A DNA stretch of 34,015 nucleotides from a virus: the IMG/VR virus record IMGVR_UViG_3300027985_000621, positions 1 through 34,015 of that record. The stretch is one strand, 5' to 3'. This document shows, in pieces, positions 1 to 34,015 of the stretch. The notes under the pieces are model-generated. The model was given only the letters and a program-made list of their open reading frames with translations, searched no databases and was not told the origin of the DNA. The stretch's first letter is position 1, and each line of letters starts with the position of its first letter. A program made the position numbers and the translations under genes.

Positions 1-834
1 CCAGCCGGTCAGGACCGGGATGTCGTTGCCGATGCCGGTCTCGACCTCGGAGGCGACGTCGTCGAACGCCATGCGCAGCACGTCGTCGGGGCGCTCGAGG
101 ACGAAGCCGATGGCCAGGCGGCCCTCGGAGATCCGGTAGCGCAGCCGGGCGATGACCTTGTAGGTGCCCGCGCCCTCGAACGGCACCAGGGCCAGCTCGA
201 AGGTCTCGGGGATCGTCAGCTCGCCCTTCTTGCCGGCGCTGGCGTCGGTCTGCTCGCGGTAGACCAGCTCGACGTCGCCGGTGGACAGCCGGTTGGAGGA
301 CTGGAAGTCGACCGACCGGGCGGCCTTGAAGGTCTGGGCGACCTCGAGCAGCGTCGCGGCCGGCGGGGAGACGATGTCGATGGCCCGGTCCTCGATGAGC
401 TCGGCGAGCGCGAGCTGGGAGCCGAGGGCACCGGAGGCCTTCTCCCAGGCGAGCCAGGACGGCGTCTTGCGCAGCTGGAGCGTCGCGGTGTGGTCGCCGT
501 GCCCTGGGCCGTCGACGGCGTCGCCGTTGAGGACGGCGCGGATGGCGACGCGTTCGACGTCGCCCCACACCTCGGTGCCGGGCGTGCGGTGCCGGTTGAT
601 GTAGGCCACGAGGCTCGCCGCGGTGCGCACGATCACAGATCCGCTCTTGCGCAGCGGGGCGTCGGCCAGGTGCTGGGCCCTGTCCTTGAGGTCGATGACG
701 ACCGGGTCGGACCCGTCGGCCGGGGTGATGGCGTAGAACCGGTGGGCCTCGTCGAGCGGGTGGGGCTCGGCGAGCTTCACGCCGGCGTCGATCGCGGCCT
801 GGGTGTCGGTGGTCTCGACGGTCTCGTCGCTCAT
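1..834 (-). CDS. DUF2303 family protein (3' end cut by window edge)
   Basis: An open frame of 278 codons runs from an ATG at 834 to the left edge without a stop, so the C-terminus is missing. The protein resembles the DUF2303 (YfdQ-like) phage family: an early IVRTAAS then VAYINRH segment, a DHTATLQL stretch, TPSWLAWEKASG, and an LEVAQTFKA helix are the family landmarks as I know them. The family usually runs to roughly this length, so little is probably lost. Its biochemical role is not established; members sit in early phage operons near recombination genes, as here. The ATG overlaps the stop of the upstream gene (ATGA), so it is translationally coupled and the most distal early gene seen. 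Confidence 0.75.
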   Translation of the reverse strand, partial: MSDETVETTDTQAAIDAGVKLAEPHPLDEAHRFYAITPADGSDPVVIDLKDRAQHLADAPLRKSGSVIVRTAASLVAYINRHRTPGTEVWGDVERVAIRAVLNGDAVDGPGHGDHTATLQLRKTPSWLAWEKASGALGSQLALAELIEDRAIDIVSPPAATLLEVAQTFKAARSVDFQSSNRLSTGDVELVYREQTDASAGKKGELTIPETFELALVPFEGAGTYKVIARLRYRISEGRLAIGFVLERPDDVLRMAFDDVASEVETGIGNDIPVLTGW

Positions 835-1202
835 GCGCGCTGCTCCTTGCGGCTGGTCTGGGTGGGTGCGGCGGGGACCTCACGCAGGCCCTCGAACGTG
901 GGCTGCAGGGGGTTCTCGCGGGTGAGGTTCCCGGCGTCGTCGCCGAAGAAGATGGACTTGCGGCGGTCGTGCTGGGGCAGGGAGACCCGGACCTGGTCGG
1001 TGACGGTCAGGGTGTTGGTGGTGGCCTTGTCGAACGGGGCCACGGTGATGGTCAGCGTCAGGGACCCCTTCTTGCCGGTGTCCTTGACGGCGATGACGAG
1101 CTCGGCGAGTGCGTCGGTGAGCTCGTCGTGCGTGCGCCCGCCGGACTGCTCACGCAGCCAGTCCACGAACGGCCGCACGTGCGGGTCGGGGTTGTCGGTC
1201 AT
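831..1202 (-). CDS. hypothetical early protein, 123 aa
   Basis: ATG at 1202 overlaps the stop of the preceding gene (ATGA), and its own stop overlaps the DUF2303 start. The protein is acidic in the N-terminal half (PFVDWLREQSGG, then a helical ELTDALAELVIAVKDTGKKG) and continues with an alternating beta pattern (SLTLTITVAPFDK, TLTVTDQVRVSLP) and a FFGDDAGNLTRENP segment. The pattern GSLTLTITV...DQV..SLP...FFGDD recalls small conserved phage proteins that accompany DUF2303, so a shared role with that neighbour is an inference from position. No catalytic motif, signal peptide or membrane segment is visible. I do not recognise a named function. Confidence 0.75.
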   Translation of the reverse strand: MTDNPDPHVRPFVDWLREQSGGRTHDELTDALAELVIAVKDTGKKGSLTLTITVAPFDKATTNTLTVTDQVRVSLPQHDRRKSIFFGDDAGNLTRENPLQPTFEGLREVPAAPTQTSRKEQRA

Positions 1203-1435
1203 CAGCGCCTCCCGGGCTGCGTTGGTTGGGTCTGGATCTGGCACCCGTGCTCGGCCGCGACCGACGGCAGGTCCCGGCCTGCGATCGCGGTGGCGAGCTC
1301 GGCGTCGGTGGCGTTGCCGACCGGCAGCCCGCACCCGTCGCATGAGCGCTGCACGCGCACGGTGCGCGAGCCGTCGGCGTTGCGGTGGATCGGGGTGGAC
1401 GGCCGGGTCCTGCGCGCCCGGCGGGCCGCGGTCAT
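1202..1435 (-). CDS. small putative zinc-binding protein, 77 aa
   Basis: Starts at the ATG at 1435, which overlaps the stop of the DUF4326 gene (ATGA); the stop overlaps the next ATG. The N-terminus is basic and Arg-rich. A CDGCG motif near residue 33 could give two ligands of a zinc site, but only one further Cys (near residue 65, EHGCQ) is present, so a complete site is not obvious. Segments TVRVQRSCDGCG and LATAIAGRDLPSV are the only recognisable secondary-structure blocks. Function unknown; the tight packing supports it being a real gene. Confidence 0.65.
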   Translation of the reverse strand: MTAARRARRTRPSTPIHRNADGSRTVRVQRSCDGCGLPVGNATDAELATAIAGRDLPSVAAEHGCQIQTQPTQPGRR

Positions 1436-1914
1436 GTCGGGTCTCCGTTCGCGATCTCGAGGAGCACGTCCGCGTGGCACGGCTGGTCGAGTGGGCACCA
1501 GCACGCGAGATCGCGGCCTGCGAGCTCGGTGCGGATGTCCTCGGCGGTGGCCTTGACGAAGTGCCCGTGGCGCGACGGGTAGGCCAGGAGCATCCCGGGC
1601 GTCGGGTCGGTGATCGTGAGCCGGAACAGCTCGACGAGCTCGCCGCGGGTGGCCCAGCGGACGTGGGTCTCGACGACGTCGTCGCGGCTGAACCACATGT
1701 CGTGCCGGTTGCCCGGTCCGCTGATCCGGCCCTCGTAGTCCCACTCGCGCCCGAACCGCACGAGGTGCCGGGGGCCGTAGTGCACGAGCCCGGTGCCCTC
1801 GTCGTGGAAGCGGAACGGGTTGCCCCAGCGCGACGGCCTGGCGACGATCACGGCGTCGGGGTGCTCGGCGCGCCAGGGACGCCGGCGGCTCATCTGCACG
1901 CGCTGGGGGCTCAT
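1432..1914 (-). CDS. DUF4326 domain protein
   Basis: 160 aa. The family hallmarks I recognise are VARPSRWGNPF near residue 25-35 and, near the C-terminus, LACWCPLDQPCHADVLLE with its Cys-Trp-Cys...Cys-His cluster, which looks like a metal or active site. DUF4326 proteins are common in actinobacteria and their phages; the function is not established. ATG at 1914 overlaps the TGA of an 8-codon reading frame just upstream, and a GGGGG run precedes it. It follows directly after a nucleoside deoxyribosyltransferase-like gene, which suggests (inference only) a joint role in nucleotide or nucleoside chemistry. Confidence 0.8.
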   Translation of the reverse strand: MSPQRVQMSRRRPWRAEHPDAVIVARPSRWGNPFRFHDEGTGLVHYGPRHLVRFGREWDYEGRISGPGNRHDMWFSRDDVVETHVRWATRGELVELFRLTITDPTPGMLLAYPSRHGHFVKATAEDIRTELAGRDLACWCPLDQPCHADVLLEIANGDPT

Positions 1915-1937
1915 CGCGCACCCCCGGTGGTGGTCAT
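1911..1937 (-). other. 8-codon mini reading frame between two coupled genes
   Basis: ATG at 1937 overlaps the stop of the upstream gene (ATGA at 1934-1937), reads MTTTGGAR, and its TGA overlaps the ATG of the DUF4326 gene (ATGA at 1911-1914). It would carry terminating ribosomes exactly from one stop to the next start. It could equally be a chance result of a 20-base spacer. Confidence 0.3.
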
Positions 1938-2383
1938 GGTCGGACCGCCAGGAGCCAGTCGATGAGGTCGTCGGTGTCGGTGAAGATCGCGTCGGCGACC
2001 TTGACCATCAGCTCGGGCTCGCGGATCGCGAACGCCAGGACGGCGGTCCGCTTGCCGGCGCCAGCTGCCCACCCGAGCTCGAGGTGCGCCGACGAGCCGC
2101 AGGGCGTGACCATGACGACCGTGTCGGCCCACTTCATGGCGTCGAAGTCGCTCCGGAACCCCGCCTCGGCGACGGGGTGCTCGAGCGCGGCGGCGTAGCC
2201 TGCCGTGTCCCACCGCTGCCAGTCCGGGTCGATCTCGCTCCACGCGAAGCCCGTGTCCCCCGGCTTGGGGTTGCGGAAGTCGTAGACCTCGAGACCGAGG
2301 CCGCGCAGCATCGTCACGATGTGCGGCTGCCACTCGTTGCGCCACGACGAGGCGACGTAGATCCGCTCGCTCCGCTCGGTCAT
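1934..2383 (-). CDS. nucleoside 2-deoxyribosyltransferase-like protein
   Basis: 149 aa. The N-terminus RIYVASSWRNEWQ is the first beta strand and loop of the nucleoside deoxyribosyltransferase-like fold, followed by a helix and VYDFRNPK; the C-terminal half has DTVVMVTPCGSSAHLELGWA, the acidic nucleophile-bearing segment of that superfamily (Ser-x-His-x-Glu-x-Gly context), then GKRTAVLAF. Classical members swap bases on deoxyribonucleosides; many phage and DUF4406-like relatives have unknown substrates or hydrolyse nucleotides. ATG at 2383 overlaps the upstream stop. Followed by the DUF4326 gene in the same operon. Family assignment is firm, reaction is not. Confidence 0.75.
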   Translation of the reverse strand: MTERSERIYVASSWRNEWQPHIVTMLRGLGLEVYDFRNPKPGDTGFAWSEIDPDWQRWDTAGYAAALEHPVAEAGFRSDFDAMKWADTVVMVTPCGSSAHLELGWAAGAGKRTAVLAFAIREPELMVKVADAIFTDTDDLIDWLLAVRP

Positions 2384-2571
2384 GCTGCCTCGCCCCCTCC
2401 GGGTCGCCACTCGGGTGCCTGCGGCGCCGGGTGCCGCCGGCAGCGGTGGTCGCGCTTGGCCTGGGTGATGGCCAGCCGGTCGCTCGCCAGGAGCCGCACG
2501 GGTTCGGCGCCGCACGTGCAGACCAGGTCGACGTGATCGCGGTCGACGCGCTGCAGGGTGAAGGTGCTCAT
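2380..2571 (-). CDS. small Cys-containing protein, 63 aa
   Basis: ATG at 2571 overlaps the upstream stop (ATGA) and the TGA overlaps the next ATG. The protein has CTCGAEP near residue 18-24 and a later HRCRRHP, together a possible Cys/His zinc knuckle. The C-terminus is Pro/Gly-rich. Short proteins of this type are frequent in actinophage early operons; no function can be assigned. Confidence 0.65.
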   Translation of the reverse strand: MSTFTLQRVDRDHVDLVCTCGAEPVRLLASDRLAITQAKRDHRCRRHPAPQAPEWRPGGGEAA

Positions 2572-3038
2572 CGCCCGTCCCCGATCTGCAGGAGCCGGGG
2601 CGGGGCCTGACCGGTGCGCCACGCCTCGGTGATCTCGGCTCGCACCCGGTCGCCGACCGTCGTGTTGTCGGGCAGGACGGTATAGGCCAGGAACTCGTCC
2701 TCGAACGACGCGATGCCGGTGGCGACGGCCTCGAGCTTGGCCTTGATGGCCAGGGCCAGTGCCCGCCAGCGGCGGCGGATCTCGGCCTCGTAGGCGGCGC
2801 GGGCGGCGTCGGGCTTGCGCTTCTGCCGGGTCGGGGTCCAGAGGAACTCCTCGTCACCCGGCAGCGGCAGATCGAGGATGAAGCGGATGGTCCGGTTGTT
2901 CGCCTTGAACGCGATCATCGCGCGGTTGTCCTCGTAGCCCGAGACGTAGGAGCTGGCCCCGTAGCGGCGCAGGTTCTCGCTGATCTCAGCCTGGGAGCGC
3001 TCCGGGGAGACCGAGGTGCCCTCGGCGTAGCGGGTCAT
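2568..3038 (-). CDS. conserved phage hypothetical protein, 156 aa
   Basis: ATG at 3038 overlaps the stop of the annealing-protein gene. The sequence shows YGASSYVSGYEDNRAMIAFKANNRTIRFILDLP, a beta-rich domain, then a helical segment with AYEAEIRRRWRALALAIKAKLEAVATGIASFEDEFLAY. This architecture (compact beta sheet, WRAL..IKAKLEAV helix, FEDEFLA) is one I associate with small proteins next to phage recombination functions, annotated without known activity. Its place directly after the exonuclease/annealing pair suggests a role in DNA metabolism; inference only. Confidence 0.75.
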   Translation of the reverse strand: MTRYAEGTSVSPERSQAEISENLRRYGASSYVSGYEDNRAMIAFKANNRTIRFILDLPLPGDEEFLWTPTRQKRKPDAARAAYEAEIRRRWRALALAIKAKLEAVATGIASFEDEFLAYTVLPDNTTVGDRVRAEITEAWRTGQAPPRLLQIGDGR

Positions 3039-3904
3039 GACCGCTCCTCCGCCTCGTGGGCGCGCTGCTCGGCGTCGGCCCACGGGTCGGGTTGGCCGGT
3101 GAGCTCCTCGGCGGTGAGCCGCCTCGCCGCGAACACCTCGTCCGCGCGCTTCTCGCCGCGGCGGATCTCGGTGGACAGCACGCGCAGCGCGGCGAGGTCG
3201 CCCTCGGTCCACTCGCCGACCTTGCGGCCCAGGTGCTCCTCGAGCTGGGTCTTGGCGACGTGGTACTCGACGTCGTAGTGGCGGATCGCGTCGCTGCGCT
3301 GCTGGGCGAGTGTCTTGCCGCCGGTGTCGCCCTTGAGCGTCGCGGCGAGGATGGTCTCGGCCTCGACGCGGAACCACACGGGCAGGATGGTGAAGATGGT
3401 CTCGCGCACCGCGCGCGCGGCGACGGAGTTGTTGTTGTTCGCGATGTCGCCCAGGTCGGTCAGGGCCTCGCGCTGCTTCTTGACCATCCGGGCGTGGGGG
3501 ACGACGAACGAGCGCGAGGAGCGGACGTTGGTCTCCTGGTCCCACGCCCAGGCGAGCATCTCCGACTGGCCGGCCTCGTCGTCGCGGCGCAGCTCGCGCA
3601 CCCCGTAGTCGACGTTGCCCCAGCACCCGGCGAGCTCGCGGGCGACGTGCACGGTGGTGCCCTCGACCTTGCCGCCGGCGCGGGGGAGCGAGTAGAACGC
3701 GCGGTCGGCGAGCGCGTCCTGCGAGCAGGCCTCGCGCATCCGCGCCAGGGCGCGGGTGGTGTCGCGCGGAAACTCCTGGGCGACCTTCACGGCCGCGGCG
3801 ACCTCGGCCACGGCGCGCGCCTGCTCGACGGCGGTGGCCTGCGTAGCGGCCTCCACGCGCGCAGCTGCGGCGCGGTCGGACGGCAGGGCGACTTCGGTGC
3901 TCAT
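3035..3904 (-). CDS. putative phage ssDNA-annealing (RecT-like) protein
   Basis: 289 aa, ATG at 3904 overlapping the exonuclease stop. N-terminus is an Ala-rich helix; the middle has MREACSQDALADRAFYSLPRAG, VHVARELAGCWGNVDYGV, AWAWDQETN, and KKQREALTDLGDIANNNN followed by ARAVRETIFTILP. It lacks a clear classical RecT core, but the succession of a selectable-substrate-like N-terminal region, G-W-N-Y beta hairpin, and N-rich linker resembles actinophage proteins annotated as RecT-like. The main support is context: it follows a PD-(D/E)XK exonuclease with overlapping codons, the usual two-gene recombination module in which the nuclease makes 3' tails and the partner anneals them. Could instead be another DNA-binding protein. 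Confidence 0.6.
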   Translation of the reverse strand: MSTEVALPSDRAAAARVEAATQATAVEQARAVAEVAAAVKVAQEFPRDTTRALARMREACSQDALADRAFYSLPRAGGKVEGTTVHVARELAGCWGNVDYGVRELRRDDEAGQSEMLAWAWDQETNVRSSRSFVVPHARMVKKQREALTDLGDIANNNNSVAARAVRETIFTILPVWFRVEAETILAATLKGDTGGKTLAQQRSDAIRHYDVEYHVAKTQLEEHLGRKVGEWTEGDLAALRVLSTEIRRGEKRADEVFAARRLTAEELTGQPDPWADAEQRAHEAEERS

Positions 3905-4770
3905 GCGCTCATCTCCATCAGGTCCTCGTGCTCGTACTCCGCCCACTTGGGCAGGGCCACGAGCGCGACCTCTTCGCGGTATCCGGGCCACTCGCCGGTG
4001 GCCTTGCAGCGCGCGAACAGGTCGATCGCGCGGCGGTTGCGCTCGGCGCCGATGCGCTTGGCTGCGGCGTCCAGCTCCATGACGTTGACCAGGTGTGGCG
4101 GGTCGACCTCGACGACGACGAACACGAATGCGGTGTCGTGGTCGCCGCGGGCGAGGCGGACGACGGTGGAGTACATGTCGTCCTGCTGGTGGTAGCCGAA
4201 GTCCCCGGCCGAGCGGCCGAACGCGCGCGGTGACGCCGAGCGCGCGGTCTTCAGGTCGGCCAGGAGCGTGCGCCCGCCGCGCTGGTTCTCCAGGAAGTCA
4301 GGCCGCACGCGCAGCCACACGCCGGTCACCGGGTCCTGCGCGAACGCGGACGCCTCGGCGACGCCCTCGCGCTCGAACACTGAGCGGGCGATCCGGTGCG
4401 ACAGCACGGCCTCGGCCATGGCGCGGATCGGTGCGAGCTCGTCGGCCTTGAGCGGCACCTGGCCATCGAGGCGCGCCTTGGCGATGAAGGCCTTGGCCGC
4501 TGCGGTGGACGCCGCCCCGTTGGTCGCGAGCAGGTGCTCGGGGATCTCGACGACGGGCGAGCCGGTGCCGAGGACGAGTCCGTGCACGGCGTGCCCAACG
4601 TCGAAGGCCTTCTTGTCCACTCGGTGTTCGATGTTGTGCCGGAAGCGCGCTGGGGTGTCGAGCATCCACACGGCCCCGGTGTGCGAGAGCGAGCCGCCCT
4701 CGACGGGGTCGGCGTGGTAGACGTCCTCGGGCATGTCGGGGATCACACCGGGCTCGGTGATCGTGGTCAC
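3901..4770 (-). CDS. PD-(D/E)XK exonuclease (RecE/exonuclease VIII-like)
   Basis: 289 aa; GTG start at 4770 overlaps the upstream stop (GTGA). Nuclease landmarks in order: FDVGHAVHGLVLG (residues about 57-68, the family His helix), RVRPDFL with Asp near 158, LLADLKTA with Asp near 172 and Lys near 174 (the D-x-K of the catalytic core), and YHQQDDMY near 194-200 (the Q-x-x-x-Y-like motif of lambda-exo/RecB-type nucleases). It should resect dsDNA to give 3' single strands for the annealing protein encoded next. Early expression with the annealing partner implies replication or recombination of the phage genome. Confidence 0.85.
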   Translation of the reverse strand: MTTITEPGVIPDMPEDVYHADPVEGGSLSHTGAVWMLDTPARFRHNIEHRVDKKAFDVGHAVHGLVLGTGSPVVEIPEHLLATNGAASTAAAKAFIAKARLDGQVPLKADELAPIRAMAEAVLSHRIARSVFEREGVAEASAFAQDPVTGVWLRVRPDFLENQRGGRTLLADLKTARSASPRAFGRSAGDFGYHQQDDMYSTVVRLARGDHDTAFVFVVVEVDPPHLVNVMELDAAAKRIGAERNRRAIDLFARCKATGEWPGYREEVALVALPKWAEYEHEDLMEMSA

Positions 4771-5051
4771 GCCGCCACCCCCGCGACCCGGTCGGCCGCC
4801 CGGGCGACCGCCATCTCGAGTGCCTTGCGGTATCCGGCGCGCACGAGCGTGTAGGCGGCGGCGTACACGTCGATCACGCCCTGCGACTTGCCGTCGACGG
4901 TGCAGTCGGCGACGTGGCGCGCGAGGTCGTTGGCGGCGGTATTGAGGGCCTCCCACCCAACGTGGTTGGTGCGCGCTAGGCGAAGCGCCGCGGCGGCGTG
5001 GTGGCGCGGGTCGAGCGCGCGCTCGCCGCACGGGCTGGTCGTGGTGGTCAC
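4767..5051 (-). CDS. hypothetical early protein, 94 aa
   Basis: GTG at 5051 overlaps the upstream stop (GTGA); the end overlaps the exonuclease start in the same way. The protein begins with a Thr-rich tip and is then almost wholly alpha-helical: AAAALRLARTNHVGWEALNTAANDLARHVADC and IDVYAAAYTLVRAGYRKALEMA (given as two separate helices). No motif is recognised. It may be a small DNA-metabolism accessory, judged from position only. Confidence 0.65.
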   Translation of the reverse strand: MTTTTSPCGERALDPRHHAAAALRLARTNHVGWEALNTAANDLARHVADCTVDGKSQGVIDVYAAAYTLVRAGYRKALEMAVARAADRVAGVAA

Positions 5052-5386
5052 GAGACTTCCTCCACAGGGATGGCGCGCGTGAGTCGCCACACGCGCGAGA
5101 GCTTGTGCGCGTTGCCCGACCCGCCGCCGTTGGGCAGCGGTGGCTTGTTGGACGGCGCGAGGATCTGCCGGTTGATGAGCCCCTGGATCACGGCGCCGAT
5201 CAGGTGCGGCGTGGTCGACTCGGGCAGGTGCGGGCGGACCCACGACGCGTGGACGTGGCCGTTGTGCTCGGACGCGGCGTCGAGCACGGCGCGCTTGATC
5301 GCGCGAACGCTGCGGTCGTGGTTCGGCACGGCATCGGGTGCGGCGATGGCGGCGACGTCGAGGACGCCTTGGACGGTGGTTCTCAC
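5048..5386 (-). CDS. hypothetical protein with winged-helix-like content, 112 aa
   Basis: Chosen start is the GTG at 5386 (VRTTVQGVLD), preceded by GGAGG six bases upstream and overlapping the previous stop (GTGA). Contains AIKRAVLDAASEHNGHVHASWVRPHLP and then PHLIGAVIQGLINRQILAPS, followed by KLSRVWRLT near the end. The helix - helix - short strand order and the final R-V-W-R-L strand suggest a winged-helix fold such as found in small phage DNA-binding or replication-accessory proteins. Function not established. Confidence 0.65.
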   Translation of the reverse strand: MRTTVQGVLDVAAIAAPDAVPNHDRSVRAIKRAVLDAASEHNGHVHASWVRPHLPESTTPHLIGAVIQGLINRQILAPSNKPPLPNGGGSGNAHKLSRVWRLTRAIPVEEVS

Positions 5387-5478
5387 GGAAGACCTCCGAT
5401 CAGCCAGGCGCACGAGGCGAGGACGGCCAGCACGGCGACGGCGATCTGCACGCCGCGGGTCCAGTCCCGGGTCTTCAT
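5383..5478 (-). CDS. single-pass membrane mini-protein, 31 aa
   Basis: ATG at 5478 overlaps the previous stop (ATGA) and its TGA overlaps the next GTG (GTGA). A short basic N-terminus (MKTRDWTRG) leads into one hydrophobic segment (IAVAVLAVLASCAWLIGG) and then ends. Overlaps at both ends make a real coupled gene likely. Role unknown. Confidence 0.55.
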   Translation of the reverse strand: MKTRDWTRGVQIAVAVLAVLASCAWLIGGLP

Positions 5479-5612
5479 GACGACGCCCGGCGGTCGTCGG
5501 CGCGGTGCTGGGCCCGGGCGAGGGCAACGAGCAGGACCGTGACGGGCACGACCATGAAGGCCATGCCGGTCAGCCAGCCGAGCCAGAAGGCGAGGGCCGG
5601 GGCGGCGCTCAT
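5475..5612 (-). CDS. single-pass membrane mini-protein, 45 aa
   Basis: ATG at 5612 overlaps the previous stop (ATGA) and the TGA overlaps the next ATG. A long hydrophobic stretch (FWLGWLTGMAFMVVPVTV then LLVALARA) is followed by a charged Arg/Asp tail, giving an N-out/C-in single-span protein by charge. Forms a pair with the following 31-aa membrane protein. Such pairs in early operons may modify the host envelope or exclude other phages, but nothing in the sequence shows this. Confidence 0.6.
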   Translation of the reverse strand: MSAAPALAFWLGWLTGMAFMVVPVTVLLVALARAQHRADDRRASS

Positions 5613-5866
5613 GCGGGCACCTCGCACAGCGAGCGGGCGAGCAGGCGCACCAGCGGCGGGTAGGCCGGCTCCACGCCGGTCTGGGCGAGGTTCGCGGCGC
5701 GGTTGGCCTCGTGCTCGACCTCGGCGGCGATGGCCGCGGCGTGCTCGAGCGCGTCGACGAGCTCGTCGACCTTGACCACCCCGGCCAGGACCTCGAGGGT
5801 CTCGGTGCCGTCCAGGGCCCGGGCGGAGGCCTCCAGGACATCGGACAGGAGGCGGCTCGTGACCAC
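5609..5866 (-). CDS. alpha-helical protein, 85 aa (may be the 3' part of a broken gene)
   Basis: GTG at 5866 with a GGGG run just upstream. The protein is helical and acidic: LLSDVLEASARALDGTETLE, VKVDELVDALEHAAAIAAEV, NRAANLAQTG, then LVRLLARSLCEVPA. Third-base GC is high from this GTG onward, while the frame that enters from upstream loses the coding pattern here. One extra G in the G-run at 5868-5872 would join the upstream 64-codon segment to this frame, giving a single protein of about 150 aa. It is therefore either an independent gene or the C-terminal half of a frameshifted one. Confidence 0.6.
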   Translation of the reverse strand: MVTSRLLSDVLEASARALDGTETLEVLAGVVKVDELVDALEHAAAIAAEVEHEANRAANLAQTGVEPAYPPLVRLLARSLCEVPA

Positions 5867-6060
5867 ACCCCCGAGCCCCAGCCATCGAGCGCCACGTCGC
5901 GCTCGATCACGTCGTCCTCCCGGCGCTCCTGCTCCCGGCGCTCGCGCTCGTCCTCGGCTGCGTCCGCGGCGTGCTCGTCATGGTCGGCGTCGAGCTCGTG
6001 CGCCGCGGTGCGGGCCGCGTCGAGGGCGTCCTCGCGGATCGGGTCGAAGGGCGTGGGCAT
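5867..6060 (-). CDS. N-terminal acidic/helical segment of a frame-disrupted gene
   Basis: ATG at 6060 overlaps the upstream stop (TGATG). The first about 64 residues look coding: PFDPIREDALDAARTAAHEL, then a very charged DEHAADAAEDERERREQERRED helix tail. After about 5870 the same frame stays open to 5383 but turns into Arg/Pro-rich shadow sequence and lies over three well-formed genes, so a 225-residue product is unlikely. The frame break coincides with a five-G run on the coding strand (5868-5872). Read as a gene whose true continuation is the frame of 5609-5866. Confidence 0.5.
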
Positions 6061-6428
6061 CAGGCCACTCCGTTCGCGATCGCGACGGCCAGGTCCAGGT
6101 CGTCCTCGGACGTGCGCTCGGGAACCACGCGCATCCCGGCGCGCCTCTCCATCGCCGACCACCGCTCCGTGCGCTCGATCAGCTCCGGCGTGATGCCCGT
6201 GGCGACGGACAGAACGCGGGCCGCGGAAGCGACGACTTCGGCCGGCGTCATGTCGTCCAGCGACCGGACGGCGGTGAGCGCGCGCGGCGGGTTCGTCGGC
6301 GTGCGCGGGCGTTCGGGTGCGGTCATCGCGTCCCAGCGGGCCCGTGCGCGCTCGTCGCCGGACCGCTTGGCGCGGGACGCGGCGAACTCGGCGGGGGACA
6401 TGCTCGCGAGGCGGCGGACGGCGCTCAT
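6060..6428 (-). CDS. hypothetical early protein, 122 aa
   Basis: ATG at 6428 overlaps the upstream stop (ATGA). The N-terminus has RRLASMSPAEFAASRAKRS, and a related segment follows at about residue 55: SLDDMTPAEVVASAARVL. Both have the form (L/D)-(A/D)-(S/D)-M-(S/T)-P-A-E-(F/V)-(A/V)-A-S, an internal duplication of a short helix cap. The C-terminal part is helical (PELIERTERWSAMERRAG, DDLDLAVAIANGVA). No known family recognised. Confidence 0.65.
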   Translation of the reverse strand: MSAVRRLASMSPAEFAASRAKRSGDERARARWDAMTAPERPRTPTNPPRALTAVRSLDDMTPAEVVASAARVLSVATGITPELIERTERWSAMERRAGMRVVPERTSEDDLDLAVAIANGVA

Positions 6429-6814
6429 GGCGACACCGCCCCGTAGACGCGGTCGGCGTCGTAGATCGGCCGGACCTCGCGCAGCACGCGCTCGGACGGG
6501 CTGTCGATGTCGCCGTAGACCTCGTGCGCAGCCGACCACCCGAGCTCGGTGGCGGCGGCGGCGACCATGCCGGGCGCGACCTGGATCATGGCCCGACGCG
6601 CATCGATGTCCACGGAGAGCACGCGCAGCCCGGCCTCGTCCAGCGTGCGCACGTACCGGTCGGCGCGCAGCATCGTGCGGCGGACGTCGCACATCGCGGA
6701 CCACTCGGCGATGGCCGGGTGCGTGATGGCCGAGGGCGGCACGGCGCTGCCCTCGGTCGCGGTGTACTCGGGCTCGGACGGCGCGACGAGCGAGGCGTTG
6801 TCGTGGGCGTTCAT
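6425..6814 (-). CDS. hypothetical early protein, 129 aa
   Basis: The ATG at 6814 is chosen because it overlaps the stop of the upstream gene (ATGA); an in-frame start further upstream would lie inside that gene. Landmarks: HPAIAEWSAMCDVRRTMLRADRYVRTLDEAG helix, a VLSVDIDARRAMIQVAP strand pair, MVAAAATELGWSA and a C-terminal VRPIYDADRVYGA. Looks like a small alpha/beta protein. Function unknown. Confidence 0.7.
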   Translation of the reverse strand: MNAHDNASLVAPSEPEYTATEGSAVPPSAITHPAIAEWSAMCDVRRTMLRADRYVRTLDEAGLRVLSVDIDARRAMIQVAPGMVAAAATELGWSAAHEVYGDIDSPSERVLREVRPIYDADRVYGAVSP

Positions 6815-7029
6815 CACGCACCCCGCTTCCGGTTGACCCGGCGCGAGCGGCGGGCCGCCCGGTTCGCGGCGTTGCGGCGGGCCTTCTGCTCGCGCGTCCA
6901 CTGCGCCTGCACGGCGGACGAGATGCGCTCCACGTCCTCCGGGGCGCCCTCGACGAGCACGGGGTTCGTCACGCCCGCGGCATGTGCCGCGTCGATCGAC
7001 CGGAAGATGCGGCCGGTGTTCGGGTCCAT
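6814..7029 (-). CDS. small basic hypothetical protein, 71 aa
   Basis: ATG at 7029 preceded by an AGAGAGG ribosome-binding site. The N-terminal half has FRSIDAAHAAGVTNPVLVEG and PEDVERISSAVQAQW; the C-terminal third is Arg/Lys-rich (KARRNAANRAARRSRRVNRKRG) and may contact nucleic acid. It is the first gene after a hairpin that separates it from the excisionase-like gene. No family recognised. Confidence 0.65.
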   Translation of the reverse strand: MDPNTGRIFRSIDAAHAAGVTNPVLVEGAPEDVERISSAVQAQWTREQKARRNAANRAARRSRRVNRKRGA

Positions 7030-7050
7030 CGCGGTAACCTCTCTGTGGGT

Positions 7051-7083
7051 GCCGCCCCCTATGGCCTGCCAGCCGGGGGCGGC
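7051..7083 (-). terminator. hairpin between xis-like gene and rest of early operon
   Basis: A 9-bp perfect stem (GCCGCCCCC at 7051-7059 with GGGGGCGGC at 7075-7083) encloses a second small stem TGGC-CT-GCCA (7062-7071). On the minus strand it lies just after the excisionase-like stop and before the AGAGAGG site of the next gene. No clear U-tract follows on the minus strand, so it may be a partial terminator, an attenuator or an RNA-stability element. Confidence 0.45.
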
Positions 7084-7093
7084 TTCTCCTATG

Positions 7094-7309
7094 TCAGGCG
7101 TCGGGCAGTCGCTCGAGCCAGGCGTCCAGGTCGGTGCGGCGGATGATGAGCGCGCCCTTGGCTCCGCGCTTGGCGGGCAGGGGCGGCGGGAACGTCTTCG
7201 GGTCGGTCGCGTGGATCGCGCGCCGCAGCGTGGAGACCCCGGCTGCCCGCTGGTACTCGGCGGCGATCGGGAGCGTCATCCACTCGGGCCAGGTCGTCGT
7301 GGCGGGCAT
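7094..7309 (-). CDS. xis: excisionase-like (Xis/RDF) winged-helix DNA-binding protein
   Basis: 71 aa, ATG at 7309 overlapping the Cro-like stop (TGATG). The layout is that of HTH_17/AlpA-like excisionases: an N-terminal helix pair (MTLPIAAEYQ, GVSTLRRAIH) with the turn, a Pro-rich wing (PPPLPAKRGAKG), a strand (LIIRR) and the typical final helix TDLDAWLERL. Such proteins bind near attP and direct the integrase to excise. Position as second gene of the early operon, beside int/attP on the other side of the switch, supports this. It could also be a transcription regulator of the same fold. Confidence 0.65.
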   Translation of the reverse strand: MPATTTWPEWMTLPIAAEYQRAAGVSTLRRAIHATDPKTFPPPLPAKRGAKGALIIRRTDLDAWLERLPDA

Positions 7310-7530
7310 CAGGCGACCTCGTCCACGACGTAGGTGATGGCGTCCAGCGGGACGCCGAGACGGGCGGCGAGGGCGCGGGCCACGTCGGGGGCCGGCTGCT
7401 TGCGGCCCTTCTCGATGTTGGTCAGGTAGCCGGGGCTGATGTCGCAGTCCACGGCGAAGACACCGTGCTTGATGCCGACCGCCTCGCGCAGGGCCCTGAC
7501 CGCCGCCCCGTTCACTCGCCGCTGTGCCAT
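7309..7530 (-). CDS. XRE-family regulator, Cro-like, first gene of the early operon
   Basis: 73 aa from the ATG at 7530. One helix-turn-helix fills the protein: AAVRALREAVGIKHGVFAVDCDISPGYLTNIEKGRKQP, of which GYLTNIEKG is the recognition-helix signature of XRE domains (shown in parts: helix 2 GVFAVDCD, helix 3 SPGYLTNIE). No dimerisation or protease domain follows, which fits Cro rather than a CI-type repressor. It is transcribed divergently from the second XRE gene and leads the early operon. No ribosome-binding site precedes the ATG; a promoter spaced to start transcription on the ATG itself implies a leaderless message. Confidence 0.8.
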   Translation of the reverse strand: MAQRRVNGAAVRALREAVGIKHGVFAVDCDISPGYLTNIEKGRKQPAPDVARALAARLGVPLDAITYVVDEVA

Positions 7531-7536
7531 GGGGAC

Positions 7537-7566
7537 ACTGTAGGCAACCGAGGGAAAGAGTGTCAA
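7537..7566 (-). promoter_or_regulatory. early lytic promoter (sigma70-type) for the cro-like gene
   Basis: On the minus strand TTGACA (7566-7561), an 18-base spacer and TACAGT (7542-7537). The first base of the cro-like ATG lies seven bases after the -10 box, so the transcript would start at or next to the ATG. A 6-bp inverted repeat GACACT/AGTGTC (7534-7539, 7559-7564) embraces the promoter and could serve an operator. Confidence 0.65.
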
Positions 7567-7692
7567 GCAGGATACGGAAAGATCATGAAAGTGACTGTGA
7601 CCTGCGGTAACGCCGTGTAACTACACGCATGGTTTCCCGCTGTGACCGGGTAGCCTGGCCCGCGTCACACCCTTGCTTTCCTGCTCTTTCCC
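7552..7692. promoter_or_regulatory. immunity-switch intergenic region with repeated operator-like motifs
   Basis: Between the divergent XRE genes the motif GGAAAGA occurs at 7553-7559 (inside the promoter spacer) and 7576-7582, and inverted at 7685-7691 (just upstream of the repressor ribosome-binding site); the outer pair extends to a 9-bp match GGGAAAGAG/CTCTTTCCC. A 14-bp dyad CGTGTA-AC-TACACG lies at 7614-7627. TGTGAC occurs at 7596-7601 and 7641-7646, and its inverse GTCACA at 7664-7669 and 7704-7709. These are candidate binding sites for the two regulators; which motif belongs to which protein is not visible. Confidence 0.45.
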
Positions 7693-7708
7693 GAGTGGAG
7701 TGCGTCAC

Positions 7709-8038
7709 ATGATCAGCGGTCAGGAGATCCGCGAGGGTCGCGAGCGCGCGCGGATGACCCAGGCCGAGCTCGGCCAGGTGGTCGGAGTCTCGGCGCGGAC
7801 GGTCGGGAACTGGGAGCGCGGCGAGACCGTCCCGCGCAACCGCGAGGGCGCCCTGCGCGAGGCCATCACGGGCGGGCCGCGCGCGACACCGGCACTGGAT
7901 CAGGCCAGCGACGCCGAACTGCTCGCCGAGGTGGCGCGGCGGATGGGTCCCCGGGTCTCGACGGTCACCGACGTGCGGGGCCTATCGTCGCGTCCTCCAG
8001 AGCCTGAGCCACCAGGTCATCACGACTCGGACCGGTGA
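7709..8038 (+). CDS. XRE-family immunity repressor candidate, 109 aa
   Basis: Start chosen at the ATG at 7709 because GGAG lies eight bases upstream; an earlier in-frame start lacks one. A full XRE helix-turn-helix covers residues about 2-55: EIREGRERARMTQAELG, VVGVSARTVGNWERGE, VPRNREGALREAI. A second helix SDAELLAEVARRMG follows at about 70-85, a common tail in actinophage repressors, then a Pro/His-rich end without structure. It is divergent from the early operon and lies on the same strand as, and upstream of, attP and the integrase, the usual place of the repressor in actinophages. The choice of repressor versus Cro between the two XRE genes rests on this layout. Confidence 0.7.
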   Translation: MISGQEIREGRERARMTQAELGQVVGVSARTVGNWERGETVPRNREGALREAITGGPRATPALDQASDAELLAEVARRMGPRVSTVTDVRGLSSRPPEPEPPGHHDSDR

Positions 8039-8162
8039 CGGTCTCCAGCACCATGACTACCCGGTGCTCGGGCACCCAGGCGGCTTCGACCCCGCCGGCC
8101 AGCCAGGGCACGCCGACCACGGCCACCTCGAAGGCCCGGGCCATCTCGATCATCGACGCCAC
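7965..8162 (-). CDS. possible small gene opposite the repressor 3' end, 65 aa
   Basis: A GTG at 8162 with GGGGGA five to six bases upstream opens a frame of 65 codons; an ATG at 8153 is an alternative. The product has FEVAVVGVPWLAGGVEAAWVPEHRVVMVLE, a plausible pair of beta hairpins, then SRDDLVAQALEDATIG. The strand-turn-W-strand pattern loosely recalls the N-terminal part of ImmA/IrrE-type proteins, but the H-E-x-x-H metal motif is absent, so no such function is claimed. It converges on the repressor gene and overlaps its last 74 bases. Could be real or chance. Confidence 0.4.
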   Translation of the reverse strand: MASMIEMARAFEVAVVGVPWLAGGVEAAWVPEHRVVMVLETVTGPSRDDLVAQALEDATIGPARR

Positions 8163-8223
8163 TGCCGTCCCCCTGCTCCACGCGCCGCCCCGTTGCGGCT
8201 GGCCCGATCGTGGCACCGGCCGC

Positions 8224-8248
8224 CCACTCGGTTCACCCGTCCGAGTGG
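8224..8248. repeat. 8-bp perfect inverted repeat in the P arm
   Basis: CCACTCGG (8224-8231) and CCGAGTGG (8241-8248) with a 9-base loop. It lies upstream of the small minus-strand frame and left of the attP core. It may be an operator or a protein-binding site of the integration complex; no T-tract follows, so a terminator is less likely. Confidence 0.35.
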
Positions 8249-8319
8249 CGGTCTCACCCGGACGGCGCAGGCGCACCGGGGCATACCGGGCACGCTCGGC
8301 CGTTCAGGTGACCCTCAGT

Positions 8320-8353
8320 GCTCGCATGGCGGGATCGCTCGCACCTGGGATCG
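8320..8353. repeat. interleaved short direct repeats left of attP
   Basis: GCTCGCA occurs at 8320-8326 and 8337-8343, and GGGATCG at 8331-8337 and 8347-8353, giving two interleaved repeats with a 16-17 base period. Phased repeats next to attP are typical places for excisionase binding; here this is inference. Confidence 0.3.
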
Positions 8354-8356
8354 TGC

Positions 8357-8379
8357 GATGGCTGACACGATGGCTACAG
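8357..8379. promoter_or_regulatory. P-arm pair of integrase arm-type sites
   Basis: GATGGCTGACA (8357-8367) and GATGGCTACAG (8369-8379) form direct repeats 12 bp apart. An equivalent pair with the same orientation and spacing lies on the other side of the core. Paired 10-11 bp direct repeats on both arms are the known arrangement of arm-type sites for L5-like tyrosine integrases. Confidence 0.6.
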
Positions 8380-8395
8380 GGAGCCTCTGACGACG

Positions 8396-8438
8396 AACGG
8401 CCCGCCCCGGCGTCGATGCTGGTGGCGGGCCGTTTCTT
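8396..8438 (+). terminator. intrinsic terminator before attP
   Basis: An 11-bp perfect stem (AACGGCCCGCC at 8396-8406, GGCGGGCCGTT at 8424-8434) with a 17-base loop is followed on the plus strand by a TTTCTT run. It would stop transcription from the repressor side before attP and the integrase. On the minus strand no T-tract follows. Confidence 0.7.
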
Positions 8439-8440
8439 GG

Positions 8441-8490
8441 TGGCTCCCCCGACTGGACTCGAACCAGTAACCCTCTGATTAACAGTCAGA
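8441..8490 (-). other. attP: attP core: 3' half of a tRNA-Asn(GTT) gene
   Basis: Read on the minus strand, 8490-8441 gives the tRNA from the anticodon stem to the 3' end: stem TCTGA, loop CTGTTAA with anticodon GTT, stem TCAGA, variable loop, T arm ACTGG-TTCGAGT-CCAGT, acceptor strand CGGGGGA, discriminator G and an encoded CCA. No D arm or 5' acceptor strand is present beyond 8490, so this is not a tRNA gene but the segment shared with a host tRNA-Asn attB. Integration would restore the tRNA using the phage copy of the 3' half; strand exchange probably occurs near the anticodon loop (8479-8485). Confidence 0.85.
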
Positions 8491-8536
8491 GACTGCGGTA
8501 CGGTGAGGGGGCCTGGAAAGCGGTCCTGACGTGCAG

Positions 8537-8545
8537 TGATATGGT
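8537..8545 (+). promoter_or_regulatory. extended -10 promoter candidate for the integrase
   Basis: TGATATGGT matches an extended -10 element (TG-n-TATGGT). No good -35 box is present at the standard distance, as is common with extended -10 promoters. Transcription would begin near 8552, which places the first in-frame starts inside the message at 8574 and 8586 and argues against the ATG at 8541. Confidence 0.4.
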
Positions 8546-8572
8546 CCGTGCGTACCCAGTGGATAGCCTGAG

Positions 8573-8595
8573 GATGGCTACAGAGATGGCTAAAG
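8573..8595. promoter_or_regulatory. P'-arm pair of integrase arm-type sites, overlapping the int start
   Basis: GATGGCTACAG (8573-8583) and GATGGCTAAAG (8585-8595) repeat with a 12-bp period in the same orientation as the P-arm pair; the first is identical to the P-arm copy at 8369. The ATG inside each repeat is a possible integrase start, so integrase binding here could block its own expression. Confidence 0.6.
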
Positions 8596-9803
8596 CCCGC
8601 AAGCGTCGGCAGTACGGCACCGGCAGCGTGCACCAGCGCGCCTCCGACGGCCGGTTCATCGGCACGATCGAGGCCGGATGGACCGCCGCCGGCACCCGCA
8701 GGCGCATCACCGTCTCGGCCAAGACCGAGGCCGAGTGCCGCCGCAAGATCGAGGCCAAGCAGCGCGAGATCGCCAAGACCGGGCTCCCGGCCCAGGGCCT
8801 GTCGGCCCGGACCACCGCGAAGGCGTGGTCGACCACCTGGCTCGCCGAGCTCGAGCACCACGCACGCCCCCGCTACTACGCCACCGATGCCTCGGTGGTG
8901 CGTCGCTGGATCGTGCCGACCATCGGCCACAAGGCGCTCGCGGACCTGACTCCCGCGGACGTGCGCGCCGTCACCGAGGCTGTGCGCAAGGCCGGGAACA
9001 GCACGACCACCGCCGGCTACGCCCAGGGGGTGCTCATTCGCATGCTGCGCGCGGCCATCGTCGAGGGCCATCCGGTGCCCGAGCGGCTCCTGCACCTCAA
9101 GGCGCCCGGCAAGGCCACGTCCGACCGCGACGCGATCCCGCTGCCCGACGCGCTCGCGCTGCTCAAGGTCGCCGAGGCCCGGCGGGACCAGGCGCGGTGG
9201 GTGGCGGCGCTGCTCCAGGGCATGCGCCAGGGCGAGTGCCTGGGTCTGACGTGGGAGGCCGTCGACCTCGACGGCGGTGTGCTCGACGTCTCCTGGCAGC
9301 TCCAAGCGCTGCCCTACAACGTGCCGCACGACCGGTCCTCGGGCTTCCGGATCCCCGACGGCTACGAGGCCCGGCACCTGACCAGAGCCTGGCACCTGGT
9401 GCGCCCGAAGTCCTCCGCCGGGCGGCGGGTGATCCCGATCGTCGCCTGGATGGACGGCGCGCTGCGCCGGTGGCAGACGCTGGCTCCCGACTCGCCTTAC
9501 GACCTGGTGTGGCCACGTGCTGACGGCCAGCCACAGCGCGGCGCGGACGACCGCGAGGCCTGGTACGCACTCCAGGTCGCAGCGGATGTGCGGCACGCCG
9601 CCAGACGCCCGTACATGCTCCACGAGGCCCGGCACACCACCGCGACCCTGCTCCTGGAGGGTGGCGTCTCCGAAGGGGTGATCACGGCCATCATGGGGCA
9701 CTCGAAGATCGCCACCACGCGCGGCTACCAGCACGTGTCGCAAGCGCTCGCGCGCCAGGCCCTGGACGGCATGGCGGAGCGTCTGAGGTTGACGTCGACC
9801 TGA
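8574..9803 (+). CDS. int: tyrosine integrase
   Basis: 409 aa from the ATG at 8574; ATGs at 8541 and 8586 are in frame, but a promoter-like -10 covers 8541. The N-terminal part is a basic arm-binding domain (KARKRRQYGTGSVHQ, then DGRFIGTIEAGWT), followed by a SAM-like core-binding domain (TTWLAELEHHARPRYY, TPADVRAVTEAV). The catalytic domain has Arg about 218 (GMRQGECLGL), Lys about 279 (VRPKSSAGRR), His-x-x-Arg at about 340-343 (HEARHTTATLLLE), His about 366 (IMGHS) and the nucleophile Tyr about 375 (TRGYQHV). All active residues are present. It recombines attP (8441-8490) with a host tRNA-Asn gene; excision should need the Xis-like protein. Confidence 0.95.
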   Translation: MATEMAKARKRRQYGTGSVHQRASDGRFIGTIEAGWTAAGTRRRITVSAKTEAECRRKIEAKQREIAKTGLPAQGLSARTTAKAWSTTWLAELEHHARPRYYATDASVVRRWIVPTIGHKALADLTPADVRAVTEAVRKAGNSTTTAGYAQGVLIRMLRAAIVEGHPVPERLLHLKAPGKATSDRDAIPLPDALALLKVAEARRDQARWVAALLQGMRQGECLGLTWEAVDLDGGVLDVSWQLQALPYNVPHDRSSGFRIPDGYEARHLTRAWHLVRPKSSAGRRVIPIVAWMDGALRRWQTLAPDSPYDLVWPRADGQPQRGADDREAWYALQVAADVRHAARRPYMLHEARHTTATLLLEGGVSEGVITAIMGHSKIATTRGYQHVSQALARQALDGMAERLRLTST

Positions 9804-9832
9804 GCCCGGACCGGAGAGGTAGCCTCGACGCC

Positions 9833-10027
9833 ATGGCGTCTTTCACCGTGCAGTTCACCGTCCCGGCCGTCGTCACCGTGCGGCTCGATGCCACCAGCGA
9901 GGACGAGGCCGTCGAGGCGGCCCGTCACGTGGGCGCGTACTACGTCGAGGCCCTGGCCCCGGATCGCGGGGCGAGCGTGCGCATGAGCCTGGACGACGCA
10001 GCTGGCGTCGTCGCACCGCAGGCCTGA
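9833..10027 (+). CDS. small hypothetical protein downstream of int, 64 aa
   Basis: ATG at 9833, 29 bases after the integrase stop, on the same strand and probably co-transcribed; GGAGAGG lies further upstream than ideal. The protein is two long beta strands (SFTVQFTVPAVVTVRLDATS) joined to a helix (EDEAVEAARHVGAYYVEAL) and a short strand (VRMSLDD), a compact alpha/beta unit resembling small conserved actinophage proteins with the D-A-x-S-E-x-E-A motif. Function unknown. Confidence 0.65.
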   Translation: MASFTVQFTVPAVVTVRLDATSEDEAVEAARHVGAYYVEALAPDRGASVRMSLDDAAGVVAPQA

Positions 10028-10040
10028 GCCTGGACGTGCG

Positions 10041-10084
10041 AAAAGCGCCCCCCGCCCAGCCGAAGCCAGGCGGGGGGCGCGGTG
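10041..10084 (-). terminator. strong intrinsic terminator of the late operon
   Basis: A 12-bp perfect stem (GCGCCCCCCGCC at 10045-10056 and GGCGGGGGGCGC at 10069-10080) with a 12-base loop. On the minus strand the stem is followed by TTTT (complement of AAAA at 10041-10044). It lies 17-60 bases past the last late-gene stop and also faces the end of the plus-strand gene at 10027, so it may work in both directions. Confidence 0.85.
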
Positions 10085-10100
10085 CGCGCGCTGCTGCGGG

Positions 10101-10388
10101 TCAGCGCACGACGAAGGTGGTGCAGGGGATGACGGGGATCTCGGGCGCGGCCGTGAAGCGGGCGTAGACCCGGTACCTGCCCGGCGCCGGCATGGTCACC
10201 AGGGGCCCCCAGTCGTCGCCGTCGATCGTTGGCGCCGCCCAGTCGCTCGCGGTGGGGCGATCCTCGTCGCGCACGTAGGCGACCTCGACCCCGGTGGGAC
10301 CGAGTGCAGTGTCGACGCCGGCGACGGTCTTGGTCAGCGTGACCGGCACCATCTGCACGGTCTCGCGCTGCAGCTCGAGATCAGACAC
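10101..10388 (-). CDS. last late gene, small tail-associated protein, 95 aa
   Basis: GTG at 10388 with GGAGG five bases upstream; it overlaps the stop of the preceding gene by 8 bases. The protein is all-beta: TVQMVPVTLTKTVAG, VEVAYVRDEDRP, WGPLVTMPAPGRYRVYARFTA and a final CTTFVVR. The order resembles a single Ig-like or jelly-roll domain (the APGRYRVYARF strand is typical), as found at tail tips or in decoration proteins of actinophages. It is the final cistron before the terminator. Confidence 0.65.
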   Translation of the reverse strand: MSDLELQRETVQMVPVTLTKTVAGVDTALGPTGVEVAYVRDEDRPTASDWAAPTIDGDDWGPLVTMPAPGRYRVYARFTAAPEIPVIPCTTFVVR

Positions 10389-13037
10389 CAGAGCCTCCTG
10401 TCCATCGTCGGGTCGTGGCCGCGGCGTAGCGGGTGCTGCCGGCGCCGGCGTAGCGGTTGGAGCCTGGGCCGCCGGTGACGCGCACGCCGAGCGGGGGCAC
10501 GACAGTGGACCCGGTCGCTGTCAGCGTGCCCGACCCGGAGAGGGTCGCCGCACCGGACGTCGCGGGCAGCCACGTCGTGGTCAGGACCCCGGCCCCGGTG
10601 AGGGTGGCGACGCCAGCGAGCGCGGGCACCCGGGTGGTCGTGAGCTGGCCGGCGCCGCTCAGGGTCGCCGCCGCGGCGTGGTCGTTGCCTGCGCTCGCTG
10701 CGAGCGCACCCGACCCCGAGAGCGCGACGGCGGCCGCGGCTGCGGGCTCGTGCGTGGTGGTCAGCGTGCCGCCGCCGGCCAGCGTGGCCACGCCGCTCGG
10801 CTTGGGGCTGGCGCCCGCGGCGAGGGCGCCGGACCCGGCCAGGCTCGCGGTGTCCGACGAGCTTCCCGCGGGGACGGCCACGAGCGCCCCGGAGCCGCTC
10901 AGGGCGGGCGCTGCGGTGGCCGTGGGTGCGGCCGTGGCTGACAGCCCACCGGAGCCCGACAGGGCTGCCGTGGTGGCTGGGGCGGGCTGTGCGGCCGTGT
11001 TCAGGCTTCCCGACCCGGACAGGCTCGGCGCCGTGGCGGGTGCGGGCTCCGCGGTGGCCCCGAGGGAGCCCGACCCGGACAGCGCCGGCGCTGCCGCGAC
11101 CGTGGGTGCAGCGCCCGCAGTCAGCGCGCCGGATCCGGTCAGGGTCGCCACGTCGATGAACGCGTCGGTGAGGGCGATGACGGCCTCGGCGAGCGCGCTG
11201 TCGCGGCGGGCGTACCCCTCCACGGTCATGTGTGGGACGTCGCCGAGCAGCCAGTTGCTCTCGACGTAGGGCGAGTGCAGGATCGTGTTGAGGTCGAGGG
11301 TGGTGACCTCGGGGTAGTCGCCGGCGACGGCCTCGATGACCGGGTTGTAGGTCAGGGCGTTGGTGTTGTTCTCGGCCGGGTAGACCAGGTAGGGCCACAG
11401 GATCTTGCGGACCCCGCGGGCCAGCGCGCCGTCGATGTAGTCGCGCATGGCCGCCTCGAACGCGGTCGTGCCGTCCGGGGTGTTGTTCGTGCCCAGGGCG
11501 GCGACCAGGATCTGCGGGGGCCGCTTGAGCGCGGTGATGATCAGGTCCAGGGCCTCGAGGCCGGTGTAGCCGTTGGAGTCTGCGGTGTCGATGCGCTTGC
11601 CGCCGTCGCCGTACCACCCGAACCGGGCGTCTGTGAAGCCGTAGGAGCTCCACAGTGCCCGGGTGGTGGCCTCGCGGGTGGGCGGTGCGACGGCCTCGGG
11701 CCGCTCGGTCAGGGAGTCGCCTTCGACCGCGGTCCAGGCGTCGGCGACGCTGATCGGCGTGGGCGCCAGGGCGAAGGCCACGGCCGCGAACGGGCGGCCC
11801 ACGGTGGAGGTGATCTCCGGGGTCGTGGTCCCGATGTCCGCGGGCTGGTGGGCCACGAGTAGTTCGCGCGGGTTGCCCGTGCCGGTGGAGATCACCGGGT
11901 CCAGGAGCGTCGCCGGGGCGGTGGCTGACGGGTCGGCGCCGGTCGTGGACGCCACGCCGAGCATGACCCGGGAGCCGTCGGACGTGACGACCACGCCGCC
12001 GGCGGTGAAGGACGTGTCCGCGGCGTCGTTGAAGTCGGAGACCAGCCCGATCGCGGCGGGGTCGAAGTCCTCGGCGCGGACCACGTCGAACGCGAGCCCG
12101 CCCGCGAGCGGGGTGACCCCGTCGGTGTCGAACCGGTCGATCGTGATCGTCGACCCGCTGACCCAGCCGGTGACGGTCCCGGACCACGCCTGCACCTTGG
12201 ACAGGGCCCCGGTGGTCGTGACCCGCGAGCCCAGGGACGTCCATGTGTGACCTTGCGAGTCGGACAGGTCCATGATCGGGGTCGCGCCGGCTGCGGCCCA
12301 CACCACCACGGCGGTCTCGTCGGCGACGTCCGCGGTCAAGGTCGCGGTCCCGGTGGTCACCGACGTGTCCGACGCGAACGATGCCAGGGACGCGACGCGG
12401 TCACGGGCGCTCGGGGCCGGGGCGCCGTCCTCGACGACCTCCACCACGGTCATGACCTGCTGGTTGGTGTTCGAGAGCGTCCAGGCCGCCGTCTGCAGCT
12501 CGGAGCCGTACTGGAACTGACCCTTGGTCGTGGGCCCGGCCGCGGTCGGCTGGGTGCCGTAGGCGGTGAACCCTGCCCCGGGCGCGATCGTCGCCGACGT
12601 CGAGTTCTTGACGATCGAGGCCAGGGTCTTGCCGCCGGTGGAGGCTGCCGACGGCAGCGAGACCCGGAGGCCGCGCCGGCGGACTGGGCGATGATCGGCG
12701 CCGTGCCGTCGACCTCGACGACGAACCAGATGGCCTCGGACATCGTGGACGGCACGGTGATCGTGATCGCGCCGGTGGTGCCGTCGGACACGCCACCGTC
12801 GAAGATCGTGCCGTTGAAGTAGCCCGACGCCGATGTGGCGCGCGCTGCGGTGAGCTCGGCCCACGTCAGCCCTGCGCCGGCGACACCCGAGGGGAACACC
12901 GCGGTGCCGACGATGCCGATCTCGACGAAGAGCAGCACGCGGGCGCCGGCGGTCGGGGAGATGGAGGCCGTGACGTAGCTGGTGCCGTCGGTGCTGTCGG
13001 AGCCTGCGGTGAGGACTGACGGGTCCGAGAGCGTCAC
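10381..13037 (-). CDS. tail-associated SGNH/GDSL esterase with repeat C-terminus (reading frame broken near 12665)
   Basis: GTG at 13037 has a perfect AGGAGG six bases upstream. Residues 1-124 form a beta-rich N-terminal domain (ASISPTAGARVLLFVEIG, AAR...SGYFNGTIFDGG); the same kind of sequence continues in the -1 frame from about 12663 (VSLPSAASTGGK). The middle holds an SGNH hydrolase: GDSLT near 11708-11725 (nucleophile Ser), GTNNTPDGT near 11480-11492 and DVPHMTVEGYA near 11228 (catalytic Asp and His). The end carries about eleven LSGSG-type repeats. Together it would be about 885 aa. Likely a virion enzyme that removes acyl groups from surface polymers. An extra G in the GGG at 12663-12665 restores one frame; no slippery heptamer is present, so an indel or sequence error is likelier than programmed frameshifting. 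Confidence 0.75.
10505..11155 (-). repeat. coding repeats: about eleven copies of a 20-residue LSGSG unit
   Basis: In the C-terminus of the esterase protein a unit of about 20 residues recurs: A-x-L-(S/T/A)-G-(S/A)-G-x-L-(x)3-A-x-P-A-x-A. Successive cores read LTGSGAL, LSGSGSL, LSGSGSL, LSGSGGL, LSGSGAL, LAGSGAL, LAGGGTL, LSGSGAL, LSGAGQL, LTGAGVL, LSGSGTL. Similar low-complexity repeats occur in minor tail proteins of actinophages and probably form a beta-solenoid-like or extended stalk. Being DNA repeats of about 60 bases, they can change copy number. Confidence 0.8.
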
Positions 13038-13048
13038 GGCCTACCTCC

Positions 13049-13987
13049 TCACGCGGGGGCGTAGATGCGCAGCTCGGTGACGAGCATGTCCGTGTAGGTC
13101 CAGCTCGCCGGGGGCTGCCCGGTCGCGCAGTCGGGGTTGGCGGTGCCGCACCCGATCTGCAGCGTCACCCGCGGGTACCACCGCTGACCGGTCACCTCGA
13201 ACGTCGCGTCCCAGTCGAACCCGTCCGGGATCGGCGCCGTCGGGTTCGGGCTGGCAGGGCCGACGTCCATCATCACGACGTCGTCGCAGGTGATGACGAT
13301 CCGGCCCTGGGTCTTCTCGAGCACGTAGCGGTGCAGCTCGGCCGGTGTCGGGTCGGGCAGCGCCGCCCACGGCAGGTTCCCGTGGATCATCTTGTGGCCC
13401 GACCCGTAGGCGTTGTGCAGCGTCGCGGCCGCGCGCGGCTGGCCCCCGAAGTTCTCCATCAGGTCGATCTCGCCGACATCGCCGACCAGCGGCCGTAGCC
13501 ACAGCACGCACGGCCACAGACCCGGCGCGTGCGGGCCGCGGCCCACGACCTCCACCCGCGCGTAGTTCGGGATCGGGTGGCCCACGCCCTTCGCGTCACC
13601 CGAGGAGTACGGCGACCCGTTCGGGGTCTGCTCGCGCCGCCCGACGATGCGCAGGCCCTCGGGGCCGAACGACACGTTGGCCGGCAGGTCCTGGCTGGCG
13701 GTGTTCGAGGCGGTGAAGTCCTCGAGCTTCCACCCGTCCGGGGACGACAGGTCGACCAGCTCGTCCAGGGACCAGCCCGGCCGCGCGAACGGGTCGGGCT
13801 GCACCTGGTCGAGCTCGGCGAGCGCGGCCTCGGCGTCCTCGACGCGCTGGAGGTCGCGCTTGACGAGCGAGGAGTTGGACAGACCGGACGCGGCCGCCGA
13901 CTGCACGGCCCCGGCGTGCCGCTCGAGGTCGGCCCGCGCGTCGGCGAGCTCGGCCTCGAGCGCGGCCCGGTCGGTCGCCGTGGCCAC
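13049..13987 (-). CDS. tail-associated GH16-like glycoside hydrolase
   Basis: 312 aa from the GTG at 13987, coupled to the preceding gene. An N-terminal helical segment (RAALEAELADARADLERHAG ... VEDAEAALAELDQ) looks like a coiled coil for trimerisation or virion attachment. A concanavalin-A-like jelly roll follows, with YARVEVVGRG, GLWPCVLWL and the catalytic signature EIDLMEN of GH16 enzymes (E-I-D-x-x-E, both Glu present, about 13453-13475), then HKMIHGNLPW and strands such as HRYVLEKTQGRIVI and WDATFEVTGQRWYPRVTLQIG. GH16 enzymes cut beta-glucans and related glycans; here the likely target is a surface polysaccharide of the host. It lies among late tail genes, after the lysis cassette. Confidence 0.85.
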   Translation of the reverse strand: MATATDRAALEAELADARADLERHAGAVQSAAASGLSNSSLVKRDLQRVEDAEAALAELDQVQPDPFARPGWSLDELVDLSSPDGWKLEDFTASNTASQDLPANVSFGPEGLRIVGRREQTPNGSPYSSGDAKGVGHPIPNYARVEVVGRGPHAPGLWPCVLWLRPLVGDVGEIDLMENFGGQPRAAATLHNAYGSGHKMIHGNLPWAALPDPTPAELHRYVLEKTQGRIVITCDDVVMMDVGPASPNPTAPIPDGFDWDATFEVTGQRWYPRVTLQIGCGTANPDCATGQPPASWTYTDMLVTELRIYAPA

Positions 13988-13989
13988 GG

Positions 13990-14346
13990 TCAACTCTGGG
14001 TGTAGGTCGGAGTGACGGTGTAGGTGCCCTGCGAGGAGAACGACTGCGGGCCGACCGTGGTCGAGTCCTGCACGTCGTTCGTCCCGGCCACGTTCGACGC
14101 GCACGCCCCGAAGTGGCTGACGGCGGCACCGGAGGGCACGTCGAAGGCGGCTGAGCCCGATGTGGCCGAGCTGGCCGCGGCGGACCAGCCGAGGGCCTTG
14201 CGGGCGTAGGCGGGCGAGCCGCCGTTGACCTCGCCGGCGGCGGAGCCGGTCGAGCCCGGGTCGGACTCGAACAGCCCGCCGTAGGGCACGGCGGCGGCGT
14301 AGGCGTCGGCGAGGGTGGTGCGCAGGGCAGCGGTCTGGATCGGCAT
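13990..14346 (-). CDS. small structural protein, tail-fibre-like, 118 aa
   Basis: ATG at 14346 with a strong AAGGAGG nine bases upstream. The protein starts with a helix (TAALRTTLADAYAAAVPYGG) and then has Ser/Gly/Ala-rich beta sequence (GSTGSAAGEVNGGSPAYARKALGWSAAASS), ending in VGPQSFSSQGTYTVTPTYTQS. This is the form of short capsid- or fibre-type proteins of actinophages. It is the direct neighbour of the GH16 gene (2-base gap), so it could help attach it to the virion. Confidence 0.65.
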   Translation of the reverse strand: MPIQTAALRTTLADAYAAAVPYGGLFESDPGSTGSAAGEVNGGSPAYARKALGWSAAASSATSGSAAFDVPSGAAVSHFGACASNVAGTNDVQDSTTVGPQSFSSQGTYTVTPTYTQS

Positions 14347-14349
14347 CGC

Positions 14350-14634
14350 TCACGCCTCCTTGGGCTCGGCCGGGTAGGTGGTCCCGGCGTCGGGGAGCGG
14401 CAGGTGCGCGGGCACCGCGGTCTGGCCCTCGTAGCCGCCGGGGCCGGCGTCCGGCTCGTCGGAGACCTCGACGACCTGCCAGCGGGTGCGCGCGTCGGCG
14501 ACGTAGGCATCGAGGTGGTCGGGGCGCACGTAGTCGACGGCCTTGTGCTCGACGGGGCCCGTCGGGGTGAGCTGGATCGAGCGCATGGTGACCCGGCGCT
14601 TGGTGATCCGCGGGTCGGCGGTCTTGGCGACCAT
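14350..14634 (-). CDS. hypothetical late protein, 94 aa
   Basis: ATG at 14634 with GAGGAG seven bases upstream. The N-terminus is basic (KTADPRITKRRVTMRSIQL), followed by VEHKAVDYVRPDHLDAYVADARTRWQVVEVSDEP, a small alpha/beta unit, and a Pro/Gly-rich tail. The segment R-P-D-x-L-D-x-Y-V-x-D-A-x-x-x-W is recognisable as a recurring phage-tail-region motif but with no assigned function. Lies between the holin and the fibre-like gene. Confidence 0.65.
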   Translation of the reverse strand: MVAKTADPRITKRRVTMRSIQLTPTGPVEHKAVDYVRPDHLDAYVADARTRWQVVEVSDEPDAGPGGYEGQTAVPAHLPLPDAGTTYPAEPKEA

Positions 14635-14648
14635 GGGTGCTCCTCAGG

Positions 14649-15065
14649 TCAGGCCGCGAGGGCCACGTCGGACTTGGACTCGGGCAGGGTCGCGATCAGG
14701 GCCAAGATCAGGGAACCGATCGCAGCGACGGCGGCGTGCTCGGCCAGCTGGGCCCACGCGACGTCGGACAGCAGAACCGCGGACCCCAGGCCGGCGAGGA
14801 TGGCCTGGAAGAACGTCTTGACGACCCGGTCGAGCATCCCGGCCCACCACGGGCGGGCGGTCCCGCCGAGCTCGGGCAGGTTGGCCAGGGACGTGGCGAG
14901 CGAGGCGATCACGGCGAGCGCCACGGTGGACGCGGCCGCGACCCAGGTGCCGGTCGGGTCGTCGACGAGGGCCGGGACGAACGGGGCGAGCACGACGAGC
15001 AGGGTGCGCAGGGCGCGCAGCCCCGCGGCCTTCCACCAGGTCAGGCTGGCGAGCTGGGTGAACAC
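14649..15065 (-). CDS. holin, about four membrane segments
   Basis: 138 aa; GTG at 15065 preceded by GAGGAGG with four bases spacing. Hydrophobic segments: LRTLLVVLAPFVPALV, VAAASTVALAVIASLATSL, VVKTFFQAILAGLGSAVLL and AAVAAIGSLILALIATLP. Between the second and third lies the segment GTARPWWAGMLDRVVKTFFQ, typical of holins in Streptomyces and Micrococcales phages (aromatic pair, D-R, K-T-F-x-Q). Holins form the membrane lesion that lets the endolysin reach the wall. The endolysin gene is five to six genes upstream in the same operon. Confidence 0.8.
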   Translation of the reverse strand: MFTQLASLTWWKAAGLRALRTLLVVLAPFVPALVDDPTGTWVAAASTVALAVIASLATSLANLPELGGTARPWWAGMLDRVVKTFFQAILAGLGSAVLLSDVAWAQLAEHAAVAAIGSLILALIATLPESKSDVALAA

Positions 15066-15244
15066 GGTGCCTCCTCAGGCGTTGGATCGGGACAGGCCTG
15101 GCCGCGCAGCGGGTACGCGGGCGGGCAGCGGCGGGGGATGGGCGCGAAGGTCACGCGCTGGGCGTCGTCGCCGGTCTCCCAGGCGTGGTCGTCGTACCAA
15201 TCGCGGGCGTCAGGATCGGGGCGCGGTGCGACGTGGGCGCCCAC
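15041..15244 (-). CDS. hypothetical late protein, 67 aa
   Basis: GTG at 15244, three bases after the stop of the upstream gene, and overlapping the holin start by 25 bases. The protein has DARDWYDDHAWETGDDAQRVTFAPIPRR then a Pro/Cys-rich end. The tight fit between two good genes supports it, though the ribosome-binding site is weak. No family recognised. Confidence 0.5.
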   Translation of the reverse strand: MGAHVAPRPDPDARDWYDDHAWETGDDAQRVTFAPIPRRCPPAYPLRGQACPDPTPEEAPCSPSSPA

Positions 15245-15247
15245 GGG

Positions 15248-15604
15248 TCACGCTCCGACCCACCGGCCGCCGCGGATCCAGCCGTGGAGGCCGCAGCAGC
15301 TGGGCCAGTACACCGACGGCTCGAGGTGCAGGGGCTCGGCGGCGATCAGGTCGTGCGCGCCGGCGCCTGTGGCGGACCAGTGCGGCTCGGGGATGAGCTC
15401 GGCGTGCATCGCCGGGTCGGTGGCGGCCCGGGCGTGCCACACCGAGTAGTCGCACCAGTGCCACACCAGCAACGTCTTGCCCTCCGGCGCCCGGCCGACG
15501 TGACGCTCGGCGGCGGGGCCGTCGACCCACTGGTAGGCCACGCGCGGACCGGCGAGCTCGAGCCCGTTGGGCGGGGCCGGGTCCATGTGATCGAAGGTGC
15601 TCAC
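15248..15604 (-). CDS. DUF6527-like small protein
   Basis: 118 aa; GTG at 15604 with GAGGAGG six bases upstream. The C-terminal part has the order HDLIAAEPLHLEPSVYWPSCCGLHGWIRGGRWVG. The pattern (L)-x-P-S-(I/V)-x(n)-C-G-x-H-G-W-(I/L)-R-x-G resembles the DUF6527 family of phage proteins, where Cys and His probably bind a metal. Upstream, VWHWCDYSVWHARA adds more Cys/His/Trp. Role in lysis or virion is unknown; family assignment is moderate. Confidence 0.6.
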   Translation of the reverse strand: MSTFDHMDPAPPNGLELAGPRVAYQWVDGPAAERHVGRAPEGKTLLVWHWCDYSVWHARAATDPAMHAELIPEPHWSATGAGAHDLIAAEPLHLEPSVYWPSCCGLHGWIRGGRWVGA

Positions 15605-15615
15605 GTCCGACCTCC

Positions 15616-15729
15616 TCAGTCGATGACGAAGCCGGCCAGCCCGGCGATCGACAGGGCCGCGACGATCACGGCGAGGCCGGCGGCGAAGTGCCAGCGCCAG
15701 CTGCCAAGGTCCGGCGCCGGCGCGTGCAT
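15616..15729 (-). CDS. single-pass membrane mini-protein in the lysis region, 37 aa
   Basis: ATG at 15729, two bases after the stop of the upstream gene. The product reads MHAPAPDLGSWRWH followed by one hydrophobic helix (FAAGLAVIVAALSIAGLAGFVI) and a final Asp. Its stop is followed directly by the ribosome-binding site of the next gene. The coupling to a second small membrane protein suggests a holin/anti-holin or spanin-like accessory, inferred from position only. Confidence 0.6.
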   Translation of the reverse strand: MHAPAPDLGSWRWHFAAGLAVIVAALSIAGLAGFVID

Positions 15730-15731
15730 GG

Positions 15732-15995
15732 TCAGCGGGTCAGGCCGTCAGGCCACTTGGGCACGGGGCGGCCGGCGGCGGTCAGACCCGCGCGGAGCTC
15801 GAGCGCGTAGTCCATGAGCAGGCGCCGGTCGTTCTCGGCGGTGTCGGCGCGGGTGCGCGCCTGGACCAGGTCGTTGCGCAAGGTGTCGTCGGCGTGGGAG
15901 CGCCGCGCGAACGCCCCGGTGATGACGGCCACGACGATCGCCGCGATGGACGTGACGACCGCAACGAGCAGGCCGGGGTCGGTCGCGTGCTCCAT
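15732..15995 (-). CDS. membrane protein with one span and a coiled coil, 87 aa
   Basis: ATG at 15995 overlaps the upstream stop (TGATG). N-terminal hydrophobic segment (LLVAVVTSIAAIVVAVITGAF) followed by a charged, helical tail (RNDLVQARTRADTAENDRRL ... MDYALELRAGL) that is likely a coiled coil. Small proteins of this form accompany actinophage holins and may act as pinholin partners or regulators. No catalytic motif. Confidence 0.7.
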   Translation of the reverse strand: MEHATDPGLLVAVVTSIAAIVVAVITGAFARRSHADDTLRNDLVQARTRADTAENDRRLLMDYALELRAGLTAAGRPVPKWPDGLTR

Positions 15996-16420
15996 CAGCC
16001 GACCTCGCTGAGGTGGGGGTTGATCATGCGACCCGCCGCCGCCACACCTCCAGCGATGAACAGGTAGACCCCGGCGAAGATCCACTGCGTCGGCCGCGGG
16101 GCAAGGAGAGCTCCGAGCAGGTAGGTACCGCCCCAGATCGTGAACATGGCGGCGAGCGTGGAGAACGCCCACACGTCGACGGCCTCGCGCACCGTGCGAT
16201 CGGGGCGGCGGAACGCGGCGATCGCCGCGAGGACCGCGGCCGCGATCCAGATCGCGGCGTAGATCGGCAGCGGCACGGTCTCGTTCAGCACGTCCAGGCC
16301 GAACGGCAGCGCCACGTCGTCGAACAGGCACGAGATCGCGTGGAGCAGGGCCAGGCCGCCGATGAACAGCAGGAACGATCCGCGGGGGCCGTTGAGCCGA
16401 GGGATCAACCGGTCGGGCAT
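15995..16420 (-). CDS. membrane protein with about four spans, holin-like
   Basis: GTG-ATG pair at 16423/16420 gives alternative starts (142 or 141 aa) two bases after the endolysin stop. Hydrophobic segments: SFLLFIGGLALLHAISCLF, LPIYAAIWIAAAVLAAIAAF, VWAFSTLAAMFTIWGGTYLL and WIFAGVYLFIAGGVAAAG. Directly after the endolysin gene, as expected of a holin or a membrane helper of lysis. The operon has a second multi-span holin further downstream, so the two may form a holin/anti-holin pair. Confidence 0.7.
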   Translation of the reverse strand: MPDRLIPRLNGPRGSFLLFIGGLALLHAISCLFDDVALPFGLDVLNETVPLPIYAAIWIAAAVLAAIAAFRRPDRTVREAVDVWAFSTLAAMFTIWGGTYLLGALLAPRPTQWIFAGVYLFIAGGVAAAGRMINPHLSEVG

Positions 16421-16425
16421 CACGG

Positions 16426-17292
16426 TCAGCCCTCGCCACCCGTGATCGCCTTGCCGAGCTCGGCGACGACGGCCTCGGCCACGTCCTGCGCGGACCCGAC
16501 GCCATGTGCCTCGAGCGCGGCGACCAGCGGCCCGGTCAGCTGGGGGGCGAGGGCGGCCGCGAGCGCCTCGACGTCGACGTCGGGCTCGGCCTCGAGCCCG
16601 AACACCGCGGCCATGGCCTGCCCCAGGGTCTTGCCGGTGCGGCCGATCGGCGTGGAGTGCACCGCGGCCTGCACGGTGCGCGTGAACTCCATGGGCACGG
16701 CCTGGAGCACCGCGCCGGCCTTGCGTCCGGTGTTGCCGATCGGCATGCCGTGCACGGCCTCGCGGATGATGTCGATGAGCTCGTCGCGGTTCGCGATCGC
16801 CATGAGGTCCTCCGGGAGGGTGAGGGTGGGCGGGGTGGGCAGGGAGCCGCCGAGGATCTCCCCGACGTGGGAGACCAGCCGGGCGCCGGTGTGAGCGGCC
16901 AGGAACGGGACCGGGTCGACCTTCGTGCCGTTGACGCTGACCTCGAAGTGCAGGTGCGCCGCCGTCGCGGTGCCCGTCAGCCCGGCGTGCCCGATGACCT
17001 CACCGGCGCTGACGCGATCGCCGACGGCGACCAGCCGCTTGGACAGGTGGGAGTAGCCGACCCACACGCCGCCGCCGCAGTCGATGCGCACGTAGTTGCC
17101 CGGCGTGGCGTAGTAGCCCGAGCGCACCACCGTGCCGGCGTGCGCGGCGAGCAGCTCGTCGCCGTTGCGGGCCCGGAAGTCGGTGCCGGTGTGCGCCTTG
17201 ATCACGTGGAGCACGGGGTGCACCCGCTTGGGGTCCCACGGCGAGGTGACGTAGGGGTCGCGGGTGGGCCAGGTCCAGGGCGCGGTGCCCAT
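16426..17292 (-). CDS. endolysin with M23 (LytM) peptidase domain
   Basis: 288 aa; ATG at 17292 overlaps the previous stop (ATGA). The N-terminal domain is a zinc metallopeptidase of family M23: HTGTDFRA supplies His and Asp ligands (about residue 34), and HLHFEVSVNG (about 112-121) supplies the catalytic and ligand His residues. A GYSHLSKRL strand and GTATAAHLHF loop complete the LytM core. The C-terminal part carries a duplicated motif, HGMPIGNTGRKAG and HSTPIGRTGKTLG, about 30 residues apart, possibly a wall-binding or oligomerisation unit. It cuts peptide cross-bridges in the actinobacterial wall at lysis. The first gene of the lysis cassette. Confidence 0.9.
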   Translation of the reverse strand: MGTAPWTWPTRDPYVTSPWDPKRVHPVLHVIKAHTGTDFRARNGDELLAAHAGTVVRSGYYATPGNYVRIDCGGGVWVGYSHLSKRLVAVGDRVSAGEVIGHAGLTGTATAAHLHFEVSVNGTKVDPVPFLAAHTGARLVSHVGEILGGSLPTPPTLTLPEDLMAIANRDELIDIIREAVHGMPIGNTGRKAGAVLQAVPMEFTRTVQAAVHSTPIGRTGKTLGQAMAAVFGLEAEPDVDVEALAAALAPQLTGPLVAALEAHGVGSAQDVAEAVVAELGKAITGGEG

Positions 17293-17894
17293 CACGCCGC
17301 CTGGTAGGTGCCGGTGACCTGGAGGATGGCGCCGCTGGCGAACGAGATCGTGTTGTCCCAGGCGCCGCCGCCCTCGGCGTAGACGAACAGCGACCCGGTG
17401 TCCGCGGCCCGCCAGATCACCCCGTCGTTCGGAGCCGTGCGCAGACCGGTGCCAGCAGCGAGCGTGGAGCTCGCGGCCGTGACGGGCAGGCCGAGCTTCA
17501 CGGTCCCGGTGATGGCGGTGGTGGACCCCGCGACCAGGCGCTCGACGAACGACACGGTCTTGCCGGACTGGGTGTACCGGGCCGAGAGCGTGCCGTTGCC
17601 GAGGGTCACGTTCGTGAGCGTTGGCGTGAAGTCCACCCAGCTGGTGTCTCGCCACACCTCGACCCAGTCGGAGCCGTGGCGGATCCACAGGACCTGCGTG
17701 GCGCCCGAACCGGTCACGGCGAGCTGCCCCTCGGTGGGCGTGGTGATGGCCAGGTCGCGCGCGGCCTCGGACGCGAAGCGCGCCACGACGCGGCTCACGG
17801 CCCACTGCACGATCGCGGCCATCTGGTTGGGCCCGTCGGGCGGGTCGCCGGGCTCGGGGTAGGGACCCGCCTGGACGGGTTCGTAGGCGACCAT
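17292..17894 (-). CDS. minor tail protein / baseplate-attached fibre, 200 aa
   Basis: ATG at 17894 overlaps the previous stop (TGATG). The N-terminal part has NQMAAIVQWAVSRVVARF ASEAARDLAITTPTEGQL (written in two parts), the attachment segment common in actinophage minor tail proteins, followed by VLWIRHGSDWVEVW. The rest is Thr/Ser/Gly-rich beta sequence ending in GAWDNTISFASGAILQVTGTYQ, like the tip domain of a fibre. It precedes the endolysin gene. Confidence 0.7.
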   Translation of the reverse strand: MVAYEPVQAGPYPEPGDPPDGPNQMAAIVQWAVSRVVARFASEAARDLAITTPTEGQLAVTGSGATQVLWIRHGSDWVEVWRDTSWVDFTPTLTNVTLGNGTLSARYTQSGKTVSFVERLVAGSTTAITGTVKLGLPVTAASSTLAAGTGLRTAPNDGVIWRAADTGSLFVYAEGGGAWDNTISFASGAILQVTGTYQAA

Positions 17895-18052
17895 CAGACC
17901 TCCTCGGCAGGCAGGCGGTACGGCTCGGGGTAGTCGGCGGCGATCGCCACCGCGGCCGTCGCGGTGACGACCACGGCCTGGACCTGGTCGGGGTCGAACC
18001 CGAGCCCGCGGATATGCTCGCGACGGTCAGGCTCGGGGATCGGCGCGGTCAT
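17894..18052 (-). CDS. small tail-region protein, 52 aa
   Basis: ATG at 18052 with GGAGG seven bases upstream; the stop overlaps the next ATG. Sequence starts MTAPIPEPDR, has HIRGLGFDPDQVQAVVVT and AAVAIAADYPEPYRLP. Short proteins with the same look lie between baseplate and fibre genes in other actinophages. No known function. Confidence 0.65.
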   Translation of the reverse strand: MTAPIPEPDRREHIRGLGFDPDQVQAVVVTATAAVAIAADYPEPYRLPAEEV

Positions 18053-18066
18053 CGCGGGGCCTCCGG

Positions 18067-18852
18067 TCAGCTCGGGATCGTGTAGTCGACGGTCACCGAC
18101 GCGGTGCCCGGGCCCAGGAAGTGCCCGTAGTCGGTGAACTGGTCGGAGAAGATGGCCCACCCCTTGGTCGTGCCGGCCAGCCACCCGGTCAGCCACGCCG
18201 ACGGCAGCGGCCACACGCCGGTCTGACCTGCGGCCAGAGACCCGGGACGCCACTCGGGGCCGGTCAGGGTCGGGAAGGTCGTAGCTGCGTTCCACGTCGA
18301 CGGGGTGTACCCGTGCTGCCACAGCACCGGCTCGAGCAGGTCCACACCAGCGGACCCCGACCGGGACATCGTCAGGCGGGCCGCGCTGACCACGGCACCG
18401 TCGGGCAGGTCGGGCGGGTCCATGAACCAGATCGACCCGTGTTCACGGGTGACCGTGTACGTGGTGTCGGTCCACGTCTTGCCCTGCGCGCCCAAGAACG
18501 CGTCCGGGCCGGGGGTGGTCCGCAACCAGTAGCTCGTCGGGAAGTTCGAGTCGCGCCAGAACGAGGCGGCCTGCCCCGGGGCGAACGCGATCGAGGCCTC
18601 CCCGATCGCCGCGCCGAGCTGCTCGGACAGCGCCCCGAGCACCACCCACATCGCCTGCACCTGGGAGACCACCACGACATCGCCCAACGAGGGCACGTAG
18701 GACGTGATCCAGCGGACGCCCTCGACCGTGCCAACCTCGAGGTCGACCGTGACCGAGTTGTCGCCGGAGTCGATCGCCACGACCGTCCCGACGTGCATGC
18801 CAGCGCGCTGGCGCGCGATGCGCTCGAGCAGCTGGTCGGCGGCGTCACTCAT
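18067..18852 (-). CDS. minor tail protein with OB-fold-like N-terminus
   Basis: 261 aa; ATG at 18852 (MSDAADQLLERI), overlapping the preceding gene by 8 bases. After a helix, residues about 20-70 form a barrel-like set of strands (HVGTVVAIDSGDNSVTVDLE, WITSYVPSLGDVVVVS, MWVVLGAL), as in OB-fold baseplate spike or hub proteins. The rest is a beta-sandwich with WFMDPPDLPDGAVVSAARLT, LLEPVLWQHG and STWNAATTFPTL, similar in style to DNRLRE-type adhesion domains in structural proteins. Likely a baseplate component. Virion role by synteny. Confidence 0.7.
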   Translation of the reverse strand: MSDAADQLLERIARQRAGMHVGTVVAIDSGDNSVTVDLEVGTVEGVRWITSYVPSLGDVVVVSQVQAMWVVLGALSEQLGAAIGEASIAFAPGQAASFWRDSNFPTSYWLRTTPGPDAFLGAQGKTWTDTTYTVTREHGSIWFMDPPDLPDGAVVSAARLTMSRSGSAGVDLLEPVLWQHGYTPSTWNAATTFPTLTGPEWRPGSLAAGQTGVWPLPSAWLTGWLAGTTKGWAIFSDQFTDYGHFLGPGTASVTVDYTIPS

Positions 18853-19999
18853 CGGTGGCGTTCCGCAGGTCACGGGTCGAGGCGGCGAACCGTCCGCCTG
18901 CCTTGAGCGGGACGGTGAGCGCATCCACGGCATGGCGCCGCCCCGAGCTCGCCGGGTCTGACGGGTCGACTACGACGTCGACGACGTCGTTGCCCTCCAG
19001 GGCCGGGTTCGGAACTGCGGTCAGGTCCATGGTGGAGGCTGCCCCGACGTGCTGGGCCAGGTTCGCCCTGGCGACCGCGAGCGCCTGGTCGTAGGTGGTG
19101 ATGGTCGGCACGTACATGAAGTAGGCCCGCTTGCCCCACGCGCCGTCGGCCGGGTCGCCCCACCTGGTGGGCGAGCTGGCCGCAGTGTCGCGTGCCACTG
19201 CGGACACCGGGGCGACGTCGGAGGATGCCGACCCGCCGATGACGACCACCGAGTTGTAGGTGCGCCGCCGGGTGGAGGATGCCTGCGCGCCGGTCAGCAC
19301 CCCGCCGGGGCCCGCTGCGACGCGCCACACCGGGGGCGTGTCGGTGGTGGGCAGGTCGGCGATGACGAACCGACCCCATGGGTCGGCGTAGACCTGTGCG
19401 CCGATCGACGATGCCAGGCCGACGATCGCCTCCTCCCACCGGTCCCGCTGCCACGTCGTGCGCGGCACGCGGCGATCGCTGGCGGTGGTGGAGACGACCT
19501 CGACTCCGGGGAGGGTCTCGTGGATCAGGTCGGCGATCAGGGCCTGAGCGGACGGGCCGGACATCGTCCGGGGGGACTCGAAGCGGTCGTCGGCGACGAA
19601 CGCCTCGCGGGAGACCCCGGTCACCAGGACCTGGTCGTCGTGGAACAGGGACCCGTCGTGGGAGTCGATACGGAACACCCCGAGCGGGCACCACTCGGTC
19701 GAGCCGTCAGGGTAGGTGAGACCCCACTGCACAGAGACCTCCTGGCCGTAGTGGCCCAGGGGGTCGGTGTAGGTGCCCGGCAGCGTCGGGGCATCGGTGT
19801 AGGTGCCAGTGCGCAGCCGCGGCGCCAGCACCATCGTGAGCTCGCGGCGGGTGATCGACGCGGTGTCCACCCGGACCCCGCCATCCAGGACGGGAAGGTC
19901 CGCGAACAGCTGCACACCGGCCTTGGCGACGTCGGCGCGGACAGTGATCTGCTGCGGGGACGCGAGCGCGGGCAGGAACGCGTCGGACAGGGTGATCAC
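18845..19999 (-). CDS. minor tail protein, DUF5047-like
   Basis: 384 aa from the GTG at 19999, overlapping the previous stop (GTGA). The first half has PQQITVRADVAKAGVQLFADL, VRVDTASITRRELTMVL, YGQEVSVQWGLTYPDG and WCPLGVFRIDSHD; the second half has SAQALIADLIHETLPGVEV, WEEAIVGLASSIGAQVYADPWGRFVIADLP, and RRTYNSVVVIGGS. This resembles the DUF5047/tail hub proteins of actinophage siphoviruses, which sit at the tail tip below the distal tail protein. Placement directly after the Dit-like gene agrees. Confidence 0.75.
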   Translation of the reverse strand: MITLSDAFLPALASPQQITVRADVAKAGVQLFADLPVLDGGVRVDTASITRRELTMVLAPRLRTGTYTDAPTLPGTYTDPLGHYGQEVSVQWGLTYPDGSTEWCPLGVFRIDSHDGSLFHDDQVLVTGVSREAFVADDRFESPRTMSGPSAQALIADLIHETLPGVEVVSTTASDRRVPRTTWQRDRWEEAIVGLASSIGAQVYADPWGRFVIADLPTTDTPPVWRVAAGPGGVLTGAQASSTRRRTYNSVVVIGGSASSDVAPVSAVARDTAASSPTRWGDPADGAWGKRAYFMYVPTITTYDQALAVARANLAQHVGAASTMDLTAVPNPALEGNDVVDVVVDPSDPASSGRRHAVDALTVPLKAGGRFAASTRDLRNATDE

Positions 20000-21291
20000 G
20001 ACGGGTCGTCCTTGAGCACGTCGAACCACGTGTCGAACGCCGCGAGCACGTCGGCCCAGGTGGCGTAGGACTCGGCCAGCGCCGCCCAGGACACCCCCGC
20101 GATGCCCACGCCCTGGCCGGCGGGCATGCCCGTGCGCTGGACGTCGAGCTCGATGAGGCGCTGGTCGAAGTCCTCGACCTGGGCGATGTTCGAGCGCTGC
20201 ATCGTCCAGACGAAGTACCACCCGGCGTCCATGTCGCTGCTGCCGACCGGCTGGAGCAGGACCACACGGGAGGCGTCCAGGGCGGCGCGCAGGCGGGCCC
20301 GGTCAGCGACCGAGACCGAGACCGAGACCGTGAGCCGGTCGGACTGGACCCCGGACCACTGCGCGGAGGTCTGCGCCACGGTGCCGCCGCCGGCGGCGAC
20401 CTGGTAGACCCCGCCGATCGTCGGGGAGGACACCGCACCCAGGTCCTTGATCGGGCAGCGCACGGTCAGGTCCGGCTTGCCAGCGACCTTCACCCACAGT
20501 CCCGCCCCAGCGCCAGTTGTGTCGACGGTCACCGTCGCCGTGGCCACCTCGACGCCATCAGCGGTGCCGATCGCCGTGTAGGTGATCGTCGACCCGAGGT
20601 CGATCTCGTGGTCAGTTCCCAGGAACCATCCGCCGATCACCTGGAGGTCCTCGACACCGCGGACCGGGATCAGTTCGCCCCCGGTGGGCTGCTTGGTGAT
20701 GGTGATCGAGTCGACCAGAGGCCAGGCCGTCGCCGTGCCGCCCGTCTCCAGGATCACGTCGTCGACCCAGAACACCACCGCCGCGGTCGACGTCGTCGAG
20801 ACCGACACCCGCAGGGCGCGCCCAGCGGTAACCGAGCGGACCACCTGGACGCGCTGCCAGGACCCGTCCGCGGCGAACGTCGACCCGGTCCCGAGCCACG
20901 ACCCAGGAGAGATCTCCTCCTCGAGGTACAGGCCCAGGGCGGTGCCAGCCGGGGCCTTGATCCACGCGGAGGCCACGTGGTTGCCGGACACTGCCGCGGC
21001 AGCCGCGTTGCCCGCCGAGCTCTGGATGCCCTCGCCGCTGATCGTCCCGCCGCAGGTCACCTCCGCGGCCCCGCCGCCGAACCTGGTCTGCTGGTCCGTC
21101 CACGCGACCGACGCGACGCCGCCGGCCCCGTTGTCGGCCTCCCAGCCGGTCAGGTCGGCGTTCATCGTGCCGTAGGTCAGGAGGTTCGTGACGGTGGGCG
21201 CGGGCCACATGCCGCCGTCGACCACCAGCCGGACCGCGGCCCATGCCGGGTCGAAGGTCGCCTCGAGGATTCCGTCTGGCGAGACCCCCAT
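19996..21291 (-). CDS. distal-tail/minor tail protein with embedded carbohydrate-binding-like module
   Basis: 431 aa; ATG at 21291 overlaps the tape-measure stop. N-terminal segment (GILEATFDPAWAAVRLVVDGG) and C-terminal part (LTVSVSVSVADRARLRAALDASRVVLLQP, GWYFVWTMQRSNIAQVEDFDQRLIELDVQRTG) are those of a distal tail protein. Between them lies a galactose-binding-like beta-sandwich starting at TNLLTYGTMNADLTGWEADNG and ending FWVDDVILETGG, the usual form of a CBM inserted in tail proteins. It may help bind host surface sugars. First protein of the tail tip. Confidence 0.75.
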   Translation of the reverse strand: MGVSPDGILEATFDPAWAAVRLVVDGGMWPAPTVTNLLTYGTMNADLTGWEADNGAGGVASVAWTDQQTRFGGGAAEVTCGGTISGEGIQSSAGNAAAAAVSGNHVASAWIKAPAGTALGLYLEEEISPGSWLGTGSTFAADGSWQRVQVVRSVTAGRALRVSVSTTSTAAVVFWVDDVILETGGTATAWPLVDSITITKQPTGGELIPVRGVEDLQVIGGWFLGTDHEIDLGSTITYTAIGTADGVEVATATVTVDTTGAGAGLWVKVAGKPDLTVRCPIKDLGAVSSPTIGGVYQVAAGGGTVAQTSAQWSGVQSDRLTVSVSVSVADRARLRAALDASRVVLLQPVGSSDMDAGWYFVWTMQRSNIAQVEDFDQRLIELDVQRTGMPAGQGVGIAGVSWAALAESYATWADVLAAFDTWFDVLKDDPS

Positions 21292-24062
21292 CAGAACCCA
21301 CCCCCGCGGTACCCGACGTCCAGGGCCTGGCGCACCGCCATGGCCGCCGACCCAGCCGAGCGCCGCTCGACCGCCTGAGCGAGCCGCTCGACCTGCTGGT
21401 CGGTGAAGTAGGCCGCCGACGCGACCGGGGGGCCAGCCGGTCCCCGGCCAAGGGGGCTCCCGACCACCGCTCCGTCAGCCATCGGCATCGCCCCGGGCAT
21501 CAGCCGGAACGACTCGAAGAGCAGCGCCCAGGACCGGGCAGAGCCGTCGAGCGGGATGTAGGACTCGCGGACGTCGGGCCGGTCGCCGACGACGCGCCAC
21601 GTGTTCGGAGGCACCACCTGGGCGAGCGGCTCCATCGGGGTCCCGGGGATGCCGCCGGTGCCCATCGGGACGGCCGACACGATGTGCCCGGCCGCCTGCC
21701 TGAGCATGACTCCGGTGCCGCCACCGCCTCGGACCTGCGCGTCGATGTACACCTTGAGGGTCTTGCCGCCGTAGCTGTCCCACAGGGCCTGCGCTTCGGC
21801 GCGAGCCTGCGACGCGTCCGCCGTGATGACGGTCTCCACGCGGCCCGGGATGGCCCCGTACTGCTCGGCGAGCGCCGTGGCCTGCTCGGTCGTCAGCCCC
21901 ATCTGCTCCAGCTGCCGGATCAGCGCCTCACGGCCTTCGTCGTACCTGGACGTCAGGTCGGCCTGCGCGTCCCCGGCCTCCACGCCCGCGCGGATCTGCG
22001 CGTCCAGCCCGGCGACGACGCCGCGCATCTGCTCGTCGAGGAGCCGCCCGGCCTCGGTCGATGTGTCGAGCTCGCCGCTCAGCAGCGAGATCGCGACCTT
22101 CGACCCGTCGGCGGCGTAGCCCACCGAGTCGATGTCGGAGGCCAGCCGCACCGATGCGTCGTGCACACGCGCCTGCGCGATGAGCGGGATCGCGACCTCG
22201 TTCAGCTTCTCCTGGGCCGGGTCGATGCCGTTCTCGATGAGCTGGGTGCGCATCGTGTCGGCGGCGTTCTTGGTGGAGTCCTCGAAGCCCTTCATCCCAG
22301 CGATCGCGTCGTCCGCCCACTTGCGGAACTCCTGGGAATGCTGGTCGCCGAGGAGCGCGGCGTCGGCGGCGACCGCGGCGTTCGCGAGTGCGTCCAGGAG
22401 CTGGGCGATCGGCCCGGCGATGAACGCTCCGACGGCCTCGGTCGCGCCGGCGATCCCGTTCACGATGGCCCGGCCGGCGTCCAGCCCGCCGTTGGCCAGG
22501 TCGAGCAGGAAGCCCATCACCTGCGCGCGGTTCTCGCTGACGAACGTCGCGAAGTCCTCGATCTGGGGGTTGAACGCCGCGGCCAGGGCGCCCTTGATGC
22601 CGTCGGCGGCGACCTCGATGTTGCGCTGAGCCGAGGCGATGTCGCTCGCGGCGTTGTCGCTGAGGGTACCCAGCGCCGTCTGCGCGGCCCCCGAGAAGGC
22701 GCCAAGCTCGTCGACGGCAGAGGAAAGGTCCAGCGCGAAGAGCGCGTCGCCGAGGTCCTCGGCCTTCGTGCCGAACAGCTCGACCGCGGCGGCGTTGCGC
22801 GCGACCGGGTCCTCCATGGCGCGCAGCCCGTCGAGCACCTGGGCCAGACCCTCGCGGGCACCATCGCCGCCGGCCGCGATCTTCGCGGTCATCTCCTGGG
22901 CACTCAGGCCGATCCGCCGGTACCCGTCGGCGGACGCCGTGGAGGCGTCGGTTGCGCGGATCTGGAACTCCTTGAGCGCGTCTGCGACGACGTCGGAGTT
23001 TCGCGCCCCGGCCTTGAGGCCCTGGTTGATAAGTCCGGTCGCCTCGGCGCCGCTGATGCCGAGCTTGGTCAGCACGGACGGGTACTCGATCAGGGTGTCG
23101 AGCCAGTCCTCCGCCTTGTCGTTGCCGACCTGGAAGCCGCGCACGATGATGTCGAACGCGCCGGCGGCGTCCTTGGCGAGCCCGGATCGGATGATCGTCG
23201 CGGCCGCCTGGGAGGTGCGGGAGATGTCCCCGCCCATGATGTCGGCGATGCCCGACAGCGATTCGATGATCTTCTGGGAGTCGCGCGCCGTCGCGGCCGG
23301 GTCGAGCAGACCGTTCTGGATGGCCAGGCGCGCGGTGTCCATGTTGGCCTCGAGCGACTCGCCCCAGTTGTCCGCGTAGGCCTCGCCGGCGGCCCGCGCG
23401 AGCTTGCCCACGGTGTCCGGGTCCAGGCCGGTCGTGGCCATCAGCCGGTCGCTGCGCACCTCCACCTGGAGGCCGTCCATCAGGGACTTGCCGATCGCGG
23501 CGCCGATGCCCACGATCGCTCCAGCGATGGGGATGGTCGCGATCGCCGCGATGATCCCTGCGGACAGGCCCTCGCCGGCGTCGTCGCCGGCCTTGTCGCC
23601 AGCGTCCCCGGCCTTGCCCTGGAGGTCCTTGAGCGCGGCCTCGGCGGGCGCGGTGTCGGCGTCGATGACCATCGACTCGCGGGCTGAGACCAGGCCGTCG
23701 CGTCGGCGCTGGATCTGCTTGAGCGCGGTCTCGGCCCGCTTGATGTCGGCCGTGACCTCCATCGTGGCCTCGATCGAGCGCAGGTAGTCGAGGCGCTCCT
23801 GCACCACGGTGAGGTTCTTCTCGGCCTTGGTGATGTTGGCGTCGACCGTCGCGAGCGTCTTGGCCGAGACGATCTTCTTCGCCTCGGCCTCGACCCGGTC
23901 CATCGCGTCCAGCGCGTTCTTGGCGTCGCCGTCGACGCGCTGCTTGACCGGGGTGCGCTCGATCTTCTGCGCCTGGGTCTGGACGTCCCGTGCGGCCTTG
24001 TCCACCTTCTGGGTGTTCGCGGTGAACAGCACCTCGAGCTCGGTGATGATCTCCTTGGACAT
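21291..24062 (-). CDS. tail tape measure protein
   Basis: 923 aa; ATG at 24062 preceded by GGAGGTGAT. The longest gene of the window. N-terminal third is charged helix (TQAQKIERTPVKQRVDGDAK, MDRVEAEAKKIVSAKT), then a hydrophobic zone (AGIIAAIATIPIAGAIVGIG, about residue 190), the TMP core with SQKIIESLSGIADIMGGDIS, TAATIIRSGLAKDAAGAFD, and WLDTLIEYPSVLTKLGISG; the C-terminus carries VIGDRPDVRESYIPLDG-like sequence (VVGDRPDVRESYIPL), a conserved tail end. It sets tail length and carries the membrane segment for DNA entry. At about 1.5 angstrom per residue a tail near 140 nm is expected. Confidence 0.92.
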   Translation of the reverse strand: MSKEIITELEVLFTANTQKVDKAARDVQTQAQKIERTPVKQRVDGDAKNALDAMDRVEAEAKKIVSAKTLATVDANITKAEKNLTVVQERLDYLRSIEATMEVTADIKRAETALKQIQRRRDGLVSARESMVIDADTAPAEAALKDLQGKAGDAGDKAGDDAGEGLSAGIIAAIATIPIAGAIVGIGAAIGKSLMDGLQVEVRSDRLMATTGLDPDTVGKLARAAGEAYADNWGESLEANMDTARLAIQNGLLDPAATARDSQKIIESLSGIADIMGGDISRTSQAAATIIRSGLAKDAAGAFDIIVRGFQVGNDKAEDWLDTLIEYPSVLTKLGISGAEATGLINQGLKAGARNSDVVADALKEFQIRATDASTASADGYRRIGLSAQEMTAKIAAGGDGAREGLAQVLDGLRAMEDPVARNAAAVELFGTKAEDLGDALFALDLSSAVDELGAFSGAAQTALGTLSDNAASDIASAQRNIEVAADGIKGALAAAFNPQIEDFATFVSENRAQVMGFLLDLANGGLDAGRAIVNGIAGATEAVGAFIAGPIAQLLDALANAAVAADAALLGDQHSQEFRKWADDAIAGMKGFEDSTKNAADTMRTQLIENGIDPAQEKLNEVAIPLIAQARVHDASVRLASDIDSVGYAADGSKVAISLLSGELDTSTEAGRLLDEQMRGVVAGLDAQIRAGVEAGDAQADLTSRYDEGREALIRQLEQMGLTTEQATALAEQYGAIPGRVETVITADASQARAEAQALWDSYGGKTLKVYIDAQVRGGGGTGVMLRQAAGHIVSAVPMGTGGIPGTPMEPLAQVVPPNTWRVVGDRPDVRESYIPLDGSARSWALLFESFRLMPGAMPMADGAVVGSPLGRGPAGPPVASAAYFTDQQVERLAQAVERRSAGSAAMAVRQALDVGYRGGGF

Positions 24063-24069
24063 GGGACCA

Positions 24070-24788
24070 TCACCTCCGGATCGTCAGGGCCCTGCGCAGC
24101 CGGGACTCGGGCATGTCCAGCAGGGCGAAGATCATGGTCCGCACGCCCGGCCACGGGCGGCCCAGCACCGCCGGGTCGTACAGATCGACCCCGAAGTGCT
24201 GGGCGAGGTCCGCCACGACGGTGCGCCAGTGCGCGACGATCGCTAGCAGCGACCCGTCCACCTCCGGGGCGACAGCGACCGATGCCGGCTCGGGGCGGAG
24301 ATGCTCGGGGACGGGCCGGTAGTCCGGGTACCACCCGTCCTGGTCAGGCTCACCGATGCCGTAGGGCGCCCAGTCCTCGGCGGTGATCAGCCTTTTGGGG
24401 CCTCGGTGTCACCCGCGTCCCCGACGTCTCGCGGAGTCCACAAGATGGTCGCGAGGGAGTCGGCGTAGGCCTTGCCGCGGGCCCAGTAGAAGACGGCGTA
24501 GTAGGTCATGCGGTCCACCACGACCTGCGGGACGCCGTCGGCGTCGAGCTGGTCGTAGACGTCGCCGAGGCCGGGGTGCTCGCCGGGCTTGATGTCGTCG
24601 AGCACGGCCTGGATCTCGGCCGGGATCTCGCCCTGGACCAGGCCGAGGTTGACCTCCGCGCGCACGGCAGCGGCAAGCACCTGGCGCATGGCCCGCACGC
24701 TCGGAGGCCGCACGGTGTAGGTGCGGCCTCCGAGCGTCAGCGGCAGACCGTCGACCGCAGCCCACTCGCCGAAGTCGACAGCGGTCAC
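24070..24788 (-). CDS. tail assembly chaperone, long form by -1 frameshift
   Basis: The short chaperone frame reaches C CCA AAA at 24399-24393 and a stop six bases later (TGA 24389-24387). A -1 slip there continues R-L-I-T-A-E-D-W and stays open for 107 codons to 24070, ending just before the tape-measure gene. The extension has LLAIVAHWRTVVADLAQHFG, VDLYDPAVLGRPWPGVRTMIFALLDMP and RLRRALT, with the usual content of the chaperone T part. Total 239 aa. Long and short forms bind the tape measure in tail assembly of almost all siphoviruses. The part in the second frame also has a GTG at 24261 but the slip is the expected path. Confidence 0.85.
24387..24788 (-). CDS. tail assembly chaperone, short form (gpG-like)
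   Basis: 133 aa; GTG at 24788 five bases after the tail tube stop. Contains DGLPLTLGGRTYTVRPPSVRAMRQVLAAAV and YDQLDADGVPQVVVDRMTYYAVFYWARG (given in pieces), a mixed beta/helix N-terminal domain followed by a helical bundle. The RTYTV-R-P-P-S motif and position between major tail protein and tape measure identify it as the first tail chaperone. Ends at TGA 24389-24387, just after the slip site. Confidence 0.85.
   Translation of the reverse strand: MTAVDFGEWAAVDGLPLTLGGRTYTVRPPSVRAMRQVLAAAVRAEVNLGLVQGEIPAEIQAVLDDIKPGEHPGLGDVYDQLDADGVPQVVVDRMTYYAVFYWARGKAYADSLATILWTPRDVGDAGDTEAPKG
24393..24399 (-). other. -1 frameshift slippery heptamer C CCA AAA
   Basis: Reading in the chaperone frame (GCC CCA AAA GGC TGA) the heptamer CCCAAAA is a canonical X-XXY-YYZ slip site. 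It sits three codons before the stop. A GC-rich stretch downstream could add an RNA structure that helps. Confidence 0.85.
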
Positions 24789-24792
24789 GGGA

Positions 24793-25548
24793 TCACGCGC
24801 CCCGCGTGTAGGCCAGCACGTTGGACGTGCCGCCCGGGGTCGTGACGGTGACGTTCACCGAACCGGCGGCGCCGGCGGGCATCGACGCGATGATCGTGGC
24901 CGCGTTCGCCACCACGAAGTCCGCGGCCGGGGTGCCGCCGAAGTCGACGGCGGTCGCGCCCAGGAAGCCCGAGCCGGTGAGGGTGACGAGCTCGCCCTCT
25001 GCAGCAGCGTCCGGGGTCACGGTCGACAGCACCGGCTCGGTGACGTCCCACCCGGCGAACGGGTTCGCGATCGCGGTGAACGGGCCCTGCCCGGTGAGCG
25101 TGGCCGCGAAGACCTCGGCCTCGGCGTTGCCGGTGTTCTGGCGCGTGAAGTCCACGCGGCAGAACGCCTGACCGGCGTCGTTCGGGTTCGGGGTACCGAC
25201 CTCCGGCTTGTGGTACCAGCGGATGTCCGCCACGGCACCGTCGAGGGTGGCCTTCGCCGCGGCCAGCAGCGCCTCCACCTCGGGCAGGTAGAGACCGGTG
25301 GTCAGCGACCGGTTGCCCTGCACGGTGAACGACGTGGCGAACGACCGGGCAATGACCGCCTCGTTCGTCGAGCCCAGGTCGTCGTAGGTCGCCTGGTCCT
25401 GCGTGGTCGGCGGGTAGGACGGCGCCCACGCGCTCATGCGCCGGATCGGCTGGTAGGAGGGCGCCGCGGTGGTGCCCAGGTTGATGTCCAGCCCGTACTC
25501 GAAGCTCTTGCCGAGCGTGGTGCCGGCGGGGAGGGTGACGGCGCTCAT
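24793..25548 (-). CDS. major tail tube protein with C-terminal IPT/TIG domain
   Basis: 251 aa; ATG at 25548 overlaps the preceding stop (ATGA). Residues 1-160 are the tail tube domain: GKSFEYGLDINLG, YQPIRRMSAWAP, FATSFTVQGNRSLTTGLYLP, EVEALLAAAK and a final FAATLTGQGPFTAI strand. After a short linker (AGWDVTEP) an IPT/TIG-type Ig domain runs from PVLSTVTPDAAAEGELVTLTGSGF to SVNVTVTTPGGTSNVLAYT. Such add-on domains decorate the tail surface and may bind carbohydrates. Highly expressed virion protein in other phages. Confidence 0.9.
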   Translation of the reverse strand: MSAVTLPAGTTLGKSFEYGLDINLGTTAAPSYQPIRRMSAWAPSYPPTTQDQATYDDLGSTNEAVIARSFATSFTVQGNRSLTTGLYLPEVEALLAAAKATLDGAVADIRWYHKPEVGTPNPNDAGQAFCRVDFTRQNTGNAEAEVFAATLTGQGPFTAIANPFAGWDVTEPVLSTVTPDAAAEGELVTLTGSGFLGATAVDFGGTPAADFVVANAATIIASMPAGAAGSVNVTVTTPGGTSNVLAYTRGA

Positions 25549-25844
25549 GACTGCTCCTCGGTGGTGTCGGTGTCAGGTGTGTCCAGCGGCACCGAGTCGG
25601 GGCCGTAGGCAGCCGGGTCGATCTCCGGCAGGACCGGCCCATCGGTGGCCGGGTCGTGCACCCGCTCGGCGAGCGGGACGCTCACGGTGGTGCTCTTGCG
25701 CGCCTTCCGACCGATGCGTCGGGCGTCCGCCACGGAGACCTCGCGCAGGATCGCCTGGGCGCGCGGCGACCCGAGCGGGACGTAGCACTCGTCCCGGGGC
25801 GGGGGCATGCCCGCCTCGCGGTAGCGGTCAGCGGTCGACTTCAT
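25545..25844 (-). CDS. hypothetical head-tail region protein, 99 aa
   Basis: ATG at 25844 overlaps the preceding stop (ATGA); the stop overlaps the tail tube start. The sequence has DRYREAGMPPPRDECYVPLG, QAILREVSVADARRIGRKARK and an acidic, Pro/Asp/Thr-rich C-terminus (PDSVPLDTPDTDTTEEQS). Genes here in related phages are annotated as hypothetical or as tail-completion accessory proteins. No motif. Confidence 0.65.
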   Translation of the reverse strand: MKSTADRYREAGMPPPRDECYVPLGSPRAQAILREVSVADARRIGRKARKSTTVSVPLAERVHDPATDGPVLPEIDPAAYGPDSVPLDTPDTDTTEEQS

Positions 25845-26257
25845 GTGCCCACCTCCACGTTGTCCAGCTGCACGGTGTAGTTCTCCGTGCGCTCCTCGCG
25901 GCCGTTCGTGTCCGCTCCCAGCGGGCCGAAGGTCTCGCGCTGGATCCACGACAGACCCTTGATGCGGGATCGGCCCTGGAGCAGCGCGAACGCGAACCCG
26001 GCGATCCGGTCCGCGTCGTCCTTGTCGTCGCGCGCACCGCGGATGCGCAGCTGCACGGACCGCTCCGGCTCATACACCAGCGGGTTGTCGGTCCCGCCGT
26101 AGACCCGCACGCCGATCGCGCGGTCGGGGGAGTCGGGGATGTCGCCGTAGAAGATGCCCACGGACCCTGCGGGCGGGGCCGTGGTGGTCGACCAGTGCCA
26201 GCCCGGGACCTGCCCGAGCAGCTCGCACAGCGCCGTCGTGACGGCCGCGTCGTCCAT
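25841..26257 (-). CDS. tail terminator / minor capsid protein (DUF3168-like)
   Basis: 138 aa; ATG at 26257 overlaps the preceding stop (ATGA). Content: VTTALCELLGQVPGWHWS, VGIFYGDIPDSPDRAIGVRVYGG, VQLRIRGARDDKDDADRIAGFAFALLQGRSRIKGL, and ENYTVQLDNV. The alpha-beta order with the internal strand-helix (VQLRIRG ... ADRIAGFAFALLQ) and final strand fits tail terminator proteins that cap the tail tube before head attachment. Position between the neck protein and tail tube supports this. Confidence 0.7.
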   Translation of the reverse strand: MDDAAVTTALCELLGQVPGWHWSTTTAPPAGSVGIFYGDIPDSPDRAIGVRVYGGTDNPLVYEPERSVQLRIRGARDDKDDADRIAGFAFALLQGRSRIKGLSWIQRETFGPLGADTNGREERTENYTVQLDNVEVGT

Positions 26258-26577
26258 CACCGCAGCCGGACCTTGATCCCGGAGATGATGTCGGCTTCGG
26301 CGCCGACCTCCTCGACCGCGCGCTCGAGGTACTTCGGTCCGCCGCCGTCCGGGTGCTGGTAGTCGAGGCGCTCGTGCTGGAGCCAGGCGTGCGGCGCCTT
26401 GAACACCACGCGCACCTCCATGTCGTTCACCGACACCCGGCCCTTGCGGCGCAGTTCGCCCGTGTCCTTCGGCGCGTTCTGCCTGGCGCGCCTGAGCACC
26501 TCGCGTGCGGTGTCGCGCAGGGCCTCGCGCGCCGCCTTCTCGATCTCGGTCAGCTTCGCGTTGTGCTGCGTGACCAC
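26257..26577 (-). CDS. HK97 gp10-like head-tail joining protein
   Basis: 106 aa. Start chosen at GTG 26577, which has an AGGGAGG site six bases upstream; the long in-frame extension upstream is antisense to a plus-strand gene and lacks coding character. Landmarks: EIEKAAREALRDTAREVLRRARQNAPKDTGELRRKG (helix then the classic A-P-x-D-T-G-x-L-R motif of gp10 proteins), VFKAPHAWLQHERLDYQHP, and GPKYLERAVEE. The N-A-P-x-D-T-G-x-L motif is diagnostic of the family, a neck component. Confidence 0.85.
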   Translation of the reverse strand: MVTQHNAKLTEIEKAAREALRDTAREVLRRARQNAPKDTGELRRKGRVSVNDMEVRVVFKAPHAWLQHERLDYQHPDGGGPKYLERAVEEVGAEADIISGIKVRLR

Positions 26578-26620
26578 GGCGCACCTCCCTACCTTCCGGA
26601 TCGGCGCTACCGTGAGCCGC

Positions 26621-26908
26621 ATGGACGAGATCAGACCGACCGGCTCGTACCGCATCGTCGGGTGGCTATTGCTGGCGTTCGGCCTTGTGCTGGCGGTGGC
26701 CGTCGGGCCGCTGTTCACCATCGGCGGGGCGACCGACCAGGGTGACGATGGAGCGCTGCTGCTGACCGTCGGGCACGTCGCTCCGTGGGTCGGGCTGGCG
26801 ATGATCGCCGGGGCCGTCGTCTTGCTCGTGATCGCCGCGAAGCGCGCCGCTGCGAACCGTGAGGCCGCGCAGCGCGCGATGCTGGCTCGCGACACGAGCA
26901 CTCCGTAG
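26621..26908 (+). CDS. plus-strand two-span membrane protein inside the late operon (moron candidate)
   Basis: 95 aa from the ATG at 26621. Two hydrophobic helices: IVGWLLLAFGLVLAVAVGPLF (residues about 12-33) and WVGLAMIAGAVVLLVIAA (about 55-73), with a Gly/Asp loop between and a basic, Ala/Arg-rich tail. It is the only plus-strand gene between 10101 and 33946 and fills the 337-base gap between the neck gene start and the next late gene. No ribosome-binding site is seen; a TACCGT box (26608-26613) would place the transcript start on the ATG, but no -35 is visible. Codon choice is slightly less GC-biased (e.g. CTA TTG). Fits a moron expressed in the lysogen, possibly altering the host membrane. 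Confidence 0.7.
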   Translation: MDEIRPTGSYRIVGWLLLAFGLVLAVAVGPLFTIGGATDQGDDGALLLTVGHVAPWVGLAMIAGAVVLLVIAAKRAAANREAAQRAMLARDTSTP

Positions 26909-26913
26909 CGCCC

Positions 26914-27237
26914 CTACTCCAGTCGCAGCAGCAGGTACTCGTCGAGCGGCGGGTCGTTCGGGTTCACCGCGGCCGCGAGCACCTTGGCCTCACGTTCGTT
27001 GGGCTGCCCCGGCCACACCGTGACGAGCGACCCGAGCGGCACGTGCTCCGGCAGGGGCAGTGTCACGCGGGTGGACGAGACGACCTCCTGGCCGTCGGCG
27101 CCCCGCACGAGCGTCTGCTCGTCCAGCACCTCGGCCGCCAGGGTGCGCGGCGGCCCGTAGGTGGAGCCCATGCCGCCCGAGGCCGTCAGGTCACGGACAC
27201 CGACGGTGTGCGGGTACCAGAAGGTGCCCCAGCTCAC
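26914..27237 (-). CDS. head-tail stopper/connector protein, 107 aa
   Basis: GTG at 27237 overlaps the preceding stop (GTGA), with GGAGGAG upstream. The protein is beta-rich: WGTFWYPHTVGVRDLTASGG, GPPRTLAAEVLDEQTLVRGADGQEVVSSTRVTLPL, PLGSLVTVWPGQP, REAKVLAAAVNPND, and ends LLLRLE. A small beta-barrel with the V-x-P-G-Q strand is typical of stopper proteins (gp16/gpFII-like). Position between the connector and neck genes agrees. Confidence 0.7.
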   Translation of the reverse strand: MSWGTFWYPHTVGVRDLTASGGMGSTYGPPRTLAAEVLDEQTLVRGADGQEVVSSTRVTLPLPEHVPLGSLVTVWPGQPNEREAKVLAAAVNPNDPPLDEYLLLRLE

Positions 27238-27599
27238 GGGTACTCCTCCGGCGGCCAGATGTCGTCGGCGACGGTCGAGACGGGGAAGTGCCCGACCGGG
27301 GAGCCAGATGGGGCGACGGTCGAGCACAGCGCCCGCAGCGCCGCCCGGTCGTCAGCGCTGAAGGCCGACGAGTAGTCCGCCCAGGTCACGCTCGTGCCGT
27401 TGCGGGACTGCGACCGCATCCGCCCTGTACCCGGGGCGGGGAGCTCGGCCGCGACACCCGTGAGGATCGCGACCGCATCCGCGCGGGCCTCGTCGACCAG
27501 GGAGTCGAGACAGGGGGCGATGGAGCGCGCCGCGGCGATCAGTCGCCGCGCCGCGGCCGTGTCCAGGTCGGGCAGGTCGCTCGGGGTGAGCATCTCCAT
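27234..27599 (-). CDS. head-tail connector/adaptor protein, 121 aa
   Basis: Start at ATG 27599 (or ATG 27593, which has a better-placed GGGGG run). Helical at first (LPDLDTAAARRLIAAARSIAPCLDSLVDEARADAVAIL), then SQSRNGTSVTWADYSSAFSADDRAALRALC, and VSTVADDIWPP at the end. The I-A-P-C-L-D helix and W-A-D-Y-S strand are as in gp6/gp15-like adaptor proteins. The stop overlaps the next GTG. Confidence 0.7.
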   Translation of the reverse strand: MEMLTPSDLPDLDTAAARRLIAAARSIAPCLDSLVDEARADAVAILTGVAAELPAPGTGRMRSQSRNGTSVTWADYSSAFSADDRAALRALCSTVAPSGSPVGHFPVSTVADDIWPPEEYP

Positions 27600-27614
27600 C
27601 GCCCCCGTTCTCGG

Positions 27615-27962
27615 CTACTTCGCCTTCTCGATCAGGCCGACCGAGATGGCGTGCTTGATGCTGTCGTCGGCGTACACGCCGTCGGGGATCGCGGCCCCGC
27701 GGTACAGGTACCGCTCGGTCTTGTCCTTGGTGCGGAGCACGACCGCCGCGCCGGTGACCCTGTAGCCCTTCGGCGCCGCGGCGGCACCCCTGGCCCTCGG
27801 CTCCGGCTTGGCGGCCTTGGCCTCCTCGTCGGCCTTGGCCTTGGCGGCGGCCTCCGCAGCTGCGGCCTCCTCCGCCGCCTTCGCCTCGGCCGCCGCAGCG
27901 GCCTCCGCGGCCTCCTTCTCCTTCGCCGCCTTGACCTCGGCGGACTCCTGGGCCGCGGCCAT
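27615..27962 (-). CDS. late protein with charged Ala/Glu/Lys coiled coil and C-terminal domain, 115 aa
   Basis: Start at ATG 27962 (a GTG directly before it is an alternative), coupled to the major capsid stop. The first 55 residues are almost only Ala, Glu and Lys (VKAAKEKEAAEAAAAAEAKA then EEAAAAEAAAKAKADEEAKA), a long single helix or coiled coil. The C-terminal half is compact: GYRVTGAAVVLRTKDKTERYLYRGAAIPDGVYADDSIKHAISVGLI. Similar Ala/Glu/Lys-rich proteins lie downstream of actinophage capsid genes and may bind or stabilise the head; the C-terminal part looks like a small beta-barrel. Function unknown. Confidence 0.7.
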   Translation of the reverse strand: MAAAQESAEVKAAKEKEAAEAAAAAEAKAAEEAAAAEAAAKAKADEEAKAAKPEPRARGAAAAPKGYRVTGAAVVLRTKDKTERYLYRGAAIPDGVYADDSIKHAISVGLIEKAK

Positions 27963-28882
27963 CACAGACCCGTGCCCGTGATCTGGACGCCGGCCAGGGG
28001 CTCGGTGACCACCGGGACCGTCACGCGGCGACCGCGCAGCGTGTAGCCGTCGTCACCCTCGTTGCGGATGGTCTTCGCCTCGACGCCGGCGCCGCCGGAG
28101 CTGAAGTAGCCCGGGCCGCCGAGCCGCTCGTCGGCCATGCCGCCGAGCTGCTCCCGGTCCACGAGCAGCGGGTTGGTGCCCGTGTAGTGCGGGGTGGTCG
28201 CCCACGTCAGACCCAGCGCGTCGACCGGGATGTTGCCGTTGACGGCCGTGGCGCCCGCCTCGCGGGGGAGCGCCTTGTCGTCGATCAGCATGCCGATCAC
28301 GGCCGCGTAGTCCGCGGGGGACAGGACGACCGTGCTGAGGTCGATGCCCAGGCCGAGCTCGGCGCGGGTCTGCTGGATCGACAGGACCGCCTCGACGGCC
28401 GCACCAGCGGTCGTCCACGCCGCCGGGGACGCGAACGTGGAGGTCACGCGCGACACGATGACGGCCATGGCCACCGAGTCCACGTGCCGCACGATCGTGT
28501 TGCCCAGGCGGGCCAGGCCGCGGTTGATGTAGGAGATCCCCTGCCGGGCGATCTTCTCGTCGGAGATGACCGCGTCCAGGCCCCACTTGACCGTGCGGGC
28601 CGAGACGACCTCGCCGGTCTCGAGCACCACCTTCGGGTACTCGCCGAGCGGGGCGATCGACTCCGGGTCGTCGGCGGCGAACGCCTCCTCGCCGGTCTCG
28701 TAGAAGATCCCGCCGCCGGCCGCGCTGAACCGGCCCGGGAGCAGGTAGTCCGCGATGAACTTCATCTGCGTCAGGTCGTGCAGCCGCTTGGCGATCACGG
28801 TCGGGTTGGACAGGAGCAGGTGCAGCTCCTCGGTGGTGAGCGTCCCCTCGGGGTGCTTCACCGGGTAGGTGTACGACGCCAT
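27962..28882 (-). CDS. major capsid protein (HK97 fold)
   Basis: 306 aa; ATG at 28882. N-terminal arm (LTTEELHLLLSNPTVIAKRLHDL, KFIADYLLPGRFSAAGGGIFYETGEE) is followed by the E-loop/P-domain strands (SIAPLGEYPKVVLETGEVVSARTVKWGLDAVISDEKIARQGIS), spine helix (INRGLARLGNTIVRHVDSVAMAVI) and A-domain (STVVLSPADYAAVIGMLIDDKALP, VDALGLTWATTPHYTGTNPLLVD). Found after protease and decoration genes, as usual. Phage capsids of this group assemble with the nested scaffold at 29260-29733. Confidence 0.9.
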   Translation of the reverse strand: MASYTYPVKHPEGTLTTEELHLLLSNPTVIAKRLHDLTQMKFIADYLLPGRFSAAGGGIFYETGEEAFAADDPESIAPLGEYPKVVLETGEVVSARTVKWGLDAVISDEKIARQGISYINRGLARLGNTIVRHVDSVAMAVIVSRVTSTFASPAAWTTAGAAVEAVLSIQQTRAELGLGIDLSTVVLSPADYAAVIGMLIDDKALPREAGATAVNGNIPVDALGLTWATTPHYTGTNPLLVDREQLGGMADERLGGPGYFSSGGAGVEAKTIRNEGDDGYTLRGRRVTVPVVTEPLAGVQITGTGL

Positions 28883-28895
28883 GTCGGCACCCCTC

Positions 28896-29258
28896 TCAGA
28901 GGAAGAGGACGTCGATGACGTCCTGGTCGGCGGCAGCGGCGGTGAGCGCGATGCCGATCGGGTTGGAACCGCCGCCGATGGTGGCGATCTCCCCGCCGGT
29001 GGCGGAGATGACCTGCGCGCCGGCGGCGATCGCGCCGGAGGCGACGAGCGAGTGGACGCCGGCGCCGCGCAGGAAGACCGTGACGTCCTCCCCGATCGCG
29101 GCGTCGAAGCCGGCGGTGCCGATCGCGAGTGCGTCCGCGCCCGCCGGGCCGACGGTCCGGTCGCCGGTCACCACGACCAGCTGGCCGCCCGTCACGGCCG
29201 CGGACGCGCTGAACGTCACCGCCTGGCCGGGCTTGAACTTGGGCAGGTAGTCGGCCAT
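28896..29258 (-). CDS. capsid decoration / head fibre protein, DUF2190-like
   Basis: 120 aa; ATG at 29258. Sequence is a run of short strands: FKPGQAVTFSASAAVTGGQLVVVTGDRTVGPAG, AIGTAGFDAAIGEDVTVFLRGAGVHSLVASGAIAAGAQVISATGGEI, PIGIALTAAAADQDVIDVLFL (in parts). The G-V-A-x-F-D-A-x-x-G-E-x-V-T-V and G-x-I-x-A-G-x-x-V order is that of DUF2190 proteins, which bind the capsid surface. Placed between scaffold and major capsid genes. Confidence 0.8.
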   Translation of the reverse strand: MADYLPKFKPGQAVTFSASAAVTGGQLVVVTGDRTVGPAGADALAIGTAGFDAAIGEDVTVFLRGAGVHSLVASGAIAAGAQVISATGGEIATIGGGSNPIGIALTAAAADQDVIDVLFL

Positions 29259-29259
29259 G

Positions 29260-29733
29260 TCAGGCCCCCTCGGTGGTCGTGGTCCAGCCGGCCTTCGCAG
29301 CCAGCCGGTCCTCGGTGGACTTGGTGTCGTCCGCGTGGCCGAGCTCGGTCACCGGGACGGTGTTCTTCGGCATGGACTCGAGCAGCGCCTTGGTGCCGTC
29401 CTCGTCCTTGTCGAGCTGGGCGCGCCACGCCTCGCGCGAGGCGGGGGCGATCCGCCCGTCGGCGAGCGCGGCCGCGACGATGGCGTCGCGGCGCTGGCCG
29501 TCCAGGGTCTCCATCGCCTGGCGGCCCTTCGCAGCGTCCGCCACGAGCTGCTCGTGGACGGCCTTGTCGACGACGAGCGCTCCGTCGGGCAGGGTGGCGA
29601 CCTCGGCCGCCTCGGGCTCGGCTCGCTCCGCGAGTGCCTCGTCCAGCGCGGACAGGACGTCCTCGTCGGACATGTTCGTCTCGGTCATCCCGAGCCGCTC
29701 ACGAAGACCAGCCTTGAGGGTTGCGTAGGACAT
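29260..29733 (-). CDS. nested in-frame scaffold protein from an internal start
   Basis: An internal ATG at 29733, in frame with the protease gene, has AAGGAGG eight bases upstream, stronger than most gene starts here. The product (157 aa) begins MSYATLKAGLRERLG and is acidic and helical (SDEDVLSALDEALAERAEPEA, RQAMETLDGQRRDAIVAAALADG), the character of head scaffolds. Nested scaffold in the 3' end of the protease gene is known from lambda (Nu3) and Mu (Z). The internal site is what the sequence shows; expression is inferred. Confidence 0.7.
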   Translation of the reverse strand: MSYATLKAGLRERLGMTETNMSDEDVLSALDEALAERAEPEAAEVATLPDGALVVDKAVHEQLVADAAKGRQAMETLDGQRRDAIVAAALADGRIAPASREAWRAQLDKDEDGTKALLESMPKNTVPVTELGHADDTKSTEDRLAAKAGWTTTTEGA

Positions 29734-30516
29734 GTCGTCCTCCTCCTTCTGGTTACCGGGCTCGGACGAGACCGGGGTCTTGGGGGTGCGGGCGAACGCC
29801 GCGATCTGGGTGACGAAGGCGGAGTCCTCCTCGTCGTCGTCGCCGAGCGGGACGACGAGGATCTCCGGCTCGCTCTCGCCGACCGTCTCGGCCTCGCCCG
29901 CGTCCGGGACCACGGCCACCCGGTCGGCGAGCCCGAGCTCGACGGTCTCCGCGGCTGTGAGCCAGGTCTCCTCGGCGAGGAGCGCTGCCCAGTCGGCGTC
30001 GCCGGCCTTCGCCTGGTAGATCTCGATCAGCGACGCCTCGATGCCGTCCAGGCGGTCGGCGTCCTTGCGGAGCTCGGCGGCGTTGCCGAGGGTGAACGTC
30101 CACGGGGAGTGGATCATCATCTGCGTCCCCGGGGACATCACCGTCTCGTCGCACCCCGCGGCGATCACGGACGCGGCCGACGCGGCCAGGCCGTCGACCA
30201 CCGCGGTGACCGTGGCCTTGTGAGCGCGCAGCATGTTGAGGATCGAGACGCCCTCGAACACCTCGCCGCCCGGGGAGTTGATCCGCAGGATCACCTGCGT
30301 CACCGAGTCCGGGAGCGCGTCGAGCACCTGGCCGACGTCCTTGGTGGAGATGCCCCAGTAGCCGCCCCAGCTGTCGATCGGGCCGTACATCCGGATGGTC
30401 GCGACCGTGCCGTCACCGGCTGGGGCCGGGGTGGTGATGGCGTCGAAGAACTCCGCCTTGGTCTTCGGCAGGGGCTTGTCGCCCCAGAAGCGGTGGGTCC
30501 GCTTGGCGTTGGTCAT
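29260..30516 (-). CDS. head maturation protease (ClpP/S14-like) fused to scaffold
   Basis: 418 aa; ATG at 30516 with GAGGAGG upstream. The protease domain spans about 37-200: ILRINSPGGEVFEGVSI with the oxyanion loop (80-84), VVDGLAASAAS with Ser about 113, MMIHSPW with His about 136 and LADRV with Asp about 188, the ClpP-type triad. An acidic linker (VPLGDDDEEDSAFV) leads to a helical C-terminal region from about 262 (MSYATLKAGLRERLGMTE) that matches scaffold properties. The protease should cut the scaffold and itself during head maturation. A second start inside the gene is annotated separately. Confidence 0.88.
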   Translation of the reverse strand: MTNAKRTHRFWGDKPLPKTKAEFFDAITTPAPAGDGTVATIRMYGPIDSWGGYWGISTKDVGQVLDALPDSVTQVILRINSPGGEVFEGVSILNMLRAHKATVTAVVDGLAASAASVIAAGCDETVMSPGTQMMIHSPWTFTLGNAAELRKDADRLDGIEASLIEIYQAKAGDADWAALLAEETWLTAAETVELGLADRVAVVPDAGEAETVGESEPEILVVPLGDDDEEDSAFVTQIAAFARTPKTPVSSEPGNQKEEDDMSYATLKAGLRERLGMTETNMSDEDVLSALDEALAERAEPEAAEVATLPDGALVVDKAVHEQLVADAAKGRQAMETLDGQRRDAIVAAALADGRIAPASREAWRAQLDKDEDGTKALLESMPKNTVPVTELGHADDTKSTEDRLAAKAGWTTTTEGA

Positions 30517-31934
30517 GCCGCCTCCTCGGGCTTGGCGGACCCCGGGAGGTCCGCGCCGGCGCGGCTCGCGATGGCCCGCGCCTCGTCCTGGTTGATGACC
30601 GGACCGACGGCCAGGTAGACCTTCTGGAGCGTCTCGGCCGCAAACCGAGCGCGCTCCGCGTCGGTCATCTCGGCCGTCGGGTCAGCGTGGTCGTGCGCCC
30701 GTGTCGTCGCGGCGTCCTTCACCGGCAGCTTGTAGCGCTGCCGCACGTAGGCCTCGAGCTCGTCGTCCGGCTCGATGACGCCGGAGTCGATCAGCGACTT
30801 GATGGCCTCCGCGGTGGCCGGCTGCTCCTCGCCGATGGTCGCCGGAACCAGTCGTGGCGCCGGCTCGTTCGGGCCGAAGTTCACGTCGACCAGGTCCTCG
30901 ACGACGTGCGCCTGGCAGGTGTTCGCGATGTGCAGCGCGACCGCGTTGAGGCTTCCGACGAAGAACTCCGCGAACGTCGAGCCGAGCGCCCAGGAGCCGG
31001 TCTCGGTGCCGAGGTTCAGGAAGTGCGCGAGGACCGCGCGGGCGATCTGCTCGTCGTGGTACCGGATCGGCTTGTCGGTGTCGGCGCGGTTGCCCGTCAC
31101 GCCCATGAGGGAGAACTCCGCGCCGGCGGGGATCGACGCGCCGGCGTCCTGACCGGCCCGTGTCGCCTTCGCCAGGGCCAGCCCGTCGGCCTTCTGCGCC
31201 TCTACCCAGGCCAGCGCCTCAGCCTCGGAGAGCCCCTCGGGGACCTCGGCGCCCTTGTACACCGGGATGCCGAGGCTGTTGCGCTCGACCCCGACGGCCT
31301 GCGCCCGCAGTGTGCGGTCCTTCAGGAGCCAGTTCTTGTAGGCCGTGCGCAGCAGCGACGTGCCGACCCAGTTCGCGCCCTCGCGCTCGTTGACGTACAC
31401 CACGAGCTTGTCGACCGGGATCCGCACCGTGCGCCCCGCCGTACCCCACTGCTCGACCGCGACCAGGCCGCCATCCGAGGCGACGTCCCACTTCGAGATC
31501 GTCCGCGGCGGCCGCCACGCGAGCTTGCGCAGGCGCGCCATGCCGTCGTCGTCGACCCGGTACACCTGCTCGAAGACCGAGTGGCCGAAGACCAGCTCGA
31601 GCAGTGCCAGGCGCAGGTGCTCGTCGAAGTCGAAGCGGTCCCGTGTGCGGGCCGGTGCCGTGCGATCGCGGCCCTTCACCGGCAGCCCGAAGGAGTCCGC
31701 CACCAGATCCACGACCTCGTCGCGGGCGCCGGCCGGGTCGATCATCCACGTCGTGCGCCGGATCGGGAAGGTCACCGCGCGCAGCACCGAGCCCACCTGG
31801 GCGTCCTCGCGGCGCATCTTGTCGAAGACGTCGACCGACTTCGGCCAGATCAGCGCCGGGTTGGTCTCGCCCGAGTCCTCGGCCAGGGCGCCCCACCCGG
31901 GGAGGTTCTCGCGCTGGTAGCCGATCTCGACCAT
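30513..31934 (-). CDS. portal protein (DUF935/Mu gp29-like)
   Basis: 473 aa; ATG at 31934 with AGGGAGGGAG upstream. Landmarks: VDVFDKMRREDAQVGSVLRAVTFPIRRTTWMID (clip/wing start), FDEHLRLALLELVFGHSVFEQVY, LAWRPPRTISKWDV, VVYVNEREGANWVGTSLLRTAYKNWLLK (conserved N-E-R-E-x-x-N-W-x-G-x-S-L-x-R), AIARAVLAHFLNLGT-like helix (EQIARAVLAHFLNLG), and ESWALGSTFAE-type segment (GSWALGSTFAEFF). Sits between terminase and protease as usual. It is the DNA channel ring at the head vertex. Confidence 0.88.
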   Translation of the reverse strand: MVEIGYQRENLPGWGALAEDSGETNPALIWPKSVDVFDKMRREDAQVGSVLRAVTFPIRRTTWMIDPAGARDEVVDLVADSFGLPVKGRDRTAPARTRDRFDFDEHLRLALLELVFGHSVFEQVYRVDDDGMARLRKLAWRPPRTISKWDVASDGGLVAVEQWGTAGRTVRIPVDKLVVYVNEREGANWVGTSLLRTAYKNWLLKDRTLRAQAVGVERNSLGIPVYKGAEVPEGLSEAEALAWVEAQKADGLALAKATRAGQDAGASIPAGAEFSLMGVTGNRADTDKPIRYHDEQIARAVLAHFLNLGTETGSWALGSTFAEFFVGSLNAVALHIANTCQAHVVEDLVDVNFGPNEPAPRLVPATIGEEQPATAEAIKSLIDSGVIEPDDELEAYVRQRYKLPVKDAATTRAHDHADPTAEMTDAERARFAAETLQKVYLAVGPVINQDEARAIASRAGADLPGSAKPEEAA

Positions 31935-31947
31935 GCGGACTCCCTCC

Positions 31948-33585
31948 CTAGAACGATGCGGTGAGGAGGCTCTCCTCGTCGGGGCCGTCGTGGCCGCCAT
32001 CGAGCACAGCGGCGCGAGGCGGCGGTGGGGCGGGCTTCTTCGGCTCGGGCTTGAGGTTCTCCAGGGCGTACAGCGCCCACGTCTGCGCGCACACACCGGC
32101 GATGTCCACGGGCTTGGAGGCCTCACGCGACCAGAGCCGGTTCTCGGCGTACCTCGTGGCCAGGCCGCCCTCGATCGCTAGGTCGACGTCCGGCTGCTCG
32201 GTCAGGACCAGGGTCCGGTCGCGCATCACGTGGTCGTGGATCTGGCCCGTCGCGATCGCGCACGTCGGCCGGTCCATCTCATGGACCGTGAGCAGCGGCT
32301 TGCCCGCATCGTCGGTGAGCGCCTTCAGCAGCGGGATCAACTCGACCGACGGGCACCCCTGCGCCTGCAGAGCCACCTCGCGGTGACCCGACGTCTCCGC
32401 CAACTCGCGCAGGTACTCCACCGCCCACACGATCCCCGGGCGCTTGGTCCGCACCGTCGCGAACGGGCGCCCGTCCGCGGTCTTCACCGCAGCCGCGACC
32501 CACGTCGTGGACCGGTCGTGCGAGGTGTCCACCGACCACACCGTCCGAGCGCCCTTCGGGATCCGGAGATCCGACGGCGAGACGTGCAGGGCCTTCCAGT
32601 CCGTCGGCTCGATGTACGGCTCGACGTTCTGCGTCACCCACTGGCACAGGACCTCGATGCGCTCGACGCTCTTGTTCCTGGCGTTGCGAGCCGTGCGCAT
32701 GAGGCCGGCGATCGTCATGCCCGGCAGGTAGCCGGCCGACGGGTTCGCCTGCGCGAAGGCCTCCGGGTCGCCCAGGGTCGCGTCGGGCTTGGCCGACCAC
32801 TCCGCGACGAACCACTCCGCGTCCGGATCCTCGGTCGACTCGTGAGCGATCTCGCGGACGTCCTTGAGGACCACCGACCGGTAGGTGCCCGCGTTGGAGA
32901 AGGCCAGCAGCAGCGAGTCGAACATCGCCGTCGCCGACTTCTCGATCGCCGACCAGCCCTCGTAGTCGTACTGCTGGCGCAGCTCGTCGAGGATCAGCCG
33001 CGCCGAGGAGTACCCGCGAGCGCCCTCGAACGTCCGCGGCCGGTACACCGCACCCTCGTGCGTGACGAGCTCGGTCTCGCCGTTGACCATCCGCGGCATC
33101 CGCGTCGCCGCCTGCAGCAGCGGCACCCGGTCGTAGGCGATCCCGATCTTCGGGTCGTCCGGCCCGCCCCACTGGCGCACCTGCGTCCACGGCTTCATCG
33201 CGATGTCGAGCTTCTGCGCGGCACCGACGATCACGAAGTCACGCGGGTTGAGCCGCAGCGGCCAGCGGACCGAGTCCACGTAGAGGAAGAACGCCGCGAG
33301 GATCGCGGCCACGAGCGTCTTGCCGTTCTGCCGGGCGACGATCACCAGCGCCTTGCGGAACCGCAGCGTCCCGTCCGGGTTCACCTCGAGCAGGTGGATC
33401 AGGAGCCAGCGCTCCCATGGGAAGAGCATCACCCTGAGGACGTTCGTCGCGAACGCGACCGCCTCGAAGCCTCGCGTCGTCTCCGGCGTCAGCGCGCAGC
33501 CACACCCACACGGCCCGGGATCGCCCTGCGCGAGCGGCCTGGTGAAGACGCGCGGCGTCGTGAACCCGTGGGTGATGACCGACAC
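31948..33585 (-). CDS. terL: terminase large subunit
   Basis: 545 aa from GTG 33585. Walker A VARQNGKT (residues about 83-90), Walker B LILDE (about 197-201) and an adenine/coupling segment VVLKDVREIAHES give the packaging ATPase. The nuclease domain follows with VWSVDTSHDRST (first Asp about 353), VALQAQG, and later DLAIEGG. A cysteine cluster CGCGC lies near residues 26-30, possibly a small zinc site. It cuts and packs the DNA into the portal. Confidence 0.93.
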   Translation of the reverse strand: MSVITHGFTTPRVFTRPLAQGDPGPCGCGCALTPETTRGFEAVAFATNVLRVMLFPWERWLLIHLLEVNPDGTLRFRKALVIVARQNGKTLVAAILAAFFLYVDSVRWPLRLNPRDFVIVGAAQKLDIAMKPWTQVRQWGGPDDPKIGIAYDRVPLLQAATRMPRMVNGETELVTHEGAVYRPRTFEGARGYSSARLILDELRQQYDYEGWSAIEKSATAMFDSLLLAFSNAGTYRSVVLKDVREIAHESTEDPDAEWFVAEWSAKPDATLGDPEAFAQANPSAGYLPGMTIAGLMRTARNARNKSVERIEVLCQWVTQNVEPYIEPTDWKALHVSPSDLRIPKGARTVWSVDTSHDRSTTWVAAAVKTADGRPFATVRTKRPGIVWAVEYLRELAETSGHREVALQAQGCPSVELIPLLKALTDDAGKPLLTVHEMDRPTCAIATGQIHDHVMRDRTLVLTEQPDVDLAIEGGLATRYAENRLWSREASKPVDIAGVCAQTWALYALENLKPEPKKPAPPPPRAAVLDGGHDGPDEESLLTASF

Positions 33586-33592
33586 GCGCCGA

Positions 33593-33946
33593 TCACCCCA
33601 CCTCCGGAACCACGCTCAGTCCCTTGCGCATCTCGTTCAGCGCCTGCTGCGCCGGCGACGCCTGAGACGCCGGGCCGGGCTTCGCCTTCTCCGGCGCCGG
33701 CGGAACCAGCTGGAGCGCCTCGAGGTACTTCAGGAACGACGGCAGCGAGACGTTGTCGTTGGCCGGCACCTTCGGGCGCGAGCCGTCTATCGCCGCGTCC
33801 TCGAAAGCCCAGTCGACGATCACGTCCCACGCGTCGATCTTGCTAGCGAGCGCACGGGCCGCAGCGATGGCCGCAGCGTCCCGAGCGGTCAGGTGAGTCG
33901 ACGCGGCGATGGCGGAGTCGAGGGCGTCGAGAACCGGGGAGTCCAC
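33593..33946 (-). CDS. terminase small subunit candidate
   Basis: 117 aa from GTG 33946 (CAGGG five to seven bases upstream); an ATG at 33976 in frame is preceded only by palindromic GC sequence and is less likely. Mostly helical (LDSAIAASTHLTARDAAAIAAARALASKIDAWDVIVDWAFED) with a Pro/Ala-rich tail (PPAPEKAKPGPASQASPAQQ). The HLTARDAAAIAAARALASKID helix pair and position directly before terL identify it as TerS; the DNA-binding part recognises the packaging site, probably near the right end of the window. Confidence 0.75.
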   Translation of the reverse strand: MDSPVLDALDSAIAASTHLTARDAAAIAAARALASKIDAWDVIVDWAFEDAAIDGSRPKVPANDNVSLPSFLKYLEALQLVPPAPEKAKPGPASQASPAQQALNEMRKGLSVVPEVG

Positions 33947-33961
33947 GTCAGCCCTGCCCCG

Positions 33962-33979
33962 CGCGTGCGCGCGCACGCG
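33962..33979. repeat. 18-bp perfect palindrome upstream of terS
   Basis: CGCGTGCGC at 33962-33970 is followed directly by its inverse GCGCACGCG (33971-33979). It lies 16 bases upstream of the TerS GTG start, in the only gene-free stretch at the right end (33947-34015). Possible roles are a terminase binding or packaging site or a late-operon operator. Confidence 0.5.
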
Positions 33980-34015
33980 ACCCGCCGTTGGCTGACCCCG
34001 GGGAGAGAGGACGCG

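Follow-up and report, generated by a model that had tools for sequence, protein, structure and literature searches.

The window (i.e. the whole 34,015-bp IMG/VR viral record that was analysed, 72% G+C, in which no terminal repeat was found) carries a tyrosine integrase gene, the 3' half of a tRNA-Asn gene just upstream of it (crossover centre ~8482), two pairs of direct repeats on either side of this core and, further upstream, a group of HTH genes:

7097..7309 (-): candidate excisionase, a small HTH_17-like protein of ~70 aa (Pfam HTH_17 18.4 bits, cut-off 27)
7309..7530 (-): HTH regulator, probable repressor (HTH_31/HTH_3; PHROG transcriptional repressor families)
7709..8038 (+): divergent HTH regulator (HTH_3/HTH_31)
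8357..8367 (+): P1, proposed arm-type site, outer copy on the left, GATGGCTGACA (arm bases 6-8 degenerate)
8369..8379 (+): P2, proposed arm-type site, inner copy on the left, GATGGCTACAG; four prophages have homologous pairs at attR
8395..8435 (+): hairpin, situated between core and P pair (RNA fold -38.3 kcal/mol, z -5.2; self inverted repeat)
8441..8491 (-): attP core, 3' half of tRNA-Asn(GTT) (Rfam tRNA 28.5 bits, gathering 29)
8526..8535 (+): accessory element CTGACGTGCA (family form CTGACCTGCA), one mismatch in this copy
8573..8583 (+): P'1, proposed inner right arm-type site, GATGGCTACAG, holding ATG 8574
8585..8595 (+): P'2, proposed outer right arm-type site, GATGGCTAAAG, holding the in-frame ATG 8586
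8574..9803 (+): tyrosine integrase (Pfam PF00589, PF14659, PF22022; alignment)

The strand-exchange segment is likely TTAACAG (8479-8485), within the anticodon stem-loop (8473-8491), and a tRNA-Asn(GTT) gene is also used by the Nakamurella prophage L035. ARAGORN found no complete tRNA in the 34,015-bp record, as expected since the core is half a gene, and a tRNA 3' half with both arms adjoining is the structure expected of an unintegrated attP. The accessory element, situated between core and P', begins 44 bp past the crossover centre and 47 bp ahead of P'1. Judging from its predicted fold, the hairpin at 8395..8435 is probably a rightward terminator; a stringent scan for T-run terminators found none there, and a scan for sigma-70 promoters found none. 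A group-II-intron Rfam match (8322-8470, E 0.35) was set aside as chance, the candidate excisionase had no PHROG match, and a sequence resembling the accessory element (TGACCTGCGGTAA, 7598-7610) was noted in the intergenic stretch that separates the two divergent HTH regulator genes. In megablast searches against phages only a short patch was matched (1446-1543, 91% DNA match over 98 bp to gene 55 of Gordonia phage Moosehead), the rest of the record being without match.

The integrase reading frame opens at 8541 and runs to 9803, with in-frame ATG codons at 8574 and 8586 (both within the right-hand repeats), one or the other of which is probably the start; residues are counted here from the Met at 8574. 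The proposed right arm sites themselves (8574-8597) code for the integrase N-terminus (M-A-T-E-M-A-K), as they likewise do in the closest relative, L023 (M-A-A-Q-M-A-A); in most relatives the right pair lies tens of bases upstream of the int start. The catalytic tyrosine recombinase domain is present (PF00589, E 7.6e-14), and in the alignment (A1) R218, K279, H350, R353 and Y385 are invariant and H376 nearly so (R..K..HxxR..H..Y). For the N-terminal domain, Pfam gave no arm-domain match and Foldseek, queried with a model of modest confidence (mean pLDDT 69), no significant structural match; the model predicts strands at 18-21, 28-36 and 42-49 and a helix at 52-69, which would place residues 22, 31, 44 and 46 on strands or at strand ends. 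The closest annotated phage integrases, from Propionibacterium, Gordonia and Cluster K mycobacteriophages, share ≤38% identity with it.

Anatomy of the four repeats

A preliminary description, made from the letters of the sequence, had reported GATGGCT-type repeats at 8357, 8369, 8573 and 8585 and had read them as arm-type sites of the adjacent integrase. A scan of the 34,015 bp bears out their anatomy: these are the only plus-strand copies of GATGGCT (GATGGCTG at 8357, GATGGCTA at 8369), they form two direct pairs of one orientation with a 12-bp period within each pair, and the 11 bases said to be identical at 8369 and 8573 are exact at both (GATGGCTACAG) and occur nowhere else. Many more copies elsewhere, which the description had considered telling against its reading, were not seen, as GATGGCT recurs only on the minus strand (two copies, 5880 and 21477). 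The consensus GATGGCTAMAG, which it had proposed to count, is unenriched when up to two mismatches are allowed (9 found versus 6.0 expected), and its count is uninformative. Furthermore, the placement of the pairs 'about equally far' from the core holds approximately, the facing repeat edges being ~103 bp (left) and ~91 bp (right) away from the crossover centre (~8482). The 8-bp unit of the arm sites in this phage is TGGCTACA; the outermost left copy is degenerate past GGCT (TGGCTGAC), and this degenerate copy is found again in the closest relative.

By itself the repeat anatomy is only modest evidence against chance, since a 7-mer with two equal-lag pairs inside 240 bp turned up in 2 of 300 Markov sequences, and comparative evidence is therefore required to decide the case. 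It is this figure, together with the fact that two of the four copies lie in frame and encode M-A-x-x-M-A, that speaks for the copies having arisen by chance or as a coding repeat (MATE-MAK) at the int start; we find such an origin barely conceivable, given that the left pair lies outside int and that the right pair keeps its 12-bp period in most relatives even though it is located there in untranslated DNA, tens of bases ahead of the gene.

Paired repeats in relatives and at prophage ends

The comparison drew on integrases 43-72% identical to that of this phage (from viral and genome contigs), with a small number of more distant ones added. Most relatives have homologous pairs of 12-bp period ahead of int. 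A perfect self-match (9/9) at lag 12 immediately upstream of the gene was present in 20 of the 45 relatives, lag 10 having 5 such elements and the remaining lags 0-2. The repeat unit varies among elements (TGGCTACA, TGGCTCCC, TGGCCCCC, TGGGTACA, TGGCTACC and others), and in intact attPs (including those of Doucette, Whitney and Jace) a second pair, of the same unit and orientation as the right one, lies to the left of the core. No pair could be recognised upstream of the related integrase genes L006, L014, L018 and L021, in which attP may lie elsewhere or have been lost. In L012 1452, L065 and L067 the arm units were observed to be one base longer in both copies of the pair (TTGCTTACA, GTGTAACA and GGGTTACA).

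On integration of a prophage, the left pair is expected at the opposite end, adjoining the tRNA that is restored there. We examined this distal end in four prophages (L023 Actinotalea, L035 Nakamurella, L029 Oerskovia and L028 Sediminihabitans), in all of which a second core copy was located, the arms being 39-49 kb apart. Each of the four has a distal pair of its own repeat variant (lag 12; 11 in L093), placed 60-95 bp to the left of the second core copy and adjoining a complete tRNA-Arg, -Asn, -Ala or -Thr. The left arm of the Actinotalea prophage (attR, L091) is almost the same as that of this phage, including its degenerate outer copy (GATGGCTGAC). In this phage, as in the attL and attR of the four relatives, the core that is shared with attB has arm sites to its left and right. 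Moreover, in a set of 14 elements the left and right arms of one and the same element (P and its own P') agree at 7.43 of 8 positions, as compared to 4.72 when shuffled (0/100,000).

These positions bear on the possibility that a phage transcription regulator (e.g. the HTH proteins 7309-7530 or 7709-8038) uses the repeats as operators to control int, and that they have no part in recombination. The int start codons fall within the right pair, a plausible place for an operator, and two HTH regulators are encoded nearby; the pairs, however, flank the core and come to lie at opposite ends of the prophage, the copies of GATGGCT outside the attP region are on the minus strand only (as given above), and the repeat sequence tracks residues of the integrase (see below). 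We therefore regard operators as very unlikely.

Co-variation of integrase residues and arm bases

In a column-wise scan of N-terminal residues against arm bases, a few couplings were dominant, and the coupled residues were confined to positions 22-46 of the integrase. In a set of 47 elements (all chosen by hand, with five arm registers set by hand, and Doucette and Anatole excluded), using residue classes that are generic but were picked after the first scan, residue 31 agrees with base 4, residue 46 with base 6 and residue 44 with base 3 in 47/47 elements each, and residue 22 with base 8 in 43/47. On a tree built from the rest of the integrase protein, the first three pairings correspond to 8, 7 and 6 inferred joint changes, respectively, counts that allow only roughly for kinship among elements sharing ancestry. 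With unedited registers (35 elements) the arm copies in agreement number 70/70 (residue 31), 70/70 (residue 46), 69/70 (residue 44) and 68/70 (residue 22). The 7,168 tests made on the remainder of the protein all gave phi values of 0.8 or lower. A Mantel test on whole-domain distances, the data set of which held two wrong reading frames, was not significant.

This co-variation is the pattern expected if the N-terminal domain contacts the arm bases, and from it we propose a code in which Arg at residue 44 would specify G3, Arg/Lys at residue 31 G4 (a small residue, C4), Lys/Arg at residue 46 C6, and Arg at residue 22 A8 (Asp/Asn/Ser, C8). The integrases of Whitney, Jace, L065, L067 and L083 fit it, and Boilgate, Fionnbharth, DarthP and MacnCheese (arms TGGGTACA) carry Arg22, Arg31 and Arg44 as it predicts. 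Yuna, Phrank and Syra333 fit at bases 3, 4 and 6 and deviate at base 8, and the Propionibacterium phages Anatole and Doucette (L085, L086) have lag-12 pairs upstream of int yet are off the code.

Excisionases also bind direct repeats in attachment arms, and the four repeats could accordingly be sites of an excisionase or a host factor in place of the integrase. The coupling, however, is to residues of the integrase N-terminal domain, the specificity of a host factor would not vary from phage to phage, and it is a constant element (GACCTGC, see below) that behaves as a host-factor site, and not the variable repeats; this assignment too is very improbable.

Taken together, the pairs upstream of int in relatives, the distal pairs, the match between left and right arms and the residue-base co-variation lend strong support to the reading of the preliminary description, and we conclude that the four repeats are very probably the arm-type sites (P1 P2 - core - P'1 P'2) of the integrase 8574-9803. 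Arm-type sites tend to be postulated from repeats, and tests of them are few; as repeats, far-end partners and tracking residues agree here, calling them in silico becomes possible for this integrase family, and the question of what sets arm specificity, raised for phages of Cluster K (PMC3203893), can be put to the test for each base.

Attachment-site geometry and comparison with known systems

The distance from the centre of the anticodon loop to P'1 falls into separate classes: 87-91 bp in 19 of 28 elements, 97-103 in 7 and 110 in 2, with no values between; the spacing changes in steps of about one helical turn. CTGACCTGCA begins 42-44 bp from the centre in 15 of the 28 elements (11 of these with ≤1 mismatch), and its position is unchanged whether P' is near or one turn further away. 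In most carriers the centre of the heptamer GACCTGC lies at +48 to +50, on the P' side (left-side copies at the attL of prophages were disregarded because that side is host DNA). In Boilgate and L009 it is found at about -52 and, inverted, at +43, and a copy or near-copy of TCTGACCTG adjoins the core in D29 and in several attPs of Cluster K. In all, CTGACCTGCA (a GACCTGC core, then an A/T-rich stretch) was seen in this phage and at about 20 related loci, ~49 bp from the crossover on the P' side. Scanning viral contigs for a tRNA T-arm combined with TCTGACCTGC returned 103 matches, mostly chance; the 6 with an integrase downstream all have a gap of 54-58.

That GACCTGC is constant while arms and cores change suggests a site for a shared, perhaps host, DNA-bending factor, which would stand in place of the H' site of lambda. 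Titles and abstracts on attP report no such element in connection with CTGACCTGCA or GACCTGC, and ChIP of mIHF found no common motif (PMC6155035). We put at about even the chance that both parts of the following hold, i.e. that the N-terminal domains follow a portable code (as set out above) and that the attPs carry a previously unreported, position-locked GACCTGC ~49 bp off the crossover, bound by a shared and probably host-encoded DNA bender. The constant heptamer may be a lead to the host-factor step in the integration of actinobacterial phages, which is poorly defined.

In the mechanism that we propose, the integrase N-terminal domain (a predicted three-stranded sheet plus helix) would read TGGCTACA, probably via the major groove, with residue 44 contacting base 3, residue 31 base 4, residue 46 base 6 and residue 22 base 8, and the core-binding and catalytic domains would act on the tRNA-Asn anticodon stem-loop (8473-8491). 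With a 12-bp period, each arm would accommodate a pair of adjacent N-terminal domains separated by about one helical turn, and an integrase tetramer could in this way bridge arms and core. The recombination partner would be the host tRNA-Asn gene, yielding an attL in which the host 3' side is joined to P' and int, and an attR composed of the P pair, the phage-supplied 3' half and the host 5' half, with an intact tRNA. Furthermore, since the int start codons lie inside P'1 and P'2, integrase bound there would probably lower int expression and so repress its own gene. The arrangement fits an intasome of the lambda type, a complex that has been described (PMC4880445).

The preliminary description had also called the arrangement L5-like. 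When L5 is represented by its close relative D29, the likeness lies in the paired arm sites around a tRNA-derived core and in the 12-bp lag of the left pair; the D29 integrase, in contrast, is similar over residues 81-132 only (34%, E 3e-4), not over its full length, and its arm sequence is TGCGACCTT as compared to TGGCTACA in this phage. 'L5-like' is hence valid for the architecture, not for the sequence family. L5 itself has direct pairs plus several additional arm sites (PMC3203893).

Among Cluster K phages, pairs of putative arm sites were noted in Boilgate and Fionnbharth (PMC10865867), which resemble this phage in having TGGGTACA pairs around a tRNA anticodon-loop core and residues 22, 31 and 44 that fit the code, and differ from it in integrase sequence (~35-37% identity), in base 4 (G with Arg31), in their target (tRNA-Lys) and in the place of the accessory element. 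CrimD and other K1 phages have two pairs of 11-bp repeats around the core, for which N-terminal residues 17 and 19 were proposed to set arm specificity (PMC3203893); their P3/P4 are inverted relative to P1/P2, whereas all four sites are direct here. The Gordonia phages Jace and Whitney likewise have direct pairs to the left and right of the core, and residues that fit the code, but are ≤37% identical, with some extra copies and, in Whitney, a P' lag of 13. In Cluster J, pairs of direct arm repeats are known, arm-like repeats overlap the int start codon and integrase autoregulation has been suggested (PMC3706429); there, however, attP lies downstream of int and the start-codon repeats are extra and inverted, whereas in this phage the P' pair itself carries the start codons. 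In E. coli KplE1, arm sites of the integrase encoded by intS overlap with the promoter of that gene in attL, and the gene is under negative autoregulation (PMC2951348); this is another integrase in another host, and autoregulation in our phage is argued from site position. In tRNA-dependent lysogeny a short core breaks the host tRNA and the phage supplies a replacement (PMC10865867); here, by contrast, the core spans the whole tRNA 3' half, and the possibly incomplete record holds no tRNA gene.

Paired direct arm sites are already known from L5, Giles, Cluster J and Pixie, and pairs of which one is inverted from CrimD (PMC3203893, PMC3706429), and this phage adds another case. The literature searched, with most subscription journals outside its coverage, holds no report of the residue-base code, of the quantised spacing or of the GACCTGC element. 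New here in comparison to these systems are the proposed code, GACCTGC at ~49 bp from the crossover and the spacing steps of a helical turn.
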